Shown piece by piece: positions 1 through 64,000 of a DNA stretch of 64,000 nucleotides; within the stretch, counting starts at the first letter, position 1, and each line of letters opens with the position of its first letter. Source of the stretch: Lactococcus lactis (lineage in GTDB: Bacteria > Bacillota > Bacilli > Lactobacillales > Streptococcaceae). The stretch lies in assembly GCF_029023865.1 (NCBI RefSeq), contig NZ_CP118969.1, positions 806,001-870,000 on the forward strand. Direction: 5' to 3'. Under the pieces are notes generated by a model. The model saw only the letters and a list, made by a program, of their open reading frames with translations, was not told the origin of the DNA and made no database searches. A program made the translations under genes and the position numbers.

Positions 1-477
1 ATGCCTGGTTTAGATAAGGTTAAAGTTGATCCTAAGGATGTTGCCAGAAAACGAGCAATGGTCTTGTCAATGACACCGGCAGAACGTCATTTAGAGGCTG
101 AACTGTCACCAGCCCGTCGTCGTCGGATTGCCGCAGGTTCTGGAAATTCATTTATTGAAGTAAATAAATTCATTAAGCAATTCAATCAGTCCAAAGAAAT
201 GATGCAAGGAATCATGAATGGTGATATGAATGCTATGATGCAAAAAATGATGGGTGGAGCCGGTGGACAAATGCCGAATATGCCTGCAGGTTCTGGAATG
301 CCCGATATGTCATTGGGTGATTTACAAGGGATGATGGGCAATGGTTCAGCAAATGGGATGCCCGATATGAGTTCTATGTTTGGTGGTGGTTTAAAAGGTA
401 AAGCAACTGAGTTTGCTATGAAACAAGCCATGAAACGTGCTCAAAAGAAAATGAAAAAAGGTAAGAAAAAACGCTAA
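1..477 (+). CDS. ffh: Signal recognition particle protein Ffh, C-terminal part (5' end outside window)
   Basis: This is the carboxy-terminal M domain of the SRP GTPase, which binds 4.5S/scRNA and hydrophobic signal peptides so that membrane and secreted proteins are delivered co-translationally to the translocase. The visible part holds the RNA-binding helix-turn-helix (residues about 34-50, LSPARRRRIAAGSG), followed by a strongly methionine- and glycine-rich segment and a lysine-rich tail, all typical of Ffh. The NG GTPase domain is missing because the window begins inside the gene, so the ATG at base 1 is an internal methionine and not the start. A bidirectional hairpin terminator follows directly. 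Confidence 0.95.
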   Translation: MPGLDKVKVDPKDVARKRAMVLSMTPAERHLEAELSPARRRRIAAGSGNSFIEVNKFIKQFNQSKEMMQGIMNGDMNAMMQKMMGGAGGQMPNMPAGSGMPDMSLGDLQGMMGNGSANGMPDMSSMFGGGLKGKATEFAMKQAMKRAQKKMKKGKKKR

Positions 478-480
478 ATA

Positions 481-507
481 AAAACAGGAGTTCTCCTGTT
501 TTTTTAT
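481..507. terminator. Bidirectional terminator between ffh and the SpeG-like gene
   Basis: The arms AACAGGAG (483-490) and CTCCTGTT (493-500) pair perfectly around two bases. A T-run follows on the plus strand and an A-run precedes it, so it can stop both convergent genes. Confidence 0.9.
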
Positions 508-1046
508 TTAACCGCTTTTTCTCTTTGAGTATATTCAGATTTAAGAATCCCCATAAAGTAGCTATCATGATATCTACCGCCAGCAAAGAATTGTTCCTTA
601 ATCGTTCCTTCAATTTTGAATCCTAATTTTTTATAGATATGAACAGCAGGAGCATTATCAATATCTACCCATAAATAAACTTTATGCATATTTAGAGTAT
701 TGAAAGCATAGTCAACACCTGTTTTTAACGCTTTTTGAGCGTAGCCTTTTCCAGAAAAACCTGAAATGATAATGATTTGAATTTCGCAGGTACGATGAAT
801 GTAATCAATAGACATAAGTTCCACAATTCCAATAAAAGTATCATTGGCTTCAATTACAAAGCGACGTTCAGTATTATCATGGATATGTTTATCATAAAGA
901 CTGGTTAACTCGTCTAGAGATTCATAAGGTTCTTCAAACCATAGCCGCATTGTTTCAGCCTTATTATTGATGATATGAATATTTTTTAAATCTGTTCGTT
1001 CCAATGCTCTGATTTTCATTGTTGGTTCATTTGTTAATGTAGTCAT
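504..1046 (-). CDS. speG: Spermidine N-acetyltransferase (SpeG-like GNAT)
   Basis: The product is predicted to acetylate spermidine (and probably spermine) with acetyl-CoA, lowering polyamine toxicity in the cytosol. The 180-residue protein follows Escherichia coli SpeG closely along its length as I remember it: WFEEPYE near residue 36, LYDKHIHD near 50, then ERRFVIE, the acetyl-CoA loop region GFSGKGYA (about 95-102) and IHIYKKLGF-type motif near 135. The SpeG allosteric loop (WFEEPYE...DKHIHD) is what separates it from generic GNAT enzymes. A ribosome-binding site AAGGAG lies just upstream of the ATG. It is a single gene, convergent with ffh. No polyamine biosynthesis gene is adjacent, so it may deal with imported polyamines (inference). 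Confidence 0.85.
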   Translation of the reverse strand: MTTLTNEPTMKIRALERTDLKNIHIINNKAETMRLWFEEPYESLDELTSLYDKHIHDNTERRFVIEANDTFIGIVELMSIDYIHRTCEIQIIIISGFSGKGYAQKALKTGVDYAFNTLNMHKVYLWVDIDNAPAVHIYKKLGFKIEGTIKEQFFAGGRYHDSYFMGILKSEYTQREKAVK

Positions 1047-1076
1047 TATTCTACTCCTTGATGATATTTCTTTATA

Positions 1077-1109
1077 AAATAAAAAGCCTTGTTATTCAAT
1101 TATAACAAG
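1077..1109 (-). terminator. Terminator of the NADP-binding protein gene
   Basis: Arms CTTGTTAT (1088-1095) and ATAACAAG (1102-1109) are followed on the minus strand by a T-rich run (A-run at 1081-1085). Confidence 0.8.
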
Positions 1110-1127
1110 ACTTAAATTTTTAAGCGA

Positions 1128-1703
1128 CTATTTGAAAATCCCAAAACCGCCGTCCCAAGAAATTTTTTCAGAAGCAGCTAAAGTAATTTGCAGAAAACCA
1201 ATAGCTTCTAGTTCGCGAGCCCTTTTTAGTGAACCAGCGTCTAATAGACTCAAACCACTATTTTCAAGAGATTTAATAATGGTCTCTTTTGCTTCCTGAC
1301 TATCACTAGCGAGTAAAACTGTTGTTTGATGTTCATTTGCCACTTTTTTTGTTGCCAATGTATCGGAAAAAGTCGTATTAAAAGCCTTAACAATCATTGA
1401 ATTTGGGAGTTGCTTAGCAATGAGAGCCGCAGCAGAAGTATCCGAAGGCACTAATAGACTATCAAATGTTGTGAAATCAACGGGATTTGTAATATCGATA
1501 ATTACTTTTCCTTGTAAATCAGTCGAATATTCTTGGATGATTCCAGCAATTGCGACATAGGGAACAGCTAAAACAACAATTTCACCCAATTCTGTTTTAG
1601 CTGAGTTTGATAAGATATAGTTGACTTTATTACCAGATGAACTAAAATTATCACCGATTGCTTTTCCCATTTTTCCTTTACCAAAAATACTAATTGTTGC
1701 CAT
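1128..1703 (-). CDS. NADP-binding F420-reductase-like oxidoreductase
   Basis: The protein is a small (191-residue) Rossmann-fold protein of the family annotated as NADPH-dependent F420 reductase or NADP oxidoreductase coenzyme F420-dependent. The amino terminus ISIFGKGKMGKAIG is a dinucleotide-binding glycine loop, and VIIDITNPVDF (residues about 67-77) and VKAFNTTF (about 105) are family hallmarks. Lactococci do not make F420, so the real substrate is unknown. The ATG has the ribosome-binding site GAGGAAG. It is monocistronic, with its own terminator. Confidence is high for the fold and low for the substrate. Confidence 0.75.
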   Translation of the reverse strand: MATISIFGKGKMGKAIGDNFSSSGNKVNYILSNSAKTELGEIVVLAVPYVAIAGIIQEYSTDLQGKVIIDITNPVDFTTFDSLLVPSDTSAAALIAKQLPNSMIVKAFNTTFSDTLATKKVANEHQTTVLLASDSQEAKETIIKSLENSGLSLLDAGSLKRARELEAIGFLQITLAASEKISWDGGFGIFK

Positions 1704-1811
1704 AGTCTTCCTCCTCTAAGATTGATGTTGTTATTAATTTGATTATATCATTGAAAAAATGAAATCTATAGCAATATACCTTGCAAAAATCAAGTGATTA
1801 ATAAATTTTTA

Positions 1812-1841
1812 TTGACAGTTAGTTAATATTTATGTGATAAT
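1812..1841 (+). promoter_or_regulatory. azlCD promoter
   Basis: A consensus -35 TTGACA (1812-1817) is followed after 17-18 bases by TGATAAT. The predicted transcript start near 1848 lies downstream of the ATG at 1834, which rules that codon out and supports the start at 1876. Confidence 0.7.
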
Positions 1842-1875
1842 GGTTAGATATAATCTTTTAGGGAGTGAGGGGAAT

Positions 1876-2583
1876 ATGAATTCGGAATTAACTTTTAAAC
1901 AAGGCTTGAAAGATACAATGCCGACAGCTTTTGGATATATTGGGATAGGAATTGCGTTTGGGATGATAGGGCACAGCGAGGGGTTTAGCGTTTGGGTAAT
2001 TTTATTACTCTCATTGATTGTTTACGCTGGTTCAGCACAATTTATCATGGTTAGTATGCTAGCAACTCATAGTCCTATTATGTCAATAGTATTAAGTGTA
2101 TTTTTAGTTAATTCACGAATTATTTTAATGAGCATGACGACGGCTTCATATTTTAAAAATGAAAGTTTACTGAAAAATATTTTACTTGGGACATTATTGA
2201 CCGATGAAAGTTTTGCTTTAGGAATGAATAAACAAAATTATACTGAGGGTAAACTGAATCTTTCTTGGTCTAATGCATCAAATTTACTAGCCTATTTAGT
2301 TTGGGCATTAGCCAGTGCTATTGGAGCTCTATTAGGGAATTTACTAGCAAATCCAGAAAAATTAGGTTTGGGATTCGCAGTTATCGCAATGTTTATTGGC
2401 TTACTTTATTTGCAACTTATTAGTGATAAAACTTTGGGTTTAATGCTACAGTTAGTCATGGTTGGAATTACCTTGGTTCTATTTTATTTTGGTTTGATAT
2501 TTTTGCCAAGCAACTTGTTAGTTTTATTTGTTACTTTGATTGCTTGTGCTTTAGGTGTGGGGGTAAAACGTGTCTTCTTTTGA
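1876..2583 (+). CDS. azlC: AzlC-family branched-chain amino acid exporter, large subunit
   Basis: AzlC with AzlD forms a membrane exporter of branched-chain amino acids or their analogues. The protein of about 235 residues has the family start (TFKQGLKDTMPTAFGYIGIGIAFG), the motif YAGSAQFIM (about residues 50-58) and VNSRIILMS, and six to seven predicted hydrophobic segments. I chose the ATG at 1876 because it has the ribosome-binding site AGGGGAA and fits the family length; an upstream in-frame ATG at 1834 precedes the predicted transcript start. The 3' end overlaps azlD by 14 bases, indicating translational coupling. Confidence 0.88.
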   Translation: MNSELTFKQGLKDTMPTAFGYIGIGIAFGMIGHSEGFSVWVILLLSLIVYAGSAQFIMVSMLATHSPIMSIVLSVFLVNSRIILMSMTTASYFKNESLLKNILLGTLLTDESFALGMNKQNYTEGKLNLSWSNASNLLAYLVWALASAIGALLGNLLANPEKLGLGFAVIAMFIGLLYLQLISDKTLGLMLQLVMVGITLVLFYFGLIFLPSNLLVLFVTLIACALGVGVKRVFF

Positions 2584-2896
2584 ATTTATATCATTAACAA
2601 TTATTGGATGCGCTATTGTAACTTGGATTTCAAGAGTTCTACCTTTTATTTTATTAAAAAAAATGAGTTTGCCTAAAATAGTTGTGGAATATTTAAGTTT
2701 TGTGCCGGTAGTTATTATGTCAGCCTTATGGATTTCAAATCTTTTTATTCAACATTTAGGTCATTTACCATCGGTTAACTGGAATAATTTACTTGCTTCA
2801 ATTCCAACGGTTTTAGCAGCTATTTTGACAAAAAACTTATTAGTTATTGTGCTTGTGGGAGTATTTTCACTAGCCTTCATTCAAATTATTTTTTAA
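2570..2896 (+). CDS. azlD: AzlD-family branched-chain amino acid exporter, small subunit
   Basis: This is the small partner of AzlC, 108 residues, nearly all hydrophobic with about four membrane segments. The TWISRVLPFILLKK motif (residues about 18-31) and the VPVVIMSALW segment are typical of AzlD. It begins with GTG inside the last codons of azlC (14-base overlap), so the two subunits are probably made in a coupled way. A strong terminator follows. Confidence 0.88.
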   Translation: MSSFEFISLTIIGCAIVTWISRVLPFILLKKMSLPKIVVEYLSFVPVVIMSALWISNLFIQHLGHLPSVNWNNLLASIPTVLAAILTKNLLVIVLVGVFSLAFIQIIF

Positions 2897-2905
2897 TAAT
2901 TCATG

Positions 2906-2936
2906 AGAATCTATAGTTTATAGATTCTTTTTTTAT
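2906..2936 (+). terminator. azlCD terminator
   Basis: Ten-base perfect arms AGAATCTATA (2906-2915) and TATAGATTCT (2919-2928) with a 3-base loop and a T-run. Confidence 0.92.
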
Positions 2937-2960
2937 CTTTTAATGAGACTAATATTTTGT

Positions 2961-3005
2961 TAGAATAAGATAAGATGTCAAAGTTTTTTTACAAAATTTT
3001 GACAT
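2961..3005 (+). promoter_or_regulatory. -10 box and hairpin/operator ahead of the DUF1858-DUF438 pair
   Basis: A TAGAAT -10 box (2961-2966) is followed at the predicted transcript start by an inverted repeat of 13-base arms, 2975-2987 and 2993-3005 (outer arms ATGTCAAA and TTTGACAT), with a single G-T wobble and a 5-base loop. It could be a repressor site at +1 or a 5' hairpin in the mRNA. It ends just before the ribosome-binding site AAGGAG. Confidence 0.6.
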
Positions 3006-3022
3006 TTGAAAAGGAGATTAGA

Positions 3023-3247
3023 ATGATTCAACTGGATATAAATGCTAAACTTTATGATTTAGCAACAGAACACCCTGAAATTATTGATTTAATGGATGGT
3101 TTGGGTTTTCATGAGATAAAAATGCCTGGAATGCTACAGACTGCTGGAAGGATGGCGACAATTCCAATGGGAGCAAAAATGAAACATATCGATTGGGATA
3201 AAATTGTTATTGCTTTTGCTGAGGCTGGTTTTGAGTTTTCAAAGTAG
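3023..3247 (+). CDS. DUF1858 domain protein
   Basis: This 74-residue protein is almost entirely one DUF1858 domain, a small helical domain of unknown function that often accompanies DUF438 or hybrid-cluster proteins. The visible signature is the start IQLDINAKLYDLATEHPEII and the later GRMATIPMGAKM. I placed the start at 3023, which has the ribosome-binding site AAGGAG; an in-frame ATG at 2975 would lie in the inverted repeat at the promoter. It is followed after 14 bases by the DUF438 gene, so the two form an operon and probably one functional unit. Confidence 0.8.
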   Translation: MIQLDINAKLYDLATEHPEIIDLMDGLGFHEIKMPGMLQTAGRMATIPMGAKMKHIDWDKIVIAFAEAGFEFSK

Positions 3248-3261
3248 AAGGTGGAAGAATA

Positions 3262-4734
3262 ATGACAAATATGAATAAATCGACTACAATTGAGCGCCAA
3301 AAAAGAATTGTTGAAATATTGACACTCTTACACGAAGGGGGGACGTTTGAGGACGCCAAAAAAATTTTTAATGAAGAATTTGATGGTGTAGATGTTTCGG
3401 AAATAACTGGTGCTGAAAAGGCATTGATCCAAGGGGGGCTCAATCCCTCTGAAATTCAAAAATTATGCAATGTTCATGCAGCTGTCTTTAAAGGGGCTAT
3501 TACAGATATTCATAAATCATCTTTAGAAGAAAATACTCCAGGACATCCTATTCATACAATGAAACTTGAAAATCAAGTGATTACATCGCTATTAAATGAT
3601 GAAATTCGGTGGGTTTTTTCAAAGATTGAAAAAGGAGATTGGTCTTATAAAGAACGTTTACTTGCAGCGGTTATTGATTTGTATAATATTGACAAACATT
3701 ATGCTAGAAAAGAAACTTTAATTTTTTCTTTTATGGAAAAATATGGAATCACAGCGCCACCAAAAGTTATGTGGGGTGTAGATGATAGTGTTCGTGAGAT
3801 GATTAAAGAAGTAATTGTTTATTTAAAAACAGATAAAACAGCTTTGAACCCATTACGTGAAATGCTAGAAAATTTACTGACGGAAATTGAAGAAATGATT
3901 TTTAAAGAAGAAGCAATTATGATTCCAATGTGCTTGGATGTCTTTTCTTTAAAAGATTGGGAACAAATAGAGGAGGATTCTAAAGAGATTGGCTATGCAT
4001 TCATTGCGGAACCTTTAAAATGGAAAGCCTCTAAAGAGTCAATTGAAAAGGAAAAAGAGCATGAACCTCAAAGATTGGCGGCGATTGAATCTGCTAAAGC
4101 AATGACAGAGGCTATTGCTAAGGAATCTGGTTTAGAAGTAAGCAAACCTAAAAGAGTTAAGCGGCAATATGATTGGGAAAAAGTTACAAGTGAGGGAGTG
4201 GTTGTTTTGCCAACTGGCATGTTACACCTCAATGAGTTGACGGCTTTGTTTAATGTTTTACCGGTTGATCTAAGTTTTGTTGATAAAGAAGATATCGTTC
4301 GCTTTTTCTCAGGAGGAGAACGAATTTTTCCACGAGCTAAATCTGTAATTGGTCGACGTGTTATTGATTGCCACCCGCCAAAATCAATGGCGGTAGTAGA
4401 AAAAATCCTAGAAGATTTTAAATCTGGAACACGCGATCAAGCTGATTTTTGGATTGATTTACATCGTTTTAATAAGAAAATTTATATTCGATATTTTGCA
4501 ATGCGTGATGAAGAAACAGGAGAATATCTGGGCTGTTTAGAAGTTTCGCAGGATATTACATCCATTCAAAATTTGGTGGGAGAGAAACGATTAGATGGTC
4601 ATGAAAAAACAACTTCTGAATATGAAAATCAAGTGGCTAAATCAATAAAAAAGTCTACTGACGGAGCTGTCAGAGGGGAAATGCCTGATTTTGTTAAGAA
4701 GATGTTAGCTGAAAAAGAGACAAAAAATAGCTAG
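3262..4734 (+). CDS. DUF438 / hemerythrin-like / PAS-domain protein
   Basis: The 490-residue protein has the three-part layout of the DUF438 family: an amino-terminal DUF438 helical domain (about 15-85), a hemerythrin-like four-helix region (about 95-235, with HPIHTMKLEN, IDKHYARKE and KEEAIMIPM), and a PAS-like sensor domain (about 300-440, with FFSGGERIFPRAKSVIGR and CHPPKSM). The family is suspected to sense oxygen, nitric oxide or redox state through di-iron, but no function is proven. At residue 174 the sequence reads WGVDD where I expect WGVHD, so one likely metal ligand is Asp instead of His. It is the second gene of an operon with the DUF1858 gene and ends in its own terminator. Confidence 0.82.
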   Translation: MTNMNKSTTIERQKRIVEILTLLHEGGTFEDAKKIFNEEFDGVDVSEITGAEKALIQGGLNPSEIQKLCNVHAAVFKGAITDIHKSSLEENTPGHPIHTMKLENQVITSLLNDEIRWVFSKIEKGDWSYKERLLAAVIDLYNIDKHYARKETLIFSFMEKYGITAPPKVMWGVDDSVREMIKEVIVYLKTDKTALNPLREMLENLLTEIEEMIFKEEAIMIPMCLDVFSLKDWEQIEEDSKEIGYAFIAEPLKWKASKESIEKEKEHEPQRLAAIESAKAMTEAIAKESGLEVSKPKRVKRQYDWEKVTSEGVVVLPTGMLHLNELTALFNVLPVDLSFVDKEDIVRFFSGGERIFPRAKSVIGRRVIDCHPPKSMAVVEKILEDFKSGTRDQADFWIDLHRFNKKIYIRYFAMRDEETGEYLGCLEVSQDITSIQNLVGEKRLDGHEKTTSEYENQVAKSIKKSTDGAVRGEMPDFVKKMLAEKETKNS

Positions 4735-4750
4735 TGGGGTATGGAAAATA

Positions 4751-4776
4751 AAAAGTGCTCAAAAGCACTTTTTTTA
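4751..4776 (+). terminator. Terminator of the DUF438 operon
   Basis: Arms AAGTGCT (4752-4758) and AGCACTT with a 4-base loop and a T-run. Confidence 0.9.
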
Positions 4777-4852
4777 TAAAATTCTAGTTGTAGAATAAAA
4801 TAATAAAAAGTAGAAATTTTATCATTTTACTCTCCTATTTGTTGAAATATCT

Positions 4853-4861
4853 TGCTATAAT
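4853..4861 (+). promoter_or_regulatory. Extended -10 promoter of proB
   Basis: TGC-TATAAT (4853-4861) is an extended -10 box with no clear -35. The start codon at 4870 lies 8 bases after it, so the transcript should begin at or next to the ATG. Confidence 0.65.
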
Positions 4862-4869
4862 AAATGATT

Positions 4870-5676
4870 ATGACAAGAAAAAATATTTTGAGTGTTAAAC
4901 GAATTGTAGTTAAGATTGGAACGAGTTCGTTGATTTTGCCAAATGGAAAAATAAATTTATCAAATATAGACGAGTTGGCTTTTGTTTTATCTGATTTGAA
5001 TAATAAAGGTTATGAAGTGATTTTGGTGACTTCTGGAGCGATTGGAGTTGGCTTGAATGTGCTTGGTATAGATAAACGTCCCAAAGGGATTGCTGACCAG
5101 CAGGCTTTGGCTTCAATCGGTCAGGTTGAATTGATGAGTCTTTATACGCAAATGTTTCGTCGTTATTCGCAAAGAGTTTCTCAGTTACTTTTGACACGTG
5201 ATGTGACTGATTTTCCAACGAGTCGTGAGAATGCTGAAAATGCACTAAATGCGTTACTTGGGCTTGGGATTATTCCAATTATTAATGAAAATGATGCTAT
5301 TGCGGTTGATGAAATGGATCATCAAACAAAATTTGGTGATAATGATAAATTGGGAGCGATTGTTTCTAAATTAGTGAATGCTGATTTATTGATTATGCTG
5401 TCAGATATCGATGGACTTTTTGATAAAAATCCAACGATTTATGATGATGCGAAAATTTTTAATGAAATTCATGAAATTACTGATGAATTACGTCAAATGG
5501 CTGGTGGTGCCGGTTCGCGTTTTGGAACTGGCGGGATGACTTCAAAATTGGCGGCTGCACAGATTTTATTTGAAAATGGTCAAGAAATGGTTCTGACCAA
5601 TGGCGAACGGATTCGAGAGATTAAAGAAATTATCGAAGGACGTGAGATTGGGACTTATTTTCATCAAAAATCTTGA
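4870..5676 (+). CDS. proB: Glutamate 5-kinase (gamma-glutamyl kinase)
   Basis: ProB phosphorylates glutamate with ATP as the first step of proline synthesis. The 268-residue protein has the amino-acid-kinase fold: KIGTSSL (about 15-21), VTSGAIGVG (about 55-63), IINENDAI (about 139-146), [10 protein letters not shown] and GTGGMTSKL (about 218-226). It lacks the carboxy-terminal PUA domain of the longer E. coli type enzyme, as in streptococcal ProB. The start at 4870 fits streptococcal ProB better than the ATG two codons upstream, and that ATG would lie within a few bases of the -10 box. No ribosome-binding site is visible, which suggests a leaderless message. proA follows after a structured spacer. 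Confidence 0.92.
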
Positions 5677-5941
5677 GGTTACCTCTAAAAACCTGCTTTT
5701 TCGTCCAACTTCACGAGTCGCTTGGCGTGCAACGCCAAGTAAATGAACAGCTCGTGGCGTTGCCATTTCGCGTTGTGACTTTAGAGTCGCTTACAGCGAA
5801 TGGACATTCATGCGCAGCGAAGATGGACTTCAAAAGCAAAGCGGTTTTTGCGATGTGACTAGGCGCTTCAGCGCCATAGCGAGCATGGGACAGCCTAGCG
5901 AAGCTGAGATAGACACGCCCCAAAGAAAGAAGGATAAAACG
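5677..5941. repeat. GC-richer structured spacer between proB and proA
   Basis: This 265-base interval is about 50% G+C in the two 60-base blocks counted (5761-5820 and 5881-5940), clearly above its surroundings. It contains several stems: CTTGGCGT/ACGCCAAG (5721-5728/5732-5739) inside CACGAG/CTCGTG (5712-5717/5751-5756), TCGCT/AGCGA (5787-5799), GAATG/CATTC (5798-5809) and GGCGCT/AGCGCC (5862-5875). The blocks near 5762-5804 and 5840-5882 look like diverged copies (GTGACT followed by GTCGCTTaCAGCG or GCGCTTCAGCG). Both strands carry open frames, but they look unlike protein. It is probably an interspersed repeat or RNA element that became part of the operon. Confidence 0.55.
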
Positions 5942-7183
5942 ATGATTGAAGAACTTGGATTAAAGGTTAAAAAGGCGAGCAAAGAAGTAGCAAAGCTAGC
6001 AACTGCTGACAAAAATGTTTTTTTGCAAAATTTAGCTGACAGCCTTATCGAAAATACTGACAGAATTATTTCTGAGAATGAAAAAGATTTGGCTAACGCT
6101 CTGGAACATGGAATTTCTGAGATTATGGTTGACCGTTTGCGTCTAAATGCGCAAAGAATTTCTGATATGGCAACAGGGTTGAGACAAGTTGCAGAACTTC
6201 CTGACCCAATTGGGCAAGTATTGCAAGGTTTCACTAATCTTGATGGACTTAAGATTTTGCAAAAAAGAGTGCCACTTGGCACTGTTGGAATGATTTTTGA
6301 AAGTCGTCCAAATGTGACTATCGATGCTTTTTCTCTTTGTTTTAAAACAGGAAATTCTGTTTTGTTACGCGGTGGGTCTGACGCGATTTATTCTAATATG
6401 GTTTTAGTTGAAATTATTAAGGAAAATTTGCTGTCAGCAAAAATTACTGACGGAGCAGTTGAATTGTTATCTGACACAAGTCATGCTGAAGCAGAAAAAA
6501 TGATGCAGGCAGATAAATTTTTAGATGTTTTGATTACGCGAGGGTCAGCGCGATTGATTAACCGTGTCAAAGAAAAAGCAACGGTTCCTGTCATTGAAAC
6601 TGGGGTGGGTAATTGTACAATTTTTGTTGATGAATCTGCTGATTTAGAAATGGCGACAAAAATTGTGATAAATGCCAAAACACAGCGTCCTAGTGTTTGC
6701 AATGCAGCCGAAAGTTTAGTGGTTCACGCAAAAATTGCTGACGAATTTTTACCAAAGTTGGAAAATGAAATCAATAAAGTTCATGAAATTGAATTTCGTG
6801 CTGACGAGCGTCCGCTGAAAGTTCTGTCAGCTGGAATTCCTGCAACTGACGATGATTTTGGGACAGAATTTTTAGATTATATTCTGTCAGTAAAAACGGT
6901 TGATAATTTGGATGAAGCAATTGAGCACATTAATGCTTATTCAAGTCGTCATTCAGAAAGCATTGTCACTCATGATTATTTCAATGCGCAAAAATTTCAA
7001 GATGAAATTGATGCGGCAGCCGTTTATGTTAATGCGTCTACAAGATTTACTGACGGTTTTGTATTTGGCTTAGGTGCTGAAATTGGCATTTCAACTCAAA
7101 AACTTCACGCCAGAGGACCAATGGGCTTAGAGGCTCTAACCTCAACAAAATATCTGATTGATGGCACAGGACAAATTCGTTAA
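5942..7183 (+). CDS. proA: Glutamate-5-semialdehyde dehydrogenase (gamma-glutamyl phosphate reductase)
   Basis: ProA reduces gamma-glutamyl phosphate with NADPH to glutamate semialdehyde, the second proline step. The 413-residue protein carries [18 protein letters not shown] (about 115-132), the nucleotide-binding region [17 protein letters not shown] and the catalytic cysteine in [10 protein letters not shown] (about 250). The start at 5942 ([13 protein letters not shown]) has the ribosome-binding site AAGAAGGA. The frame is open for 44 more codons upstream, but those lie in the structured spacer and do not look like ProA. The coding sequence is unusually rich in CTGAC/GTCAG words. A strong terminator follows. 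Confidence 0.95.
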
Positions 7184-7190
7184 AAATATT

Positions 7191-7227
7191 AAAAGACTCG
7201 GCTTTTTATAAGCCGAGTCTTTTAATT
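7191..7227 (+). terminator. proBA terminator
   Basis: Fourteen-base perfect arms (7191-7204 and 7210-7223; core GACTCGGCTT/AAGCCGAGTC) with a 5-base loop ending in T-residues. Confidence 0.95.
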
Positions 7228-7265
7228 CATCAGTAATTTTATAAATTGACAAGTTCTGTCAGTAA

Positions 7266-8180
7266 TTAAATTTCATATTGAACATGTTTTTTATGTTCGT
7301 CAGTAGTTTCATCAAGTTCAATGGCTGAGCGACAAACTTTCTCACTTTCTAAAAGCTTACGAACAGCGATTTTTGCATCTGAGAAATCTTGATTTTCGGG
7401 AATCACAATGTGAATCATTGCTGCATTTTGCTCACCGTCAATTGACCAAATGATAAGTTGTGTGACAGCAAGTACTTCAGGAAGTTGTTCAAGGGCTCTT
7501 AGAAGATTTTTGTAATCAATATCTTCGGGGACTGATTCAAGAAGAATACGTAAAGTTCCCCAGAATTTTGGAATGGCTTTGGATAAGATGAACAAAGCAA
7601 TTAGAATAGAAAGAAGTGGGTCGAGCCAGTACCATTTTACAAAATGAAGGACGATTGAAACAATGAGGACTCCCAGCCAACCTAAAACGTCTTCGAGCGC
7701 GTGAAGATTTAAAATACTTTCATTTCGTGAGGAACCACGAGCCAAAAGCCATGCACCAAAACCATTGGCGACAATTGCAAAAATAGCCAAACCAAGCATA
7801 CCTGTTGCTTCTACAGGTTGAGGGTTGAAAAATCTAGGAACGGCTTCGAAAAGCACAATGAAACTCCCCGTAATTAAAATGACACTTGTGAGTGAGGCGC
7901 CGAGTAAACTAAAACGTTGATAACCAAAAGAGAAGTGTTTGTCTTCTCGTTTTTTAGAGAATTTTTGGAAAAACCAGGCTAAACCGATAGCAACGGCATC
8001 TCCTGTGTCATGGACGGCATCAGATAAAATAGCCGTAGAATTAAAGAGCACTCCAAAAATAAATTCTAAAATCGCAAAGAAGAGGTTTAAAGCAAAAACG
8101 ATTGTGACGTTTTGTGAGACAAGTTTATCTAGATGATTATGGTCATGCTCGCTTTTTATTTGTTTATTTTTAAGGCTCAT
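7266..8180 (-). CDS. Cation diffusion facilitator (zinc-type efflux pump)
   Basis: The protein is a CDF exporter, expected to expel Zn(II) and perhaps Cd or Co by proton antiport in the cell membrane. It has about 304 residues, a histidine-rich amino end (SEHDHNH), six predicted membrane segments, a transport site made of DAVHD in segment 2 (DxxxD) and HALED in segment 5 (HxxxD), matching the DD-HD type of YiiP, and a cytoplasmic C-domain. The start at 8180 is supported by GAGGGAGGAAA; a longer in-frame start at 8219 would run far into the regulator gene. It overlaps the arsR-type gene by 11 bases, so both are one operon and self-regulated. Confidence 0.88.
   Translation of the reverse strand: MSLKNKQIKSEHDHNHLDKLVSQNVTIVFALNLFFAILEFIFGVLFNSTAILSDAVHDTGDAVAIGLAWFFQKFSKKREDKHFSFGYQRFSLLGASLTSVILITGSFIVLFEAVPRFFNPQPVEATGMLGLAIFAIVANGFGAWLLARGSSRNESILNLHALEDVLGWLGVLIVSIVLHFVKWYWLDPLLSILIALFILSKAIPKFWGTLRILLESVPEDIDYKNLLRALEQLPEVLAVTQLIIWSIDGEQNAAMIHIVIPENQDFSDAKIAVRKLLESEKVCRSAIELDETTDEHKKHVQYEI
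7697..7703 (+). other. Lactococcal Chi motif
   Basis: GCGCGTG matches the Chi sequence described for L. lactis RexAB; it lies inside the efflux-pump gene. Confidence 0.5.
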
Positions 8181-8469
8181 GATTTCCTCCCTCTTGTTCA
8201 TCCAAATGTTCTGCAACATCTTTCAAAAGATGTAAAATATGGCGGTCATAGATACTGTAAGTGACCGTTTTTCCAATTTTTTCATTCGTTAAAATCCGTG
8301 CATTTTTTAAAAGTTTTAGTTGTTGACTGACAAGAGATTGAGAAAGTTGTGTTTTTTCAACAATCTCATTTACGGTTAGGTTATCAGTGGCTAGGCTGGA
8401 AATAATTTTTAAACGTCCGTCGTTAGAGAAAAGTTTAAAAAATTCAGCAATATCTTTTTCGTTAATCAT
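8170..8469 (-). CDS. ArsR/SmtB-family metal-sensing repressor
   Basis: This 99-residue winged-helix repressor should control itself and the downstream efflux pump, leaving DNA when zinc binds. The recognition helix region is TQLSQSLVSQQLKLLKNARIL (about 40-60). Near the carboxy end the alpha-5 site residues DRH (D-x-H), H-x-x-E align with the zinc site of Staphylococcus aureus CzrA (D84, H86, H97, H100), with Glu in place of the last His. This supports a zinc sensor and not an arsenic or cadmium (CadC-type) sensor. No ribosome-binding site precedes the ATG, which lies about 7 bases from the -10 region; the mRNA may be leaderless. Confidence 0.85.
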   Translation of the reverse strand: MINEKDIAEFFKLFSNDGRLKIISSLATDNLTVNEIVEKTQLSQSLVSQQLKLLKNARILTNEKIGKTVTYSIYDRHILHLLKDVAEHLDEQEGGNHEP

Positions 8470-8474
8470 ATTAT

Positions 8475-8504
8475 TATATTATAATTTTATAATATATTTG
8501 TCAA
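8475..8504 (-). promoter_or_regulatory. Promoter and palindromic operator of the arsR-type/efflux operon
   Basis: On the minus strand TTGACA (8504-8499) is followed by -10-like TAATAT (8481-8476) 17 bases later. A perfect palindrome, TATATTATAA, two bases, TTATAATATA (8475-8496), covers the spacer and -10 box, the expected position for an ArsR-family operator. Confidence 0.7.
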
Positions 8505-8564
8505 GCTTTCTTTAAATATTTTATTTTAAGTTATTTTTGTTATGATAAACTGAAAGGAGAAGTT

Positions 8565-9263
8565 TTGCAAGATTTTATCCAATATATTTATTCTGCTTTT
8601 GAAAGAATCGCAGACTTTAGTGACCAGCAAAAAATAATTTTATTAGGTTTGATTTGTGGGCTTTTAATAGCTATCTTTCTTTATCCCTTATTAAGAATTT
8701 TAGTGACGCTTTTACATGAATTTGGTCATGCTCTGGCGGCGAAAATTACTTTTGGTAAAGTTTATAGAATTCATCTTAATCATGATAGTTCCGGCCTCAC
8801 CCAAACAAGTGGTGGTGGGAGAAGCTTCTTTGTTTTATTGATGGGCTATCCAATGCCTTTACTTTTTGGCTGTCTCTTTAGCTGGTTTTTGATTATCAAT
8901 CATCCAGAATTCATTCTTATAAGTCTGTTGATAGTCAGCCTTTCTGTTCTAATCGTCGTTAAAAATTGGTATGGCTTTTTGATTTGTTTGCTAGGAATTT
9001 TAATTACAGGGGCTTTGCTTTATTTTGGTCAAATTCAGATTTTTAATTTTATGGGTGGAGCTTTAATTGGTTTTCTGACTTTAGGGGCATTTATTGACCT
9101 TAGAGTAATTTTTCATAAAAATGAGGAACTTTCTGATGCAGATTTACTCCATGAGAAATTTCAAATAATTCCTGCTTTTGTTTGGAAATTAATTTTTCTT
9201 TTAATGATGTCATCTTGTCTATTTTTGATTATAATCACTTTCAAGACTTTATTCTCTAAATAA
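8565..9263 (+). CDS. M50-type membrane metallopeptidase-like protein
   Basis: The 232-residue membrane protein begins with TTG preceded by GGAGAAG. After a first membrane segment (about 25-45) it has HEFGHA (about 51-56), the HExxH zinc motif of the M50 peptidases, embedded in a hydrophobic helix, followed by four or more further membrane segments. It resembles the M50B-like group found in many Firmicutes, whose substrates are unknown. I see no PDZ domain. It is a single gene between the divergent metal-efflux operon and the pyr operon. Its role (regulated intramembrane proteolysis or something else) cannot be told from the sequence. Confidence 0.7.
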   Translation: MQDFIQYIYSAFERIADFSDQQKIILLGLICGLLIAIFLYPLLRILVTLLHEFGHALAAKITFGKVYRIHLNHDSSGLTQTSGGGRSFFVLLMGYPMPLLFGCLFSWFLIINHPEFILISLLIVSLSVLIVVKNWYGFLICLLGILITGALLYFGQIQIFNFMGGALIGFLTLGAFIDLRVIFHKNEELSDADLLHEKFQIIPAFVWKLIFLLMMSSCLFLIIITFKTLFSK

Positions 9264-9273
9264 AAAATAATTT

Positions 9274-9302
9274 TTGACAAGTGGCGAGAACTTTGCTATA
9301 AT
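9274..9302 (+). promoter_or_regulatory. Promoter of the pyr operon
   Basis: TTGACA (9274-9279), 17 bases, TATAAT (9297-9302): a full consensus promoter. Confidence 0.92.
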
Positions 9303-9309
9303 CTATCTA

Positions 9310-9427
9310 ACCTTTAAGATTGTCCAGAGAGGCAGGCAAGGTCAGAAATTAATAATGTAATAATATGATGGATACTGTCCATTTTCTGATACCTACCTGC
9401 ATTCTCTTTTGAGTGCAGGTTTTTTGT
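9310..9427 (+). promoter_or_regulatory. PyrR-dependent attenuator leader
   Basis: The leader contains the PyrR-binding motif TGTCCAGAGAGGC (9321-9333), close to the known UCCAGAGAGG loop of anti-antiterminators. Downstream, ACCTGCA (9395-9401) and TGCAGGT (9414-9420) plus a T-run form the terminator. The stretch GCAGGCAAGGTCAGAAA (9332-9348) can pair with 9383-9400 and would break the terminator, acting as antiterminator. Thus high UMP favours PyrR binding and early termination; low UMP favours read-through. This follows the established mechanism for pyr genes in Bacillus and Lactococcus. Confidence 0.9.
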
Positions 9428-9523
9428 ATGTTAATGGACAACTTAGAAATGGAAGCTAAATCGCTAAATGAAAGATTTGTTAGTTTACTGACCAATTGAT
9501 CATCAAGAATGGAAGGAGCCACA

Positions 9524-10045
9524 ATGGCTAGAAAAGAAATTATTGACGAAATCACAATGAAACGTGCAATTACACGTATCACTTACGAGATTATTGAACG
9601 TAATAAAGAGCTGGACAAATTGGTTTTGATTGGGATTAAAACACGTGGTGTTTATTTAGCAAAAAGAATCCAAGAACGTTTGCAACAATTAGAAGGTTTG
9701 GAAATTCCTTTTGGTGAGTTGGATACACGTCCATTCCGTGATGACAAACAAGCTCAAGAAGACACGACAGAAATTGACATCGATATTACAGGAAAAGATG
9801 TCATTCTTGTCGACGATGTGCTCTACACAGGTCGGACAATCCGTGCGGCAATTGATGGAATTGTAAAACTCGGTCGTCCAGCTCGTGTTCAATTGGCTGT
9901 ATTAGTTGACCGTGGACATCGTGAATTGCCAATTCGTGCAGACTACGTTGGGAAAAATATTCCAACAGGTCGTGATGAAGAAATCATTGTTCAAATGTCT
10001 GAACACGATGGCAATGACAGTATTTTAATTAAACGTGAAGATTAA
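9524..10045 (+). CDS. pyrR: PyrR, pyrimidine operon attenuator and uracil phosphoribosyltransferase homologue
   Basis: PyrR binds the leader RNA when UMP is plentiful and shuts the operon; many homologues also have weak uracil phosphoribosyltransferase activity. The 173-residue protein has the PRPP-binding motif [16 protein letters not shown] (about 95-110) and the family start [19 protein letters not shown] chose the ATG at 9524 because GGAAGGAG lies 6-8 bases upstream; an in-frame ATG at 9509 would overlap that site. It is the first gene of pyrR-pyrP-pyrB-carA, an order reported for L. lactis. Confidence 0.95.
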
Positions 10046-10139
10046 AAAATTTCTGTCAGTAATTTAAAGTAAAAAATATGCTGTTAGTTACTGACGAAAG
10101 AATTAACAAATATTCAACTTAGAGTTTTAGGAGAAAAAA

Positions 10140-11432
10140 GTGCACGATAATGATATTATCTTAAAAGTTGATGAGAAACCAGCTGCAAGTCAGTGGTTTG
10201 GTCTCTCATTTCAACATTTGTTTGCCATGTTTGGCTCAACGGTTTTGGTGCCAATTTTAGTTGGGATTAACCCAGCCATTGCCCTCTTGAGTTCTGGACT
10301 TGGTACACTTGCACACATGAGTGTTACAAAATTTAAAGTGCCAGCTTACATGGGTTCAAGCTTTGCCTATATTGGTGCGATGACTTTACTGATGAAAAAT
10401 GGTGGAATGCCAGCCATTGCTCAAGGGGCAATGACCGGTGGATTGGTTTACCTGATTGTCGCTTTAATTGTAAAATTTGCAGGTAAAGGCTGGATTGACA
10501 AAGTTTTACCGCCAATCGTCGTTGGGCCAATCGTTATGGTCATTGGATTATCACTTGCTCCAACAGCAATTAATGATGCCATGTACACGGACGTTGCAAA
10601 TTTAAAAGGATACAGTTTAGCTTATATCATTATTGCCCTCATCACTGTGTTATCTATTGTCATTTACAGTATCTATGGCAAAGGATTTCTGTCAGTTGTT
10701 CCAATTTTACTTGGAATCATCACAGGATATGTTGCAGCAATGATTATTGGTAAGATTACAGGGATGAACATTGTTTCATTCACTGGAATCTCACATGCTA
10801 AGTGGCTGACCATTCCACCAATGGAAATTCCATTTGCCAATTACAAGTGGGCCTTCTATCCGTCAGCAATTTTGACAATGGCACCGATTGCTTTTGTCAC
10901 AATGACTGAGCATTTTGGCCACATTATGGTTTTGAATTCATTAACTAAAAAAGATTACTTTAAAGAACCAGGATTAGAAAAAACATTAACTGGTGATGGT
11001 CTAGCTCAAATCATCGCCGGATTTATTGGTGCACCGCCGGTGACCTCTTACGGTGAAAATATTGGAGTTATGGCAATTACAAAAATTCATTCGATTTATG
11101 TTATTGCTGGAGCTGCCGTTCTTGCTATCGTTGTCTCATTCATTGGGAAAATTACAGCGCTCTTGCAATCAATTCCAGCACCCGTCATCGGGGGAGCATC
11201 AATTGCCCTTTTTGGAGTAATTGCAGCTTCTGGTTTGAAAATTTTAGTTGAAAATAAAGTTAATTTTGATATCAAACGAAACTTACTAATCAGCTCAGTT
11301 GTTCTTGTTATCGGGATTGGTGGAATGATTATTAATATCACTCAAAATTTACAAATTTCATCAGTAGCCATTGCAACAATTCTCGGAATTGTTTTAAATC
11401 TTGTCTTGCCAAAAGATCCTAGCGAAATTTAA
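10140..11432 (+). CDS. pyrP: Uracil permease
   Basis: PyrP is a proton-coupled uracil importer of the NCS2 family in the cell membrane. The 430-residue protein starts with GTG after AGGAGAA. It shows the family features FQHLFAMFGSTVLVP (about 24-38), a Gly-rich TGGLVYL segment, and GAPPVTSYGENIGVMAITK (about 298-316), the substrate-site signature of uracil/xanthine permeases, plus 12 or more hydrophobic segments. It lies 94 bases after pyrR and before pyrB, so uracil uptake is controlled together with synthesis. Confidence 0.94.
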   Translation: MHDNDIILKVDEKPAASQWFGLSFQHLFAMFGSTVLVPILVGINPAIALLSSGLGTLAHMSVTKFKVPAYMGSSFAYIGAMTLLMKNGGMPAIAQGAMTGGLVYLIVALIVKFAGKGWIDKVLPPIVVGPIVMVIGLSLAPTAINDAMYTDVANLKGYSLAYIIIALITVLSIVIYSIYGKGFLSVVPILLGIITGYVAAMIIGKITGMNIVSFTGISHAKWLTIPPMEIPFANYKWAFYPSAILTMAPIAFVTMTEHFGHIMVLNSLTKKDYFKEPGLEKTLTGDGLAQIIAGFIGAPPVTSYGENIGVMAITKIHSIYVIAGAAVLAIVVSFIGKITALLQSIPAPVIGGASIALFGVIAASGLKILVENKVNFDIKRNLLISSVVLVIGIGGMIINITQNLQISSVAIATILGIVLNLVLPKDPSEI

Positions 11433-11615
11433 AAGCTCCAAAATTACTGACAGAATCGTCAGTAATTAAAAAAAGTGAACTTATAACTGATAGAAATCCT
11501 ATCGAGATTTCCATCAGTAGATAAAAATTTTGTCAGTTTACTGACAAAACAATCAAATATATTGTCAATAAAACTGTTGTGACAGAGAGCACACAGTCAG
11601 GGTAAAGGAGACCTC
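11433..11615 (+). repeat. pyrP-pyrB spacer with three hairpins
   Basis: Three successive stems are visible: ATTACTGAC/GTCAGTAAT (11443-11466), CTGATAGAAATC/GATTTCCATCAG with one mismatch (11487-11517), and TTTTGTCAG/CTGACAAAA (11528-11549). None is followed by a good T-run, so they look like mRNA-stability or processing elements and not terminators. Two of the three use the CTGAC/GTCAG word found throughout the window. Confidence 0.7.
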
Positions 11616-12548
11616 ATGTCAGTAAAAAATGGATTAGTTCAACTCGAAAACCTCACAAGTATGGAAAAATTGAGTGTTGATGAAGTCATGGGACTTATCA
11701 AAAGAGCCTCAGCTTTCAAAGCAGGAACAGCAGAATTTGATTTAGAAAAACAAACTTTTGCTTCAAATCTTTTCTTTGAAAATTCTACAAGAACGCACCA
11801 TAGTTTCCATATTGCTGAGCGTAAATTAGGCTTAGATGTTCTTGAATTTGATGCGCAAGCAAGCTCAATTAGTAAAGGAGAAACTCTTTACGATACCGTC
11901 TTAACACTTGATGCACTTGGCGTTGATATCTGTGTTATACGTTCAGGAGTAGAACATTACTATGAAGAATTAGTGAATTCAGATAATATTCATTGTGCGA
12001 TTGTTAACGGTGGAGATGGTTCAGGGCAACATCCAAGTCAATGTTTACTTGACTTGATGACCATTTATGAAGAATTTGGCAAATTTGAAGGTTTAAAAAT
12101 CGCAATTTCCGGAGATTTAACCCATTCACGTGTCGCCAAATCTAATATGATGATGCTCCAAAAATTAGGAGCTAGACTTTACTTTACAGGCCCAGCAGCA
12201 TGGTATAGTGAAGAATTTGATGATTACGGTCATTATGCCAACCTAGACCGAATTTTGCCAGAACTTGACGTTCATATGCTCTTACGCGTTCAACACGAAC
12301 GTCATGATAGTGGCGAAAGCTTTTCTAAAGAAGGCTACCATAATCATTTTGGACTGACAGAAGAACGAGCAAAAATGTTGAAACCAACAGCTATTATCAT
12401 GCACCCAGCTCCAGTCAATCGGGATGTTGAAATTGCTGACAGCCTTGTGGAAAACTCACAAAGTCGGATTGTTCAACAAATGAGCAATGGTGTTTATACT
12501 CGAATGGCAATTCTTGAAGCAATTCTTGCTGGAAAAAAAGCTAAATAA
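11616..12548 (+). CDS. pyrB: Aspartate carbamoyltransferase catalytic subunit
   Basis: PyrB joins carbamoyl phosphate and aspartate, the committed step of pyrimidine synthesis. The 310-residue cytosolic protein carries the carbamoyl-phosphate motif [12 protein letters not shown] (about 53-64), [14 protein letters not shown] (about 131-144), and the aspartate-site [13 protein letters not shown] (about 267-279). The ATG has AAAGGAGA upstream. No regulatory pyrI gene follows, as usual for Firmicutes; control is at the RNA level through PyrR. Confidence 0.96.
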
Positions 12549-12610
12549 TTCAAAGCGCTGACAACAAGAAAAAATAATTGCTAAAGCAAAATTCAAAGGA
12601 AATATTTATT

Positions 12611-13684
12611 ATGAGCAAAAGACTTTTAATTTTAGAAGACGGAACCATTTTTGAGGGAGAATCTCTTGGTGCAAACTTGGATGTTACAGGTGAACTTGTC
12701 TTTAATACAGGAATGACAGGCTATCAAGAATCAATCACTGACCAATCATACAACGGACAAATTTTGACTTTCACTTATCCAATTGTTGGAAATTATGGCG
12801 TCAACCGAGATGATTATGAATCAATTCATCCAACCTGTAAAGCCGTAGTTGTTCATGAAGCAGCGCGCCGTCCTTCGAACTGGCGGATGCAAATGTCTTT
12901 TGATGAATTTTTAAAATCAAAAAATATTCCTGGAATTACAGGTGTGGATACTCGAGCGATTACTAAAATTGTTCGAGAACACGGCACTATGAAGGCCTCA
13001 CTTGTACAAGCAAGAGATGAAGTAGAGCATCAAATGAGCCAACTTCAAGCGACAGTATTACCAACAAATCAAGTTGAAACAAGTAGTACGACGACCGCTT
13101 ATCCATCACCAAATACAGGTAGAAAAGTTGTCGTTGTTGACTTTGGTTTGAAACACAGTATCTTACGTGAACTTTCAAAACGGGAATGTAATCTCACCGT
13201 TGTCCCATACAACACCAGTGCTAAAGAAATTTTGGAAATGGAACCTGATGGTGTCATGTTGACTAATGGCCCTGGTGACCCAACAGATGTACCAGAAGCA
13301 ATTGAAATGATTAAAGAAATTCAAGGTAAAATTCCAATTTTCGGTATTTGCTTAGGTCATCAATTATTTAGTCTTGCAAATGGAGCAAAAACATACAAAA
13401 TGAAATTTGGACACCGTGGATTTAACCATGCCGTTCGTGAAATTGCAACAGGACGAATTGACTTCACCTCACAAAATCATGGATATGCCGTTTCATCAGA
13501 AAACTTACCTGAAGACCTAATGATTACCCATGTTGAAATCAATGACGACTCAGTTGAAGGAGTGCGTCACAAACACTTCCCAGCTTTTTCAGTCCAATTT
13601 CACCCAGACGCAGCTCCTGGACCTCACGATGCCAGCTATCTTTTTGATGATTTCATGGATCTCATGGATAACTTCCAAAAATAG
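12611..13684 (+). CDS. carA: Carbamoyl phosphate synthase small (glutaminase) subunit
   Basis: CarA hydrolyses glutamine and passes ammonia to CarB for carbamoyl phosphate synthesis. The 357-residue protein has the N-domain ([15 protein letters not shown]) and a class I glutamine amidotransferase domain with GICLGHQLF (nucleophile Cys, about 252). The catalytic His is in [12 protein letters not shown]: the residue two after His is Asp, where E. coli and most CarA have Glu. The start at 12611 has AAAGGAA upstream; an earlier in-frame ATG (12578) lacks support. carB is not in the window, so the large subunit must be encoded elsewhere. Confidence 0.93.
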
Positions 13685-13739
13685 GATATTGATATAAATG
13701 TCTTTGAGTGTGTGACAGTATATTGCTCGTTAGATAATA

Positions 13740-13768
13740 AAAAAACTCAGAACTACTGAGTTTTTTTA
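13740..13768. terminator. Bidirectional terminator after carA
   Basis: AAAAAACTCAG (13740-13750) and CTGAGTTTTTT (13756-13766) around a 5-base loop separate the pyr operon from the convergent LPXTG gene. Confidence 0.93.
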
Positions 13769-14659
13769 TTATCTATTTTTGTATAAGATTGTTACTGCTG
13801 AGCTTATTATTATAATTCCGATTAGTACAAAACTAAGATCCGCTTTGCTATTAACACCAGTTTCTGGTAATGTTTTTATATTTCCTTCTTCTGAAGCTTT
13901 TGTAATCTTGTTATCCAAGACAATAGAATCTTTTGAAATATTTAATGTATTTTTATTTATAGAGGGAGCTGGTTCAGGATTTGGAGCTGGTTCAGGATTT
14001 GGAGCTGGTTCAGGATTTGGAGCTGGTTCAGGATTTGGAGTGGGTTCAGGATTTGGAATAGGTTCAGGATTTGGAATAGGTTCGGGATTTGGATTAGGTT
14101 CGGGATTTGGATTAGGTTCAGGGTCTGGATTAGGTTCAGGGTCTGGGGTAGGATCAGGGTCTGGATCGGGCCTAGGTGCCTCATTAATCTGAATCATATT
14201 TGTTATTGAATAGGGAGTTACATGCCGATCATTTTCAGGAAGTGCATCTGTAACGTTAAGTTGAAATGTCTGGCTTCCAGAACTAATATTAGAAGTATCT
14301 ATCATAATATCAAAGGTACCCGTATGGGAATTATTATCAATAGTAATATTTGAAATAACTACATAGTCAAGGTTAGAGTTCACAATTATGTCTTGAGTTG
14401 TAAGGGAGTCACCACCATAATAACCGAAGGTAGCCCTCCCGGTGATAATGTCGCCTTGTGTTACTTCAACAATTCCAGAGTCAAGTCCCATATTGAAAAA
14501 TTCAATCGTTGAAATACCATACCATTCTTGTTCGGCTTTTGCAGAAATATCCGATGATGGAGTATCAAGTTGGTCCGCCATTGAAGTTGAAGGTAAAGTA
14601 GTGAATAGTATACATGTTAAAAGAGTACATGTAGATAATGCAATAATTGATTTTTTCAT
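13769..14659 (-). CDS. LPXTG-anchored surface protein with proline-rich repeat stalk
   Basis: The 296-residue protein has a signal peptide ([19 protein letters not shown], cleavage near SMADQ), an extracellular domain of about 120 residues that I do not recognise, a stalk of repeated PNPEPx units, and a sortase signal LPETG followed by a hydrophobic segment and a positive tail (YKNR). Sortase should link it to peptidoglycan. The stalk is encoded by an 18-bp tandem repeat and is likely to vary in length. I chose the ATG at 14659, which has AGGAG upstream. It is monocistronic; a 22-base palindrome lies in its upstream region. Ligand and role are unknown. Confidence 0.85.
13963..14170. repeat. 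18-bp tandem repeat encoding the PNPEPx stalk
   Basis: About eleven copies of an 18-base unit (plus strand GGAGCTGGTTCAGGATTT and variants) follow one another without interruption. Copies near 13963-14035 are nearly identical; those toward 14170 are diverged and carry GGGTCT in place of GGATTT. The gradient suggests recent expansion at the carboxy-terminal side of the stalk. Confidence 0.92.
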
Positions 14660-14917
14660 TTTTAAAACTCCTGTAAGATATAAAATACATTTTAACACAT
14701 TATTTCAATAATTAAAAAGACAATTTTACAAAATTGTCTATTATTTTACTAAAAATACTTTGAGGTTATTGAAAATATGGTCTTAAATTAGAGAAGTTCA
14801 GTTATAGGGAACTTGTCTTGTATTGGCTGTTAATGATTCTTATTTTCTCCGAAGCCGAAGACTCAAAAAAGTATAAGTTATTGATTATTTTTTATTATTC
14901 ATTTAAGAAATAAGTTC

Positions 14918-14993
14918 TATAATAAATCTATTCCAAAAAATAAACTTTTTCATAAATACTCCTAAAGCGCCTACTAATCTAGGCGTTTTTTTA
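14918..14993 (+). ncRNA. Candidate short transcript with terminator
   Basis: A TATAAT box (14918-14923) lies about 45 bases before a terminator made of CGCCTA (14968-14973) and TAGGCG (14980-14985) with a seven-T run. No coding frame lies between, so a small RNA of about 65 bases is possible. The -35 is poor. Alternatively the terminator is left over from a lost gene. Confidence 0.35.
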
Positions 14994-15331
14994 TCCTCTC
15001 GCTTACAAGTTTTATTACTTCAGAAAGTGAATAAAATATTTTTAGAGGCATTATCAAGCATACAAAGTATTTTAGAAGTTGAGATTCAAAGTGATACTCA
15101 AAATATTAACAATAAAAAGGCATAGGGATAGGTTTTTTCTAAGTTAGTTTTTATCGAGAAGAAAATGTTCTTCACTTATTTACTGGTAAAATAATCAAAT
15201 TTCCTCATGAATTTTTGTTTATAAACTTTAAATTTCAACCAATCTATTGATTACGCATTTCTATAATTATATGTAGCATGCACTTAGAAAAAGTTAATTC
15301 TTTTTGTAAGTTTAAAAAATACGCAATATGT

Positions 15332-15337
15332 TATAAT
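15332..15337 (+). promoter_or_regulatory. Extended -10 promoter of the phosphoesterase gene
   Basis: TGT-TATAAT (15329-15337) ends 8 bases before the ATG at 15346, with no ribosome-binding site in between. Confidence 0.65.
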
Positions 15338-15345
15338 CTAGAGAT

Positions 15346-16182
15346 ATGAAAATTAAAAAAATAGTATTTTCACTTATTATTCTTATAATATGTACTGTTA
15401 TAGGAGTCTTTTACTATGCTTTTAAAGTTGAACCTTACCGTTTAGTAGTCAATGAGCATCAAGTGAATAATACAAATTCTAAAGAAAATTTGAAAATTGT
15501 TCAGTTATCCGATTTACATATTAAAAAGGATTTTAATGCTGATCGATTAGATAAAGTGATTCAAAAAACAAATGAACAAAATCCTGATTTTATTATTTTC
15601 TCGGGAGATTTATATGATAATTATTCGCAATACAATGAAAATGAAGCTGTTATTTCTAAGTTAAAAAGTCTGAAAGCAAAATATGGGAAAATTGCAATTT
15701 GGGGCAATCGAGATTATGGTGGGGGATCTGTCAGAGAATATGCAAATATTATGGCTGAATCTGATTTCTCTCTTTTAAGAAATGAAAATCAAGTTTTTAC
15801 TTTGGATAATGGTAAGAAAATTTTATTCACAGGTTTGGATGAAGCTTTGTTAGGAAATCCGCAATTTCCCTCGCCAAATCAAATGGCTGAAACGAGTTAT
15901 GATATATTATTGACTCATGAGCCAGATGAAGTTAGCCAATATCAAAATAAGGGTTATGAATTAATTCTTTCTGGTCATAGTCATGGCGGTCAAATAAACA
16001 TCCCACTTATTCCTCAAATTCAAAAAAAAGCTACCGCATTGATGAGCCATGCGAATAACTATACTGGTGGACTTTATCAGTTAGGGGCAAATGAAAAACT
16101 TTATGTTAATACCGGAATAGGAACGACTCATTTATCAGCCAGATTTGGTGTAGCTCCTGAAATTGCCGTTTTAACTTTTTAG
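15346..16182 (+). CDS. Membrane-anchored metallophosphoesterase (YkuE/YaeI type)
   Basis: A 278-residue calcineurin-like phosphoesterase held by one amino-terminal membrane helix (about 5-27), with the catalytic domain outside the membrane. The dimetal motifs are visible in order: QLSDLHI (D and H, about 53-59), FSGDLYD (about 86-92), WGNRDYGG (about 118; Arg where many relatives have His), LLTHEPD and SGHSHGGQ (about 208-215). The nearest known relatives act on cell-envelope or lipid phosphate esters, but the substrate here is open. It appears to be leaderless. It is single, followed by the CHAP-protein gene in the same direction with its own promoter. Confidence 0.82.
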   Translation: MKIKKIVFSLIILIICTVIGVFYYAFKVEPYRLVVNEHQVNNTNSKENLKIVQLSDLHIKKDFNADRLDKVIQKTNEQNPDFIIFSGDLYDNYSQYNENEAVISKLKSLKAKYGKIAIWGNRDYGGGSVREYANIMAESDFSLLRNENQVFTLDNGKKILFTGLDEALLGNPQFPSPNQMAETSYDILLTHEPDEVSQYQNKGYELILSGHSHGGQINIPLIPQIQKKATALMSHANNYTGGLYQLGANEKLYVNTGIGTTHLSARFGVAPEIAVLTF

Positions 16183-16294
16183 ATATCTAGATTACTAAAT
16201 GAAATCGCTTGACATTTTAGGTGACCTATTATAGAGTTTAAATAGAATACATTAGCTTAAATAGCATAAGGCTAGGCTAAAATGGAGGATTTGG

Positions 16295-17206
16295 ATGCAA
16301 GGAAAAAAAGTTTTTTTGCTGCTTGGTATTATAACAGCAGTGGGTGCTTGGAATATCGCTAATGGAACTCAGGTGAAAGCAAGTTCGAAAAGCCCAGTTT
16401 ATCGACTTTATAACCCTAATAGTGGGGAACATTTTTACACCACAAATTTTTATGAAGGAAATTCTCTTAAAAATGTGGGTTGGCGTGACGAGGGTATTGG
16501 TTGGCAAGCAGCAAATTCTGGTGAACCAGTTTATCGGCTTTATAATCCCAATGTTAAAGGTGGGGATCATTATTATACCTTGAGTAAATATGAAGCGCAA
16601 ACTTTGGTCAATCTAGGTTGGCGCTGGGACAATAATGCAAATCCTGTCTTTTATTCAGCTGGAACAGTCAATCTTTATGTTTCTTATAATCCTAATGCTC
16701 AGTCAGGTGCACATAATTATACAACGAATGTATTTGAGCAGAATAGTTTATTATCTGTAGGTTGGAAATATGGAGCTATTGCTTGGAAAACAATGCCTTC
16801 TGACAGTTTGCCTGGAACTCCAGCGGGTTGGACGATTGATAGACCGATGAATATTGATAATTATTCAACCCAAACTTATGCTTATAAACAATGTACTTGG
16901 TGGGTCTATAATCGAGCGAAAGAGTTTGGGATTAACTATGGCCAATATATGGGGAATGGTAAGGATTGGCAAAATCAAGCAGGTTATCAAGTTACATCAA
17001 CTCCTCAACTTCATAGTGCCGTAAGTTTTAAGGCAGGGCAAGACGGAGCTGATGCCACTTACGGTCATGTTGCCTTTGTAGAAAAAATTCGTTCTGATGG
17101 TTCAATATTAATTTCGCAATCAGGAACAGGTTATAGTACTTTATTTTCTTATCAAGTTTTAAGCAAAGATCAAGCTAGTCGCTTACGTTATGTAATTGGA
17201 AAATAG
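16295..17206 (+). CDS. Secreted CHAP-domain protein with three DUF5648-type repeats
   Basis: The 303-residue secreted protein is a likely peptidoglycan hydrolase (amidase or endopeptidase). It has a signal peptide (about 1-29), then three repeats of about 45 residues with the pattern VYRLYNPNxGEHFYTT...VGWxxxGIGW (about 34-165; DUF5648-like), and a carboxy-terminal CHAP domain with catalytic Cys in YKQCTWWVYNRA (about 198) and His in YGHVAFVE (about 255). The repeats may bind the wall. The ATG has GGAGGA upstream. A TTGACA box lies near 16211. I see no membrane or LPXTG anchor, so it is probably released or wall-bound through the repeats. Confidence 0.85.
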   Translation: MQGKKVFLLLGIITAVGAWNIANGTQVKASSKSPVYRLYNPNSGEHFYTTNFYEGNSLKNVGWRDEGIGWQAANSGEPVYRLYNPNVKGGDHYYTLSKYEAQTLVNLGWRWDNNANPVFYSAGTVNLYVSYNPNAQSGAHNYTTNVFEQNSLLSVGWKYGAIAWKTMPSDSLPGTPAGWTIDRPMNIDNYSTQTYAYKQCTWWVYNRAKEFGINYGQYMGNGKDWQNQAGYQVTSTPQLHSAVSFKAGQDGADATYGHVAFVEKIRSDGSILISQSGTGYSTLFSYQVLSKDQASRLRYVIGK

Positions 17207-17237
17207 GTTTCTTTAAAAAATCAGCTAATCAAATTAC

Positions 17238-17390
17238 TTGAGAGCATCCTTTTATCAAGGTATAATAGATACATCTTTATTTCAGATATTAATTGTTAAT
17301 TCTAGAACTCATCGGTTGAACAATCGGAAATCAACAATTAATATCTGATTCAAATAGGGAAAAGAGAATTCTCCTTCGGGAGGATTTTTT
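17238..17390 (+). ncRNA. Candidate small RNA, about 118 bases
   Basis: A promoter with TTGAGA (17238-17243), exactly 17 bases, and TATAAT (17261-17266) predicts a start near 17273. The transcript would contain a perfect 16-bp stem (17282-17297 with 17333-17348; core CAGATATTAATTGTT) and then a terminator with arms AATTCTCC and GGAGGATT (17367-17374, 17379-17386) closing a UUCG tetraloop and a T-run. No ORF is present. It is either an independent small RNA or an attenuating leader for the next gene. Confidence 0.65.
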
Positions 17391-17431
17391 AATAAAGAAA
17401 TTTTTCTATTCTAAATATGAAAGGGGAGGAT

Positions 17432-17794
17432 ATGAGACTTTGGCATGAAGCTTTAATCAAAAAGCTTCCAAGACAGCAACTTTTGGGACAGCATCGTGAA
17501 TGTTGTGCCCTTCGAGGAAAAGGCTGGGAGAAACCACATTCAACAGTAAATTATGTTTTTAATTATTCGCCCTATAAACTTTTTCAATATCATTTACAAG
17601 TCATGACTGAAATGAGAAAAAGAGGCTATCATCCGGATGAAAAATGGCTAAATCCTTTATATCGGGGACAAACTTCTAAAGTATATTTAGAACTAGAAGA
17701 AGTTATTCAAACCTTCCCGATCTATCCTGAACATAATAATGATTATCTTGAAGACTGTAAAGAAAATTTGAGAGAAAAGGGAATAATAATCTAG
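17432..17794 (+). CDS. Pyrimidine-dimer DNA glycosylase-family protein (T4 endonuclease V-like)
   Basis: The 120-residue protein belongs to the Pyr_excise family (PF03013; TIGR02328), related to T4 DenV, which removes UV-induced pyrimidine dimers. The start MRLWHEALIKKLPRQQLLGQHRECCALRG fits the family, including the HRE around the catalytic Glu of DenV, and YRGQTSKVYLELEEV lies toward the end. Activity in this subfamily is not established to my knowledge. I placed the start at 17432, which has GGGGAGGA upstream; an earlier in-frame ATG at 17417 would overlap that site. It follows directly after the candidate small RNA. Confidence 0.78.
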   Translation: MRLWHEALIKKLPRQQLLGQHRECCALRGKGWEKPHSTVNYVFNYSPYKLFQYHLQVMTEMRKRGYHPDEKWLNPLYRGQTSKVYLELEEVIQTFPIYPEHNNDYLEDCKENLREKGIII

Positions 17795-17875
17795 AAAATA
17801 AAAAGAGGATTTCCTTTGAAAAGGCTAAAATGATATGATAAAATCATGAGTATAAAATGAGAAAGAGAGTGACTC

Positions 17876-18337
17876 ATGATTATCGATTTAGGAAATGTCT
17901 GGGATGCCCTGAGTGCGATTGGAACTATAGCTGTAGTTATTGTTTCGCTTTATTTGGCAAGAAGAGACTATCGAAAAAAATTAGAAGTTGACTACTGGAT
18001 TTCTTATAAAATATTCTCCGGAGAAAAAATATCTTTGTGGTCTATTGATCTTGTAAATATTGGATCCGTTCCCGTAAAGATTTATGAAGTCGGTCTTTAT
18101 CAAAAAAGTTGGTTAAGAAAAAGGCGGAAAAAAATAATATTTATGATGCCTAGAGATTTCGAGTACGAAAGTGCCAAACTACCAATTTTACTTAATCCGC
18201 AAGAAGATGCAACTTATTTCATAGCTAAAAATGAGTGGATAACTAAAATAAAAGAACTTGGAATTAATCAACGTAAGATTGGACTTTATGCTAGAGATAC
18301 TACTGGAAAATATTATTATACCCGAATTGCTAGTTAA
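17876..18337 (+). CDS. Hypothetical membrane-anchored protein with 3' end rewritten by IS982
   Basis: I do not recognise this 153-residue protein. It has one hydrophobic segment near the amino end (about 10-27), then a basic stretch (RRDYRKK), and a predicted beta-rich region. Its last five codons (TRIAS) and the stop lie in the left end of IS982. Removing the element and one copy of the 8-bp duplication restores a frame ending in ...YYYRKFLLK and a stop, 154 residues. Thus the insertion changed only the last residues and the protein may still work. Confidence 0.65.
   Translation: MIIDLGNVWDALSAIGTIAVVIVSLYLARRDYRKKLEVDYWISYKIFSGEKISLWSIDLVNIGSVPVKIYEVGLYQKSWLRKRRKKIIFMMPRDFEYESAKLPILLNPQEDATYFIAKNEWITKIKELGINQRKIGLYARDTTGKYYYTRIAS
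18312..18319 (+). repeat. Left target duplication of IS982
   Basis: ATTATTAT directly precedes the left end and recurs at 19318-19325. Confidence 0.9.
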
Positions 18338-18355
18338 TTTCATTGGAAAATAAAT

Positions 18356-18407
18356 AAGTCGTGCTATCCTAATCTTAAACTACTAAGCATTAGAAAGCGC
18401 ACGACTT
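18356..18407 (+). promoter_or_regulatory. Leader inverted repeat before the IS982 transposase
   Basis: AAGTCGTGC (18356-18364) and GCACGACTT (18399-18407) pair perfectly and end two bases before the ATG. In a read-through transcript this would hide the translation start. Confidence 0.6.
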
Positions 18408-18409
18408 AT

Positions 18410-19225
18410 ATGACTTATAATAGCACACTTCCAAAAGTTTTTGTTTATTTACTGACAACCATTGAGACGCTTTATCAAACGAGTGTTCCCCTTGAGGTTC
18501 AAAACCGAAAGAACGTCCATCTTGCAACATCTGACTGTTTAGTGATTACTTGTTACCTATGGGGCGTACTGCATTTTAGTGAAACGCTTAAAGCTAAGCA
18601 CCAATTGGCTCAAAGTTTATTTCCTAATTTCCTAGAATATTCTCGCTTTGTCTGCCGTTGTAATGCCCTCTTACCGAGTATCCAAGTCATTCGCCAAGCA
18701 CTCGTCTTTAAAGAGGTTGAAGGAATGAGTGTATCCATTATTGACAGCTTCCCCATTCCTTTGTGTCAGCCTATTCGTAATTTCAGAAGCAAAGGTCTTG
18801 GAGATTATGCAAATGTTGGCTACAATGCTACAAAGGGACAGTACTTCTATGGATGTAAATGTCATGCTTTAGTCAGTGAATCAGGCTATGTCATAGACTA
18901 CACAATTACTCCTGCTTCAATGGCTGATAGTTCAATGACCGAGGAAGTGTTGAGTCAATTTGGGACACCAACAGTCCTTGGAGATATGGGATATCTAGGT
19001 CAGTCACTGCATGAAAGGCTGGAATTAGAAGGAATTGATCTAATTACACCTGTCAGGAAGAACATGAAGCAAAAGAAAAACCTTTTCCCTAATTTTTCAA
19101 AACGTAGAAAAGTGATTGAGCGAGTTTTCTCTTTTTTGACAAATCTAGGAGCTGAGCGTTGTAAAAGTCGTTCGCCTCAAGGTTTTCAATTGAGATTAGA
19201 GATGATACTTTTAGCGTATTCTTAA
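18410..19225 (+). CDS. IS982-family transposase
   Basis: The 271-residue DDE transposase moves the flanking element. The catalytic residues can be placed as Asp in SIIDSFPIP (about 111), Asp in VLGDMGYLG (about 192) and Glu in KVIERVFSFL (about 237); the YGCKCHALV segment between the first two is typical of the family. The frame is intact. There is no clear ribosome-binding site, and the start region lies in a hairpin with the leader, a common way to hold down transposase levels. Confidence 0.92.
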   Translation: MTYNSTLPKVFVYLLTTIETLYQTSVPLEVQNRKNVHLATSDCLVITCYLWGVLHFSETLKAKHQLAQSLFPNFLEYSRFVCRCNALLPSIQVIRQALVFKEVEGMSVSIIDSFPIPLCQPIRNFRSKGLGDYANVGYNATKGQYFYGCKCHALVSESGYVIDYTITPASMADSSMTEEVLSQFGTPTVLGDMGYLGQSLHERLELEGIDLITPVRKNMKQKKNLFPNFSKRRKVIERVFSFLTNLGAERCKSRSPQGFQLRLEMILLAYS

Positions 19226-19317
19226 TGTTAAAATCAGCTAAATCACTGGAACCAGAGACTTTAAGATATTCTATCGGGTATCAAGTCATGGCTAAATAAT
19301 CAACTAGCAATTCGGGT

Positions 19318-19325
19318 ATTATTAT
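19318..19325 (+). repeat. Right target duplication of IS982
   Basis: ATTATTAT directly follows the right end, matching 18312-18319. Confidence 0.9.
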
Positions 19326-19410
19326 AGAAAATTTTTATTGAAGTAAATTTACTTTTTTTAAGAATTGAAAAGTTTGTAAAGTTTTTTTCTTGACAAAAGA
19401 AAATTTTAAC

Positions 19411-19482
19411 TTGAAATTTATCTATAAATTTGATAGAATATTTAAGTATTCGTACAACTTTGGTCTGGCAAACAGTCCAAGG
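19411..19482 (+). promoter_or_regulatory. rpmE2 promoter and leader hairpin
   Basis: TTGAAA (19411-19416), 17 bases and TGA-TAGAAT (19434-19439) form a promoter. The leader then folds as CTTTGG/CCAAGG (19458-19463, 19477-19482) around an inner stem CTG/CAG (19465-19467, 19473-19475), ending shortly before the ribosome-binding site. This resembles an autoregulatory ribosomal-protein leader, though the match to a known L31 leader was not tested. Confidence 0.6.
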
Positions 19483-19501
19483 CAGAAAGGAAATTCTAAC
19501 G

Positions 19502-19747
19502 ATGAAACAAAATATCCATCCAAATTACCAACCAGTAGTCTTCATGGACACTACAACTGGTTTCAAATTTTTGACTGGTTCAACTAAAGGTTCTAAAGAA
19601 ACTGTTGAATGGGAAGACGGAAACACTTATCCATTGATCCGTGTTGAAATCTCTTCAGATTCACATCCATTCTATACAGGTCGTCAAAAATTCCAAGCAG
19701 CGGACGGACGTATCGCTCGTTTCGAAAAGAAATACGGCAAACAATAA
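19502..19747 (+). CDS. rpmE2: 50S ribosomal protein L31 type B
   Basis: The 81-residue protein is the zinc-free (C-) form of L31, part of the large ribosomal subunit at the subunit interface. [23 protein letters not shown] and [11 protein letters not shown] are family signatures, and it contains no cysteine. The start MKQNIHPNY has AGAAAGG upstream; longer in-frame starts are in the leader. In other bacteria such paralogues replace the zinc form in zinc shortage. Two terminators follow. Confidence 0.95.
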
Positions 19748-19750
19748 TAG

Positions 19751-19811
19751 AAATGGTCATTCGACCATTTTTATTTTTACCTGTAAAAGTTGTCATTTGA
19801 CAGCTTTTTAT
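19751..19811 (+). terminator. Two terminators in series after rpmE2
   Basis: First hairpin: AAATGGTC (19751-19758) and GACCATTT (19763-19770) with T-rich tail. Second: AAAAGTTGTC (19785-19794) and GACAGCTTTT (19799-19808) with further T residues. Confidence 0.9.
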
Positions 19812-19877
19812 TATGAAAAAATATAGAAATAAGATAAACTAAAGAAAAATAATTAAATTGTGGGAGAATATTAAAAG

Positions 19878-20408
19878 ATGAAATGGTCTTTAAATGAATT
19901 AACGAAAAAAAAGCAGATTAGTTTCAATGAAGAATTAAATCTACGTGATGAGTTGCTCAAACGTTCACAAGAAATTTTAGATTGTCAACCAATTGAGGTT
20001 AAAGGTGAAATTGCTTATGATGATGATTTATTCTATTTAGATTATCAAATTAAAACAGTATTGACATTACCTTCGTCAAGAAGTTTAAAACCAGTCGAGT
20101 ATCCTATTGATCTTTTTGTCAATGAAATTTTTGCGACTGAAGAGAGTTTGAGAGGGAATCAAGAATTATTAGACAATGATTTGATTATTGTTTTGGATAA
20201 AGATTTAATCAGTTTAGATGAATCAATCACTGATAATCTTTTATTGGAAATTCCTTTGCAAATTTTTGCTGAAGATGAAGAGGCTGAAGAGTTGCCGGCT
20301 GGTAAATTCTGGTCTGTTTTGAGTGAAGAAGATTATGCCAAACAACAAGAAGAAAAATTGGAAGAAAAGAAATCTCCTTTTGATGGTTTAAATGGATTAT
20401 TTGATTAG
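19878..20408 (+). CDS. YceD-family (DUF177) protein
   Basis: The 176-residue acidic protein is a DUF177/YceD member, a family linked to 23S rRNA accumulation and usually placed beside rpmF. The signature region CQPIEVKGEIAYDDDLFYLDYQIKTVLTLPSSRSLKP (about 36-72) and the YPIDLFVNEIF strand are visible, and the tail is rich in Glu and Lys. The ATG has GGGAGA upstream. Here it stands between rpmE2 and covRS, each with its own promoter, so rpmF linkage is lost. Confidence 0.8.
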   Translation: MKWSLNELTKKKQISFNEELNLRDELLKRSQEILDCQPIEVKGEIAYDDDLFYLDYQIKTVLTLPSSRSLKPVEYPIDLFVNEIFATEESLRGNQELLDNDLIIVLDKDLISLDESITDNLLLEIPLQIFAEDEEAEELPAGKFWSVLSEEDYAKQQEEKLEEKKSPFDGLNGLFD

Positions 20409-20484
20409 ATAGCTCTCATTTTCAAAGGGTTTCAGCCTTAAAGCCTAAGAAAGCGAAAACAATTTAAAAAAAGCGTCAAATAGT

Positions 20485-20513
20485 TTGTACATAAATTAAA
20501 TTTATCTTATAAT
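20485..20513 (+). promoter_or_regulatory. covRS promoter
   Basis: TTGTAC (20485-20490), 17 bases, TATAAT (20508-20513). Confidence 0.7.
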
Positions 20514-20563
20514 AGTATTATAAGAAATCGAATTATACAGTTTTTTTAACAAAGGAGAATGAT

Positions 20564-21256
20564 ATGACTTCAAAGAAAATTTTGATTATTGAGGATGAAA
20601 AGAATTTAGCGCGATTCGTCTCATTAGAATTAGAACATGAAGGCTATGCGACTGAGATTAAAGATAATGGTCGTTCTGGTCTTGAAGAAGCAAGTTCAAA
20701 AGATTATGATTTAATCTTGCTTGATTTGATGCTTCCTGAACTTGACGGTTTTGAGGTAGCTCGTCGTTTACGAAAAGAAAAAGATACACCAATCATTATG
20801 ATGACGGCACGTGATTCAACGATGGACCGTGTTGCTGGTCTTGATATTGGGGCTGATGATTATATCACTAAACCTTTTGCGATTGAGGAACTTTTGGCGC
20901 GTGTTCGTGCTTTCTTCCGTCGTGAAGAGCATGGTCATGCCGTTGAACGTGCTGAAAATACTTCTTTCCGTGATCTTGTGATTGACAAAACGAATCGCAC
21001 CGTTCATCGTGGTAAAAAAGTAATTGATTTAACACGTCGTGAGTATGACCTCCTTTTGACATTGATGCAAAATGTTGGCGATGTTGTGACTCGTGAACAT
21101 TTAGTTTCACAAGTTTGGGGATATGAAGAAGGAACAGAAACAAATGTTGTGGATGTTTATATTCGTTATCTTAGAAATAAAATTGATGTTGAAGGTCAAG
21201 ATAGCTATATTCAAACTGTTCGTGGCTTAGGTTATGTAATGCGTGAACGCAAATAA
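20564..21256 (+). CDS. covR: CovR/CsrR-like response regulator
   Basis: The 230-residue OmpR-type regulator has a receiver domain (Asp-54 in LILLDLMLP as phosphate acceptor, Asp-11, and MMTARDS, ADDYITKPF) and a winged-helix DNA-binding domain (LTRREYDLLLTLM ... TNVVDVYIRYLRNKID ... IQTVRGLGYV). The start KKILIIEDEKNLARFVSLELEHEGY is very close to streptococcal CovR, a global repressor of envelope and virulence functions. In lactococci the orthologue probably carries an llr name. The ATG has AAGGAGA upstream, and the kinase gene follows after 8 bases. Confidence 0.88.
   Translation: MTSKKILIIEDEKNLARFVSLELEHEGYATEIKDNGRSGLEEASSKDYDLILLDLMLPELDGFEVARRLRKEKDTPIIMMTARDSTMDRVAGLDIGADDYITKPFAIEELLARVRAFFRREEHGHAVERAENTSFRDLVIDKTNRTVHRGKKVIDLTRREYDLLLTLMQNVGDVVTREHLVSQVWGYEEGTETNVVDVYIRYLRNKIDVEGQDSYIQTVRGLGYVMRERK
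20897..20903 (+). other. Lactococcal Chi motif
   Basis: GCGCGTG inside the covR-like gene, matching the L. lactis Chi sequence. Confidence 0.5.
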
Positions 21257-21264
21257 AAAATAAG

Positions 21265-22740
21265 ATGAAAAAATTATTTACTTTCAATAAGAAAAAAGAG
21301 ACGGTAGAGGAAAGTTCGGCTAAGCGGTCTATCATGCTTAGGTGGGCTTTTGCTAACACCGTTTTTTGTTTTATTACTTTTACTTTGTTTGCTACTTTGA
21401 CTTATCAATTGACAATCAGTTCTTTTATTAAAGAAGAACAACAATTATTAACTCGCTCTATGGATAGTGTTGAGGAAGTCTTAGAAAAAGCAGATGCTCC
21501 TTTGAATTCATCGAATTTGAACACATATATTGAAGCGACATCAAAGATTCAAAATGGTGAGTCTGAAGGAATGAGTTTGGGTAGTATCATTGGGACACGG
21601 AAAGCATTTTATATTTATGACTTAAATCATAAATTATTGTATTCAACGAATCGACATACTTTTGGTTTTCAGAATCAGGCTAATAATGAAATGAAAGAGA
21701 TTCGGGGAGAAAATCCAGGTTATTTAGTTCAGAGAAAAATTATTTCTAAGTCAACAGGACAAGTTGTGGGATACTTACAGGCTTTTTATGATACGACGAC
21801 TTATCATCGAATTTCTAATCTTCTTTTGATTGTCTTGTTAATTTTAGAAATTGTTGCCTTGATTGTCGCTCAGTTGATTGGTTATTTCATGGCTAATTAC
21901 TTTATGAAACCATTGGAAAAACTTTATCAGGGCATGCAAGAAATGGCAAATGATCCAACAAATGATTTTGAACCGATTGAAATTCAAAGTGGAGATGAAA
22001 TCGAAGAGTTGGCTCATGTTTACAATGATATGATGTTGAAGATGAAGGCATATCTTGAACAGCAAAATCGCTTTGTTTCTGATGTTTCTCATGAATTAAG
22101 AACACCTTTAGCTGTCTTGGATGGACATATTAACTTGTTGAATCGATGGGGGAAAAATGATCCAGAAGTATTAGATGAATCTTTGCAGGCAAGTTTAGAT
22201 GAAGTTGATCGAATGAAGAAAATGCTTGAGGAGATGTTGGCTCTTGCTCGTCTTGAAAATGTTGACTTATCAAGTGAAGAACTGGATTGTGATGTTGGAA
22301 AAGTTTGTAATCGGGCCCTTAAGAATTTTCAGCTTTTGCATGATGATTTTGAAATAGTGCTTGATAACCGGCTTATTTATCCCACTCATGCGCGAATTTC
22401 AGAAAATCATTTTGAACAAGGTTTACGAATTCTGTTAGATAATGCTGCTAAATACTCTCCTGATGATCGTAAAGAAATCGTGATTACTGTTTCTGAGGAT
22501 GAACAGTTTGTGATTACGAGTGTATCTGACAAAGGAATTGGAATTTCAGAAGAAGATATTAATCATCTTTTTGAGCGTTTCTTTAGAGCGGACAAGGCTC
22601 GCAATCGAGAAATTGGTGGAACTGGTTTAGGTTTATCAATTTTAGCTCGATTGGCAGAAAATTATCAAGGGGAAATTGAGGTAAATTCAGAACTGGGTCT
22701 TGGTTCAACTTTTACACTAAAATTCCCGAAAATAAAATAA
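21265..22740 (+). CDS. covS: CovS/CsrS-like sensor histidine kinase
   Basis: The 491-residue membrane kinase pairs with the preceding regulator. It has two membrane segments (about 29-50 and 183-205) framing an extracellular sensor of about 130 residues, a HAMP domain, the phosphorylated His in SDVSHELRTPLAVLDGH (about 275), and ATPase boxes NAAKYSPD, SDKGIGIS and GGTGLGLSI. The last three match the N, G1 and G2 motifs. It starts 8 bases after the regulator stop, in one operon, and ends in a terminator. Confidence 0.88.
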   Translation: MKKLFTFNKKKETVEESSAKRSIMLRWAFANTVFCFITFTLFATLTYQLTISSFIKEEQQLLTRSMDSVEEVLEKADAPLNSSNLNTYIEATSKIQNGESEGMSLGSIIGTRKAFYIYDLNHKLLYSTNRHTFGFQNQANNEMKEIRGENPGYLVQRKIISKSTGQVVGYLQAFYDTTTYHRISNLLLIVLLILEIVALIVAQLIGYFMANYFMKPLEKLYQGMQEMANDPTNDFEPIEIQSGDEIEELAHVYNDMMLKMKAYLEQQNRFVSDVSHELRTPLAVLDGHINLLNRWGKNDPEVLDESLQASLDEVDRMKKMLEEMLALARLENVDLSSEELDCDVGKVCNRALKNFQLLHDDFEIVLDNRLIYPTHARISENHFEQGLRILLDNAAKYSPDDRKEIVITVSEDEQFVITSVSDKGIGISEEDINHLFERFFRADKARNREIGGTGLGLSILARLAENYQGEIEVNSELGLGSTFTLKFPKIK

Positions 22741-22748
22741 AGAATAAG

Positions 22749-22777
22749 AGAATTGCTAAAGGGCAGTTCTTTTTTTG
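22749..22777 (+). terminator. covRS terminator
   Basis: AGAATTGC (22749-22756) pairs with GCAGTTCT (22763-22770) with one wobble and a T-run. Confidence 0.88.
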
Positions 22778-22784
22778 CGACTCA

Positions 22785-22801
22785 TGTCATGTTTTATAAC
22801 A
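22785..22801. promoter_or_regulatory. GlnR box, distal
   Basis: TGTCATGTTTTATAACA fits TGTNA-N7-TNACA exactly. It lies upstream of the -35 of amtB. Confidence 0.75.
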
Positions 22802-22817
22802 TCAAATATAAAAATAA

Positions 22818-22846
22818 TTGACTTGTTTAGAAAGTTGTGTTATATT
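22818..22846 (+). promoter_or_regulatory. amtB-glnK promoter
   Basis: TTGACT (22818-22823), 17 bases, TATATT (22841-22846). Confidence 0.8.
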
Positions 22847-22854
22847 TTATTACA
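22838..22854. promoter_or_regulatory. GlnR box, proximal
   Basis: TGTTATATTTTATTACA fits TGTNA-N7-TNACA exactly and covers the -10 box, a repressing position. It is 53 bases, about five helix turns, from the distal box. Confidence 0.85.
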
Positions 22855-22860
22855 TGATTA

Positions 22861-22875
22861 AATTGTCAGAAAATA
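22861..22875. promoter_or_regulatory. CodY-box-like sequence near +8 to +22 of amtB
   Basis: AATTGTCAGAAAATA matches the lactococcal CodY box AATTTTCWGAAAATT at 13 of 15 positions. Confidence 0.6.
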
Positions 22876-22922
22876 TTGATAAATATTCTGTTTTAATCTC
22901 GAACTTTTAAAGGAGAAATTTT

Positions 22923-24164
22923 ATGGACACAGGCTCAATTGCATTTATTTTAATTTGTGCGGCATTGGTATTTTTGATGACGCCTGCATTAGCATTTTTT
23001 TATGGAGGACTTGGACGCCGAAAAAATGTGTTAAACACAATGATGATGTCTCTTGCACCAATGACTCTGGCTTCTATTTTATGGGTAATTATTGGCTTCT
23101 CATTTTCATTTTCAGGAAGCAATAGTTGGCTTGGTGATTTCAACCATTTGTTTATGAATGGTGTGGATATGGCTAAAAATTCACTTTTCCCTGCTAATCA
23201 TATTCCAGATGGACTTTTTTCTGGTTTTCAAATGATGTTCTCGATTATCACAGTAGCTCTAATTACGGGATCTGTTGTTGGAAGAATGAGATTTACACCA
23301 ATTTTGATTTTTATGACTGCTTGGTTAATTTTAGTTTATTATCCTTTGGCTCATATGGTTTGGGGCGGTGGATTTTTGGCTCAAATTCATGCGATTGACT
23401 TTGCGGGTGGAGATGTTGTTCATATTTCAAGTGGGGTGACAGGACTTGTACTTGCGTTAGTACTTGGAAAACGTCGAGATTACGAACGTTTAGATTATCG
23501 TCCACATAATATTCCTTTTGTTGTTTTGGGCGCTGGTCTCCTATGGTTTGGTTGGTTCGGCTTTAATGCGGGGTCAGCGCTTGCTGCCAATGGTGTGGCA
23601 ATTAACGCCTTTATGACGACCAATACAGCAGCTGCAGCAGCAATGTTTTCATGGATGATTGTTGAAAAAATATTGATTGGTAAACCTTCAATTGTTGGTG
23701 CTTGTTCTGGTGCGGTAGTTGGCTTGGTGGCCATCACTCCAGGAGCTGGTTTTGTTTCTTTATGGTCGTCATTGATTATTGGTTTTTTGGTTAGTCCTTT
23801 ATCATACTTTATGATTTCTGTAGTAAAAAAGAAATTGGGATATGATGATGCTTTAGATGCTTTTGGTTGTCACGGTATTGGCGGGATGTTTGGCGGAATT
23901 ATGACAGGAATTTTTGCAACGCCGGCTTTGGCACCAGAAAAAGGCTACGCTGGTTTAATCTATGGCTCTGGGAAATTGCTTTTGGCTAATGTATCTGCGG
24001 TTGTCTTCACAGTTATTTTCACTGCTCTTGTGAGTTGGATCATTATTAAAGTAATTGCCTTGTTTATGCCAATTCGTGTATCTGACCGTGCTGAAGCTAT
24101 TGGACTTGACGACAGTGAGCACGAAGAAACTGCTTATCCAACCTTCTTAGGTTTGGATTCTTAA
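22923..24164 (+). CDS. amtB: Ammonium transporter
   Basis: AmtB imports ammonium or ammonia across the cell membrane. The 413-residue protein has about eleven membrane segments, the start FLMTPALAFFYGGLGRRKN (about 19-37), and the twin pore histidines in VVHISSG (about 166) and DAFGCHGIGGMFGG (about 318). The conserved Asp of the first region appears as DFAGGDVVHISSG. It is the first gene of the amtB-glnK pair, controlled by two GlnR boxes and a CodY-like box. GlnR control of amtB-glnK is established for L. lactis. Confidence 0.95.
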   Translation: MDTGSIAFILICAALVFLMTPALAFFYGGLGRRKNVLNTMMMSLAPMTLASILWVIIGFSFSFSGSNSWLGDFNHLFMNGVDMAKNSLFPANHIPDGLFSGFQMMFSIITVALITGSVVGRMRFTPILIFMTAWLILVYYPLAHMVWGGGFLAQIHAIDFAGGDVVHISSGVTGLVLALVLGKRRDYERLDYRPHNIPFVVLGAGLLWFGWFGFNAGSALAANGVAINAFMTTNTAAAAAMFSWMIVEKILIGKPSIVGACSGAVVGLVAITPGAGFVSLWSSLIIGFLVSPLSYFMISVVKKKLGYDDALDAFGCHGIGGMFGGIMTGIFATPALAPEKGYAGLIYGSGKLLLANVSAVVFTVIFTALVSWIIIKVIALFMPIRVSDRAEAIGLDDSEHEETAYPTFLGLDS

Positions 24165-24248
24165 GTTTAATTTTACTGACAGATATTTCTTATATAAAAT
24201 TGTGAGTTTGTCAGTAAAATCAATTTTGAATGATGTCTTTGAAGTATG

Positions 24249-24264
24249 CTGACAAGTCTGTCAG
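24249..24264 (+). repeat. CTGACA/TGTCAG palindrome, amtB-glnK spacer
   Basis: CTGACA, four bases, TGTCAG. This is the inverse orientation of the element found at 25012 and 60375. Confidence 0.7.
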
Positions 24265-24295
24265 TAAAAATGTAAGATACAAAGAGAGAAAAAAT

Positions 24296-24637
24296 ATGAA
24301 AAAAATTGAAGCGATTATTCGGACAGATAAATTAGAAGATTTGAAAGCAGCCCTATCAGATAATGGCTTGGTGCATGGGATGACAGTTTCTCAAGTTTTG
24401 GGTTATGGTGAACAAAAAGGATTTACAGAATATGTTCGTGGTCAACGAATTGAAACTACTTTACTTTCAAAGTTAAAGATAGAAATTGTATCAATCGATG
24501 AAAAAGTTGATGATATTGTTAATGTGATTATTAAAGCAGTTCAAACGGGCGAAGTGGGAGATGGTAAAATCTTCATTCAACCTGTTGAGCGTGTAATTCG
24601 AATTAGAACCTCAGAAGAAGATGCTCAAGCGCTCTAA
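24296..24637 (+). CDS. glnK: PII nitrogen regulatory protein
   Basis: The 113-residue PII protein senses nitrogen (2-oxoglutarate, ATP/ADP) and docks on AmtB to close it. It has the family start [20 protein letters not shown], the T-loop [24 protein letters not shown] (about 34-57) and the B and C loop regions [12 protein letters not shown] and VIRIRTSEE. The T-loop has Ile where enteric GlnB has the uridylylated Tyr-51, so uridylylation at that site is not possible; the neighbouring Tyr has moved by one residue. The start at 24296 has AGAGAG upstream; the longer frame runs through the repeat-bearing spacer. Confidence 0.92.
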
Positions 24638-24995
24638 GTATCACTGCTTATAACGCTTTGAAGCGTGAATGGGTGCTCTTGCTAGATACCTTATTACTCA
24701 CTCATCGGAAAATTATTGTTTCCACTGAGTTCGGTCATAATACGGTAAGAATCAAGCAAAACAAATCGTTATTTTGTGTTACTTATTACGCTCTAAGTCT
24801 CATACTTTATAACAGGATAAAGTGTAGATGCTTGGAGACTATCTTTCCAGATTCACTACTGCTGACTCTCGGTGTAACAACTAGTATATTTCGTAAGTCA
24901 GCAAATCTAACAACGAATTTTCTAGGTTAGAAATGATTCTTCTTGCTGAGTTCTATCTTATTAAAAAGTAAGCTGACAAATAGGTCAGCTTTTTG
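24638..24995 (+). ncRNA. Structured non-coding interval between glnK and murD
   Basis: No convincing gene fills these 358 bases, but stems follow one another: ACGCTT/AAGCGT (24653-24666), AGTCTC/GAGACT (24796-24801, 24835-24840) enclosing ACTTTAT/ATAAAGT (24804-24823), GCTGACT/AGTCAGC (24861-24867, 24896-24902), TCTAAC/GTTAGA (24906-24911, 24926-24931), and a final terminator. It could be the 3' untranslated part of amtB-glnK, a separate RNA, or a decayed repeat. I do not recognise RNase P, tmRNA or T-box motifs. Confidence 0.45.
24970..24995 (+). terminator. Terminator closing the amtB-glnK region
   Basis: AAGCTGAC (24970-24977) and GTCAGCTT (24984-24991) with a 6-base loop and T residues. 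Confidence 0.9.
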
Positions 24996-25011
24996 TATTT
25001 TTTTGAAAAAA

Positions 25012-25033
25012 TTACTGACAGACTTGTCAGTAA
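25012..25033. repeat. TTACTGACA/TGTCAGTAA palindrome
   Basis: Nine-base perfect arms around GACT. The inner 20 bases recur exactly inside cca at 60375-60394. Confidence 0.8.
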
Positions 25034-25042
25034 ATAAGACTG

Positions 25043-25071
25043 TTGAAAAAAAGCCCGATTAGGGGTAAAAT
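25043..25071 (+). promoter_or_regulatory. murD promoter
   Basis: TTGAAA (25043-25048), 17 bases, TAAAAT (25066-25071). A GTCAGT/ACTGAC hairpin (25087-25108) lies in the resulting 5' leader. Confidence 0.75.
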
Positions 25072-25128
25072 AGATTAGATAAAGTCGTCAGTGAAATATT
25101 TTACTGACAACTTAAAAAGGAATAGAAA

Positions 25129-26481
25129 ATGAAAAAAATAACGAAATTTAAAGATCAAAAAATCTTAGTTCTTGGACTTGCCCGTTCTGGAATGGCTGCT
25201 GCCCTTGTGCTCAATGAGTTGGGTGCGATTGTTACGGTCAATGATGGCAAACCTTTTGAAGAAAATAAAGAAGCGCAATTACTTTTAGAAGAAGGAATTA
25301 AAGTCATCACAGGGAGTCATCCTATTGATTTATTGGATGAAGATTTTGCACTAATGGTTAAAAATCCAGGAATTCGTTATGATAACCCAATGGTTGAACG
25401 AGCTGAAGCATTGAATATTCCTGTAATTACTGAGGTTGAACTTGCTTATCTCATCAGTGAAGCTCCAATCATTGGAATTACCGGAACCAATGGGAAAACA
25501 ACGACGACAACATTGATTGCTGATATTTTAAATGCCGATGGTCAGTCAGCAAAATTGTCAGGGAATATTGGTTTTCCAGCGTCAGAAGTAGCCGAAAAAG
25601 CGAGTGCTTCTGATACATTAGTGATGGAACTTTCAAGTTTTCAATTGATGGGCATTGATAGCTTCCGCCCTAAAATTGCCTTAATTACAAATTTATTTTC
25701 AGCTCATTTAGACTATCATGGTTCGCAAAAAGCCTATGAAGCTGCAAAATGGCGAATTCAAGAAAATACGACCTCAGATGATTTCTTGATTCTCAATTTT
25801 AATCAAGAAAAATGTCGTAATTTGGCTGACAAAACGAAAGCGACTGTTCTTGCTTTTTCAACAAAAGAAAAAGTTAATGGTGCTTATTCTAAAGATGGAA
25901 AAATTTATTTTAATGATGAATATATCATGGAAGTTTCTGAACTTTCACTTCCTGGTGAGCACAATCTAGAAAATGCTTTAGCAGCCATTGTAGCTTCAAA
26001 ATTACAAGGGACAAAAAATGAAGCGATTGTAGAAGTACTGACAAGTTTTGCTGGCGTAAAACATCGTCTGCAATATCTTGGTGAAATTGATGGTCGTAAA
26101 GTCTATAACGACAGCAAGGCAACCAATATTTTGGCTACTCAAAAAGCACTTTCTGGTTTTGATAATAGTAAACTTTGGCTTTTAGCTGGCGGACTTGATC
26201 GTGGAAATGGTTTTGAAGAGTTAGAAAAAGACTTGCAAGATTTGAAAGGAATGGTTGTTTTTGGTCAAACAGCAAATAAATTACGTTTGACTGCAGAAAA
26301 ATTGAATATTCCCGTTTTTGATAGCGAAAATGTTGCAAAAGCCCTCGAAGAAATTCTACCTCAAACGCAAGCAGGAGATACAATTTTACTTAGTCCAGCT
26401 TGTGCAAGTTGGGACCAATATAAAACTTTTGAAGAACGCGGTGATTTATTCATTCAAGCCTTTGAAAATTTGAAAAAATAA
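25129..26481 (+). CDS. murD: UDP-N-acetylmuramoylalanine--D-glutamate ligase
   Basis: MurD adds D-glutamate to UDP-MurNAc-L-alanine in peptidoglycan synthesis in the cytosol. The 450-residue ligase has an N-domain Rossmann motif ([13 protein letters not shown], about 14-26), the ATP loop [14 protein letters not shown] (about 117-130), the carbamylated-Lys/metal region, and [22 protein letters not shown] (about 310-331), a Mur-ligase signature. AAAAGGAA precedes the ATG. murG and divIB follow on the same strand, a small division and wall cluster. Confidence 0.96.
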
Positions 26482-26690
26482 AAGTACTGACAACTATTGA
26501 ATTAATTTATGTTAAAATTAATTTTACTGACAGAAAGAATAATTACGATTCATCTTGCTGACAGCTATCAGATTTAATTTGTACTTTATTTCTATCATTA
26601 TTTTCTTGTTTATTAGAGAACAGGATTTAATGAAACTTGGGTACAAAAATATTTGTCAGAGAATCCCCAAACTATTGGAGAAAAACAAAC

Positions 26691-27764
26691 ATGCGAATTA
26701 TCATTACAGGTGGCGGCACAGGCGGTCATATTTATCCAGCGCTAGCTTTCCTTAAGTATTTGGAAAAAGTAGAACCAGATACAGAAGTGCTTTATATTGG
26801 AACGAAAAAAGGCTTGGAGGCAAAAATTGTCCCTCAAGCAGGAATTAAATTAAAAACAGTTGATATTCAAGGATTACGTCGTTCACTTAGTCCGCAAAAT
26901 TTAAAAACAGCTTATAAGTTTTTTAAATCTGTCTCAGATGCTAAAAAAATTATGAAAGAATTTAAACCGGATGTTGTTTTGGGAACTGGTGGATATGTGG
27001 CAGGGCCAGTTGTTTATGCTGCTGCGCAATTAAAAATTCCAACAATTATACATGAAGGAAATTCTTTCCCAGGAATAACTAATCGTTTTCTTGCTAAAAA
27101 AGTTGACCGAATTGCAGTAGGTTTTCACGCAGCAGAACAATATTTTCCAGCGAGCAAAACAACTTTTACTGGAAATCCAAGGGCACAAGAAGTTGCAGAT
27201 GCAGCGGCTCAAGTAGAAAAATTTGAAGAGCCAACGGTTGTTATTTTCGGTGGCTCACGTGGCGCTTTAAAACTTAACAATGCTTTTATTGAAGCCCTTC
27301 CTGAATTAGCACAACGTTCATTTAAAACCGTTTATGCTTCAGGAGAGATTTATTATGATGATTACAAGGAAACTTTTAATCAATATAAAGAAAATTCTAA
27401 TTTAGATATTCGTCCTTATATTAATAATATGACAGAACTTTTAGCAAAAAGTCAGCTCTTTTTAGGACGCTCTGGTTCAACAACTATTGCTGAAGTTACC
27501 GCTTTAGGCTTACCAGCCGTTTATGTCCCAAGTCCAAATGTGACAGCTGACCAACAGACTAAAAATGCTCAAGAATACGTTGACCAAGGTGCAGCTATTA
27601 TCATCAAAGACGAAGACCTAACGGGTCAAACTTTGGTTGAAGCTATTTCAAATATACTCGAAAATAATGAGAAGTATCAAGAAATGCAAGCAGCTAGTCT
27701 AAAAGCGGGCGTTCCAGATGCTAGCCAACGCCTTTACAATCTAGTGAAAGAAATTAGTAAATAA
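26691..27764 (+). CDS. murG: UDP-N-acetylglucosamine--N-acetylmuramyl-pentapeptide transferase
   Basis: MurG converts lipid I to lipid II on the inner face of the membrane. The 357-residue GT-B glycosyltransferase starts with MRIIITGGGTGGHIYPALAF (the G-loop) and has a second G-loop IFGGSRGALKLN (about 188-199) and LFLGRSGSTTIAEVTALGLPAVYVPSP (about 258-284) in the nucleotide-binding half. I chose 26691, which has GGAGAAA upstream; an in-frame ATG 54 bases earlier precedes that site. divIB begins on the base after its stop. Confidence 0.96.
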   Translation: MRIIITGGGTGGHIYPALAFLKYLEKVEPDTEVLYIGTKKGLEAKIVPQAGIKLKTVDIQGLRRSLSPQNLKTAYKFFKSVSDAKKIMKEFKPDVVLGTGGYVAGPVVYAAAQLKIPTIIHEGNSFPGITNRFLAKKVDRIAVGFHAAEQYFPASKTTFTGNPRAQEVADAAAQVEKFEEPTVVIFGGSRGALKLNNAFIEALPELAQRSFKTVYASGEIYYDDYKETFNQYKENSNLDIRPYINNMTELLAKSQLFLGRSGSTTIAEVTALGLPAVYVPSPNVTADQQTKNAQEYVDQGAAIIIKDEDLTGQTLVEAISNILENNEKYQEMQAASLKAGVPDASQRLYNLVKEISK

Positions 27765-28943
27765 ATGAGTGAAAAAGATAATAACTTAACCCCTTGGCAG
27801 CAAAAACATCTTGAATATCAGAAAAGAAAAGCAGAAGAAGCCAAAAAAGAAAAGAAAGCAAATCAACCTAAAAAGGTTCATTTTTCTTCACCTTTTCTTA
27901 AAAGTCTCCCAAAAACTGAAAAAAACTTTGATGACACTAGAGACGAAGCTGAGTCAGCTGAGTTGTTAGAAGAAGGCTTTGAGACTAATAACGAAGAAAC
28001 TCAATCAAGCGAAGCTCCGATTGAAAATGAAAAAATTATTGCTCAGTTAGAACAACTTTCTCAAGAGAATGAATATGAGTATGAAGAAGATCAAATCAAA
28101 AGACCTTCGAGATTTTCTTCTTTATTTAAAGGTTCAGCTCCACTTTTAAAGAAAATGTGGCCAGCCTTAGCAATTGTTGTTCTGGTATTCGTCGGCTCTC
28201 TTTATTTGATTTCACCTCTCAGCAAAATATCAACTTTTAGTGTTTCTGGAAATGCGAATGAAAGTAGCGAACAAGTTGCATTAGCTTCAGGAATTCAAAC
28301 AAGCGATAGTATTTTTAATATCCTAAATAATAAGGAAAAAATTGAAGCGACAATCGAACAAAAATTCCCTAGAATTTCTGCCGTTACAATCAATTACCAT
28401 TTTCCTAATCGCTTTGAGGCCATTGTAAAAGAACATACAAACAGTGTCTATGTCAAACGTAATAATCAAACTTACCTTGTCTTAAATAACGGTTACGTGA
28501 TTACAACACCAGTTGATGCAACTAAGCTTGAGAAATTGCCAGTTTTACAAAATTTTAATGACGAAGAAGTTAAAACTTTTGTAAATGCTTATGAAACGCT
28601 TAAACCAGCAATAAAATCACTGATGACTAATGTTACTAAAACTCCTACAGATGCGACGAAAGATTTCATTGCCATTGATATGAGTGACGGAAATCAGGTT
28701 CGAGTTTCATTGAGTCAATTAGCTGACCGCCTGCCATATTATCCAAGTGTTGCTAAACAAGTTCAAGCACCACAAGTTGTAGATATGGAAGCTGGTATTT
28801 ATACGAAGCCAAAAGCTGCTTATGATGCTTATCTTTCACAATTATCTACCTCAAAATCAGCATCTATTTCTGCTCAAAATGCGAAAAAGACTGATGCAAG
28901 TAGTGAAAATACTGCTCAAAGCACAACAACAAGTTCAAATTAA
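27765..28943 (+). CDS. divIB: Cell division protein DivIB/FtsQ
   Basis: DivIB is part of the divisome subcomplex with DivIC/FtsB and FtsL. The 392-residue bitopic protein has a long charged cytoplasmic segment (1-120), one membrane helix (about 130-150), a POTRA-like domain starting ISTFSVSGNANESSEQVALASG (about 154-175), a beta domain, and a Ser/Thr-rich tail. The ATG follows the murG stop with no gap, so translation is probably coupled; no strong ribosome-binding site is visible. A strong terminator follows. Confidence 0.93.
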   Translation: MSEKDNNLTPWQQKHLEYQKRKAEEAKKEKKANQPKKVHFSSPFLKSLPKTEKNFDDTRDEAESAELLEEGFETNNEETQSSEAPIENEKIIAQLEQLSQENEYEYEEDQIKRPSRFSSLFKGSAPLLKKMWPALAIVVLVFVGSLYLISPLSKISTFSVSGNANESSEQVALASGIQTSDSIFNILNNKEKIEATIEQKFPRISAVTINYHFPNRFEAIVKEHTNSVYVKRNNQTYLVLNNGYVITTPVDATKLEKLPVLQNFNDEEVKTFVNAYETLKPAIKSLMTNVTKTPTDATKDFIAIDMSDGNQVRVSLSQLADRLPYYPSVAKQVQAPQVVDMEAGIYTKPKAAYDAYLSQLSTSKSASISAQNAKKTDASSENTAQSTTTSSN

Positions 28944-28948
28944 AAATA

Positions 28949-28981
28949 AAAAAAGTGATAATTTAGGATTGTCACTTTTTT
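28949..28981 (+). terminator. Terminator of murD-murG-divIB
   Basis: Arms at 28950-28962 and 28968-28980 (core AAAAAGTGATAAT with ATTGTCACTTTTT, one wobble) end in T residues. Confidence 0.92.
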
Positions 28982-29092
28982 AGCACAGGGCAAGCTATAA
29001 AAAAAGCTGATAAAATGCTATAATAGATAGCACGCATTTTTGTGGAAAAATAATAAATAAACTATATAAAGAAAATTTAGAGGAGAAACTGT

Positions 29093-30406
29093 ATGTCTTT
29101 GTTTTTAGATACAGCACGAATTGAAGTAAAAGCTGGTAAAGGTGGCGATGGTGCAGTTGCTTTTCGCCGTGAAAAATATGTTCCAGATGGTGGTCCTGCC
29201 GGTGGTGACGGTGGAAAAGGCGGTTCTGTAATCTTTAAAGTTGATGAAGGAATGTCAACTTTGATGGATTTCCGTTATAACCGTATTTTCCGTGGTAAAC
29301 CAGGTGAAAAAGGGATGAACAAAGGAATGCACGGTCGTGGAGCCGAAGATTTGATTGTTCATGTTCCTCAAGGAACGACTGTTAAAGATAACGAAACTGG
29401 TGATGTTTTAGTTGACTTAATCGAAAAAGACCAAGAATTTGCGGTTGCTAAAGGCGGTCGCGGCGGTCGTGGAAATATTCGCTTTGCCACACCACGTAAC
29501 CCAGCACCTGAGGTAGCAGAAAATGGAGAACCAGGAGAAGATAAAATTCTACTTTTGGAACTTCGTGTTTTAGCAGATGTTGGTTTAGTTGGTTTTCCAT
29601 CTGTTGGTAAATCAACATTATTGTCAGTTGTTTCAAATGCGCGTCCTAAAATTGGCGCTTACCATTTCACAACAATCACTCCTAATATCGGAATGGTTCA
29701 AGTTGGTTATGGAGATAGTTTTGTTATGGCAGATATGCCAGGATTGATTGAAGGAGCGCACTCTGGTGCAGGACTGGGAATTCAATTCTTGCGTCATATT
29801 GAACGTACACGTGTCCTTCTTCATGTTCTCGATATGTCAGAACTTGAAGGACGAGATCCATACGAAGATTACAAAACAATCAATGATGAATTAGAATCTT
29901 ACAATTTACGTTTGATGGAACGTCCACAAATTATTGTTGCCAACAAAATGGATATGCCAGAAGCTGCCGAACGTTTAGCTGAATTTAAAGAAAAATTAGC
30001 TGCTGATTTAGGTCCTGATAAAGAAATGCCTGAAATTTTTGAAGTTTCTGGCCTGACTAAAACAGGACTTCAAGGTTTGCTTGCACGCACAAGTGAATTA
30101 CTTGCACAAACACCAGAATTCTTACTTTATGATGAAGATGAATTAGCGGATGAAACAGCTTATTACGGCTTTGAAGAAGAAGAAAAACCATTTAAAGTTT
30201 CTCGTGATGATGATGGTGGATGGCGCTTATCTGGTGATAAGATTGAAAGACTCTTTATCATGACTAATTTTGATCATGATGAATCAGTTATGAAATTTGC
30301 TCGCCAAATGCGCGCGATGGGTGTTGACGAAACACTTCGTTCAATGGGAGCCAAGGATGGCGATTACGTTAGAATTCAAAAATTTGAATTTGAATTTGTA
30401 GATTAA
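29093..30406 (+). CDS. obgE: GTPase Obg
   Basis: Obg is an essential GTPase for 50S assembly and stress signalling. The 437-residue protein has the glycine-rich Obg fold ([31 protein letters not shown] from residue 14), a G domain ([11 protein letters not shown], about 165-175; [13 protein letters not shown]) and a carboxy-terminal OCT domain found in Gram-positive Obg (about 345-430). AGAGGAGA precedes the ATG. A 56-codon gene follows 27 bases later. Confidence 0.97.
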
Positions 30407-30433
30407 AAATTTCAATATTTTCGGAGATTAAAA

Positions 30434-30604
30434 ATGGGATTTAAAATTATTGGTGACCGTGACAAAGACGGAAATTTTATTGCCTCAGCCGATTATTGGA
30501 CCGATGAACGGATTGATGACTTGTTAAAGAAATACAATCCTCATGGTAAATTGACTTTATCAAAGGCCAATCAAAATAAAAACGATGAAAAAAAGACTGA
30601 TTAA
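30434..30604 (+). CDS. Small conserved protein downstream of obg (56 aa)
   Basis: This short gene has a GGAG ribosome-binding site 6-9 bases before its ATG and a 56-residue product beginning MGFKIIGDRDKDGNFIASAD and ending in a charged tail (NQNKNDEKKTD). I do not recognise a named domain. Small genes of this kind follow obg in related streptococci as far as I recall. The stop codon lies inside the terminator hairpin. It is probably co-transcribed with obg; its function is unknown. Confidence 0.75.
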   Translation: MGFKIIGDRDKDGNFIASADYWTDERIDDLLKKYNPHGKLTLSKANQNKNDEKKTD

Positions 30605-30619
30605 TTCAGTCTTTTTTTT
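30588..30619 (+). terminator. obg operon terminator
   Basis: AAAAGACTGA and TCAGTCTTTT pair around the TAA region and run into eight T residues. Confidence 0.9.
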
Positions 30620-30638
30620 ACTGACAGAACAAATATTT

Positions 30639-31256
30639 TCACTGACAGCTAGAATAGTGATTTTTGTCAGTAATTTTAGGTCCAATTATTTCTTGAAAAA
30701 TAACTTTATTGACCGTTTTGGATTGGTCTGCAACTTTATAAAGTGCATTACGTTGAAGGGTTTGAACTTGAAAAGTGGGAGTGATATTCAAAGATTTATT
30801 CAGATTATCAGTAATAATTTGATTGGGGTTAAAAGAAATATCATCGGGAATCAAAGAAAGAATTGCCGATTTTTCATAATAGCGTTCAGAAATGTTTTGA
30901 TTTGCAACATGAAAACTTAAAGCTTTAGGGACTTTGGGGGTTTCAATAGGAAAACCAGCAATGACAGCATTAAAAGAAATATGTTGACCAAAATTAACTT
31001 GCTTACTTTTATATTTTTCAAGTTCAGCCCTAAGCAAAAGTTCAGCTTCCTCAAAATTTAAATTAGGTTGATAATAAAATTTCTTGCGAATATTATTGGT
31101 AATCAATTCAAATCCGGTAATTCCAACAACGAACCCATTTGGATTACTTTCAAATTTTTTAAAATGACTTTGGGTAAGAACTTTCTTGGTTGTAATTTGT
31201 CCATCTGAAATAATACTGATGAAATCAGGCAACATAACAATATTTATAAAACTCAT
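30639..31256 (-). CDS. Hypothetical protein, possibly an Ntn-hydrolase-like fold
   Basis: I do not recognise this 205-residue protein with certainty. The start (NIVMLPDFISIISDGQ) and VVGITGFELITNNI resemble the first strands of proteasome-like Ntn hydrolases, but the expected catalytic residue at position 1 or 2 is not evident. There is no signal peptide or membrane segment. The ATG has AAGGAT upstream. CTGACAG-type repeats lie on both sides (30615-30680 and 31276-31310). It is a single gene. Confidence 0.55.
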   Translation of the reverse strand: MSFINIVMLPDFISIISDGQITTKKVLTQSHFKKFESNPNGFVVGITGFELITNNIRKKFYYQPNLNFEEAELLLRAELEKYKSKQVNFGQHISFNAVIAGFPIETPKVPKALSFHVANQNISERYYEKSAILSLIPDDISFNPNQIITDNLNKSLNITPTFQVQTLQRNALYKVADQSKTVNKVIFQEIIGPKITDKNHYSSCQ

Positions 31257-31388
31257 GGTATAAAATCCTTAAAAATTTCTGTCAGTAAAGTATCTAGTAA
31301 ATTTTATTGACAGAAGAAGTGGTTGATTTTCAAATGTTTCTTATCATTGTATCACTTTTGGGAAATTTTATACTATTTTTTTCATATT

Positions 31389-31424
31389 AAAAAACAATTT
31401 ATGAAGTAATAAATTGTTTTTTTT
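31389..31424. terminator. Long bidirectional terminator
   Basis: Fourteen-base perfect arms (31389-31402, 31409-31422; core ACAATTTAT/ATAAATTGT) with A- and T-runs at the ends. Confidence 0.88.
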
Positions 31425-31478
31425 AGTAAATATAAAGTTTCATTAGAAAAATAGCAAGAAAAAACTTTCTATTAGCGG

Positions 31479-31516
31479 TGTTCTTTCCGAAAAACTTCAA
31501 TTTTTCGTAAAGAACA
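31479..31516. promoter_or_regulatory. Distal copy (A) of the WxL-operon palindrome
   Basis: The core CGAAAAACTTCAATTTTTCG (31488-31507) is a 7-6-7 inverted repeat, set in a larger inverted repeat with outer arms GTGTTCTTT (31479-31487) and AAAGAACAC (31508-31516). Confidence 0.7.
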
Positions 31517-31729
31517 CTAGTTAACTTATCAAATTTTCACTCTAGAATTACTTTGTAACTAAAAAAATTAGATACATACAATTATATTATATAATAATTA
31601 ATTATTTTGTACAAGATTAACTACACGATTATTAAAAAATATATCTGTAAAATTACACATTACTCAATTACCTAAACAAATCAAGACCTAAAATTGAGCA
31701 AAAACATTGCAATACAATGAAAAAATTTC

Positions 31730-31766
31730 CGAAAAATTGAAGTTTTTCTGAAAATTACATTAGAAT
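31730..31766 (+). promoter_or_regulatory. Proximal palindrome (B), CodY-like box and promoter of the WxL operon
   Basis: CGAAAAATTGAAGTTTTTCT (31730-31749) is copy A in reverse orientation with one mismatch. Its centre TTGAAG (31737-31742) is also the -35 box, followed after 18 bases by TAGAAT (31761-31766). GTTTTTCTGAAAATT (31742-31756) matches the CodY box at 13 of 15 positions. Two regulators could compete here. Confidence 0.7.
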
Positions 31767-31843
31767 TTATAGAGAAAGAGAGGTCTTTTATTGATTACAA
31801 AGATAAAAATTTGTAAATGTAAAGATTAAGAAAGGAAAGAATA

Positions 31844-32149
31844 TTGAAAAAATTAGTATTAATTATTTTATTGCTATTCTCATCGTCAAATTTATTGACG
31901 ACCATGGGTTCAGCAGATACAACAAGTTATGGTACAAAAGGTCAAGTTGGATTTACGGGAAATTGGGTAGGACTAGAATCGAGTTCAAGTAGTAAAGAAA
32001 ATCCTAAAAAAGACCTACCGATTACTCAGACCATACTCCCAAAAACAGGAGATATGGAATTCTCATCAATGGTAACTAGTTATGTTGGCTTATTAATTTT
32101 GGCAAGCATAATAGTTTATAAAAAAGAAAGAGGGAGGTTAACTTTATAG
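31844..32149 (+). CDS. Small LPXTG protein of the WxL surface complex (CscD-like)
   Basis: The 101-residue protein starts with TTG after AAAGGAAAG. It has a signal peptide (1-24), a mature amino end TTSYGTKGQVGFTG (about 27-40), a short linker, and a sortase signal LPKTGD (about 65-70) with a membrane segment and basic tail. Such small LPXTG proteins accompany WxL genes in lactic acid bacteria. Its mature start matches that of the WxL proteins downstream (for example QSYGTQGEVTF), which suggests it shares their binding partner. It is the first gene of the operon. Confidence 0.85.
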   Translation: MKKLVLIILLLFSSSNLLTTMGSADTTSYGTKGQVGFTGNWVGLESSSSSKENPKKDLPITQTILPKTGDMEFSSMVTSYVGLLILASIIVYKKERGRLTL

Positions 32150-32209
32150 AAAATAAATAATAGTCGATTACTGCACCTTTTTTAAGGATAAAACAAATGG
32201 AGAAACTTA

Positions 32210-33055
32210 ATGGATAAACTAATTTTAAAATCAACAACACTTCTTGCCGGCATATTGATTTCTGCCCCTATGATAATCACAACCGCTAGTGCGGCGACTA
32301 CAGGTGGGGATTACACTTCAAGTGCAAATTTGACTTTACAAGCAGGAACTGGTCCAGTCGACCCTCTTGATCCAACAGACCCAACTAATCCTGTAACACC
32401 AGTAGACCCAGGTACTCCAGGTGCTTCTGGAAATCTTACTGTCGATTATGGTTCAACCCTTTACTTCGGAACCCAATCAATTTCCACTCAATCTAAAACT
32501 TATTATGCACATCCTGATATGGTAAAAGATCAATCTAACGCTGTAAAAGTAGTGCCTAACTATGCTCAAGTAACAGACCAATCAGGTGAGCTATCAGGTT
32601 GGACATTAAGTTTAACACAAGCTTCAGATCTTCATATGACTACTGGAACATCAACAGATCCTGGATATGCACTTAGTGGTGCACAAATTAGCTTTACCGG
32701 AGGCACTCTCCTTGGAGGAAATGGTATTACCGCTGGGAAGCCAAGTGATGTTGTTGCTTCAGGAACGCTCACACCAGGAGTAGCAACAAAACTAGTTTCA
32801 GCTGCAAAAAATGAAGGAGCAGGAACTTGGTTATATAATTTTGGTGATGTAGATGCCTATGATGCAAGTTCAGTTGATACAGCCAATACCACAGATCATA
32901 CTAAAGTGGCGACAAAATCAGCAATTAGTTTGGCTGTTCCTGCAGGTTTGATTGAGAAAGCGGCACCATATACTACAGATTTGTATTGGAGCTTGCAAGC
33001 CGTTCCAGGAAATGATTGGGATGGAAATACATCTGCGGTTACACCAGCACCATAA
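32210..33055 (+). CDS. WxL-domain surface protein 1 (CscC-like)
   Basis: A 281-residue secreted protein with signal peptide (about 1-27, cleaved near ASAAT), a Pro-Asp-rich linker (PVDPLDPTDPTNP, about 50-62), and a WxL domain. The two WxL motifs are GWTLSL (about 129) and LYWSLQAVP (about 263). WxL domains bind peptidoglycan non-covalently and interact with DUF916/DUF3324 proteins. GGAGAAA precedes the ATG. Unlike its paralogues it ends with a short extension after the second motif (about 13 residues). Confidence 0.88.
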   Translation: MDKLILKSTTLLAGILISAPMIITTASAATTGGDYTSSANLTLQAGTGPVDPLDPTDPTNPVTPVDPGTPGASGNLTVDYGSTLYFGTQSISTQSKTYYAHPDMVKDQSNAVKVVPNYAQVTDQSGELSGWTLSLTQASDLHMTTGTSTDPGYALSGAQISFTGGTLLGGNGITAGKPSDVVASGTLTPGVATKLVSAAKNEGAGTWLYNFGDVDAYDASSVDTANTTDHTKVATKSAISLAVPAGLIEKAAPYTTDLYWSLQAVPGNDWDGNTSAVTPAP

Positions 33056-33083
33056 GTCTGATTTTGATAAAAGGAGAGAATAA

Positions 33084-33875
33084 ATGAATAAAATTTTATT
33101 AAAATCAACGGTACTACTAACTGCTGCATTAATCGTGGGACCAATAATTGCCAGTGAAGCTGATGCCGCAAGCACCGGTGGAGATTATACATCAAATGGT
33201 TATGTTAACTTTGCTGAAGGGGACAATACTGGAATTAACCCCGTTGATCCTTTAGACCCCTCTGTCCCTGTAGGACCAACAAATCCTGATGGTACCGACC
33301 CAACACCCGGAACAGGAGGAGCACTTTCAATCGATTTTGCTTCAAGTCTAAGTTTTGGAACACAAAAAATTTCTTCAAAGGATGCCACATACTTTGCTCA
33401 TGCACAGTGGATTAGCAAAGATAAAGATGGAAGTGCAGTTGATATGACACGTCCTAATTATGTTCAAGTTACTGATACACGCGGAACCTGGGATGGATGG
33501 ACCTTGACTGTTGCAGAATCCGATCAATTTCAAAATACTTCAGGAGAAAAGCTAACCGGAGCAGAACTATCTTTTAGTAAAGGTTATACCGATGGAACCA
33601 CTGCTGCAAAACCCGGTTATATCAATAACACTAATTTTGTTGTTAGTACAGCTGCTAGCAAAATTTTAGGAGCAGGTCCAAATCAAGGGATGGGAACTTG
33701 GGTATATGGTCTAGGAGCTAATGCAGATTACCAAGAAAATGGTGGAGCGCATCTGGGTAATGAAGCAGTTTCTACAGCATCACCAATCAGTCTTAAAGTT
33801 ATTGCTGGTACAAATAAAGCGACGTCATATACGACACAATTAATTTGGTCCTTAACGAATACCCCGGGAAATTAA
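33084..33875 (+). CDS. WxL-domain surface protein 2 (CscC-like)
   Basis: A 263-residue WxL protein with signal peptide (about 1-29), the start STGGDYTSNGYVNFAEGDN, linker PVDPLDPSVPVGP, and domain landmarks SIDFASSLSFGTQKIS, NYVQVTDTRGTWDGWTLTV (first W-x-L, about 137) and LIWSLTNTPGN at the end. It is a tandem paralogue of the preceding gene. AAAGGAGAG lies before the ATG and the gap is 28 bases, consistent with one transcript. Confidence 0.88.
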   Translation: MNKILLKSTVLLTAALIVGPIIASEADAASTGGDYTSNGYVNFAEGDNTGINPVDPLDPSVPVGPTNPDGTDPTPGTGGALSIDFASSLSFGTQKISSKDATYFAHAQWISKDKDGSAVDMTRPNYVQVTDTRGTWDGWTLTVAESDQFQNTSGEKLTGAELSFSKGYTDGTTAAKPGYINNTNFVVSTAASKILGAGPNQGMGTWVYGLGANADYQENGGAHLGNEAVSTASPISLKVIAGTNKATSYTTQLIWSLTNTPGN

Positions 33876-33912
33876 ATGTTTATAATTTCTAAACTATGAA
33901 AAGGAGGGTACT

Positions 33913-34671
33913 GTGAAAAAAATAAGATGGTTAAGTATACCTCTCATCTTAATGACATTAGGATTGGAATTTCGAGTTAATGCAGCAGAAGTCCAAAGCT
34001 ATAATTCGCAAGGAATAGTTGGTTTTGGTCCAGGTAGCGGAGTTCAACCCCCTGTTAATCCTAACAAACCTGATCCAACTTTACCTGTATTTCCACAAAA
34101 TCCAGATGGTTCAAAGCCTAATCCAGGGGGAAATGGCTCACTGACAATTGATTTTGCTTCAAGTTTTGACTTTGGGAATCATAAAATTTCTAATAAAGAT
34201 CAAACATATTTAGCTAAAGCCCAAAAGTATTTTGATTCTGAAGTTTTAACACCAAATTATGTTCAAGTAACCGATCGTCGAGGAACATTTGCCGGTTGGA
34301 ACTTAAAAGTAGTCGAAAAAACACAATTTACTCAAATTGACTCAGGCCCTCAGAAGTACAAAGTACTTAAAGGAGCAACGATTAATTTAAAAAGTTCAGA
34401 AACAGCTTCTTTTACTAATGAAAAATCTCCCAAAACACAAACAATTTCGGGACTTATTCCCGGTGTTGAAACTCAAGTAGCTCTTGCCTCAACTGGCGAA
34501 GGAGCTGGAACTTGGGTAATTCGCTGGGGAAACGATTCAATGGTCACTGAAGATGGCTTAACAACAGCAGTTTCATTATTTGTTCCTGGAGATACCCCCA
34601 AGGATGCGACTGCTTACACTACAACTTTAAATTGGATATTGTCTGATTTACCGACAAACGTGCCAAATTAA
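33913..34671 (+). CDS. WxL-domain surface protein 3 (CscC-like)
   Basis: A 252-residue WxL protein beginning with GTG after AAAGGAGGG. The signal peptide covers about 1-24; the mature start VQSYNSQGIVGFGPGSG is a variant of the shared strand motif; the linker is Asn-Pro-rich (NPNKPDPTLPVFPQNPDGS). The first motif is GWNLKV; the second reads LNWILSDLP (W-I-L). It lies 37 bases after the previous gene. The GTG start and lysine-rich middle set it somewhat apart from the other copies. Confidence 0.87.
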   Translation: MKKIRWLSIPLILMTLGLEFRVNAAEVQSYNSQGIVGFGPGSGVQPPVNPNKPDPTLPVFPQNPDGSKPNPGGNGSLTIDFASSFDFGNHKISNKDQTYLAKAQKYFDSEVLTPNYVQVTDRRGTFAGWNLKVVEKTQFTQIDSGPQKYKVLKGATINLKSSETASFTNEKSPKTQTISGLIPGVETQVALASTGEGAGTWVIRWGNDSMVTEDGLTTAVSLFVPGDTPKDATAYTTTLNWILSDLPTNVPN

Positions 34672-34708
34672 TTTGTAACACACATTATTATAGAAAAGAG
34701 GACATTAT

Positions 34709-35464
34709 ATGTCTAAATCAGTAACAAAATATCTCTCTCTAGCAACTTTAGGGATATTAGCAACATCAGTAACTCCACAACTTGCCAGTGCAGCTACAAC
34801 ACAATCATATGGCACGCAAGGAGAGGTGACTTTTACCGCCGGAACAGATACCACAGGTCCAGTTGACCCGCAAGACCCAACTGTTCCAGTAAAACCAACG
34901 GAACCAGATGGCGTTAATCCAGTAGGACCGACAATGCCTGATAGTGGTTTAACTATCGTCTATGCCTCAAGTTTTGATTTTGGAAGTCATCCTGTAAGCA
35001 ATAAAGCAGAAGTCTACAATGCTGCTGCACAAAAATTAGATGATAATACGACACGTACCAACTATGTTCAAGTTGCAGATAATCGTGGGACTTTCTCAGG
35101 TTGGAATTTAAAAGTTCAAATGACGGACTTCACAACAGCTGATAGTAATTTAGTAGCGAATGGTCATGGTACATTAACAGGAGCAACAGTGACTTTAGGT
35201 GATGCTGAGATTCAAGGAGCTGGTACAGCAAACCCAGCAGATATTTCTTCAGCTACTACAGTTTTGACACCTGGAGTACAATCGGCAACAATATTGGGAG
35301 CAACGGCTGGTCACGGCTCTGGTAATAGTTTACTTGACTTTGGGGGGAAAGATGGAGCTACAAAAGACACAGCCATCAAACTTTCTGTTCCAGCAGGTGT
35401 GGCAGGTGCAGCCAAGTATACAGCAGATTTAACCTGGACACTTGACGATACACCATCTAATTAA
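34709..35464 (+). CDS. WxL-domain surface protein 4 (CscC-like)
   Basis: A 251-residue WxL protein with signal peptide (about 1-29), mature start TTTQSYGTQGEVTFTAGTD, linker VDPQDPTVPVKPTEPDG, and the motifs GWNLKV and LTWTLDDTPSN at the carboxy end. Its mature amino end is the closest match to the small LPXTG protein at 31844. AAGAGGA lies before the ATG. Four paralogues in a row suggest duplication and division of labour on the cell surface. Confidence 0.88.
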   Translation: MSKSVTKYLSLATLGILATSVTPQLASAATTQSYGTQGEVTFTAGTDTTGPVDPQDPTVPVKPTEPDGVNPVGPTMPDSGLTIVYASSFDFGSHPVSNKAEVYNAAAQKLDDNTTRTNYVQVADNRGTFSGWNLKVQMTDFTTADSNLVANGHGTLTGATVTLGDAEIQGAGTANPADISSATTVLTPGVQSATILGATAGHGSGNSLLDFGGKDGATKDTAIKLSVPAGVAGAAKYTADLTWTLDDTPSN

Positions 35465-35500
35465 TATTTTTAGTGGTGAGAAACAAGCAAGGGAGATTTC

Positions 35501-38500
35501 ATGCAAAGAAAATATAAATTTAAACTTGTGACTTTTATAATGTTGCTAGAGTTGGTTTCATCTATGAATTTGGGGGCAATTTTTCAAGGTATTAATAGTG
35601 AACCTATTACGGCAACATCTCTTGGGAAGGTGTTATCATCTCAAGAAGTAGGAGCGACAACGTCTAATACTAGTATGAATACCATGCTTAAAAGCGTTGT
35701 TCCCACTAGTAGTACTTTTAATGGCGTATCTTTAACTCAGCCTAGTCGACCAGCTTTAAATATTAAACTTCCCACAGAGGCAACCAATGGAACAAGTTTT
35801 GGTTATCAGCAAAGTATTTCGGGTTTGCCTAATGTAGCAGCAGGTCAGATTTCTGTTATTCAAGGCGGAAGTACAATCTATAATGTTTCTGGTGTATCGG
35901 ATCCTAATGTTCAAGCTGCTTTAAGTTTTATTGCTTCGAACGCCTCAAATTCAAATGACTATGTCCTGTTTATTGGCGGTAATGTGACCTTGTCCAATTC
36001 TATGGCCAATACAGGCGCAGAAGGAACTTTTTCAGGCTTATCTGGAAAAGTTAAATCACTGACCATTGTTGCCAATACAACTGATAGTCTGACAAGTACA
36101 CCTAATGTTGCAGCGACAGGAAGTTATACGATTACAACTCCAACAAATAACTATTTTGGTGCCCCAACGGTCTTTCGTAACATTACTGTTGCAGCAACTT
36201 ATGACAATTTCTACGCTCAGGGTAATTCGATTGCATTTATGCCAGGATCGAACTTCACAGGATCTGGAATTTCAATTTATGGTGGAACAGCTGGAACGTC
36301 TAACGTTACAGGTGATACCAATATTTATGTTGCCTCAACTGGTACAGGAACGATGAGTTTTTATGGCGGAAATAATGCAGGCGGAAATATCTCAGGAAGT
36401 ACCCATGTTTCCATCACAAATGCTTCTGGATTAGGAACGGTTACCGGAGGCAATGCATCTGGCGGTATAATCAATGGCAATACAAATGTATCTGTAACTG
36501 GTTTTACTGGTAATGTGGGAAATATTTACGGTGCAGGTGTTGGAACAAGTGCTAGCCCTGTCACTGTAAACGGCAATGTTTATAACAACTGGAATTCAAG
36601 CATTGAAGGTGCCTCTTATAATACACGTTATTATGGAGGTACAGCTAACGGTACAGTCAAGGGCACAATTTACAACACATTTAAAGGTCTTGGAAGCTGG
36701 AATGGTCAAGAAGGTTACGATGGCGGTAGCGATACAGGTATCGTAGGTCAATCAGGCAACAGTGGGGATGCAATCGTCAATAGTGTAGATACAAGCCAGT
36801 TTACAGGCACAGGTCAATACGATTTCGCAGGGGCTGGCGGAGCACAAAACAGAAATTCGGGCACGGTTTATGGTAATATTACCAGTTATGTTAAAACTGG
36901 TTTCACTAATGCACCGATTTCTAGTTTCTCTGGTGGATTTGGTCAGGCTTATTATGGCTATACTATCAGTGGAATGCAAAGTAATGCTACGAATGACGCT
37001 AATCCCTCATCAGGTGCGGCGATTGCAGCAAGTAATTCTACCATAAAGATTTACGGCAATATCTATTCTTGGGCACAAGGCGGAACATTCTCTACCGGAA
37101 CCGGAAATAATTACATGCGCGGTGGCGGTTATGGTTATGTTCAAGGAAATAGTATTCTTGAAGTAGGAGATTCAAGCACCGCTCCTGGTGGTAATACAAC
37201 AGGTGAAAATGGAGTGTCCGATGGCAGCCGCTCGTCTTCAAATCGTACAGGGGTTGGCGGTTCTGGTTTTGTAAATGTTGGCTACGGGACAGCCAATGGT
37301 AATACTATTGCGACAAGTAATTTAGCTTATAAGTCAATGACTTCTGGTTATCAGGCTATCAATGCTTCTGACATTGTTGGCGGTGGTGGTACTGAAGGAA
37401 GTGATAACTCTTACTGGCAAGTAGGAGATTCTACTACCATTCAAAATAATGATATCGCTCGATGGACTTACGGCGATTGTTTTGGCGGATATCATCAGGG
37501 AAATTCTTATAATTTCAACAATGGTGGTATTCAGGATACGCTTGAAGGTGCAGGCTATACCGGTACTCTTTATGGTAACTCTAATACTCAAATGAACAAC
37601 GGTCAGGTTGACTGGTTTGAATCGGGTGGTTCCTGGAATAACCGAGTAATTCAAGGCAATATGACCAATGTCATTTATAATGGAGTTATCAACGCTATTG
37701 CTGGAGGAAATTACGGCTCAGGTGGTGGAAATGTTACTGGAGGGAATTCTGAAGTAGATGTATATGGTGGAGATTTTTCAGGAAATCCACGTACGGGAAC
37801 CAAACAATTATGCGGTGGTAATTTCTATAATGCCAGCAACACTATTCGAGGAAATTCAACACTCAATCTTGATTTATCTGGTCATACAGGAAATACTTTT
37901 AAATTTCCAACAGGTAATACATATCTCTCAGGGGGAAATGGCTATGGCAATACATTAACCAAAGTAGGTTCTGGATCAAGTAACGTGATTACCTTGAGTA
38001 TCAAAACAGGCGATGCGACAGCCAATACATTGGCTTCTGCAATACTTTACGGCGATGGTCAATCTAACGGTAACAGCAACACTTATACTAATGTTGGAAC
38101 GATTAATATTAATATCCAAAATATGAGTTCGACTACTCCAATGTCAGTAGGTTCAGTTTACGGTACAAATTATACTCAAGCGTTGCAATATAATACTAAT
38201 ATCAACATTTCAGATGGTGTCAATATTAAAGGAAGTGTCAATAGTGGTGGTACAAATGATAACTATCAAACATCAGTAACTACAGGAAAGGCATCAGTCG
38301 CTGCTGTTAATCTTGGGGATAATTCATCTCAGTTACCTATTAACATTTCTGGTACACTTGCTAACTTTACGAATGCAAAGATTTCTCCAAACGCTACAGT
38401 TAATGTCTCGGGTTCATTTTTAAACGGAAATGGCGCAACAGCGGTAAATCATGCAGCAAGTTACAATACAACTGGGAATTTGATACTAGGAACAAGTTCG

Positions 38501-40357
38501 ACGCTTGCAATCACTTCTTCAAGTTCTCTCATTTCAATTGCAAAGATGACAGTCGGCAGCAATATTACACTCTCGACCCCATATGTTCAAACTTCTGGAT
38601 TGATTAATCTTTCTGATTTGGATATGTCAACTAATAACGGGAGTTTATTTTGGTCGCCGATAGGAACTGCAACATCTCCAACTAATACTTTTGGCGGAGC
38701 TTATTGGGGAACACAAAGGGGATTCCCTGTGTTTACGTTTAATGGTGGAGATACTGCTACAAAATCTGGTGCAGTAAATATTAGTCCTAATAATTTTTCT
38801 GGTGTAGATTCAGCAAAAAATTATGCATTTTTAGGAGATTATACAATGTCTTCCCTCTCCACCCCAAGTAATCCAACTTGGATTGGTTATGTTGTTCCAG
38901 GGCAGGTACGTGTATATAATACAACTGGTGATGCAGATTCAGGAAATTGGCAACATCATTTAAAATCTAATGTTACAACAGGGAATCCCGTTGCTGGTCA
39001 AACGATGCAAGCATGGGCCTCGGTAGCATCTGATACTGATGCAAGTTCTATCAAAGTAATGTATGTGATGGGATATAGTGATAGCACAACAGCTCCCTTT
39101 AGCTTCACCGCTAAAGCACCATATTACATAAAATCTAGAACAGCCACGGCATTTGATGGAAAGGTTTTAAATAATTATCCATCAACTAATCCTAATTTTG
39201 ATGTCAATGCTGGAACTACTGGTGCTACACGTAACTTTGGTACGAGAGACTATTTTGTAGGAAATCAACAAGATGGCACAAACGATCAAGCAATATATGG
39301 AAGTTATATTGTACAAAATGTGGCTACTGATAACACCACTAGTCTAAGTGCTGGAAACTATATCCTACCGAATAAAGTTTCTGCAATAAATGCATCATCA
39401 TTGACTCAAGCACAACTCCAAAAAATTGTTGGTTTAAAAGGAGTGGGTGTAATGACAGATATTACGACGAGTGGTGATCCATTAAGTTCAATAAATAATG
39501 CAGGTAATACGATTCAAGATCCTACAACTAGTGATACTAATGTAAAAGATAAATCATATGCAGAAATACCTGTGAGCTGGACTTTGGGAAAAAGTTCTAC
39601 TAATAGTAATATTGTTGTTGTACCACAGGCAGCAGTTATTTCATCAGATAGCCAGACAGCTCTTAATGTTTATGATGCAAGTATGACAAGTGATGATGCA
39701 CACGATTTAAAAGATCAAAAAGATCTGGATGGTAATTGGACCTATGCTTTAGCTTTTAAAGCGGATGGAACGATAGAAGAACCAGTGATTAGCAGTCCGT
39801 CAAATTTGGTTACAACCTTGCAAACTATACAAGCCAATAATCCAATCATTGACGGAGATGGTAATATTCGTCCTGTTACTTATACTTATAATGGATTATC
39901 AAAAGATATTACACTTAATTTAACTTTTGGCTCTATAAGTCTTTCTACACCAAATTCTTACGACTTTGGTACATTAGACGTAAGTCCTAAACCATTAATT
40001 TCATGGGCCACAAGTCCTGCCAGTGATGTGGTTGTTACTGACACACGGACAGGTTCTGCCTTGAAGCCATGGTATGTGAGTGTCGCACAAACTCAAGATT
40101 TAAAAGGTTTGACAAATAATAATAATTTGGCTTCATATCTTTTCTTCAAAGATAGTACAGGAAGTAAAGTAATTACAAGTGATGCCTTACAGATTTATGC
40201 AAATACTTCACCAACTACTGGTACTTTTAAGTTAAATCAAAACTGGAATTCAACCTCTGGTGAAGGAATCCAATTGAATATTCCGGTTGATCATCAAGAG
40301 AAGGGAACCTATGAGGGACAATTAACTTGGTCTTTAAATAATGTACCTTCTAATTAG
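35501..40357 (+). CDS. Giant WxL surface protein with repeat-rich, probably beta-helical body
   Basis: The 1618-residue protein has a signal peptide (about 1-40), a region of short Gly/Asn/Ser/Thr-rich repeats (about 150-950, pattern GNxxVxVxGG or YGN), which suggests a right-handed beta-helix such as in adhesins or pectate-lyase-like proteins, then less repetitive domains, and a carboxy-terminal WxL domain (about 1470-1618). The first motif is WYV in place of WxL (about 1522) and the second is LTWSLNNVPSN at the end. It lacks the SYGTxG start of the small WxL proteins. It is likely the ligand-binding member of the complex, perhaps for glycans (inference). Confidence 0.82.
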   Translation: MQRKYKFKLVTFIMLLELVSSMNLGAIFQGINSEPITATSLGKVLSSQEVGATTSNTSMNTMLKSVVPTSSTFNGVSLTQPSRPALNIKLPTEATNGTSFGYQQSISGLPNVAAGQISVIQGGSTIYNVSGVSDPNVQAALSFIASNASNSNDYVLFIGGNVTLSNSMANTGAEGTFSGLSGKVKSLTIVANTTDSLTSTPNVAATGSYTITTPTNNYFGAPTVFRNITVAATYDNFYAQGNSIAFMPGSNFTGSGISIYGGTAGTSNVTGDTNIYVASTGTGTMSFYGGNNAGGNISGSTHVSITNASGLGTVTGGNASGGIINGNTNVSVTGFTGNVGNIYGAGVGTSASPVTVNGNVYNNWNSSIEGASYNTRYYGGTANGTVKGTIYNTFKGLGSWNGQEGYDGGSDTGIVGQSGNSGDAIVNSVDTSQFTGTGQYDFAGAGGAQNRNSGTVYGNITSYVKTGFTNAPISSFSGGFGQAYYGYTISGMQSNATNDANPSSGAAIAASNSTIKIYGNIYSWAQGGTFSTGTGNNYMRGGGYGYVQGNSILEVGDSSTAPGGNTTGENGVSDGSRSSSNRTGVGGSGFVNVGYGTANGNTIATSNLAYKSMTSGYQAINASDIVGGGGTEGSDNSYWQVGDSTTIQNNDIARWTYGDCFGGYHQGNSYNFNNGGIQDTLEGAGYTGTLYGNSNTQMNNGQVDWFESGGSWNNRVIQGNMTNVIYNGVINAIAGGNYGSGGGNVTGGNSEVDVYGGDFSGNPRTGTKQLCGGNFYNASNTIRGNSTLNLDLSGHTGNTFKFPTGNTYLSGGNGYGNTLTKVGSGSSNVITLSIKTGDATANTLASAILYGDGQSNGNSNTYTNVGTININIQNMSSTTPMSVGSVYGTNYTQALQYNTNINISDGVNIKGSVNSGGTNDNYQTSVTTGKASVAAVNLGDNSSQLPINISGTLANFTNAKISPNATVNVSGSFLNGNGATAVNHAASYNTTGNLILGTSSTLAITSSSSLISIAKMTVGSNITLSTPYVQTSGLINLSDLDMSTNNGSLFWSPIGTATSPTNTFGGAYWGTQRGFPVFTFNGGDTATKSGAVNISPNNFSGVDSAKNYAFLGDYTMSSLSTPSNPTWIGYVVPGQVRVYNTTGDADSGNWQHHLKSNVTTGNPVAGQTMQAWASVASDTDASSIKVMYVMGYSDSTTAPFSFTAKAPYYIKSRTATAFDGKVLNNYPSTNPNFDVNAGTTGATRNFGTRDYFVGNQQDGTNDQAIYGSYIVQNVATDNTTSLSAGNYILPNKVSAINASSLTQAQLQKIVGLKGVGVMTDITTSGDPLSSINNAGNTIQDPTTSDTNVKDKSYAEIPVSWTLGKSSTNSNIVVVPQAAVISSDSQTALNVYDASMTSDDAHDLKDQKDLDGNWTYALAFKADGTIEEPVISSPSNLVTTLQTIQANNPIIDGDGNIRPVTYTYNGLSKDITLNLTFGSISLSTPNSYDFGTLDVSPKPLISWATSPASDVVVTDTRTGSALKPWYVSVAQTQDLKGLTNNNNLASYLFFKDSTGSKVITSDALQIYANTSPTTGTFKLNQNWNSTSGEGIQLNIPVDHQEKGTYEGQLTWSLNNVPSN

Positions 40358-40372
40358 TTGCGTATAGCAATT

Positions 40373-40406
40373 TTATACAAAGTGGGATTAGTCCTACTTT
40401 GTATAA
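40373..40406 (+). repeat. Strong hairpin without T-run between the giant WxL gene and the DUF916 gene
   Basis: Fifteen-base arms 40373-40387 and 40392-40406 (outer TTATACAAAGT/ACTTTGTATAA) with one wobble and a 4-base loop. No uridine run follows, so it looks like an RNA stabiliser or processing site that could set the ratio of the two products. Confidence 0.75.
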
Positions 40407-40479
40407 CGGACTTATTTTAATTTTATTATAAGATTTTAATCAAAATACTACAGAGATGTAGTTCTAGAAAGAGAACATA

Positions 40480-41652
40480 ATGAAAATTTATCAAAAAGTT
40501 TTACTGTTCATTGCCACTATCTTTACTTTAGGGACTGTCAGTAAAGAAGTTCATGCAAATGAATTTAATTTTTCTGTGAACCCGGTTCTTCCAGAAAACC
40601 AAATTGGCGAGAGCGGATACTTTAATTTACAAATGAGTCCAGGACAATCGCAAACTTTGACGATTACTCTAAAAAATACTACTGACAAAACAGTAGTGGT
40701 TGAAGAAGAAATAGCTAGTGCGACAACAAATATTAACGGTGTGGTTGAATACTCACCAAATAAAATTAAAGCAGATTCAACACTAAAGTATAATCTAGTA
40801 GACTATGCCTCAATTCCAAAAGAAGTATCACTACAACCAAACTCTTCACAGCAAGTAAAAGTGAGTGTTACTATGCCAAAGGAAAATTTTAATGGTGTAA
40901 TTGCTGGTGGAATTACTTTTAAAGAGAAGGACTCAGAGAAAACAAATTCCAATTCTAAGGGATTAAGTATTCAAAATAAATATGCTTACGTTGTTGCTTT
41001 ACTGATGCAACAAAATAAAAATACTGTTGCGCCTGACTTGAAATTAAATAGTGTAGAGCCTAGTCAGGTTAATTATAGAAATGTAATTAATGCCAATTTA
41101 CAAAATCCAATGGCTGGATATCTAAATCAAATGTATGTTCAAGCAGAGGTCAAAGGTTTAAGTAATTCTAAATTATCTTATAAGGCAAACAAAGAGATGC
41201 TGCAAATGGCACCAAATAGTAATTTTGATTATCCTGTTTCTATTGGTGATGGAAATAAGCTTGAAGCGGGTAAGTATCGTCTATCGATGACAGTATATGG
41301 GCAAAAAAATAATGACGGAAAGTTCACTTATGTTGATTCAAAAGGAAAAGAACAAAAATTTGATTATCAATGGAAATTTACAAAAGACTTTACAATATTA
41401 GGTAAAACAGCAAGTAAATTAAATTCAAAAGATGTAACTGTTAAGAAGACTCCTTGGTATGAAAATTGGCTTATCTGGTTAGGTTTATTATTAATTCTTT
41501 TAGCTCTTTTCTTCTTGTTCTTTATTTTATGGAAGAGACGTAAAAAAGAAGAAGAGGAGCAAGATTTAGAAAAAGAAAAATTAAAAGCTCAACTTGAAGA
41601 AATGAGAGAGCAAATAAGTAAAGAAGATAATTCTGATGAGACAGACGTTTAG
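40480..41652 (+). CDS. WxL-interacting protein, DUF916 + DUF3324 (CscA-like)
   Basis: The 390-residue membrane protein is the WxL-interacting partner. It has a signal peptide (about 1-26), DUF916 (about 29-150; NFSVNPVLPENQ start), DUF3324 (about 160-300), a membrane helix (about 326-348) and a highly charged cytoplasmic tail rich in Lys and Glu. DUF916/DUF3324 proteins bind WxL proteins and peptidoglycan, fixing the complex to the cell. It is the last structural gene of the operon and is preceded by a strong hairpin. Confidence 0.88.
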   Translation: MKIYQKVLLFIATIFTLGTVSKEVHANEFNFSVNPVLPENQIGESGYFNLQMSPGQSQTLTITLKNTTDKTVVVEEEIASATTNINGVVEYSPNKIKADSTLKYNLVDYASIPKEVSLQPNSSQQVKVSVTMPKENFNGVIAGGITFKEKDSEKTNSNSKGLSIQNKYAYVVALLMQQNKNTVAPDLKLNSVEPSQVNYRNVINANLQNPMAGYLNQMYVQAEVKGLSNSKLSYKANKEMLQMAPNSNFDYPVSIGDGNKLEAGKYRLSMTVYGQKNNDGKFTYVDSKGKEQKFDYQWKFTKDFTILGKTASKLNSKDVTVKKTPWYENWLIWLGLLLILLALFFLFFILWKRRKKEEEEQDLEKEKLKAQLEEMREQISKEDNSDETDV

Positions 41653-41730
41653 GTTCTACTTAGATTTTTGAATCATGATTTACATTTATTAAAGTTAAGT
41701 AAAAGTAAAACAAATTGCAGGAGGTTTTTT

Positions 41731-42042
41731 ATGGCCGAGAATCAGCTATTCTACCCACGGTTAGAAGAATTAATAAGAATATCAAAAAAGTCTTTTAATC
41801 AAGTTGAAAGAGATCTAGGATATCCTAGAAATGCGCTTCATAATTATAAAAACGGTGTGGAACCTTCGGGAATTCGATTGATTGAATTGGCACATTATTT
41901 CGGAGTAACACCTGAGTATTTGCTAGGAATAAACAATGACCCAAAAAATAATGGAACTAGAATTATTTTTGAAAGTCTTAATGATTATCAAAAAAAAGAT
42001 TTATGCATTATTTGTCAAGAATGGTTGTTGTCTTCAAAATAG
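41731..42042 (+). CDS. XRE-family helix-turn-helix regulator
   Basis: The 103-residue protein has an amino-terminal XRE/cI helix-turn-helix (KSFNQVERDLGYPRNALHNYKNGVEPS, about 21-47; then IRLIELAHYFGVTPEYLLG) and a short helical carboxy part. I placed the start at 41731, which has AGGAGG upstream. It follows the DUF916 gene by 78 bases on the same strand without an obvious terminator, so it may be transcribed with the WxL operon and is a candidate for binding the palindromes at 31488 and 31730 (inference only). Confidence 0.8.
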   Translation: MAENQLFYPRLEELIRISKKSFNQVERDLGYPRNALHNYKNGVEPSGIRLIELAHYFGVTPEYLLGINNDPKNNGTRIIFESLNDYQKKDLCIICQEWLLSSK

Positions 42043-42063
42043 AGTAAAGAGAGTATAAACTAT

Positions 42064-42096
42064 AAATAAAAAAGCCTCATAAGGCTTTTTTATTTA
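42064..42096. terminator. Bidirectional terminator between the XRE gene and queA
   Basis: Fourteen-base arms (42064-42077, 42082-42095; core AAAAGCCT/AGGCTTTT) with A- and T-runs. Confidence 0.93.
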
Positions 42097-42117
42097 TAAA
42101 AATTAATTAGAATTTAA

Positions 42118-43155
42118 TTATTTTTTGGGGCGAACGAACATTGCATCCCCAAAACTGAAGAAACGATATTTTTCATCAATCGCATGTTGGTAAGCGTCAA
42201 GAACAAAATCACGGCCAGCAAAAGCAGCGACTAACATGACCAAAGTTGATTTTGGTAAATGGAAATTGGTGTTAAAAGCATCAACAACTTTCCATTCATA
42301 GCCAGGTTTAATGAAAATGTCAGTCCAGCCAGAATCGGCTTGGATATCCCCATCAAATTTACTACCGATGGTTTCCAAAGTACGGATTGATGTTGTTCCA
42401 GAAGCAACAATTTTGTGTCCACTAGCCTTAACAGCTCTCAATTGAGCAGCCGCCTCTTCAGTTAGACGATAAAATTCGCTGTGCATTTGATGCTCATCAA
42501 CATTATCCACACTGACAGGACGAAATGTTCCCAAACCAACATGAAGTGTTAATTCAACAATTTCGACTCCTTTGTCAGCAATTTTTTCTAACAATTCAGG
42601 TGTATAATGTAGGCCAGCAGTTGGAGCAGCAGCAGAACCATTCTCTTTTGCAAAAACTGTTTGATAACGTTCTTGATCTTCGAGTTGTTCGTGGATATAA
42701 GGAGGAAGTGGCATTTCGCCTAAGCTTTCCAAGATTTCAAGGAAAATTCCATTGTATTTGAATTCGACAATTCGTCCACCATGATCAAGAACTTCTACAA
42801 CGACAGCTTTCAAACGACCATCACCAAAAACGACTTCCTCACCAACTTTCATTTTGCGAGCTGGTTTTGCCAATGTTTCCCAACGATTTTGCCCCATATC
42901 TTTAAGCAAGAGGAGTTCAATATGTCCACCTGTTTCAGCGCGTTCACCGTGGAGACGGGCTGGGAGTACCCTTGTGTTATTTAGGACAAGAGCATCGCCA
43001 GCTTCAAGTTCATCAATAATATTATAGAAATGTCTATCTTCAAGCTCTTCAGTTTTAGGATCAAGAATCAACAAACGTGATTCAGAACGTTTTTCCAAAG
43101 GCGTTTGGGCAATCAATTCTTCTGGCAAATCAAAATCAAAATCATTTATATTCAT
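42118..43155 (-). CDS. queA: S-adenosylmethionine:tRNA ribosyltransferase-isomerase
   Basis: QueA makes epoxyqueuosine in tRNA by moving the ribose of S-adenosylmethionine onto preQ1. The 345-residue protein has the family landmarks [24 protein letters not shown] (about 6-29), [24 protein letters not shown] (about 171-183), [13 protein letters not shown] and [10 protein letters not shown] near the end. No queuosine genes are adjacent. The ATG lacks a strong ribosome-binding site. It converges on the WxL operon. Confidence 0.95.
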
Positions 43156-43394
43156 AAGTTGTTTTTATTTTACTCCATTCCGTAAAAGGATTCTAAAATA
43201 CATTTATTTCAAATTAGTTTAGTTGATTTCAAGGTAATTTTTCTCTCAAATCACTAAATCAATTGGTTGATAAAAAAGCAATGCATATTGTTTTATTATA
43301 TCATTTTTTGGATAGACTAGCTTTTGGAAGAACGAGAATTATTGTATGACAAAAACACCGTTTTTGTAAGATTATTACTAAATAATATAAGAAG

Positions 43395-43423
43395 TTGCAA
43401 AAAAGAAATTTTAATATTACAAT
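43395..43423 (+). promoter_or_regulatory. Promoter of the alpha/beta hydrolase gene
   Basis: TTGCAA (43395-43400), 17 bases, TACAAT (43418-43423). A separate hairpin, ACAAAAAC/GTTTTTGT (43349-43367), lies upstream without a gene to end. Confidence 0.6.
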
Positions 43424-43450
43424 GGTAAAATAAAAATTAAAAGGAATTTT

Positions 43451-44413
43451 ATGAAAAAAAGGAAAAAAATGATTGCTTGGATTTTAGTAGTTTTATCCGT
43501 TGTTTTGGTTGGTGGCTATTTCGCAATAGGAAACTATTTTTATGACTTAGCTGTTAACGCGCATACCAATAAATCTTTTCTAACTGCCGGGAGCAAACAG
43601 AAGCCTCTTTCTAAAAAAGAAGAAGAAAGAAAAAAGGAAAATAAAGCATTTTTAGAGGATGTAAAATCCGACGCTTGGTATGTTACCTCCTCTGATAAGT
43701 TGAAGTTGAAACTCTATGCTGCAGATTATAAGCAACCAACTAAAACAAATAAATGGGCTATTATTGTTCATGGGTATGGTGGACAATCGACCGATATGGC
43801 AAGTTGGACACGTCATTTTTACAATAAGGGTTATAATGTTGTTACGCCAGATTTAAGAGGACATGGTAAAAGTCAGGGTGATTATATTGGCATGGGCTGG
43901 GATGACCGTAAAGATATGTTGCTTTGGATTGCCAAAATTATTCAAAAAGATCCACAGGTAGAAATTGTCCTATTAGGCGTTTCTATGGGAGGAGCAACGG
44001 TGATGAACACTTCAGGCGAAAAGCTTCCCTCGAATGTCAAAGCAATTGTGGAAGATTGTGGGTTCACATCAACAGGTGATGTTTTTGCCTATCAATTAAA
44101 ACAATTATATGGATTACCAAAATTTCCAGTTCTTTATGCGGCAAATACCTTTGTTAAAATGAGAGCTGGCTATGATATCTTTAAATCTTCGGCAATTAAA
44201 CAAGTCGCCAAAAGCAAAACACCAATTTTGTTCATTCATGGTGATAAAGATACTTTCGTTCCATTTAAGATGTTAAACCCTCTCTATGATGCAGCAAAAG
44301 TTGAGAAAGAAAAGCTGATTGTTCATGGAGCGGGTCATGGAGAATCAGAAAAAGTTAATCCAGACTTATATTGGAGCCATGTTTGGGATTTTGTTGGAAA
44401 ATATATGTCTTAA
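43451..44413 (+). CDS. Membrane-anchored alpha/beta hydrolase
   Basis: The 320-residue protein has an amino-terminal membrane helix (about 8-28) and an extracellular alpha/beta-hydrolase domain. The oxyanion region VHGYGGQSTD (about 102-111), nucleophile Ser in GVSMGG (about 178), Asp in IHGDKDTFV (about 264) and His in GAGHGES (about 299) form the likely catalytic triad. It resembles the YqkD-type hydrolases of Firmicutes. The substrate is unknown; a lipid or peptide ester at the cell surface is plausible. AAAGGAA precedes the ATG. Confidence 0.82.
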   Translation: MKKRKKMIAWILVVLSVVLVGGYFAIGNYFYDLAVNAHTNKSFLTAGSKQKPLSKKEEERKKENKAFLEDVKSDAWYVTSSDKLKLKLYAADYKQPTKTNKWAIIVHGYGGQSTDMASWTRHFYNKGYNVVTPDLRGHGKSQGDYIGMGWDDRKDMLLWIAKIIQKDPQVEIVLLGVSMGGATVMNTSGEKLPSNVKAIVEDCGFTSTGDVFAYQLKQLYGLPKFPVLYAANTFVKMRAGYDIFKSSAIKQVAKSKTPILFIHGDKDTFVPFKMLNPLYDAAKVEKEKLIVHGAGHGESEKVNPDLYWSHVWDFVGKYMS

Positions 44414-44423
44414 TTGATTACAA

Positions 44424-44454
44424 AAAAGTCCTTTTTTAAAAGGACTTTTTATTT
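44424..44454 (+). terminator. Terminator of the hydrolase gene
   Basis: AAAAGTCCTTTT (44424-44435) and AAAAGGACTTTT (44438-44449) with T residues. Confidence 0.9.
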
Positions 44455-44486
44455 TTGCTAATGTATTTTTTGAAGACAATTTTTAG

Positions 44487-44514
44487 TTGACATGGAGGTA
44501 ATTTATGATATAAT
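44487..44514 (+). promoter_or_regulatory. nagB promoter
   Basis: TTGACA (44487-44492), 16 bases, TATAAT (44509-44514). Confidence 0.85.
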
Positions 44515-44564
44515 GAAAGTGTAGAAAAATTGATATATACCAATTTAGAAATGGAGCATATAAA

Positions 44565-45272
44565 ATGAAAGTTATCGTAGTAAAAAATCAACTCGAAGGT
44601 GGAAAAATCGGACTTGACCTTCTTAAAAAATCAATGGCTAATGGTGCTAAAACATTGGGACTTGCAACAGGCTCAACACCAGTAGAATTTTACAACCAAA
44701 TTGTTAACTCAGACCTTGATTTTACAGACATGGTTTCAGTAAACTTGGATGAATATGTTGGACTTGACGGTTCAAATGATCAATCTTACCGCTATTTTAT
44801 GACTAAACATTTGTTTGGAGAAAAACCATTTAAAGAAAACTTCTTACCAAATGGTAAAGCAGCTGATCTTGAAGCTGAAGCAAAACATTATGACCAAATT
44901 ATTGAAGAAAATCCAATTGACTGGCAAATTCTTGGAATTGGTCAAAATGGACACATTGGTTTTAATGAACCAGGAACACCTGCTGAAATTACAACTCATG
45001 TTGTTGACCTTCAAGAAAGCACAATCAAAGCCAACGCACGTTTCTTTGAATCAGAAGCAGATGTACCACGTAAAGCAATTTCAATGGGACTTGCTTCAAT
45101 TATGAAATCAAAAAATATTGTTTTGATGGCTTATGGTAAAGAAAAAGCTGAAGCAATCAAAGGAATGGTTGAAGGAGAAGTGACAACAGAGCTTCCAGCA
45201 TCAATTCTTCAAAACCACGCTAATGTTACTGTTATCGCTGATGAAGCAGCTGTATCATTGTTGAGCAAATAA
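44565..45272 (+). CDS. nagB: Glucosamine-6-phosphate deaminase
   Basis: NagB turns glucosamine 6-phosphate into fructose 6-phosphate and ammonia, linking amino-sugar use to glycolysis. The 235-residue enzyme is of the short Firmicute type, with [12 protein letters not shown] (phosphate loop, about 32-43), VNLDEYVGL (catalytic Asp, about 65), and [15 protein letters not shown] (about 126-140, with the catalytic His and Glu). ATGGAG lies before the start. nagA is not beside it. Two terminators in series follow. Confidence 0.95.
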
Positions 45273-45278
45273 AATAAA

Positions 45279-45303
45279 AAAAAGTCCTGACAGGACTTTT
45301 TAT
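45279..45303 (+). terminator. First nagB terminator
   Basis: AAAAAGTCC (45279-45287) and GGACTTTTT (45293-45301) with a 5-base loop. Confidence 0.9.
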
Positions 45304-45304
45304 T

Positions 45305-45334
45305 TACTGACAGAAATTCTGTCAGTATTTTTTT
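45305..45334 (+). terminator. Second nagB terminator, built from the CTGACAG/CTGTCAG palindrome
   Basis: TACTGACAGAA (45305-45315) and TTCTGTCAGTA (45317-45327) are perfect 11-base arms followed by seven T residues. Here the window-wide word clearly forms a terminator. Confidence 0.85.
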
Positions 45335-46487
45335 ATCTTTTTTTATACTTACGGTGATTATCAACAACTTCTGAAACGGAGTAATCTGTCTCATCATTGA
45401 AAGAAATATTATGATTCAAATCTAAATATTGATTAAACATGTTTTCGTATTCAGGAATTGATAGACGGGTTCTTGCATCCAACATTGATTGATGTTCAAT
45501 TTTAAGTAAATGATTTTCATAACCTTCAACAAGCTCACCAGAGAAAAACTCAGCAACAGTACCAGAACCATAACTAAAAAGTCCAATACGCTGACCAGCA
45601 CTCAATTTATCAGAGTTTTCCAAAAGTGAAATCAAACTCAAATAGAGAGAACCGGTATACAGATTACCCACACGACGATTATAAACGATACCACGTTCAA
45701 ATTGTTCCATTAATTCTTCAGCATTGGCTGGTTTTTCAGATTCAAGCATTGGCAATAAAGCTTTTTTACCCATTTTAGTATAAGGGGTATGAAAGGCGAT
45801 AGCTGCAAAGTCTTCAAACTTTAAATTTGTTCTATGGCTATACTCTTTCCAGATTTTAGCAAAAGCATCGATATATGTTTCGTTTGAAAACTTACCATCA
45901 ACAGAAGGATAAGCCTGACCAAAAGGACGCCAAAAATCATAGATGTCTTGAGTTAAAGCAACGTTATCATTATTTAAGGCCAAAATTTTAGGATCGGCCG
46001 TAATAAGCATTGCAACACTTCCAGCGCCCTGAGTAGGTTCTCCACCAGTATTTAGCCCATATTTGGCAATATCAGAAGCAATAACTAAAACTTTAGTATC
46101 AGGATTCAAAAGAACGTGGTCACGAGCAAGAGCAAGGCCAGCAGTAGTTGCATAACAAGCCTCTTTCATTTCAATGCTTCGAGCAAAAGGTTGAATACCA
46201 AGCAAATCGTGAACAACAACGGCTGAGGCCTTTGATTCATCAAGACTTGATTCAGTACCAACGATGACCATGTCAATGGCTTTTTTATCTTCCTCAGTCA
46301 AAATACTTGCTGCCGCGTTAGCAGCAAAAGTAATAATATCTTGAGTAGCAGGATTGACTGCCATTTCATCTTGACCAATACCAATTTGGAATTTTGCAGG
46401 GTCAACATTACGAGCATTTGCTAAATCCCTCATATCAACAAAAGTATTTGGGACAAAAAATCCAAGTTTATCTATACCGACTTTCAT
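45333..46487 (-). CDS. mvaS: Hydroxymethylglutaryl-CoA synthase
   Basis: MvaS condenses acetyl-CoA with acetoacetyl-CoA to HMG-CoA in the mevalonate pathway to isoprenoids. The 384-residue enzyme shows the three catalytic residues: Glu in GTESSLDES (about 79), Cys in KEACYATTAGL (about 111) and His in IAFHTPYTKMGKKA (about 233). GAGGAAA lies before the ATG on the minus strand. It is divergent from the thiolase and HMG-CoA reductase genes, so the three upper-pathway genes share one intergenic control region. Confidence 0.96.
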   Translation of the reverse strand: MKVGIDKLGFFVPNTFVDMRDLANARNVDPAKFQIGIGQDEMAVNPATQDIITFAANAAASILTEEDKKAIDMVIVGTESSLDESKASAVVVHDLLGIQPFARSIEMKEACYATTAGLALARDHVLLNPDTKVLVIASDIAKYGLNTGGEPTQGAGSVAMLITADPKILALNNDNVALTQDIYDFWRPFGQAYPSVDGKFSNETYIDAFAKIWKEYSHRTNLKFEDFAAIAFHTPYTKMGKKALLPMLESEKPANAEELMEQFERGIVYNRRVGNLYTGSLYLSLISLLENSDKLSAGQRIGLFSYGSGTVAEFFSGELVEGYENHLLKIEHQSMLDARTRLSIPEYENMFNQYLDLNHNISFNDETDYSVSEVVDNHRKYKKR

Positions 46488-46795
46488 ATTTTAAAAATTT
46501 CCTCACTTATTATTATAAAAGAAAGGAACTCCTTTCAATGTCTTTGGAATGCTTTAATTTTATCATAAAAATACGTTAAATTCTTTGCTAAGATATTTTC
46601 TTTCTATAAAATACACACAATTAATTTTTTGTTTAATTAATAAAAATTGGAATTAAGTAAATTGGTTTGTATTTTAAATGGTACAAAAAATGCTTGAATA
46701 GAGTCATTGATTAGATATTGTTTATTAATTTAATGTAAAGAGACTTTGACAAAAGTAGTTTAAAATATGCTATAATGGCTTTCGGAGGTTCATTC
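46488..46795. promoter_or_regulatory. Divergent control region of mvaS and the thiolase operon
   Basis: Toward mvaS, the minus strand has TTGAAA (46538-46533) and TATAAT (46517-46512) 15 bases apart, with the perfect palindrome GAAAGGA-AC-TCCTTTC (46521-46536) in the spacer. Toward the thiolase, TTGACA (46746-46751) and TGC-TATAAT (46768-46776) are 19 bases apart. The rest is AT-rich and holds no gene. Confidence 0.75.
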
Positions 46796-47935
46796 GTGAA
46801 AGAAATTGTAATCATTGACGCCTTAAGAACACCAGTTGGAAGATACGACGGTGCTCTTGCTGAATATTCAGCAGCAGAACTTGGAACACATGTTGTTTCA
46901 AACTTATTGTCAAAACATGAAAATATAAAATCAGATGTTGAACAAGTTATTTTTGGGAATGTTCTTCAAGCTGGTAATGGTCAAAATATAGCACGTCAAA
47001 TTGCGATTCATAGTGGTCTATCTAATACAGTGCCCGCTTCAACAATCAACGAAGTTTGTGGTTCAGGAATGAAAGCAGTGATTTTAGCTAAACAACTTTT
47101 ACAGCTTGGTGAAGCAGAAGTTGTAATCGCTGGTGGGACAGAATCTATGTCTAATGCCCCAATTATAAAGAATCGAAAAACTCAAGAAGAAACATTAAGT
47201 ATGTTAAATGATGGCTTAGTTGATGCCTTCTCAGGAATTTCTATGGGGATTATTGGTGAAACTATTGCTGAACAATTTGATATAAGTCGAGCAGACCAAG
47301 ACGCTTTTGCGCAAAACTCTCAAGAAAAAGCGGTCGCTGCAAGTCAAGCCGGAATTTTTAAAGAAGAGATTGTTGCGATTGGAGAAGTCGGAGTCGACGA
47401 AACACCACGTCCTTCTTCTAGTTTAGAAAAATTAGCCACTTTAAGGACAGCTTTCAAAGAAAATGGAACTGTGACAGCAGGTAATTCTTCTCCTGTTAAT
47501 GATGGAGCTTCAGCTGTCATTCTTGCAACGAAAGACTATGCTGAAAAACATGGGATTTCCTACCTAGCAGAACTAGTTGATAGTACAGAAGTTGGAATCG
47601 ACCCTGCTATTATGGGAGTTTCACCAATTGAAGCTATCAAAAAATTAATTAATCGTTCAGAGCTTGAACTTTCAGATATTGACCTGTTTGAAATTAATGA
47701 AGCATTTGCAGCATCAAGTCTTGCTGTCAATCGTGAACTTGGTTTAAATGAATCACAAGTTAACATTTATGGTGGTGCAATTGCATTAGGTCATGCTATC
47801 GGTTCAAGTGGTTCTAAAATTCTCACGACTTTGTCTTATGCCTTAAAACGTGAGCAAAAACGCTATGGAATTGCTAGTCTTTGTATCGGTGGAGGCCTAG
47901 GTTTGGCTGTTCTTTTAAAAAATCCTAACCTTTAA
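46796..47935 (+). CDS. thl: Acetyl-CoA acetyltransferase (thiolase)
   Basis: The enzyme condenses two acetyl-CoA to acetoacetyl-CoA, first step of the mevalonate pathway. The 379-residue protein has the acyl-accepting Cys in NEVCGSGMKAV (about 87), GGTESMSNAP, NEAFAASSLAVN, the His in GGAIALGHAIGSSGSK (about 336) and the second Cys in LCIGGGLG (about 366). The start is GTG at 46796, preceded by GGAGG; the in-frame ATG at 46775 lies in the -10 box. In enterococci this domain is fused to HMG-CoA reductase; here the genes are separate. Confidence 0.93.
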   Translation: MKEIVIIDALRTPVGRYDGALAEYSAAELGTHVVSNLLSKHENIKSDVEQVIFGNVLQAGNGQNIARQIAIHSGLSNTVPASTINEVCGSGMKAVILAKQLLQLGEAEVVIAGGTESMSNAPIIKNRKTQEETLSMLNDGLVDAFSGISMGIIGETIAEQFDISRADQDAFAQNSQEKAVAASQAGIFKEEIVAIGEVGVDETPRPSSSLEKLATLRTAFKENGTVTAGNSSPVNDGASAVILATKDYAEKHGISYLAELVDSTEVGIDPAIMGVSPIEAIKKLINRSELELSDIDLFEINEAFAASSLAVNRELGLNESQVNIYGGAIALGHAIGSSGSKILTTLSYALKREQKRYGIASLCIGGGLGLAVLLKNPNL

Positions 47936-47974
47936 AAATTATTGTGGTTTAAACAAGTAATTTTTAAGAAATTA

Positions 47975-48019
47975 ATGGAGGAATTGCCCAGCTTATCTGG
48001 GCATTTTTGGAAAATATGA
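47975..48019 (+). promoter_or_regulatory. Thiolase-mvaA junction: 14-codon ORF, remote Shine-Dalgarno and hairpin
   Basis: An ATG at 47975 opens a frame for [14 protein letters not shown], whose TGA (48017-48019) overlaps the mvaA ATG (48016-48018). Inside it lie GGAGG (47977-47981) and a hairpin GCCCAG/CTGGGC (47986-47991, 47997-48002) followed by ATTTTT. The nearest good Shine-Dalgarno to mvaA is thus 34 bases away from its ATG unless the hairpin shortens the distance. Confidence 0.55.
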
Positions 48020-49248
48020 GAAAAAAATTTTATCAAATGTCGCCCAAAGAGCGACTAGATTCATTGAATCTGTCAGAAGATACTCAGGAAGTTTTGAGTG
48101 AAATGGCTTTAGATACAAATATTTTAAACAATCTAATTGAAAATCAAATTTCCGAATTTGAATTGCCAATGGGACTTGCTCAAAATTTTGTCATTAATGG
48201 AAAAGAATACATCGTTCCTATGGTTACAGAAGAACCATCAGTTATAGCTGCTGCGAGTAATGGAGCAAAAATAGCGGAAAGTTTTACGGCTAAAATAGAT
48301 GAACGGTTAATGCGTGGGCAAATTGTATTTTATGACGTAAAGAAACCAGAAGAAATTATTAAGAAAATATCTGAATGCAAAAATGAAATATTTGAACAAG
48401 CTAAGCTTTCGTATCCTTCAATTATTAAGCGTGGGGGCGGTTTGAGAGAAATTTCGAGCAGACTTTTTTCAAGTGAGAAATTTATTTCAGTTGATTTCAA
48501 AGTGGATGTCAAAGATGCAATGGGTGCCAATATTATTAATTCTATATTAGAAGGTGTCGCAGAACTTTTTCGTGGCTGGTTTTCTGAGGAAAAAATTCTG
48601 TTTAGCATCCTTTCAAACTATGCAACTGAATCTTTAGTAAAGGTGAGCTGTGAAATTTCAGTTGATGCTCTTTCAAAAAAAACAAATGGTTTAGAAATTG
48701 CTCAAAAAATTGCAGTTGCTTCACAATACTCAAAAATTGATCCTTACCGTGCTAGCACACACAATAAAGGGATTATGAATGGGATTAATGCTGTAATTCT
48801 TGCAACAGGAAATGATACGCGAGCTATTTCAGCAGCAATTCATGCTTATGCAGCAAAAGAAGGAACATATCAAGGTTTGGCTAAATGGGAAGTTCATGCC
48901 GAAAAGTTATTTGGAGAGTTAGAAATTCCTTTACCTGTGGCGACCGTTGGTGGTGGGGTGAAAGTCTTACCTAAAGCACAAGCGGCAATGGAAATTTTAG
49001 GAATCACAGATGCTAGAGAACTGGCCAAAGTTATCGCCGCAGTTGGTTTAGCACAAAATTTAGCAGCTTTGCGCGCACTTGTTTCAGAAGGAATTCAACA
49101 AGGACATATGAGCTTACAGGCTCGCTCTTTGGCATTATCCGTGGGTGCAAAAGCAGATGAGATAGCAGTCATAAGTCAGCAACTTCGGCAGGAAAAAGTG
49201 ATGAATCAAGAAGTAGCTCGCCGTTTATTAAATAGTCTCAGAAACTAA
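48016..49248 (+). CDS. mvaA: Hydroxymethylglutaryl-CoA reductase (class II)
   Basis: MvaA reduces HMG-CoA to mevalonate. The 410-residue class II enzyme has the catalytic Glu in [15 protein letters not shown] (about 75-90), Lys in THNKGIMNG, Asp in [15 protein letters not shown] and the late His in [12 protein letters not shown] (about 375). The start could be ATG 48016 or TTG 48007; if the hairpin in the junction folds, TTG is brought 8 bases from GGAGG. It is the second gene of the thiolase operon. An inverted repeat that also supplies the rpsP -35 box follows. Confidence 0.94.
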
Positions 49249-49255
49249 AAAAGAA

Positions 49256-49300
49256 CTGTCAAGATTTTTTCTTGACAGGCCGAAATTAGTCTGCTATAAT
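49256..49300 (+). promoter_or_regulatory. rpsP promoter overlapping an inverted repeat
   Basis: TTGACA (49272-49277), 17 bases, TATAAT (49295-49300). The -35 is part of TCTTGACAG (49270-49278), which pairs with CTGTCAAGA (49256-49264). Confidence 0.85.
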
Positions 49301-49336
49301 ATTAAATATAATAAAAAAAGAAATAGGAAATATAAA

Positions 49337-49609
49337 ATGTCTGTAAAAATTCGTTTGACTCGTATGGGTTCTAAGAAAAAACCTTTCTACCGTATCAATG
49401 TTGCTGATTCACGTGCTCCACGTGATGGTAAATTCATCGAAACAGTTGGGACTTATAACCCACTTGTAACCGAAGAACAAGTAACTCTTAAAGAAGAACG
49501 CGTATTGGAATGGTTGAGCAAAGGAGCACAACCTTCAGATACAGTTCGTAACCTTCTTTCAAAAGCTGGTGTTATGAAAAAATTCCACGAATCAAAACTT
49601 TCTAAATAA
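49337..49609 (+). CDS. rpsP: 30S ribosomal protein S16
   Basis: S16 is an assembly protein of the small ribosomal subunit. The 90-residue protein begins [34 protein letters not shown], the family signature, and ends in a short basic tail. It has its own strong promoter. In many Firmicutes rpsP, khpA, rimM and trmD are adjacent; here rimM-trmD are displaced by about 5.5 kb containing hemH, a hydrolase, an AraC regulator, a transporter and proC. Confidence 0.97.
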
Positions 49610-49619
49610 TTTTTGAGAT

Positions 49620-49641
49620 AAGCTGCTTTTTAGCAGCTTTT
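49620..49641 (+). terminator. Hairpin after rpsP
   Basis: AAGCTGC (49620-49626) and GCAGCTT (49633-49639) with a short T-run; read-through to khpA is possible. Confidence 0.75.
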
Positions 49642-49704
49642 CGTGAATAAAGAAATCACATATATTGAACTTGAAGATTTTTCAAGTTAGAGTAGAGGTA
49701 AGAA

Positions 49705-49944
49705 ATGCAAAAAGATGTGAAAGAATTAGTTCTAACAATTGTTAAACCATTGGTTACTCAACCAGATGAAGTCTCTTTGGAACTCATTGAGGGTGAGGAA
49801 TTTATGGAATATCACCTTAAAGTTGCGGAGGGTGATATCGGTCGAATTATCGGACGTCAAGGTCGGATTATTCAAGCAATTCGCACAGTGGTTTACTTTG
49901 TTCCTGTAGAAGGAAAAAAAGTTCGACTTCTTGTTGATCAATAA
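49705..49944 (+). CDS. khpA: KH-domain RNA-binding protein KhpA
   Basis: KhpA is a 79-residue single type II KH-domain protein that works with KhpB/Jag in RNA binding and cell elongation in streptococci. The GxxG loop is GRIIGRQGRIIQAIRT (about 47-62). The gene follows rpsP as in related bacteria. AGAGGTAAG precedes the ATG. Confidence 0.92.
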   Translation: MQKDVKELVLTIVKPLVTQPDEVSLELIEGEEFMEYHLKVAEGDIGRIIGRQGRIIQAIRTVVYFVPVEGKKVRLLVDQ

Positions 49945-49949
49945 GAATT

Positions 49950-49978
49950 AAAGGCTCACTTAGTGGGTCTTTTATTTT
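49950..49978 (+). terminator. khpA terminator
   Basis: AAAGGCTCAC (49950-49959) pairs with GTGGGTCTTT (49963-49972) with two wobbles; T-rich tail. Confidence 0.75.
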
Positions 49979-50121
49979 TGCTACTGATTCGGATTTTACT
50001 TATTTTAAAGTAAATTAAATATTAAAAGAGTTGGAAGAGTGAGGTTTTTTAGATTAGACGAATATTCCTAATAATAATCAAAGACTTCTTTAAGATTCAC
50101 TTTAATTGTATGAAAAATTAT

Positions 50122-50161
50122 GCTAGAATGAAAAATATTGATTAACAATTGTAGATACAAT
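50122..50161 (+). promoter_or_regulatory. hemH promoter -10 and leader palindrome
   Basis: TGC-TAGAAT (near 50121-50129) is an extended -10 box. Just after the predicted start lies the palindrome ATTGTA-GA-TACAAT (50148-50161), a possible repressor site. Confidence 0.5.
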
Positions 50162-50205
50162 CGGTTATAAATATAAATAAACTGATTTTTTATATAGGTG
50201 GAATA

Positions 50206-51150
50206 ATGGATAAGAAAAAAGGAATCTTATTAGTAGCTTTGGGAACTCCGTGCTCATGTGAAGCAGATGATGTGAGGGATTATTTAAAAGAATTTTTGGG
50301 TGACCCTCTTGTTATACAAAAACCAAGATGGCTTTGGTTGCCGATTTTAAATGGAATTATTTTAAAAGTTAGACCGCAAAAATCAGCAGAGATGTATAAA
50401 AAAATCTGGACAGATGAAGGTTCCCCTTTGATGATTTACACAGTAGCACAAGCAAAGCAACTACAGGATATGCGCGAAGATTTTGATGTTCGTTTTGCCA
50501 TGACTTACGGAGAGCCACGCATTGATAAAGTAATCGCTGAGATGAAAGAATCTGGTGTTGAAGAAATTACTGTTCTTCCACTTTACCCTCAATATTCTTT
50601 AACAACAGTTGAACCTGTAATTCAACAAGTTAAAAAAATTGATGATAAGATAAAAGTAATTAGAGATTTCCACAAAGTAGAATCTTATAGCGATTTACTT
50701 GCAGAGTCTATTAGAGAAAAGTGGCAAGCAAATGACTATGATAAATTGGTCCTTAGCTATCATGGAATTCCCTTGTCCTACGTGACCAAGAAAAAAGATG
50801 CTTATGAAGAGCAATGTAAAGAAACAACACGTTTGGTAGTAAGTAAACTTGGTTTGAGGGAAGAAGAATACGAGCATACTTATCAATCAAAATTTGGTCC
50901 TGAAAAATGGTTAGAACCTGCGACTATTGATAGAGTTGCTGAACTTCCCAAAGAAAATGCTAAAAAAGTATTGATCTGTTCACCAGCATTCGTTGCAGAT
51001 TGTTTAGAAACTTTATTTGAATTAGAAATTGAAAATAAAGAAGTATTTGTTGAAAATGGCGGAGAAACATTTGATTTTGTTCATCCTTTTAATGACTCTT
51101 TAGACTTTACTAGAGTATTAAGTGAAGTAGTTGACCAAAATAGACTCTGA
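50206..51150 (+). CDS. hemH: Ferrochelatase
   Basis: HemH inserts Fe(II) into a porphyrin (coproporphyrin in many Gram-positive bacteria). The 314-residue enzyme has the start KKGILLVALGTPCS, TYGEPRIDKVIAEM, LPLYPQYSLTTVE (about 126-138), the metal-site His in LSYHGIPLSY (about 184) and SPAFVADCLETLFELEIE (about 264-281) with the conserved Glu. Lactococci lack a complete haem pathway, so the gene may act on imported porphyrin. AGGTGG lies before the ATG. It is a single gene. Confidence 0.94.
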   Translation: MDKKKGILLVALGTPCSCEADDVRDYLKEFLGDPLVIQKPRWLWLPILNGIILKVRPQKSAEMYKKIWTDEGSPLMIYTVAQAKQLQDMREDFDVRFAMTYGEPRIDKVIAEMKESGVEEITVLPLYPQYSLTTVEPVIQQVKKIDDKIKVIRDFHKVESYSDLLAESIREKWQANDYDKLVLSYHGIPLSYVTKKKDAYEEQCKETTRLVVSKLGLREEEYEHTYQSKFGPEKWLEPATIDRVAELPKENAKKVLICSPAFVADCLETLFELEIENKEVFVENGGETFDFVHPFNDSLDFTRVLSEVVDQNRL

Positions 51151-51263
51151 GAAATAAAATCATTATTTTATTAGTTTTGGCCTTTAAATTTTATAACATT
51201 ACTAAAGAGAAATAGGATTTGTTATAATGGTTCATAATATGCTAAAAATAGTAAGGAAATCCA

Positions 51264-52118
51264 ATGAAAAAACAGTATGAAATTATTTCAATGAAAGACC
51301 ATTACCGAATTCGCCTTGGAATTTTTGAGCCAGACCAAAAAGCAAAAGCGGTAGTACAATTAGTTCATGGATTTGGTGAATACACAGGTCATTATCTCTA
51401 TTTAATTAATGAATTAGTCAATGCTGGTTTTGTTTGCCTAATGCACGATCAGAGAGGACATGGTGTTTTGGCAGCTGCTAATCCAAAACTTCAAGGACGA
51501 GCTAGAGCTTACGAGAGCCTAATTAGCGATGTCTTAGAAGTGAGGAAGATAATTGGTAAAAAGTATCCAAAACTACCGGTTTATCTGTTTGGACATAGTA
51601 TGGGGGGAAATATTTCACTCAATGTTCTTCTAAGAAATATTGAAAATCAAAAACTTTACCAAAAAGCAGTAATTGAATCTCCTTGGCTGGCGCTGACAAA
51701 CCCACCAGCCGTCCCGCTTCAAAGACTGGCAGGTTTTTTAGGAAAAATAAGTCCAAAAATTCGAGTTCGAACAGGCTTAAAAGTTGAAGCAATTTCTCAC
51801 CGAAATGATTTAGTAGATTTAGTAACCAAAGATGGAATATATCACGAACTTCTTTCTTTGCGGCTCTTTTCACAGATTATGGAAGCGGGGCGTTTTGCAC
51901 AAAGTCAGGCTGGAAATTTGAAAATACCAACTTTATTATTCTGTGGTGAATCAGATCAGATTTGTTCGCCCGTGGCCATTCGTTCATTTGCAAAAAATGC
52001 TGGGAAAAACTTAGAATTAATAGAGATTGCAGATGGTTACCATGCTCTCCATTTAGATACAGAGGCAGAGAATTTTATTGAAAGAACTAAAGATTTTTTT
52101 CTAAAAGAAAATTTTTAA
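51264..52118 (+). CDS. Alpha/beta hydrolase (monoacylglycerol lipase / lysophospholipase type)
   Basis: The 284-residue cytosolic hydrolase has VHGFGEYTGHYLYL (about 36-49), HDQRGHG (about 70), the nucleophile Ser in LFGHSMGGN (about 113), Asp in CGESDQICSPV (about 232) and His in DGYHALHLD (about 261), typical of the lysophospholipase/monoacylglycerol lipase group (serine aminopeptidase S33 family). There is no signal peptide. AAGGAAA lies before the ATG. Substrate is not proven. Confidence 0.82.
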   Translation: MKKQYEIISMKDHYRIRLGIFEPDQKAKAVVQLVHGFGEYTGHYLYLINELVNAGFVCLMHDQRGHGVLAAANPKLQGRARAYESLISDVLEVRKIIGKKYPKLPVYLFGHSMGGNISLNVLLRNIENQKLYQKAVIESPWLALTNPPAVPLQRLAGFLGKISPKIRVRTGLKVEAISHRNDLVDLVTKDGIYHELLSLRLFSQIMEAGRFAQSQAGNLKIPTLLFCGESDQICSPVAIRSFAKNAGKNLELIEIADGYHALHLDTEAENFIERTKDFFLKENF

Positions 52119-52137
52119 TTAGTATCAAAGTAAATAT

Positions 52138-52174
52138 AAAAAAAAGAGTCATTCAATTTGAATGGCTCTTTTTT
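52138..52174. terminator. Bidirectional terminator
   Basis: AAAAAGAGTCATTC (52141-52154) and GAATGGCTCTTTTT (52160-52173) with one wobble serve both convergent genes. Confidence 0.92.
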
Positions 52175-52182
52175 CAATAAAA

Positions 52183-53142
52183 TCAGAAAATAATTTTATT
52201 TTGTTTTCGATATTCTCCAGGAGTCATTCCAACTTGTGTTTTAAAAAGTTTAAAAAAATAGGTCTTGTCTGAATATCCGATTTTTCCGAGAATTTCCTGG
52301 ATAGATAAATTAGTTTGAGTAAGATAATTTTTAGCGTGCTTAATTCGATAAGTGGTAAGCCAAGTGGAATAGCTTAAACCAGTTTGATGCTTGATAAGTG
52401 AAGAAAGATAATTGGGATGAAAATAAAATTTGGTAGATAATTCCTCTAAACTTGCTGTACGAATATTATTTTCAATGTAGGAAAGAATTTCTTTTATAAG
52501 CACACTAGAGGAAATATTGGAATCTTTAAGGATTAAATACTCTTCAGAGTGATGACTTAATTCAACAATCAATAAAATAAAGGCAGCTTTTGTAACTTTA
52601 TTATTAAAGTAACACATTTTTACAACTTGTTTTAAAAGGAGTAAGGCGTAAAAGTGTGTATCCTCAAGGATTGTGAATTGATAGATACAGAAGTGACTTA
52701 ATTGCTCACTATCTTTTTCAATACTTTCAACAAAGAAGCGATAAAGCATCGGTTCTTCAATGATTTGGCTGAGGAGAGAATCATCAAAATATTCGGGTTT
52801 AAAATAAAAACCAATGATGACTGTCTCATCTGATAACTCTTGATAATCAATTTTTGTCCATTTATTAGCCAGAATAAGACTTCCTTCTTGATAAATTGAT
52901 TTCTTGTTATCTAGGTAAAGTGATATTTTACCTGACAGAACATAAATAATTCTAATGTAAGGAGCAGAATAGGTTAATAAACCTGAAGTATTTTGACAAA
53001 CTAAAGCTGCAATTTCCCGATTTGGATTATTCGCAAATTCTTCTAGTTCTTCAATCATTCCTGATTCACTTTTTATATAGCAATCAAGTGTCTTTAAAAA
53101 GTCCCAAAAATGGGTAAATTGTTCTCTAGATACTTTATACAT
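52183..53142 (-). CDS. AraC-family transcriptional regulator
   Basis: The 319-residue protein has an amino-terminal sensor part (about 40-110 looks like a cupin-type domain: LSGKISLYLDNKKSIYQEGSLI) and a carboxy-terminal AraC DNA-binding domain with two helix-turn-helices (about 215-315; ASLEELSTKFYFHPNYLSSLIKHQTG and SIQEILGKIGYSDKTYFFKLFKTQVGMTPGEYR). It is divergent from the DMT transporter, which is its most likely target. Its signal is unknown, probably a sugar or related small molecule in this class. Confidence 0.85.
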   Translation of the reverse strand: MYKVSREQFTHFWDFLKTLDCYIKSESGMIEELEEFANNPNREIAALVCQNTSGLLTYSAPYIRIIYVLSGKISLYLDNKKSIYQEGSLILANKWTKIDYQELSDETVIIGFYFKPEYFDDSLLSQIIEEPMLYRFFVESIEKDSEQLSHFCIYQFTILEDTHFYALLLLKQVVKMCYFNNKVTKAAFILLIVELSHHSEEYLILKDSNISSSVLIKEILSYIENNIRTASLEELSTKFYFHPNYLSSLIKHQTGLSYSTWLTTYRIKHAKNYLTQTNLSIQEILGKIGYSDKTYFFKLFKTQVGMTPGEYRKQNKIIF

Positions 53143-53213
53143 TTTTTTCCAATCTTAAAATAACCTACTAAGAAAAGTATATCTGACATATTTAATTTTT
53201 GCAAGCGATTCAT

Positions 53214-53219
53214 TATAAT
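53214..53219 (+). promoter_or_regulatory. -10 box of the DMT transporter gene
   Basis: TATAAT without a good -35, which fits a promoter that needs an activator such as the divergent AraC protein. Confidence 0.5.
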
Positions 53220-53284
53220 TATGAGTGCAGATGAAAATATTGTGAAAAAATGAGCAATATTAATTTAGTATTTGGAGGAACTAT

Positions 53285-54280
53285 ATGACAGATGCACTTA
53301 AGAAAAATGTACCTAAAGTAACAACTATTGCTGTTGCTGCGGTTATTGCTAACATTATTTGGGAGACCCCTTTTAAACTTATCAAAGTGATGAATAATGA
53401 GATGAAAATTTCTCCGGAAATTTTTGGTAATCATTATCTGGGGCAGGTTTTGGCGACAATAAGTCTTCGTTTCTTTATTGCTGGGATCATGACATTGATT
53501 TTTGCAAAATTTATCAAACAAAACATATTCAATATTAAAAAGAGACAATGGAGAGAAGTCATTATTATGGGACTTCTATCTACTACAGCAGCTTATTTCT
53601 TTTTTAACATTGCAAATGTCAATATTACTTCGACAATAAATTCAACAATTTTAGCTCAATCCACCATATTTTTTGCAGCAATTTTAGCTCATTTTGCCTA
53701 TAAAAATGATAAATTAACTCCGATTAAGGTGATTGGATTGGTTGTTGGTTTCATGGGGTTAATTATTTCTCAGTTAACTGGTGGGGTACGTTTGAGTGAT
53801 ATGTTTTCATTTTCACTTACAGGAGAGGGCTTTATGTTGATATATGGTTTACTAGCAGCTTTGGCTACAATGCTAGCTAAAAGAATCGGTTCAACTTTAA
53901 ATTCTTTTGTAATGACTGGTTGGAACTTAATCATTGGTTCGTTAGGCTTATATATAATTGGTTTTGTTATGGGTGGTCGTTTATCTGCAATAAATTGGTC
54001 TGTAACTAATGGAGCTTTATTGATAATTTTAGCTGCGGCATCAGCAATTCCATTTAGCTTATGGTATTGGGCTGCTCAATACGGCAATTTAGGGGAGATT
54101 ACTGTTTATAAATTTATTATGCCAATTTCTGGTAGTATTTTGGCGGTCCTTTTAGGAGAAAGTGTTACCGTTTCCTTAATGGTAGGATTAGCCTTAGTAT
54201 GCTTATCAATTATCTTAATTAATCGTCCACCTAAATTTGAAGGAATAAAAGAATCATTACGAAAAGTTGATCAAGTATAA
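53285..54280 (+). CDS. DMT/EamA-family transporter
   Basis: The 331-residue membrane protein has ten predicted helices arranged as two EamA repeats (about 10-150 and 170-315). The second repeat ends VYKFIMPISGSILAVLLGESV, the family signature. Such carriers export or import amino acids, nucleotides or sugars; the substrate here is not visible. TTGGAGGAA lies before the ATG. It stands divergent to an AraC regulator. Confidence 0.83.
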   Translation: MTDALKKNVPKVTTIAVAAVIANIIWETPFKLIKVMNNEMKISPEIFGNHYLGQVLATISLRFFIAGIMTLIFAKFIKQNIFNIKKRQWREVIIMGLLSTTAAYFFFNIANVNITSTINSTILAQSTIFFAAILAHFAYKNDKLTPIKVIGLVVGFMGLIISQLTGGVRLSDMFSFSLTGEGFMLIYGLLAALATMLAKRIGSTLNSFVMTGWNLIIGSLGLYIIGFVMGGRLSAINWSVTNGALLIILAAASAIPFSLWYWAAQYGNLGEITVYKFIMPISGSILAVLLGESVTVSLMVGLALVCLSIILINRPPKFEGIKESLRKVDQV

Positions 54281-54351
54281 AATTACATATTGAAAGATTA
54301 AAAAAAGTTATAACGGAACTTTAAATGTTCTAAAACAGAAAGAAGAAAAAC

Positions 54352-55164
54352 ATGAAAATTGGATTTATTGGAACAGGAAATATGGCGTCAGCAATTATCA
54401 AGGGAATTATTGAAAAAGAATTTATTAAAGCTAAAAATATCTATCTCTTTGATGTGATGACTGATAAGGTAACAGAATTTTCAAAGGAAATTGGAGCAAA
54501 TGTTTGTCGCTCAAATGATGAATTAATTCGATCAGTGGATGTAGTTGTTCTTTCAGTTAAGCCAAATATTATTGAAAAAATATTAAATGAAACTAGAGAG
54601 TTAATTATTGAGAAAAGACCCTTGCTTATTTCAATTGCTGCTGGAACGCCAATAGAAAAATTATCAACATTTTTAAGGAGTAAAGAAGAAGTTTCCATCG
54701 TTCGAGTTATGCCAAACGTTAATGCCATGATTGGTAAAGGGGCTGCTGCGGTTTGTGGAAATGAATTTGCAAGTAAAGAGCAAGTAAGTTATGTTCAAAA
54801 TATGTTTCAATCCCTCGGTATGGCTTGGATTTTACCAGAAAAGGATTTTTCAAACTTTACTGCATTAGCTGGAAGCTCTCCTGCCTATGCTTATCTTTTC
54901 ATTGATAGTATCGCTCGTGCAGGTGTAAAAAATGGACTTCCAAAAGATCTAGCAACTCAAATTGCTGCTCAAGCTGTCTTAGGGAGTGCAGCGATGATTC
55001 TTGAGAGTGCTGAAAATCCATGGACCTTGATTGATAGAGTTTCTTCTCCAGGAGGAACAACAGTTGCTGGTTTGATTGCTCTAGAAGATGAGGGATTTAT
55101 TTCAACTGTTGTTAAAGGAATTGATGCAACTATCATTAAAGACATCGAACTTAATAGTAAATAG
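54352..55164 (+). CDS. proC: Pyrroline-5-carboxylate reductase
   Basis: ProC reduces pyrroline-5-carboxylate to proline with NAD(P)H. The 270-residue enzyme has the Rossmann start MKIGFIGTGNMASAIIKG, VLSVKPN (about 67-73), RVMPNVNAMIGKGAAAVC (about 119-136), LAGSSPAYAYLFID and DRVSSPGGTTVAGL (about 228-241). It lies 49 kb from proBA in this window. AGAAAGAAGA lies before the ATG. A terminator follows. Confidence 0.95.
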   Translation: MKIGFIGTGNMASAIIKGIIEKEFIKAKNIYLFDVMTDKVTEFSKEIGANVCRSNDELIRSVDVVVLSVKPNIIEKILNETRELIIEKRPLLISIAAGTPIEKLSTFLRSKEEVSIVRVMPNVNAMIGKGAAAVCGNEFASKEQVSYVQNMFQSLGMAWILPEKDFSNFTALAGSSPAYAYLFIDSIARAGVKNGLPKDLATQIAAQAVLGSAAMILESAENPWTLIDRVSSPGGTTVAGLIALEDEGFISTVVKGIDATIIKDIELNSK

Positions 55165-55198
55165 TCTGATTTATATGATAAATAATTTATGTTATTAA

Positions 55199-55231
55199 AA
55201 AGCAAGAGAGAGTTTTCTTGCTTTATTTTTT
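55199..55231 (+). terminator. proC terminator
   Basis: AAAGCAAGA (55199-55207) and TCTTGCTTT (55216-55224) with T residues. Confidence 0.88.
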
Positions 55232-55300
55232 TATAAAAAGAAATTCTAATTATAAAATATACTTAAAAATAGTTTCATTTAAATCAGGGGTTATTAGGTA

Positions 55301-55309
55301 TGGTATAAT
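55301..55309 (+). promoter_or_regulatory. Extended -10 promoter of rimM
   Basis: TGG-TATAAT (55301-55309) is followed by exactly six bases and the ATG at 55316, where transcription should begin. Confidence 0.7.
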
Positions 55310-55315
55310 TGTAGA

Positions 55316-55831
55316 ATGGAAAAATTTTACAAGGTAGGAACAATTGTTAACACACAAGGACTTCAAGGAGAGGTTCGCGTGATGCCATCGACAGATTTTG
55401 CTCAAGAACGCTTCTCAAAAGGTTCAATTTTGGCACTTTTCGATGATAAGGATAATTATATTCAAGATTTAAAGGTGAAGTCTGGTCGCCCACAAAAGAA
55501 TTTTTATGTCGTTAAATTTGAAGGATTTTATCATATTAATGATGTTGAAAAGTATAAGGGATATATTGTCAAAATTGCAGAAGAAAACCAAGAGGATTTA
55601 GATGATGGAGAATTTTACTATCATGAAATCATTGGCAGTGATGTTTATGAAAATGATGTCCTAATTGGTCAAATTTCTGAAATACTTCAACCAGGGGCTA
55701 ATGATGTTTGGGTTGTTAAACGTAAAGGAAAACGTGATTTATTATTGCCTTATATTCCGCCAGTTATTTTAAACGTAGATGTGAATCAACACCGAGTGGA
55801 CGTATCTATTATGGAAGGATTGGATGACTAG
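55316..55831 (+). CDS. rimM: 16S rRNA processing protein RimM
   Basis: RimM helps mature the 30S head by binding S19. The 171-residue protein has the amino-terminal beta-barrel ([24 protein letters not shown], about 5-28) and a carboxy-terminal PRC-barrel (GDVVEIL-like segment [18 protein letters not shown], about 117-134, [10 protein letters not shown]). No ribosome-binding site precedes the ATG, so it is a candidate leaderless mRNA. It overlaps trmD by 8 bases. Confidence 0.95.
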
Positions 55832-56579
55832 AAATATGAGAATTGATATTTTAAGTATCTTCCCGGAAATGTTTGGCCCACTTAATCAGTCAATCGTAGG
55901 TAAAGCTCAAGATAAAGGTATTTTGGAGCTACATACACATGATTTTCGAGAAAATGCAACGAATAAACAACGCCATGTTGATGATATGCCTTATGGTGGT
56001 GGTCAAGGGATGTTATTAATGCCACAGCCAATCTTTGACACAATGGATAAAATACCTCAGAAGTCTGAAAAACCTGCGCGTGTTATTCTTTTAGACCCAG
56101 CTGGGAAAAAATTTGACCAAAAAATGGCCGAAGAATTATCTCAAGAAGAGCAATTAATTTTTATTTGCGGACATTATGAAGGCTACGATGAACGCATTAA
56201 AACATTGGTGACGGATGAAATTTCATTGGGAGATTTTGTTTTAACTGGTGGAGAAGTTGCAGCAACGGTGATGGTTGATGCGGTTGTGCGTTTAATTCCA
56301 GGCGTTTTAGGAAAAGTGGCTAGCCATGAAGATGATTCTTTTTCTAGTGGACTTTTAGAATATCCGCAATATACTCGCCCAGAAGATTTTAGAGGTATGA
56401 AGGTTCCTGAGGTATTAATGAGTGGTCATCATGAAAATATTCGTAAATGGCGGTTAAAAGAATCTTTGAGAAAAACCTTAGAACGCCGTCCAGATTTATT
56501 GGATAAATATGAGCCTAATGAAGAAGAGTTAAAAATGCTACAATTATTGCGTGAAAATGTTCAAGATGTGGTAGAATGA
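55824..56579 (+). CDS. trmD: tRNA (guanine-37-N1)-methyltransferase
   Basis: TrmD methylates G37 next to the anticodon using S-adenosylmethionine. The 251-residue SPOUT enzyme has [26 protein letters not shown] (about 55-67), the trefoil-knot regions [11 protein letters not shown] (about 113-123) and [12 protein letters not shown] (about 133-144), and PQYTRPEDF. The start at 55824 has AAGG five bases upstream and overlaps rimM; MRIDIL at 55836 is an alternative start with no ribosome-binding site. Confidence 0.96.
56076..56082 (+). other. Lactococcal Chi motif
   Basis: GCGCGTG inside trmD, matching the L. lactis Chi sequence. Confidence 0.5.
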
Positions 56580-56704
56580 AGTAGTGTTAAGATTTTAGTT
56601 GAATATTGGGGAATATCCTCTGAATTTGGATGATGAAATCTTTGTTCTTATTGTTCATATCTGGATATAACTAAATTTATAATAAAAAAATAGGGGATTT
56701 TAAA

Positions 56705-57097
56705 ATGGCTTTAACGATCGAACGAGAACAAGAATTTGTTAACCAATTTCATTATGATGCTCGTAATTATGAATGGGAAAAAGAAAATGGAACACCTGAG
56801 ACTAATCTAAATGTTCAATTTCAACTTGTTCCCAAAGAACAACTTGAAAAACTTGGTGAAGGTGACACTGGTATTCACGCTGTTTTGACTTACTTGATTG
56901 TACTAGATAATATTGTACTTTCTGGTTTTGTGAGTCAATTGAACTATGTACGTGGACAAATTATTAAGGAACAAGAAGAACTTGAACAAGAGGAATTAGC
57001 CCAACTTGCGGCGCCTTTGTTTGAACTTCTTAAACGCTTGGTCTATGAAACAACAGAGGTTGCCTTAGACCAGCCTGGAATAAACTTGGAATTTTAA
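56705..57097 (+). CDS. DUF1149 family protein
   Basis: The 130-residue protein is a DUF1149 member, a family limited mainly to streptococci, enterococci and lactococci, with a fold reported as SecB-like; function is unknown. The family start EREQEFVNQFHYDARNYEWEKENG (about 6-29) and ELLKRLVYETTEVALDQPGINLEF at the end are recognisable. AGGGGAT lies before the ATG. The degV gene follows after 17 bases. Confidence 0.8.
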   Translation: MALTIEREQEFVNQFHYDARNYEWEKENGTPETNLNVQFQLVPKEQLEKLGEGDTGIHAVLTYLIVLDNIVLSGFVSQLNYVRGQIIKEQEELEQEELAQLAAPLFELLKRLVYETTEVALDQPGINLEF

Positions 57098-57114
57098 TTA
57101 ATAGAATAGAATTT

Positions 57115-57960
57115 ATGAAATTAGCTGTTATTACTGACTCTTCGGCAGATTTTGCTGAAAAATATAAAACTTACGAAAATCTTTTTGTCTTAGATATTCC
57201 AATTTCCATTGATGGAGTGGATTATGATTTGCAAAAAATTTCTCATGAAGAATGGTACGATCTTATGGCGGAGGCCCAAGAAGTACCTAAAACTTCGCAA
57301 CCTAGAGTTGCTGAACTTGATAGACTTTTAAAAGACTTAGAAAAACAAGGGTATACTCATGTTTTAGGTCTGTTTTTGCCAGCAGCAATTTCTGGATTTT
57401 ACCAAAATATTTTTTACTTACAAAGTGAATATGAGCAAATGAAAGTAGTATTTCCTGAAACTTTTATTACCTCAAGTCCGTTGGGCTATATGGTGGAAAC
57501 AGTATTGGATTTGGCAGAAGCTGGTGTCGAATTTGAAGAAATTATCGCAAAGTTTGAAGAACAAAGAGACGGTGACCGTGCTTATATGCTTGTCGATGAT
57601 TTACACTGGTTAGCAAAAGGTGGGCGTTTGTCTAATGGTGCGGCTGTGCTTGGGACTTTATTAAATATTAAGCCTGTGCTAACTTTTAGTACTGAAGGTA
57701 AGGTTGAAGTTTTTGAAAAAGTTCGGACTGTGAAAAAAACGATGAGCCGGATGAAGGAACTTTTGTTAAAAGATGCCAAAGATCCTTTGGCCTACAAAGT
57801 TTATGTTATTCATACTAGAGCTGAAGATCGGGCACAAGAGTTATATGATTATGCTTTATCTCAAGGTTTTGATGATGTGGAAATCGTCACTTTTGGGCCT
57901 GTTATCGCAACTCATTTGGGCCTGAATACAGTGGCTTACGGTATTTCACCAAAAAAATAA
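57115..57960 (+). CDS. DegV-family fatty-acid-binding protein
   Basis: DegV/FakB-type proteins bind a fatty acid and present it to the kinase FakA for incorporation into lipids. The 281-residue protein has AVITDSSADF (about 4-13), the TSQP motif (about 61), and SSPLGYMVETVLDLAEAG and LVDDLHWLAKGGRLS (about 158-172), typical of the family. No ribosome-binding site is visible, and TAGAAT lies 7 bases before the ATG, so a leaderless message is possible; alternatively it is coupled to the DUF1149 gene. A terminator follows. Confidence 0.88.
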   Translation: MKLAVITDSSADFAEKYKTYENLFVLDIPISIDGVDYDLQKISHEEWYDLMAEAQEVPKTSQPRVAELDRLLKDLEKQGYTHVLGLFLPAAISGFYQNIFYLQSEYEQMKVVFPETFITSSPLGYMVETVLDLAEAGVEFEEIIAKFEEQRDGDRAYMLVDDLHWLAKGGRLSNGAAVLGTLLNIKPVLTFSTEGKVEVFEKVRTVKKTMSRMKELLLKDAKDPLAYKVYVIHTRAEDRAQELYDYALSQGFDDVEIVTFGPVIATHLGLNTVAYGISPKK

Positions 57961-57981
57961 AGCACGTTTTTACGTGTTTTT
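57961..57981 (+). terminator. degV terminator
   Basis: CACGT (57963-57967) and ACGTG (57972-57976) with a 4-base loop and T-run; short stem. Confidence 0.7.
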
Positions 57982-58066
57982 ATCTAAAAACAAATATTCT
58001 GAATAATAAAAATAATAGCTACTTCTATAAAATACTAATTTCTTTATAAATGAATGGGGGATGAAA

Positions 58067-58843
58067 TTGAATAAAATTAAAGTGATTGTTGCTGGATTTC
58101 GTGGAAAAATGGGAGCTACTGCGGTACAAATGATTCTGAATGCTCAAAATTTTGAACTTGTGGCTTTATTAGGAAAGAAAGAAGAAGTCTCAGAAGCGTT
58201 TGGAGTTCCTGTTTTTAGTCGAAAAGAGGATTTGATTGGATTTGATGCTGACATTTGGCTAGATTTAACGGCTCCTGAAGCGGCTTATAACAACACTCGT
58301 TTTGCTTTAGAAAATGGCTTTAGACCAGTGGTTGGAACGACTGGGTTTACCGATGATGAAGTGGCAGATTTAATTAAATTTTCTAGAGAAAAAGAATTGG
58401 GTGGTCTTATTGCACCAAATTTTGCCTTGGGTGCGGTTTTATTGATGCAATTTTCTAAGCAGGCTGTTAAATATTTCCCAGATGTGGAAATTATTGAATT
58501 GCACCATGACGGGAAAAAAGATGCTCCTTCTGGAACTGCTGTGAAGACAGCAGAATTGATGTCTGAGGAACGTTTGGCTCATCATCAAGGGGCAGTGGAT
58601 GAAAAGGAAGCTTTAGCTGGTGCTCGTGGTGCCGATCTTGAAGGAATGAGAATCCATTCGGTTCGTTTACCTGGTTTGGTGGCTCATCAAGAGGTTATTT
58701 TTGGTTCAAAAGGTGAAGGGCTGACTTTACGTCATGATTCTTATGATCGTTCAAGTTTCATGACCGGTATTGCTTTGGGAATTCGTAAGGTAATGACGGT
58801 GTCTGAGTTAAAATATGGTTTGGAACATTTTTTGGATTTATAA
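58067..58843 (+). CDS. dapB: 4-hydroxy-tetrahydrodipicolinate reductase
   Basis: DapB is the second committed enzyme of diaminopimelate and lysine synthesis. The 258-residue protein has [11 protein letters not shown] (about 6-16), GTTGFTDDE (about 91), [12 protein letters not shown] (about 116-127), [15 protein letters not shown] (about 145-159) and a late [16 protein letters not shown] prefer TTG at 58067 because GGGGGA lies about 6 bases upstream; the in-frame ATG at 58061 directly abuts that site. The frame is the same for both. A GNAT gene follows. Confidence 0.93.
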
Positions 58844-58891
58844 TATTTACTGACGAAATAGACTGTGACCGGATGATTAGAGAGGGATTTT

Positions 58892-59428
58892 ATGAGTGAA
58901 TTAGAGATTCGTAGATTAGAATTAAGTGATGCAGAAGCTTTTATGGTTTATATTGCCAATTGGGCAACAGATACAAGTCCTTTTAAAATTGATGCTGTTA
59001 AAGCTTATGCGGAGCTTTCTTTGGAAAATTTTTCGGACTATGTGGAAAAAACTCATAGAGAAGAAACTTTTGCTGAAAATCCCGATTGGTCAACAGCAAC
59101 TAAATATTTTGCTTTTATTAATGGGCAAATCGTTGGTGAAATTTCTTGTCGTTGGCAAATCGAAAAAGGAATTTTGTTAGAATGGGGTGGTCATATAGGT
59201 TATGGTGTGGCTCCTGATTTTAGAGGACATCATTTTGCTGAAGAAATGGTCAGATTCGCTCTTCCTAAATATCAGAAACGTAAGATTTCTCAGGTCATGA
59301 TTTCTGCTGACAAAGAAAATTTGGCAAGTCGTAAAAGTATTGAAGCAAATGCGGGCATTTTGGAAAATATTGTAGATATTGATGGTGATGAAATTTGTCG
59401 TTACTGGATTAATTTAGAAGAACAATAG
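58892..59428 (+). CDS. GNAT-family N-acetyltransferase
   Basis: The 178-residue protein is a GNAT acetyltransferase of unknown substrate. It has the start LEIRRLELSDAEAFMVYI, an acetyl-CoA strand GYGVAPDFRGHHFAEEMVRFAL (about 107-128, with the R/Q-x-x-G-x-A-like motif as RGHHFA) and MISADKENLASRKSIEANAG (about 138-157). AGAGGGA lies before the ATG. It lies between dapB and cca on the same strand, 48 bases after dapB. Confidence 0.8.
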   Translation: MSELEIRRLELSDAEAFMVYIANWATDTSPFKIDAVKAYAELSLENFSDYVEKTHREETFAENPDWSTATKYFAFINGQIVGEISCRWQIEKGILLEWGGHIGYGVAPDFRGHHFAEEMVRFALPKYQKRKISQVMISADKENLASRKSIEANAGILENIVDIDGDEICRYWINLEEQ

Positions 59429-59622
59429 GATAAAATTACTGATGGATTGCTCGGGTTAATCTGGCAGAGCTTCAAGACGAATTCACAGGTGAATGATACA
59501 GGGTAAAGCTTAAGAACAAGCTTATGACAGAAATTGATGAGAGCTAAAAGTGCTGACAGGTCTGTATAAACTTTCTGTCAGTAAAATTTTAAGGTGTACA
59601 ATGGGGCTATGCCCCGTTTTTG
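59429..59622 (+). other. Structured spacer between the GNAT gene and cca
   Basis: It contains ATTCAC-AG-GTGAAT, AAGCTT-loop-AAGCTT, CTGACAG (59553-59559) with CTGTCAG (59575-59581), and a terminator GGGGC-TAT-GCCCC (59603-59615) with a T-run. It may include a small RNA or only the 3' end of the dapB-GNAT transcript. Confidence 0.5.
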
Positions 59623-59631
59623 TTTAAAAAA

Positions 59632-59640
59632 TGATAAAAT
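59632..59640 (+). promoter_or_regulatory. Extended -10 promoter of cca
   Basis: TGA-TAAAAT (59632-59640) lies 7 bases before the ATG at 59648, with no ribosome-binding site. Confidence 0.6.
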
Positions 59641-59647
59641 AATAGAT

Positions 59648-60844
59648 ATGAAATTAGAAAAATTACCCGAGGAGTTTGTACAGGCCAAGCCGGTTTTAGA
59701 AAAAATAATCGAGCATGGGTTTGAAGCTTATTTTGTGGGAGGTTCTGTACGTGATATATTGCTTGGGCGAGAGATTCACGATGTGGATATTGCAACAAGT
59801 GCATATCCAGAGGAAATTAAAGATATTTTTCCTTATACCATTGATGTGGGAATCGAACATGGAACAGTACTTGTTTTAGCTGGAAAATCAGAAGCTGAAC
59901 ATTATGAAATTACTACTTTTCGGACAGAATCAAAATATACAGATTACAGACGGCCAGATCATGTGGATTTTGTCAGAGATTTACGAGAGGATTTAAAACG
60001 TCGTGACTTCACGGTCAATGCCTTTGCTTGTGATGTTAATGGGCAAATTATTGATTTGTTTGATGGACTGACGGATTTGAAGGAACGCAGGCTAACAGCG
60101 GTTGGTAGCGCTTTGGAACGTTTTAATGAAGATGCTTTACGGATTATGCGGGCCATGCGATTCGCAGCAACTTTAGACTTTCAAATTGAAAATAAAACTT
60201 TCTTAGCGATGTGTGAGTCGGCTCACTTACTGGAAAAAATCTCAGTTGAACGAATTTTTATTGAATTTGATAAGTTGTTGTTAGGTCAGGATTGGCGAAA
60301 TGGTTTGACCTTACTGCTTAAATCAGGGGCTTATAAATATTTACCAGATTTGCAAGATTCGGCCTTGAAAAAAGTACTGACAGACTTGTCAGTAGATTTT
60401 CATTTTCAGAATTCTGAGCAAGCATGGGCAGCTTTACTGACCAGATTTTCCAATGTTGATGTTAAAACATTTTTGCGAAAATGGAAAGTGTCCAATGAAT
60501 TTGCAAAATTTGTGGCAGACCTTGTATCAGCTTATGAACTTGACTCTTGGGATTTGATGAGTCTTTATCATTTTGGTTTAGAAAAAGTGCTTTTGGTTGA
60601 TGAATTGAAAGTGGCTTATGGTTTGAAGATTGATAGAGAACAAGCTGTCACTATTAATAACCAACTTCAAATTCATGATAAATCAGAGATTGTCATTGCT
60701 GGAAAAGATTTAATGGAGGAATTTTCGCTTGAACCTGGTCCAGAACTTGGTAAAATTTTAAAAATTATTGAAGAAAAAATTGTCAAAAATGAATTGAAAA
60801 ATGAGCAGGCTGCTATTTTTGCAGAAGTTAAAAAAATGCTCTGA
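59648..60844 (+). CDS. cca: CCA-adding tRNA nucleotidyltransferase
   Basis: Cca builds or repairs the CCA end of tRNAs. The 398-residue class II enzyme has FVGGSVRDILLGREIHDVDIATSA (about 29-52, with the GGSVRD loop and DxD metal motif), RRPDHVDFVRDLREDLKRRDFTVNA (about 99-123) and FNEDALRIMRAMRFAATL. The start at 59648 is favoured because the 18 upstream in-frame codons run through a terminator and the -10 box. The gene includes a 20-base CTGAC/GTCAG palindrome at 60375-60394 that encodes VLTDLSV. Confidence 0.94.
   Translation: MKLEKLPEEFVQAKPVLEKIIEHGFEAYFVGGSVRDILLGREIHDVDIATSAYPEEIKDIFPYTIDVGIEHGTVLVLAGKSEAEHYEITTFRTESKYTDYRRPDHVDFVRDLREDLKRRDFTVNAFACDVNGQIIDLFDGLTDLKERRLTAVGSALERFNEDALRIMRAMRFAATLDFQIENKTFLAMCESAHLLEKISVERIFIEFDKLLLGQDWRNGLTLLLKSGAYKYLPDLQDSALKKVLTDLSVDFHFQNSEQAWAALLTRFSNVDVKTFLRKWKVSNEFAKFVADLVSAYELDSWDLMSLYHFGLEKVLLVDELKVAYGLKIDREQAVTINNQLQIHDKSEIVIAGKDLMEEFSLEPGPELGKILKIIEEKIVKNELKNEQAAIFAEVKKML
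60375..60394. repeat. CTGAC/GTCAG palindrome inside cca
   Basis: TACTGACA-GACT-TGTCAGTA is identical to the centre of the intergenic element at 25012-25033. Confidence 0.8.
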
Positions 60845-60959
60845 TTAAATTTTACTGACAGAAATTTTGGCAAATAACCAATTGAAATTTAGTATTTATA
60901 ATAAATACAATTTCTTGGTTTCTAAGTAGTGTATTCTATAGATTATAAAGGAGAAATAA

Positions 60960-62384
60960 ATGAAAATTGAAAATCGCCGTAAAGGCTCATGTACAACAGT
61001 TCTTGTGGGAAGAAAAGCATCAATTGATGGTTCAACCATGATTGCTCGTAATGATGATGGACACGAAGCTTTGGATCCACAACGCTTTATTGTGATTCAA
61101 CCTGAAGAACAACCTCGTCATTATAAAGCTGTTTTATCTGATTTAGAATTAGATTTACCTGAAAATCCATTACGTTATACTTCAACGCCAAATGCAGTTT
61201 TAAAAGAAGGGATTTGGCCAGCGGCTGGGATTAATAGTGCTAATGTTGCGATGTCTGCAACAGAAACAATTACTACTAATCCAAGAATCTTGGGTCTTGA
61301 CCCTTATGTGGAAAATGGGATGGGTGAAGAAGACCTTGTAACACTTGTTTTACCATACATTAAAAGTGCTCGCGAGGGGGTTGAGCGTTTGGGACAATTA
61401 CTTAAGACTTATGGAACTTATGAGCCAAACGGGATTGCTTTTGCTGACAAAGAAGAAGTTTGGTGGTTAGAAACAATCGGTGGTCATCATTGGGCAGCAG
61501 TTCGTATTCCTGATGATTCTTATGTTGTAGCGCCAAATCGAATGAATATTGATGAATTCAAATTTGATAATGATGATTATATGTGTTCAAGTGATTTGAA
61601 ACAATTAATTGACGCAAATCATTTAAATCCTGATTTTGAAGGCTATGAAAGTCATTATAATTTACGTCATATCTTTGGCTCATCTTCAATCAAAGATTCT
61701 GTTTATAATAACCCGCGAACTTGGTATGGTCAAAACTTCTTGGGGAATCCATCTGAAGATCCACAAAATCAAGAACTTCCATTCATTTGTGAAGCTAGTC
61801 GAAAAATTACTGTTGAAGATGTTAAATTTGTTTTATCAAGTCATTTTGAAAATACAAAATATGATCCTTACGGCAGCACAAATAGTCCAGAAGAAAGAAA
61901 ACTTTTCCGTCCAATCGGAATAAATCGTAATCATAGTGTTCATATTTTGCAAGTTAGAAACAATGTTCCTGATGAATTAGCAGGAGTTCAATGGCTTGCT
62001 TTTGGAGCAAACACTTTCAATCATGTTGTACCATTCTACACTGCAATTAATGATACGCCAGCTTCTTATCGTGATGCTAAGGGAGAATATGATCCAACAA
62101 ATATGTACTGGTTGAGCGCAACAACAGCTGTTCTTGGTGATTCTAATTATGATTTATTTGTTGATTTACGAAATACTTTTGAATTAAATACCATGGCAAA
62201 ATTCCATGAAATTCAAAATGAGACAGATAAGAATTTTGAAACAGCTAAAGATAAAATTGCTTATTTGACTCAAGCAAATGAAAAATTAGCAGAGGCGGCG
62301 TTTAAAGCACAAACGGAACTTTTGGGACGTATGGTCGTTCTTGGTTCAGCTAATATGAAATTGCGTTTTGATTTTAATGACTAA
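60960..62384 (+). CDS. C69-family dipeptidase (PepD type)
   Basis: The 474-residue cytosolic enzyme hydrolyses dipeptides and supplies amino acids, as known for PepD of lactic acid bacteria. The Ntn nucleophile is Cys-11 in [25 protein letters not shown], so a 10-residue propeptide must be removed. Other landmarks are [10 protein letters not shown] (about 99), [17 protein letters not shown] and [19 protein letters not shown] (about 169-187). AAGGAGAA precedes the ATG. It is monocistronic with a terminator. Confidence 0.92.
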
Positions 62385-62404
62385 TTTAGTTTAAAAATAA
62401 TTGT

Positions 62405-62434
62405 AAAAAAGTAGTTGAAAAACTACTTTTTTTA
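62405..62434 (+). terminator. pepD-type gene terminator
   Basis: AAAAGTAGTT and AACTACTTTT around GAAA with a T-run. Confidence 0.92.
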
Positions 62435-62522
62435 GTTTTCTTTAAAGTACAAAATGGTATAATACTAAATAAGTCTCAAAAATAGAAAAGGGAAAGAAAT
62501 AAATTCTAGAAAAAGTAAAAAA

Positions 62523-63017
62523 GTGAGAAAAGGCCGAGGAGGTAAAATTTTTGCGATTTTATTATTCATTGTCATATTTTTTGCTTTAATTATTTTTGGA
62601 GTAGTCATGATTGGACGCCAAGTCATTTCAAGTCAAACGGATAATATTGTTGCCCAACTTTTACCGAATTCAGGAAATGGAACTAATGGAGTAAGTCAAA
62701 TAATGACAGCAACACCATCAGCTATTGCCACAAAATTAAATGAAAATGCAGATGTAATTAAGAGTCAATCGCAAGGAATGATAAGTTCAGCAAAAGCAAC
62801 GAGCACTGGCTCTAAAGTGACTTACACCTTGGAATCCTCTAAACTCAATAAAACAACCGTTGGCGCCCTTTTATTAGCAAGTGGTGACCAAGTTGAAGAA
62901 GTAGCGGATAAAGTGTTAGATTCAATGAAAAAAGCTGGGGTTGCTCAACCTAAATTGCAAGTTGATTTGACTGATGATAAGGGGAATGTTATCAAAACGT
63001 TGAATTATAGTGCTTAA
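62523..63017 (+). CDS. Hypothetical membrane-anchored protein (possibly DUF4854-like)
   Basis: The 164-residue protein has a basic amino end (RKGRGGK), one membrane helix (about 9-31), and an extracellular part of about 130 residues. The end KKAGVAQPKLQVDLTDDKGNVIKTLNY resembles DUF4854-type domains, but only weakly. The start is doubtful: GTG at 62523 has no ribosome-binding site, and the GGGAAAG at 62490 stands 26 bases away; the frame is open upstream without a standard start after that site. A terminator follows. Confidence 0.6.
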   Translation: MRKGRGGKIFAILLFIVIFFALIIFGVVMIGRQVISSQTDNIVAQLLPNSGNGTNGVSQIMTATPSAIATKLNENADVIKSQSQGMISSAKATSTGSKVTYTLESSKLNKTTVGALLLASGDQVEEVADKVLDSMKKAGVAQPKLQVDLTDDKGNVIKTLNYSA

Positions 63018-63032
63018 AATTGGATTTTACAA

Positions 63033-63068
63033 AAAAACAACATTTATTCAGTTAAATGTTGTTTTTTT
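63033..63068 (+). terminator. Terminator before the Fe-ADH gene
   Basis: ACAACATTTA (63037-63046) and TAAATGTTGT (63053-63062) with a T-run. Confidence 0.92.
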
Positions 63069-63119
63069 GAATCTTAAGTGATAGAATATTCTAATAATTA
63101 CTTAATTAGGAGGAAAATT

Positions 63120-64000
63120 ATGAATATCTCAGAAGAAGTACGTCCCGGAGCCAATAGATATGTGAGTGGTCAAGGAATTTTGCAAGATTTAGAAAGCTAT
63201 CTTGCGTCTTTTAATAAACTTGCAATAATTACTGGGGAAAAATCTTTTCAGGTTTTTCAAGATTTTTATCCTAAAGACTTAAGTTATCCTGTTTTTCATT
63301 ATGATGGCTCGGCCTCTATCGAAAATGGAAAAAAACTGGCCAAAGAAATTGGTCAATCCGATGGCCTTCTTGCAATTGGCGGAGGGCGTTTGATTGATAC
63401 TTGTAAAGTTGTAGCCCAGGAGCTAAACTGTGAGTTAATTATTATTCCGACCTTGGTTTCTAATTGTGCTCCTTACACACCGGTTGCAGCTCTTTATCAC
63501 CCTGACCATACTTTTGATAAAGTGGGTTATTTAAATAAAGTGAGCTATTTAACTTTAGTTGATTATGATTTTTTATTGGCAACACCTCATGATTATTTTG
63601 TTGCTGGAATCGGGGATACACTCGCCAAATGGTATGAAATGGAAGGAATCGTTCGTCAGGTTTCACAGGAAGAACTTTCAGCCTCAGTTCGTTTGGGATT
63701 TGCGAGTGCAAAGGAAATTTTTAAAATATTATTTGCTGATTCTAAAGCAGCACTTAATGATTTGGCTGAACAGAAAGTGACGCCAGCTTTTGGGCGAGTT
63801 GTTGATACAATCATTGAACTTTCAGGAACAGTTGGAGGTTTTGCTGGGACTTATGGAAGGATGTCAGGGGCTCATGCGCTTCATAATGGCCTATCACTTT
63901 GCTCAGAGACACATCCTATTTTACATGGCTCAAAAGTCGCTTATGGAGTCTTGGTACAATTGGCTTATACGGGAGATACTTCAGAAATTGAAAAACTCTT
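63120..64000 (+). CDS. Iron-containing alcohol dehydrogenase / glycerol dehydrogenase family (3' end outside window)
   Basis: The gene begins at ATG 63120 with the strong site AGGAGG and runs past the end of the window (293 codons seen). It has the family start EEVRPGANRYVSGQGIL, the NAD-binding AIGGGRLIDTCKVVA (about 86-100), the Asp metal ligand in AGIGDTLAKWYE (about 166), and the metal histidines in SGAHALHNGL (about 254) and HPILHGSKVAYG (about 270). This is the order seen in glycerol dehydrogenases and related enzymes; the exact substrate is uncertain. Confidence 0.87.
   Translation, partial: MNISEEVRPGANRYVSGQGILQDLESYLASFNKLAIITGEKSFQVFQDFYPKDLSYPVFHYDGSASIENGKKLAKEIGQSDGLLAIGGGRLIDTCKVVAQELNCELIIIPTLVSNCAPYTPVAALYHPDHTFDKVGYLNKVSYLTLVDYDFLLATPHDYFVAGIGDTLAKWYEMEGIVRQVSQEELSASVRLGFASAKEIFKILFADSKAALNDLAEQKVTPAFGRVVDTIIELSGTVGGFAGTYGRMSGAHALHNGLSLCSETHPILHGSKVAYGVLVQLAYTGDTSEIEKL

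Follow-up and report, generated by a model that had tools for sequence, protein, structure and literature searches.

Upstream of an operon for WxL-domain surface proteins in Lactococcus lactis lie two inverted copies of a palindrome, which raises the question of what acts on them. A first-pass annotation of this DNA had read them as operators at which a bound protein loops the DNA. From our comparison of sequences across the genus, we conclude that the two copies, A and B, are very probably Xer-type crossover sites around an invertible promoter, OFF in this assembly, that controls the WxL operon.

The site pair and its surroundings

The window, i.e. the whole stretch of 64 kb that was analysed, contains copies A (31488–31507) and B (31730–31749, minus strand), which are identical at 19 of 20 positions and have their centres 242 bp apart, both as first described. 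With up to three mismatches the 20-mer has just these two matches in 64 kb, against 0.02 expected from shuffles. The search of the genome that had been suggested found it to be very rare (four matches in 2.59 Mb with up to three mismatches, two of them weak at three mismatches), and one weak match (1198802) proved to be one of the two sites of a second pair. The inverted repeat formed by A and B extends to 28 nt (31484–31511 and 31726–31753; 26/28, 93% complementary), which is far beyond chance. It flanks a short segment in the gap between a leftward gene (30639–31256) and the LPXTG-WxL-WxLIP-XRE operon (31844–42042), and the crossover centres of the pair are identical at 6/6 positions. The features of the region are the following.

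30639–31256, minus strand: divergent gene on the far side of the segment (open reading frame; no Pfam or NCBIfam match)
31389–31422: AT-rich, terminator-like hairpin of 14 bp with U's at its end (−10.2 kcal/mol, z −6.1)
31478–31517: extended palindrome at site A, GTGTTC of the outer flank being joined to GAACAC of the inner flank (−18.5 kcal/mol, z −6.1)
31484–31511: putative recombination site A, with arm 31484–31494, 6-bp centre CTTCAA at 31495–31500 and arm 31501–31511; 28-nt inverted repeat with B, in the 11-6-11 layout common to 15 non-redundant pairs
31512–31725: putative invertible segment of 214 bp between the inverted sites; genomes G004 and G016 have another segment of this class in opposite orientations
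31586–31614, minus strand: TTGTAC-17-TATAAT, the best-scoring promoter of the segment, directed away from the WxL operon (OFF)
31726–31753: putative recombination site B, the inverted copy, with centre TTGAAG at 31737–31742; same repeat and layout
31844–32149, plus strand: first gene of the operon, small LPXTG surface protein of the EF2685/EF0750 family (NF053819, 50.6 bits)
32210–33055, 33084–33875, 33913–34671 and 34709–35464, plus strand: four WxL-domain surface proteins (PF13731, 175–212 bits)
35501–40357, plus strand: large surface protein of 1618 aa, assigned to the same operon by position (open reading frame)
40480–41652, plus strand: WxL-interacting protein, WxLIP (PF11797, PF06030)
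41668–42042, plus strand: XRE-type HTH protein, last gene of the operon (PF12844/PF01381)

The XRE protein is a homologue of the regulator heading lactococcal eps clusters (plasmid eps homologues). The additional outer arms noticed at copy A are present as 17-nt arms (31478–31494 and 31501–31517, 94%); the resulting 40-bp palindrome (31478–31517) is only formed in the present orientation, and no purpose was found for it. No Rfam match above the gathering score was obtained for a known RNA element.

Site pairs across Lactococcus

Similar 28-mers, mostly paired, were found in 14 of 18 genomes of the genus, against few for a reversed control pattern. Fifteen non-redundant pairs, from eight Lactococcus-genus genomes and one plasmid, are spaced 173–288 bp apart (one 466 bp), and their sites consist of two near-constant 11-bp arms (TTTCCGAAAAA) around a 6-bp centre. 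This 11-6-11 arrangement is the layout of Xer-type sites (dif). Within pairs, the centres are identical at 89 of 90 positions in the inverted register versus 31 of 90 in the direct register, the maximum in 100,000 partner shuffles being 64/90. The 15 pairs have 15 different centres, none of them palindromic. Equality within a pair combined with drift between loci points to a recombinase that exchanges strands, since mere binding gives no reason for it, and the inverted orientation of the sites means that recombination would give inversion. Judged from sequence, such covarying, locus-specific inverted centres are the hallmark of inverted crossover sites for a tyrosine recombinase.

These centres also bear on the looping regulator, for which the XRE protein of the operon itself has been a possible candidate. 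Several pairs (L020, L025, L058 and L144) have an XRE homologue as neighbour and the DNA between the sites is AT-rich, but the centre hexamer covaries inside pairs and differs between them, the spacing is without helical phasing, and two sister species have a segment of this class in opposite orientations (see below). We therefore regard the looping-operator reading as very improbable and its mode of action as unsupported; what stands of the claim that the sites control the WxL operon is that they are real, functionally linked, inverted and suitably placed. The protein encoded at 41731, which had been named as a possible reader of the motif, is unlikely to have that role, as many pairs lack a nearby XRE gene (those before secA2, LPXTG genes and the WxL genes of L113) and most XRE homologues lack a site. 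The XRE protein was rejected as the binder because its homologues and the sites are only loosely associated.

The size of the segment and its terminal repeats would fit a MITE, a small transposable element, of about 270 bp. Nevertheless, the inner sequences are unrelated between loci, orthologues excepted, which contradicts a single MITE family; the centres agree inside pairs and not between pairs, and the segment at one locus has been inverted in place with its flanks intact, so that this explanation is hardly credible.

Many of the pairs stand before clusters of surface genes. Pairs precede WxL operons in G004, G015 and G016, and the motif is indeed present before orthologous WxL operons of other species (L113, L114), where the first-pass annotation had proposed to look for it. 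Pairs are also located before a SpaH/EbpB-type pilin cluster and before an LPXTG adhesin (both G011), before another LPXTG protein (G016), before secA2 (G004, G016), before XRE-type regulator genes (G007, G016), before an XRE-plus-eps cluster (G006), before a sugar-metabolism-like gene (G009) and, on the L. lactis plasmid, before a MucBP protein. The targets (WxL, pilin, LPXTG, SecA2, eps and MucBP) belong to the class that is phase-varying elsewhere. The second pair in the window's own genome (G000:C1:1198798–1199027, L020 6799–7028), with sites starting at 1198798 and 1199000, lies just upstream of an XRE gene that is followed by a secreted protein. None of the loci examined from outside the genus contained a pair whose inverted centres match; a pattern scan of wider genome contigs gave, among the matches listed, mostly chance ones outside the family, and a scan of viral contigs matched one contig.

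Promoters inside the segments

Promoters in the 15 segments were evaluated with our own sigma-A-type score against dinucleotide shuffles. Near-consensus promoters are enriched in the set as a whole (Fisher p 2e-9 over 15 segments) and reach p 0.007–0.05 individually in ten of the 15; examples are TTGACA-17-TATAAT and, twice, TTGATA-17-TATAAT. The best promoter points away from the target gene in 12 of 15 segments. The internal promoter of the window, TTGTAC-17-TATAAT, is alone not above shuffles (p = 0.22). When the segment is flipped in silico, this promoter moves to 31623–31651 on the plus strand, 193 bp before the first gene of the operon. In the present orientation, the hairpin at 31389–31422 would be expected to end the leftward OFF transcript short of the divergent gene at 31256.

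The promoter TTGAAG-18-TAGAAT (31737–31766), which had been annotated across site B, exists as a sequence, but it is a 9/12 match and one of eight such in the window, against 5.4 ± 2.3 in shuffles. Its −35 box, presented as a feature at the centre of B, coincides with the variable centre of the site, which is different at every other locus and hence not conserved.

Site B also contains GTTTTTCTGAAAATT (31742–31756), which agrees at 13 of 15 positions (two mismatches) with the lactococcal CodY box. CodY motifs have been reported at a WxL operon (PMC13413889). That the sites are CodY boxes is nevertheless improbable: with up to three mismatches allowed, the window has about as many CodY-like matches as chance gives (29 versus 23.4 ± 5.1), for which reason the CodY box was rejected, the conserved unit is the 28-bp pair and not a 15-mer, and CodY leaves both the paired centres and the inversion unexplained. 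Binding of CodY to site B could occur in addition.

Inversion between sister species

Genomes G016 and G004, which represent sister species, share a site pair upstream of a 170-aa XRE-like gene. The flanks there are identical at 227/251 and 236/253 positions on the same strand, whereas the inner segment is identical at 179/209 positions when inverted versus 131/215 in the same orientation. The breakpoints of the inversion coincide with the two sites. In G016 the promoter TTGACA...TATACT is directed away from the XRE-like gene (OFF), in G004 toward it (ON). Two other loci shared by these genomes, orthologous WxL segments among them, have the same orientation in both species, from which it follows that the method does not itself produce inversions. 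The inversion was observed at one locus, between two species and not within one culture, with one genome per species. The window segment was seen in one orientation, in one assembly of its species, and we infer both its flipping and the effect of this on WxL expression. This single orientation and the shared orientation of the WxL segments in G004 and G016 weigh against the switch.

The cross-species comparison of L020 and L061, in which the arm and seven flanking bases appear swapped between the ends, hints at a further inversion, although it is suggestive only. Contig breaks near sites in G015 were considered as inversions as well and are not interpretable that way. For testing inversion, no informative plasmid match was found for the L060, L124 and window regions.

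A degenerate pair is located before epsR in the pNZ4000-type eps cluster (L143:3791–3969 and 35 related plasmids). The segment has one orientation, with the promoter ON, in 36 of 36 lactococcal eps plasmids, and the centres of the pair no longer match (TTTTAA versus CCTTAA in pNZ4000). These plasmids look as a locked switch should, though a plain promoter would look alike.

The recombinase

The arm TTTCCGAAAAA is the left arm of the difSL site adjoining xerS in 12 genomes of the genus. The window sites contain this difSL left arm, TTTCCGAAAA(A), identical to the arm beside xerS in those 12 genomes; they are without the asymmetric right arm TTTTCTTGAAA and the 31-bp site, and they lie about 395 kb from xerS. 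With two left-type arms, they are by their sequence difSL-like rather than difSL. XerS at difSL is normally controlled by FtsK. Among the recombinases clustered, a set that covers the integrases in part, XerS is the sole cluster common to all pair-bearing genomes, and G016 combines five pairs with a single xerS. Five genomes in which XerS is divergent and has no recognisable difSL next to it (G003, G006, G013, G014 and G017) have no intact pairs, although the numbers are small. In G007, difSL was not found beside xerS; this, the symmetry of the sites and the control by FtsK count against XerS. Since the left arm of difSL consists of the same 11 bp, XerS is the most likely recombinase, and we consider this assignment probable. 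The left half-site is also the one that XerS binds more strongly in the described difSL (PMC5357621).

The same invertible promoter might instead be served by a dedicated recombinase such as an unrelated integrase, a XerS paralogue or a XerD-like protein. Known invertases are often dedicated, the window's genome (G000) has about 15 integrase-family genes above the cut-off, including a XerS paralogue adjoining xerS, and a 251-aa XerD-like frame is also widespread. We consider a dedicated enzyme rather unlikely, yet worth weighing, as no other recombinase cluster is common to all pair-bearing genomes among those clustered and the arms equal the difSL arm. The paralogue beside xerS was rejected as the invertase because it is absent from G004 and G016, the genomes with the most pairs.

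According to the mechanism that we propose, a Xer-type tyrosine recombinase would act on A and B, inverted around the 214-bp promoter segment, and strand exchange across the identical 6-bp centres would flip the segment. In the present orientation the internal promoter would read leftward, away from the WxL operon and into the terminator-like hairpin (OFF); after a flip it would read rightward, so that the LPXTG-WxL-WxLIP-XRE operon would be transcribed (ON). The result would be phase variation of the cell surface. It is conceivable, if somewhat less probable than not, that XerS also runs invertible promoters throughout the genus (WxL, pilus, adhesin, SecA2 and polysaccharide), with private 6-bp centres restricting recombination to a site's own partner and thereby sparing the chromosome.

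Relation to known systems

The nearest known system is dimer resolution by XerS/difSL in lactococci and streptococci (PMC5357621), with which the pairs have in common the 11-bp arm TTTCCGAAAAA, an asymmetric centre, the tyrosine-recombinase layout and the presence of xerS in pair-bearing genomes. In contrast to difSL, the sites described here have two left-type arms and hence symmetry, form inverted pairs and are located at promoters instead of the terminus, and their centres vary by locus. Invertible promoters are well known (PMC5903667, PMC2784873, PMC11868660). The cwpV and flagellar switches of C. difficile (RecV) and fimS of E. coli (PMC5903667, PMC2784873) likewise place a promoter or leader before genes of the cell surface, on a short segment bounded by inverted repeats, with the recombinase encoded elsewhere (RecV), whereas here one site family with the arms of a dimer-resolution site serves many loci, each with a private centre. 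Xer-like enzymes flip surface genes in mycoplasmas: for Xer1 of Mycoplasma agalactiae (PMC2268961) and the mba locus of Ureaplasma (PMC3599477), a Xer-like tyrosine recombinase has been shown or proposed to flip surface-gene DNA, but those systems shuffle gene copies at one locus and do not involve single promoters scattered over the genome. The XerC/D (pdif) modules of Acinetobacter plasmids (PMC9947245) are also pairs of Xer sites that recombine plasmid DNA; they flank gene modules, whereas the segment here is a promoter only.

A network paper of 2026 (PMC13413889) proposed, on the basis of co-expression, that a lactococcal WxL operon is under XRE and CodY/PerR-like control, and leaves the palindromes unmentioned. 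Our literature search, of partial coverage, found nothing on lactococcal promoter inversion, XerS phase variation or invertible promoters of WxL operons. The invertible promoter is thus a known kind of element, and a genus-wide set on XerS-type sites was not found in the literature searched; some of these loci may already be included in the supplementary tables of genome-wide inversion surveys, which were outside this search.

If our interpretation is correct, lactococci, starter species included, would switch surface proteins and accessory secretion, and perhaps exopolysaccharide, by DNA inversion. Such switching could be a reason why strains are unstable in adhesion, phage sensitivity or texture, and why bulk assays may show WxL operons as silent. 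A private centre per locus would be a simple way to run many invertible promoters with one recombinase and, should XerS be the enzyme, one machine would serve both the resolution of chromosome dimers and phase variation.

Other dif-like sites

Several related sites were encountered outside the pairs. In the window's genome (G000:C1:1232846–1246690; L275, L121), xerS/difSL has as its neighbour a further recombinase of the XerS family (351 aa, about 48% identical), followed by arsenic-resistance genes. A dif-like site, TTTCCGAAAAAGTTTGCTTTTTCTCAAA, is located 12.7 kb from it and is also present in G008, G010 (twice) and G149. On a 63-kb contig of G006, a recombinase that is 94% identical has a site similar to TTTCCGAAAAAGTTTGCTTTTTCTCAAA beside it. 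The region resembles an integrative element that uses difSL by means of a XerS of its own. About 120 Lactococcus plasmids have in common a stretch of 148 bp that contains a dif-like site (L144:2600–2747) and is perhaps a plasmid Xer resolution site.

A site variant with swapped arm bases (TTTCGGAAAAA...TTTTTCCGAAA) occurs singly on a 58-kb contig of the window's genome (G000:C2:32149–32176 and 13537–13564) and on a 15-kb contig of G015 (G015:C60:1269). Streptococcus-family genomes (e.g. G184, G189 and G198) contain single dif-like sites with the recurring centres TAAGTA/TACTTA, often near 90–140 kb of the first contig, which are possibly integration sites of mobile elements.
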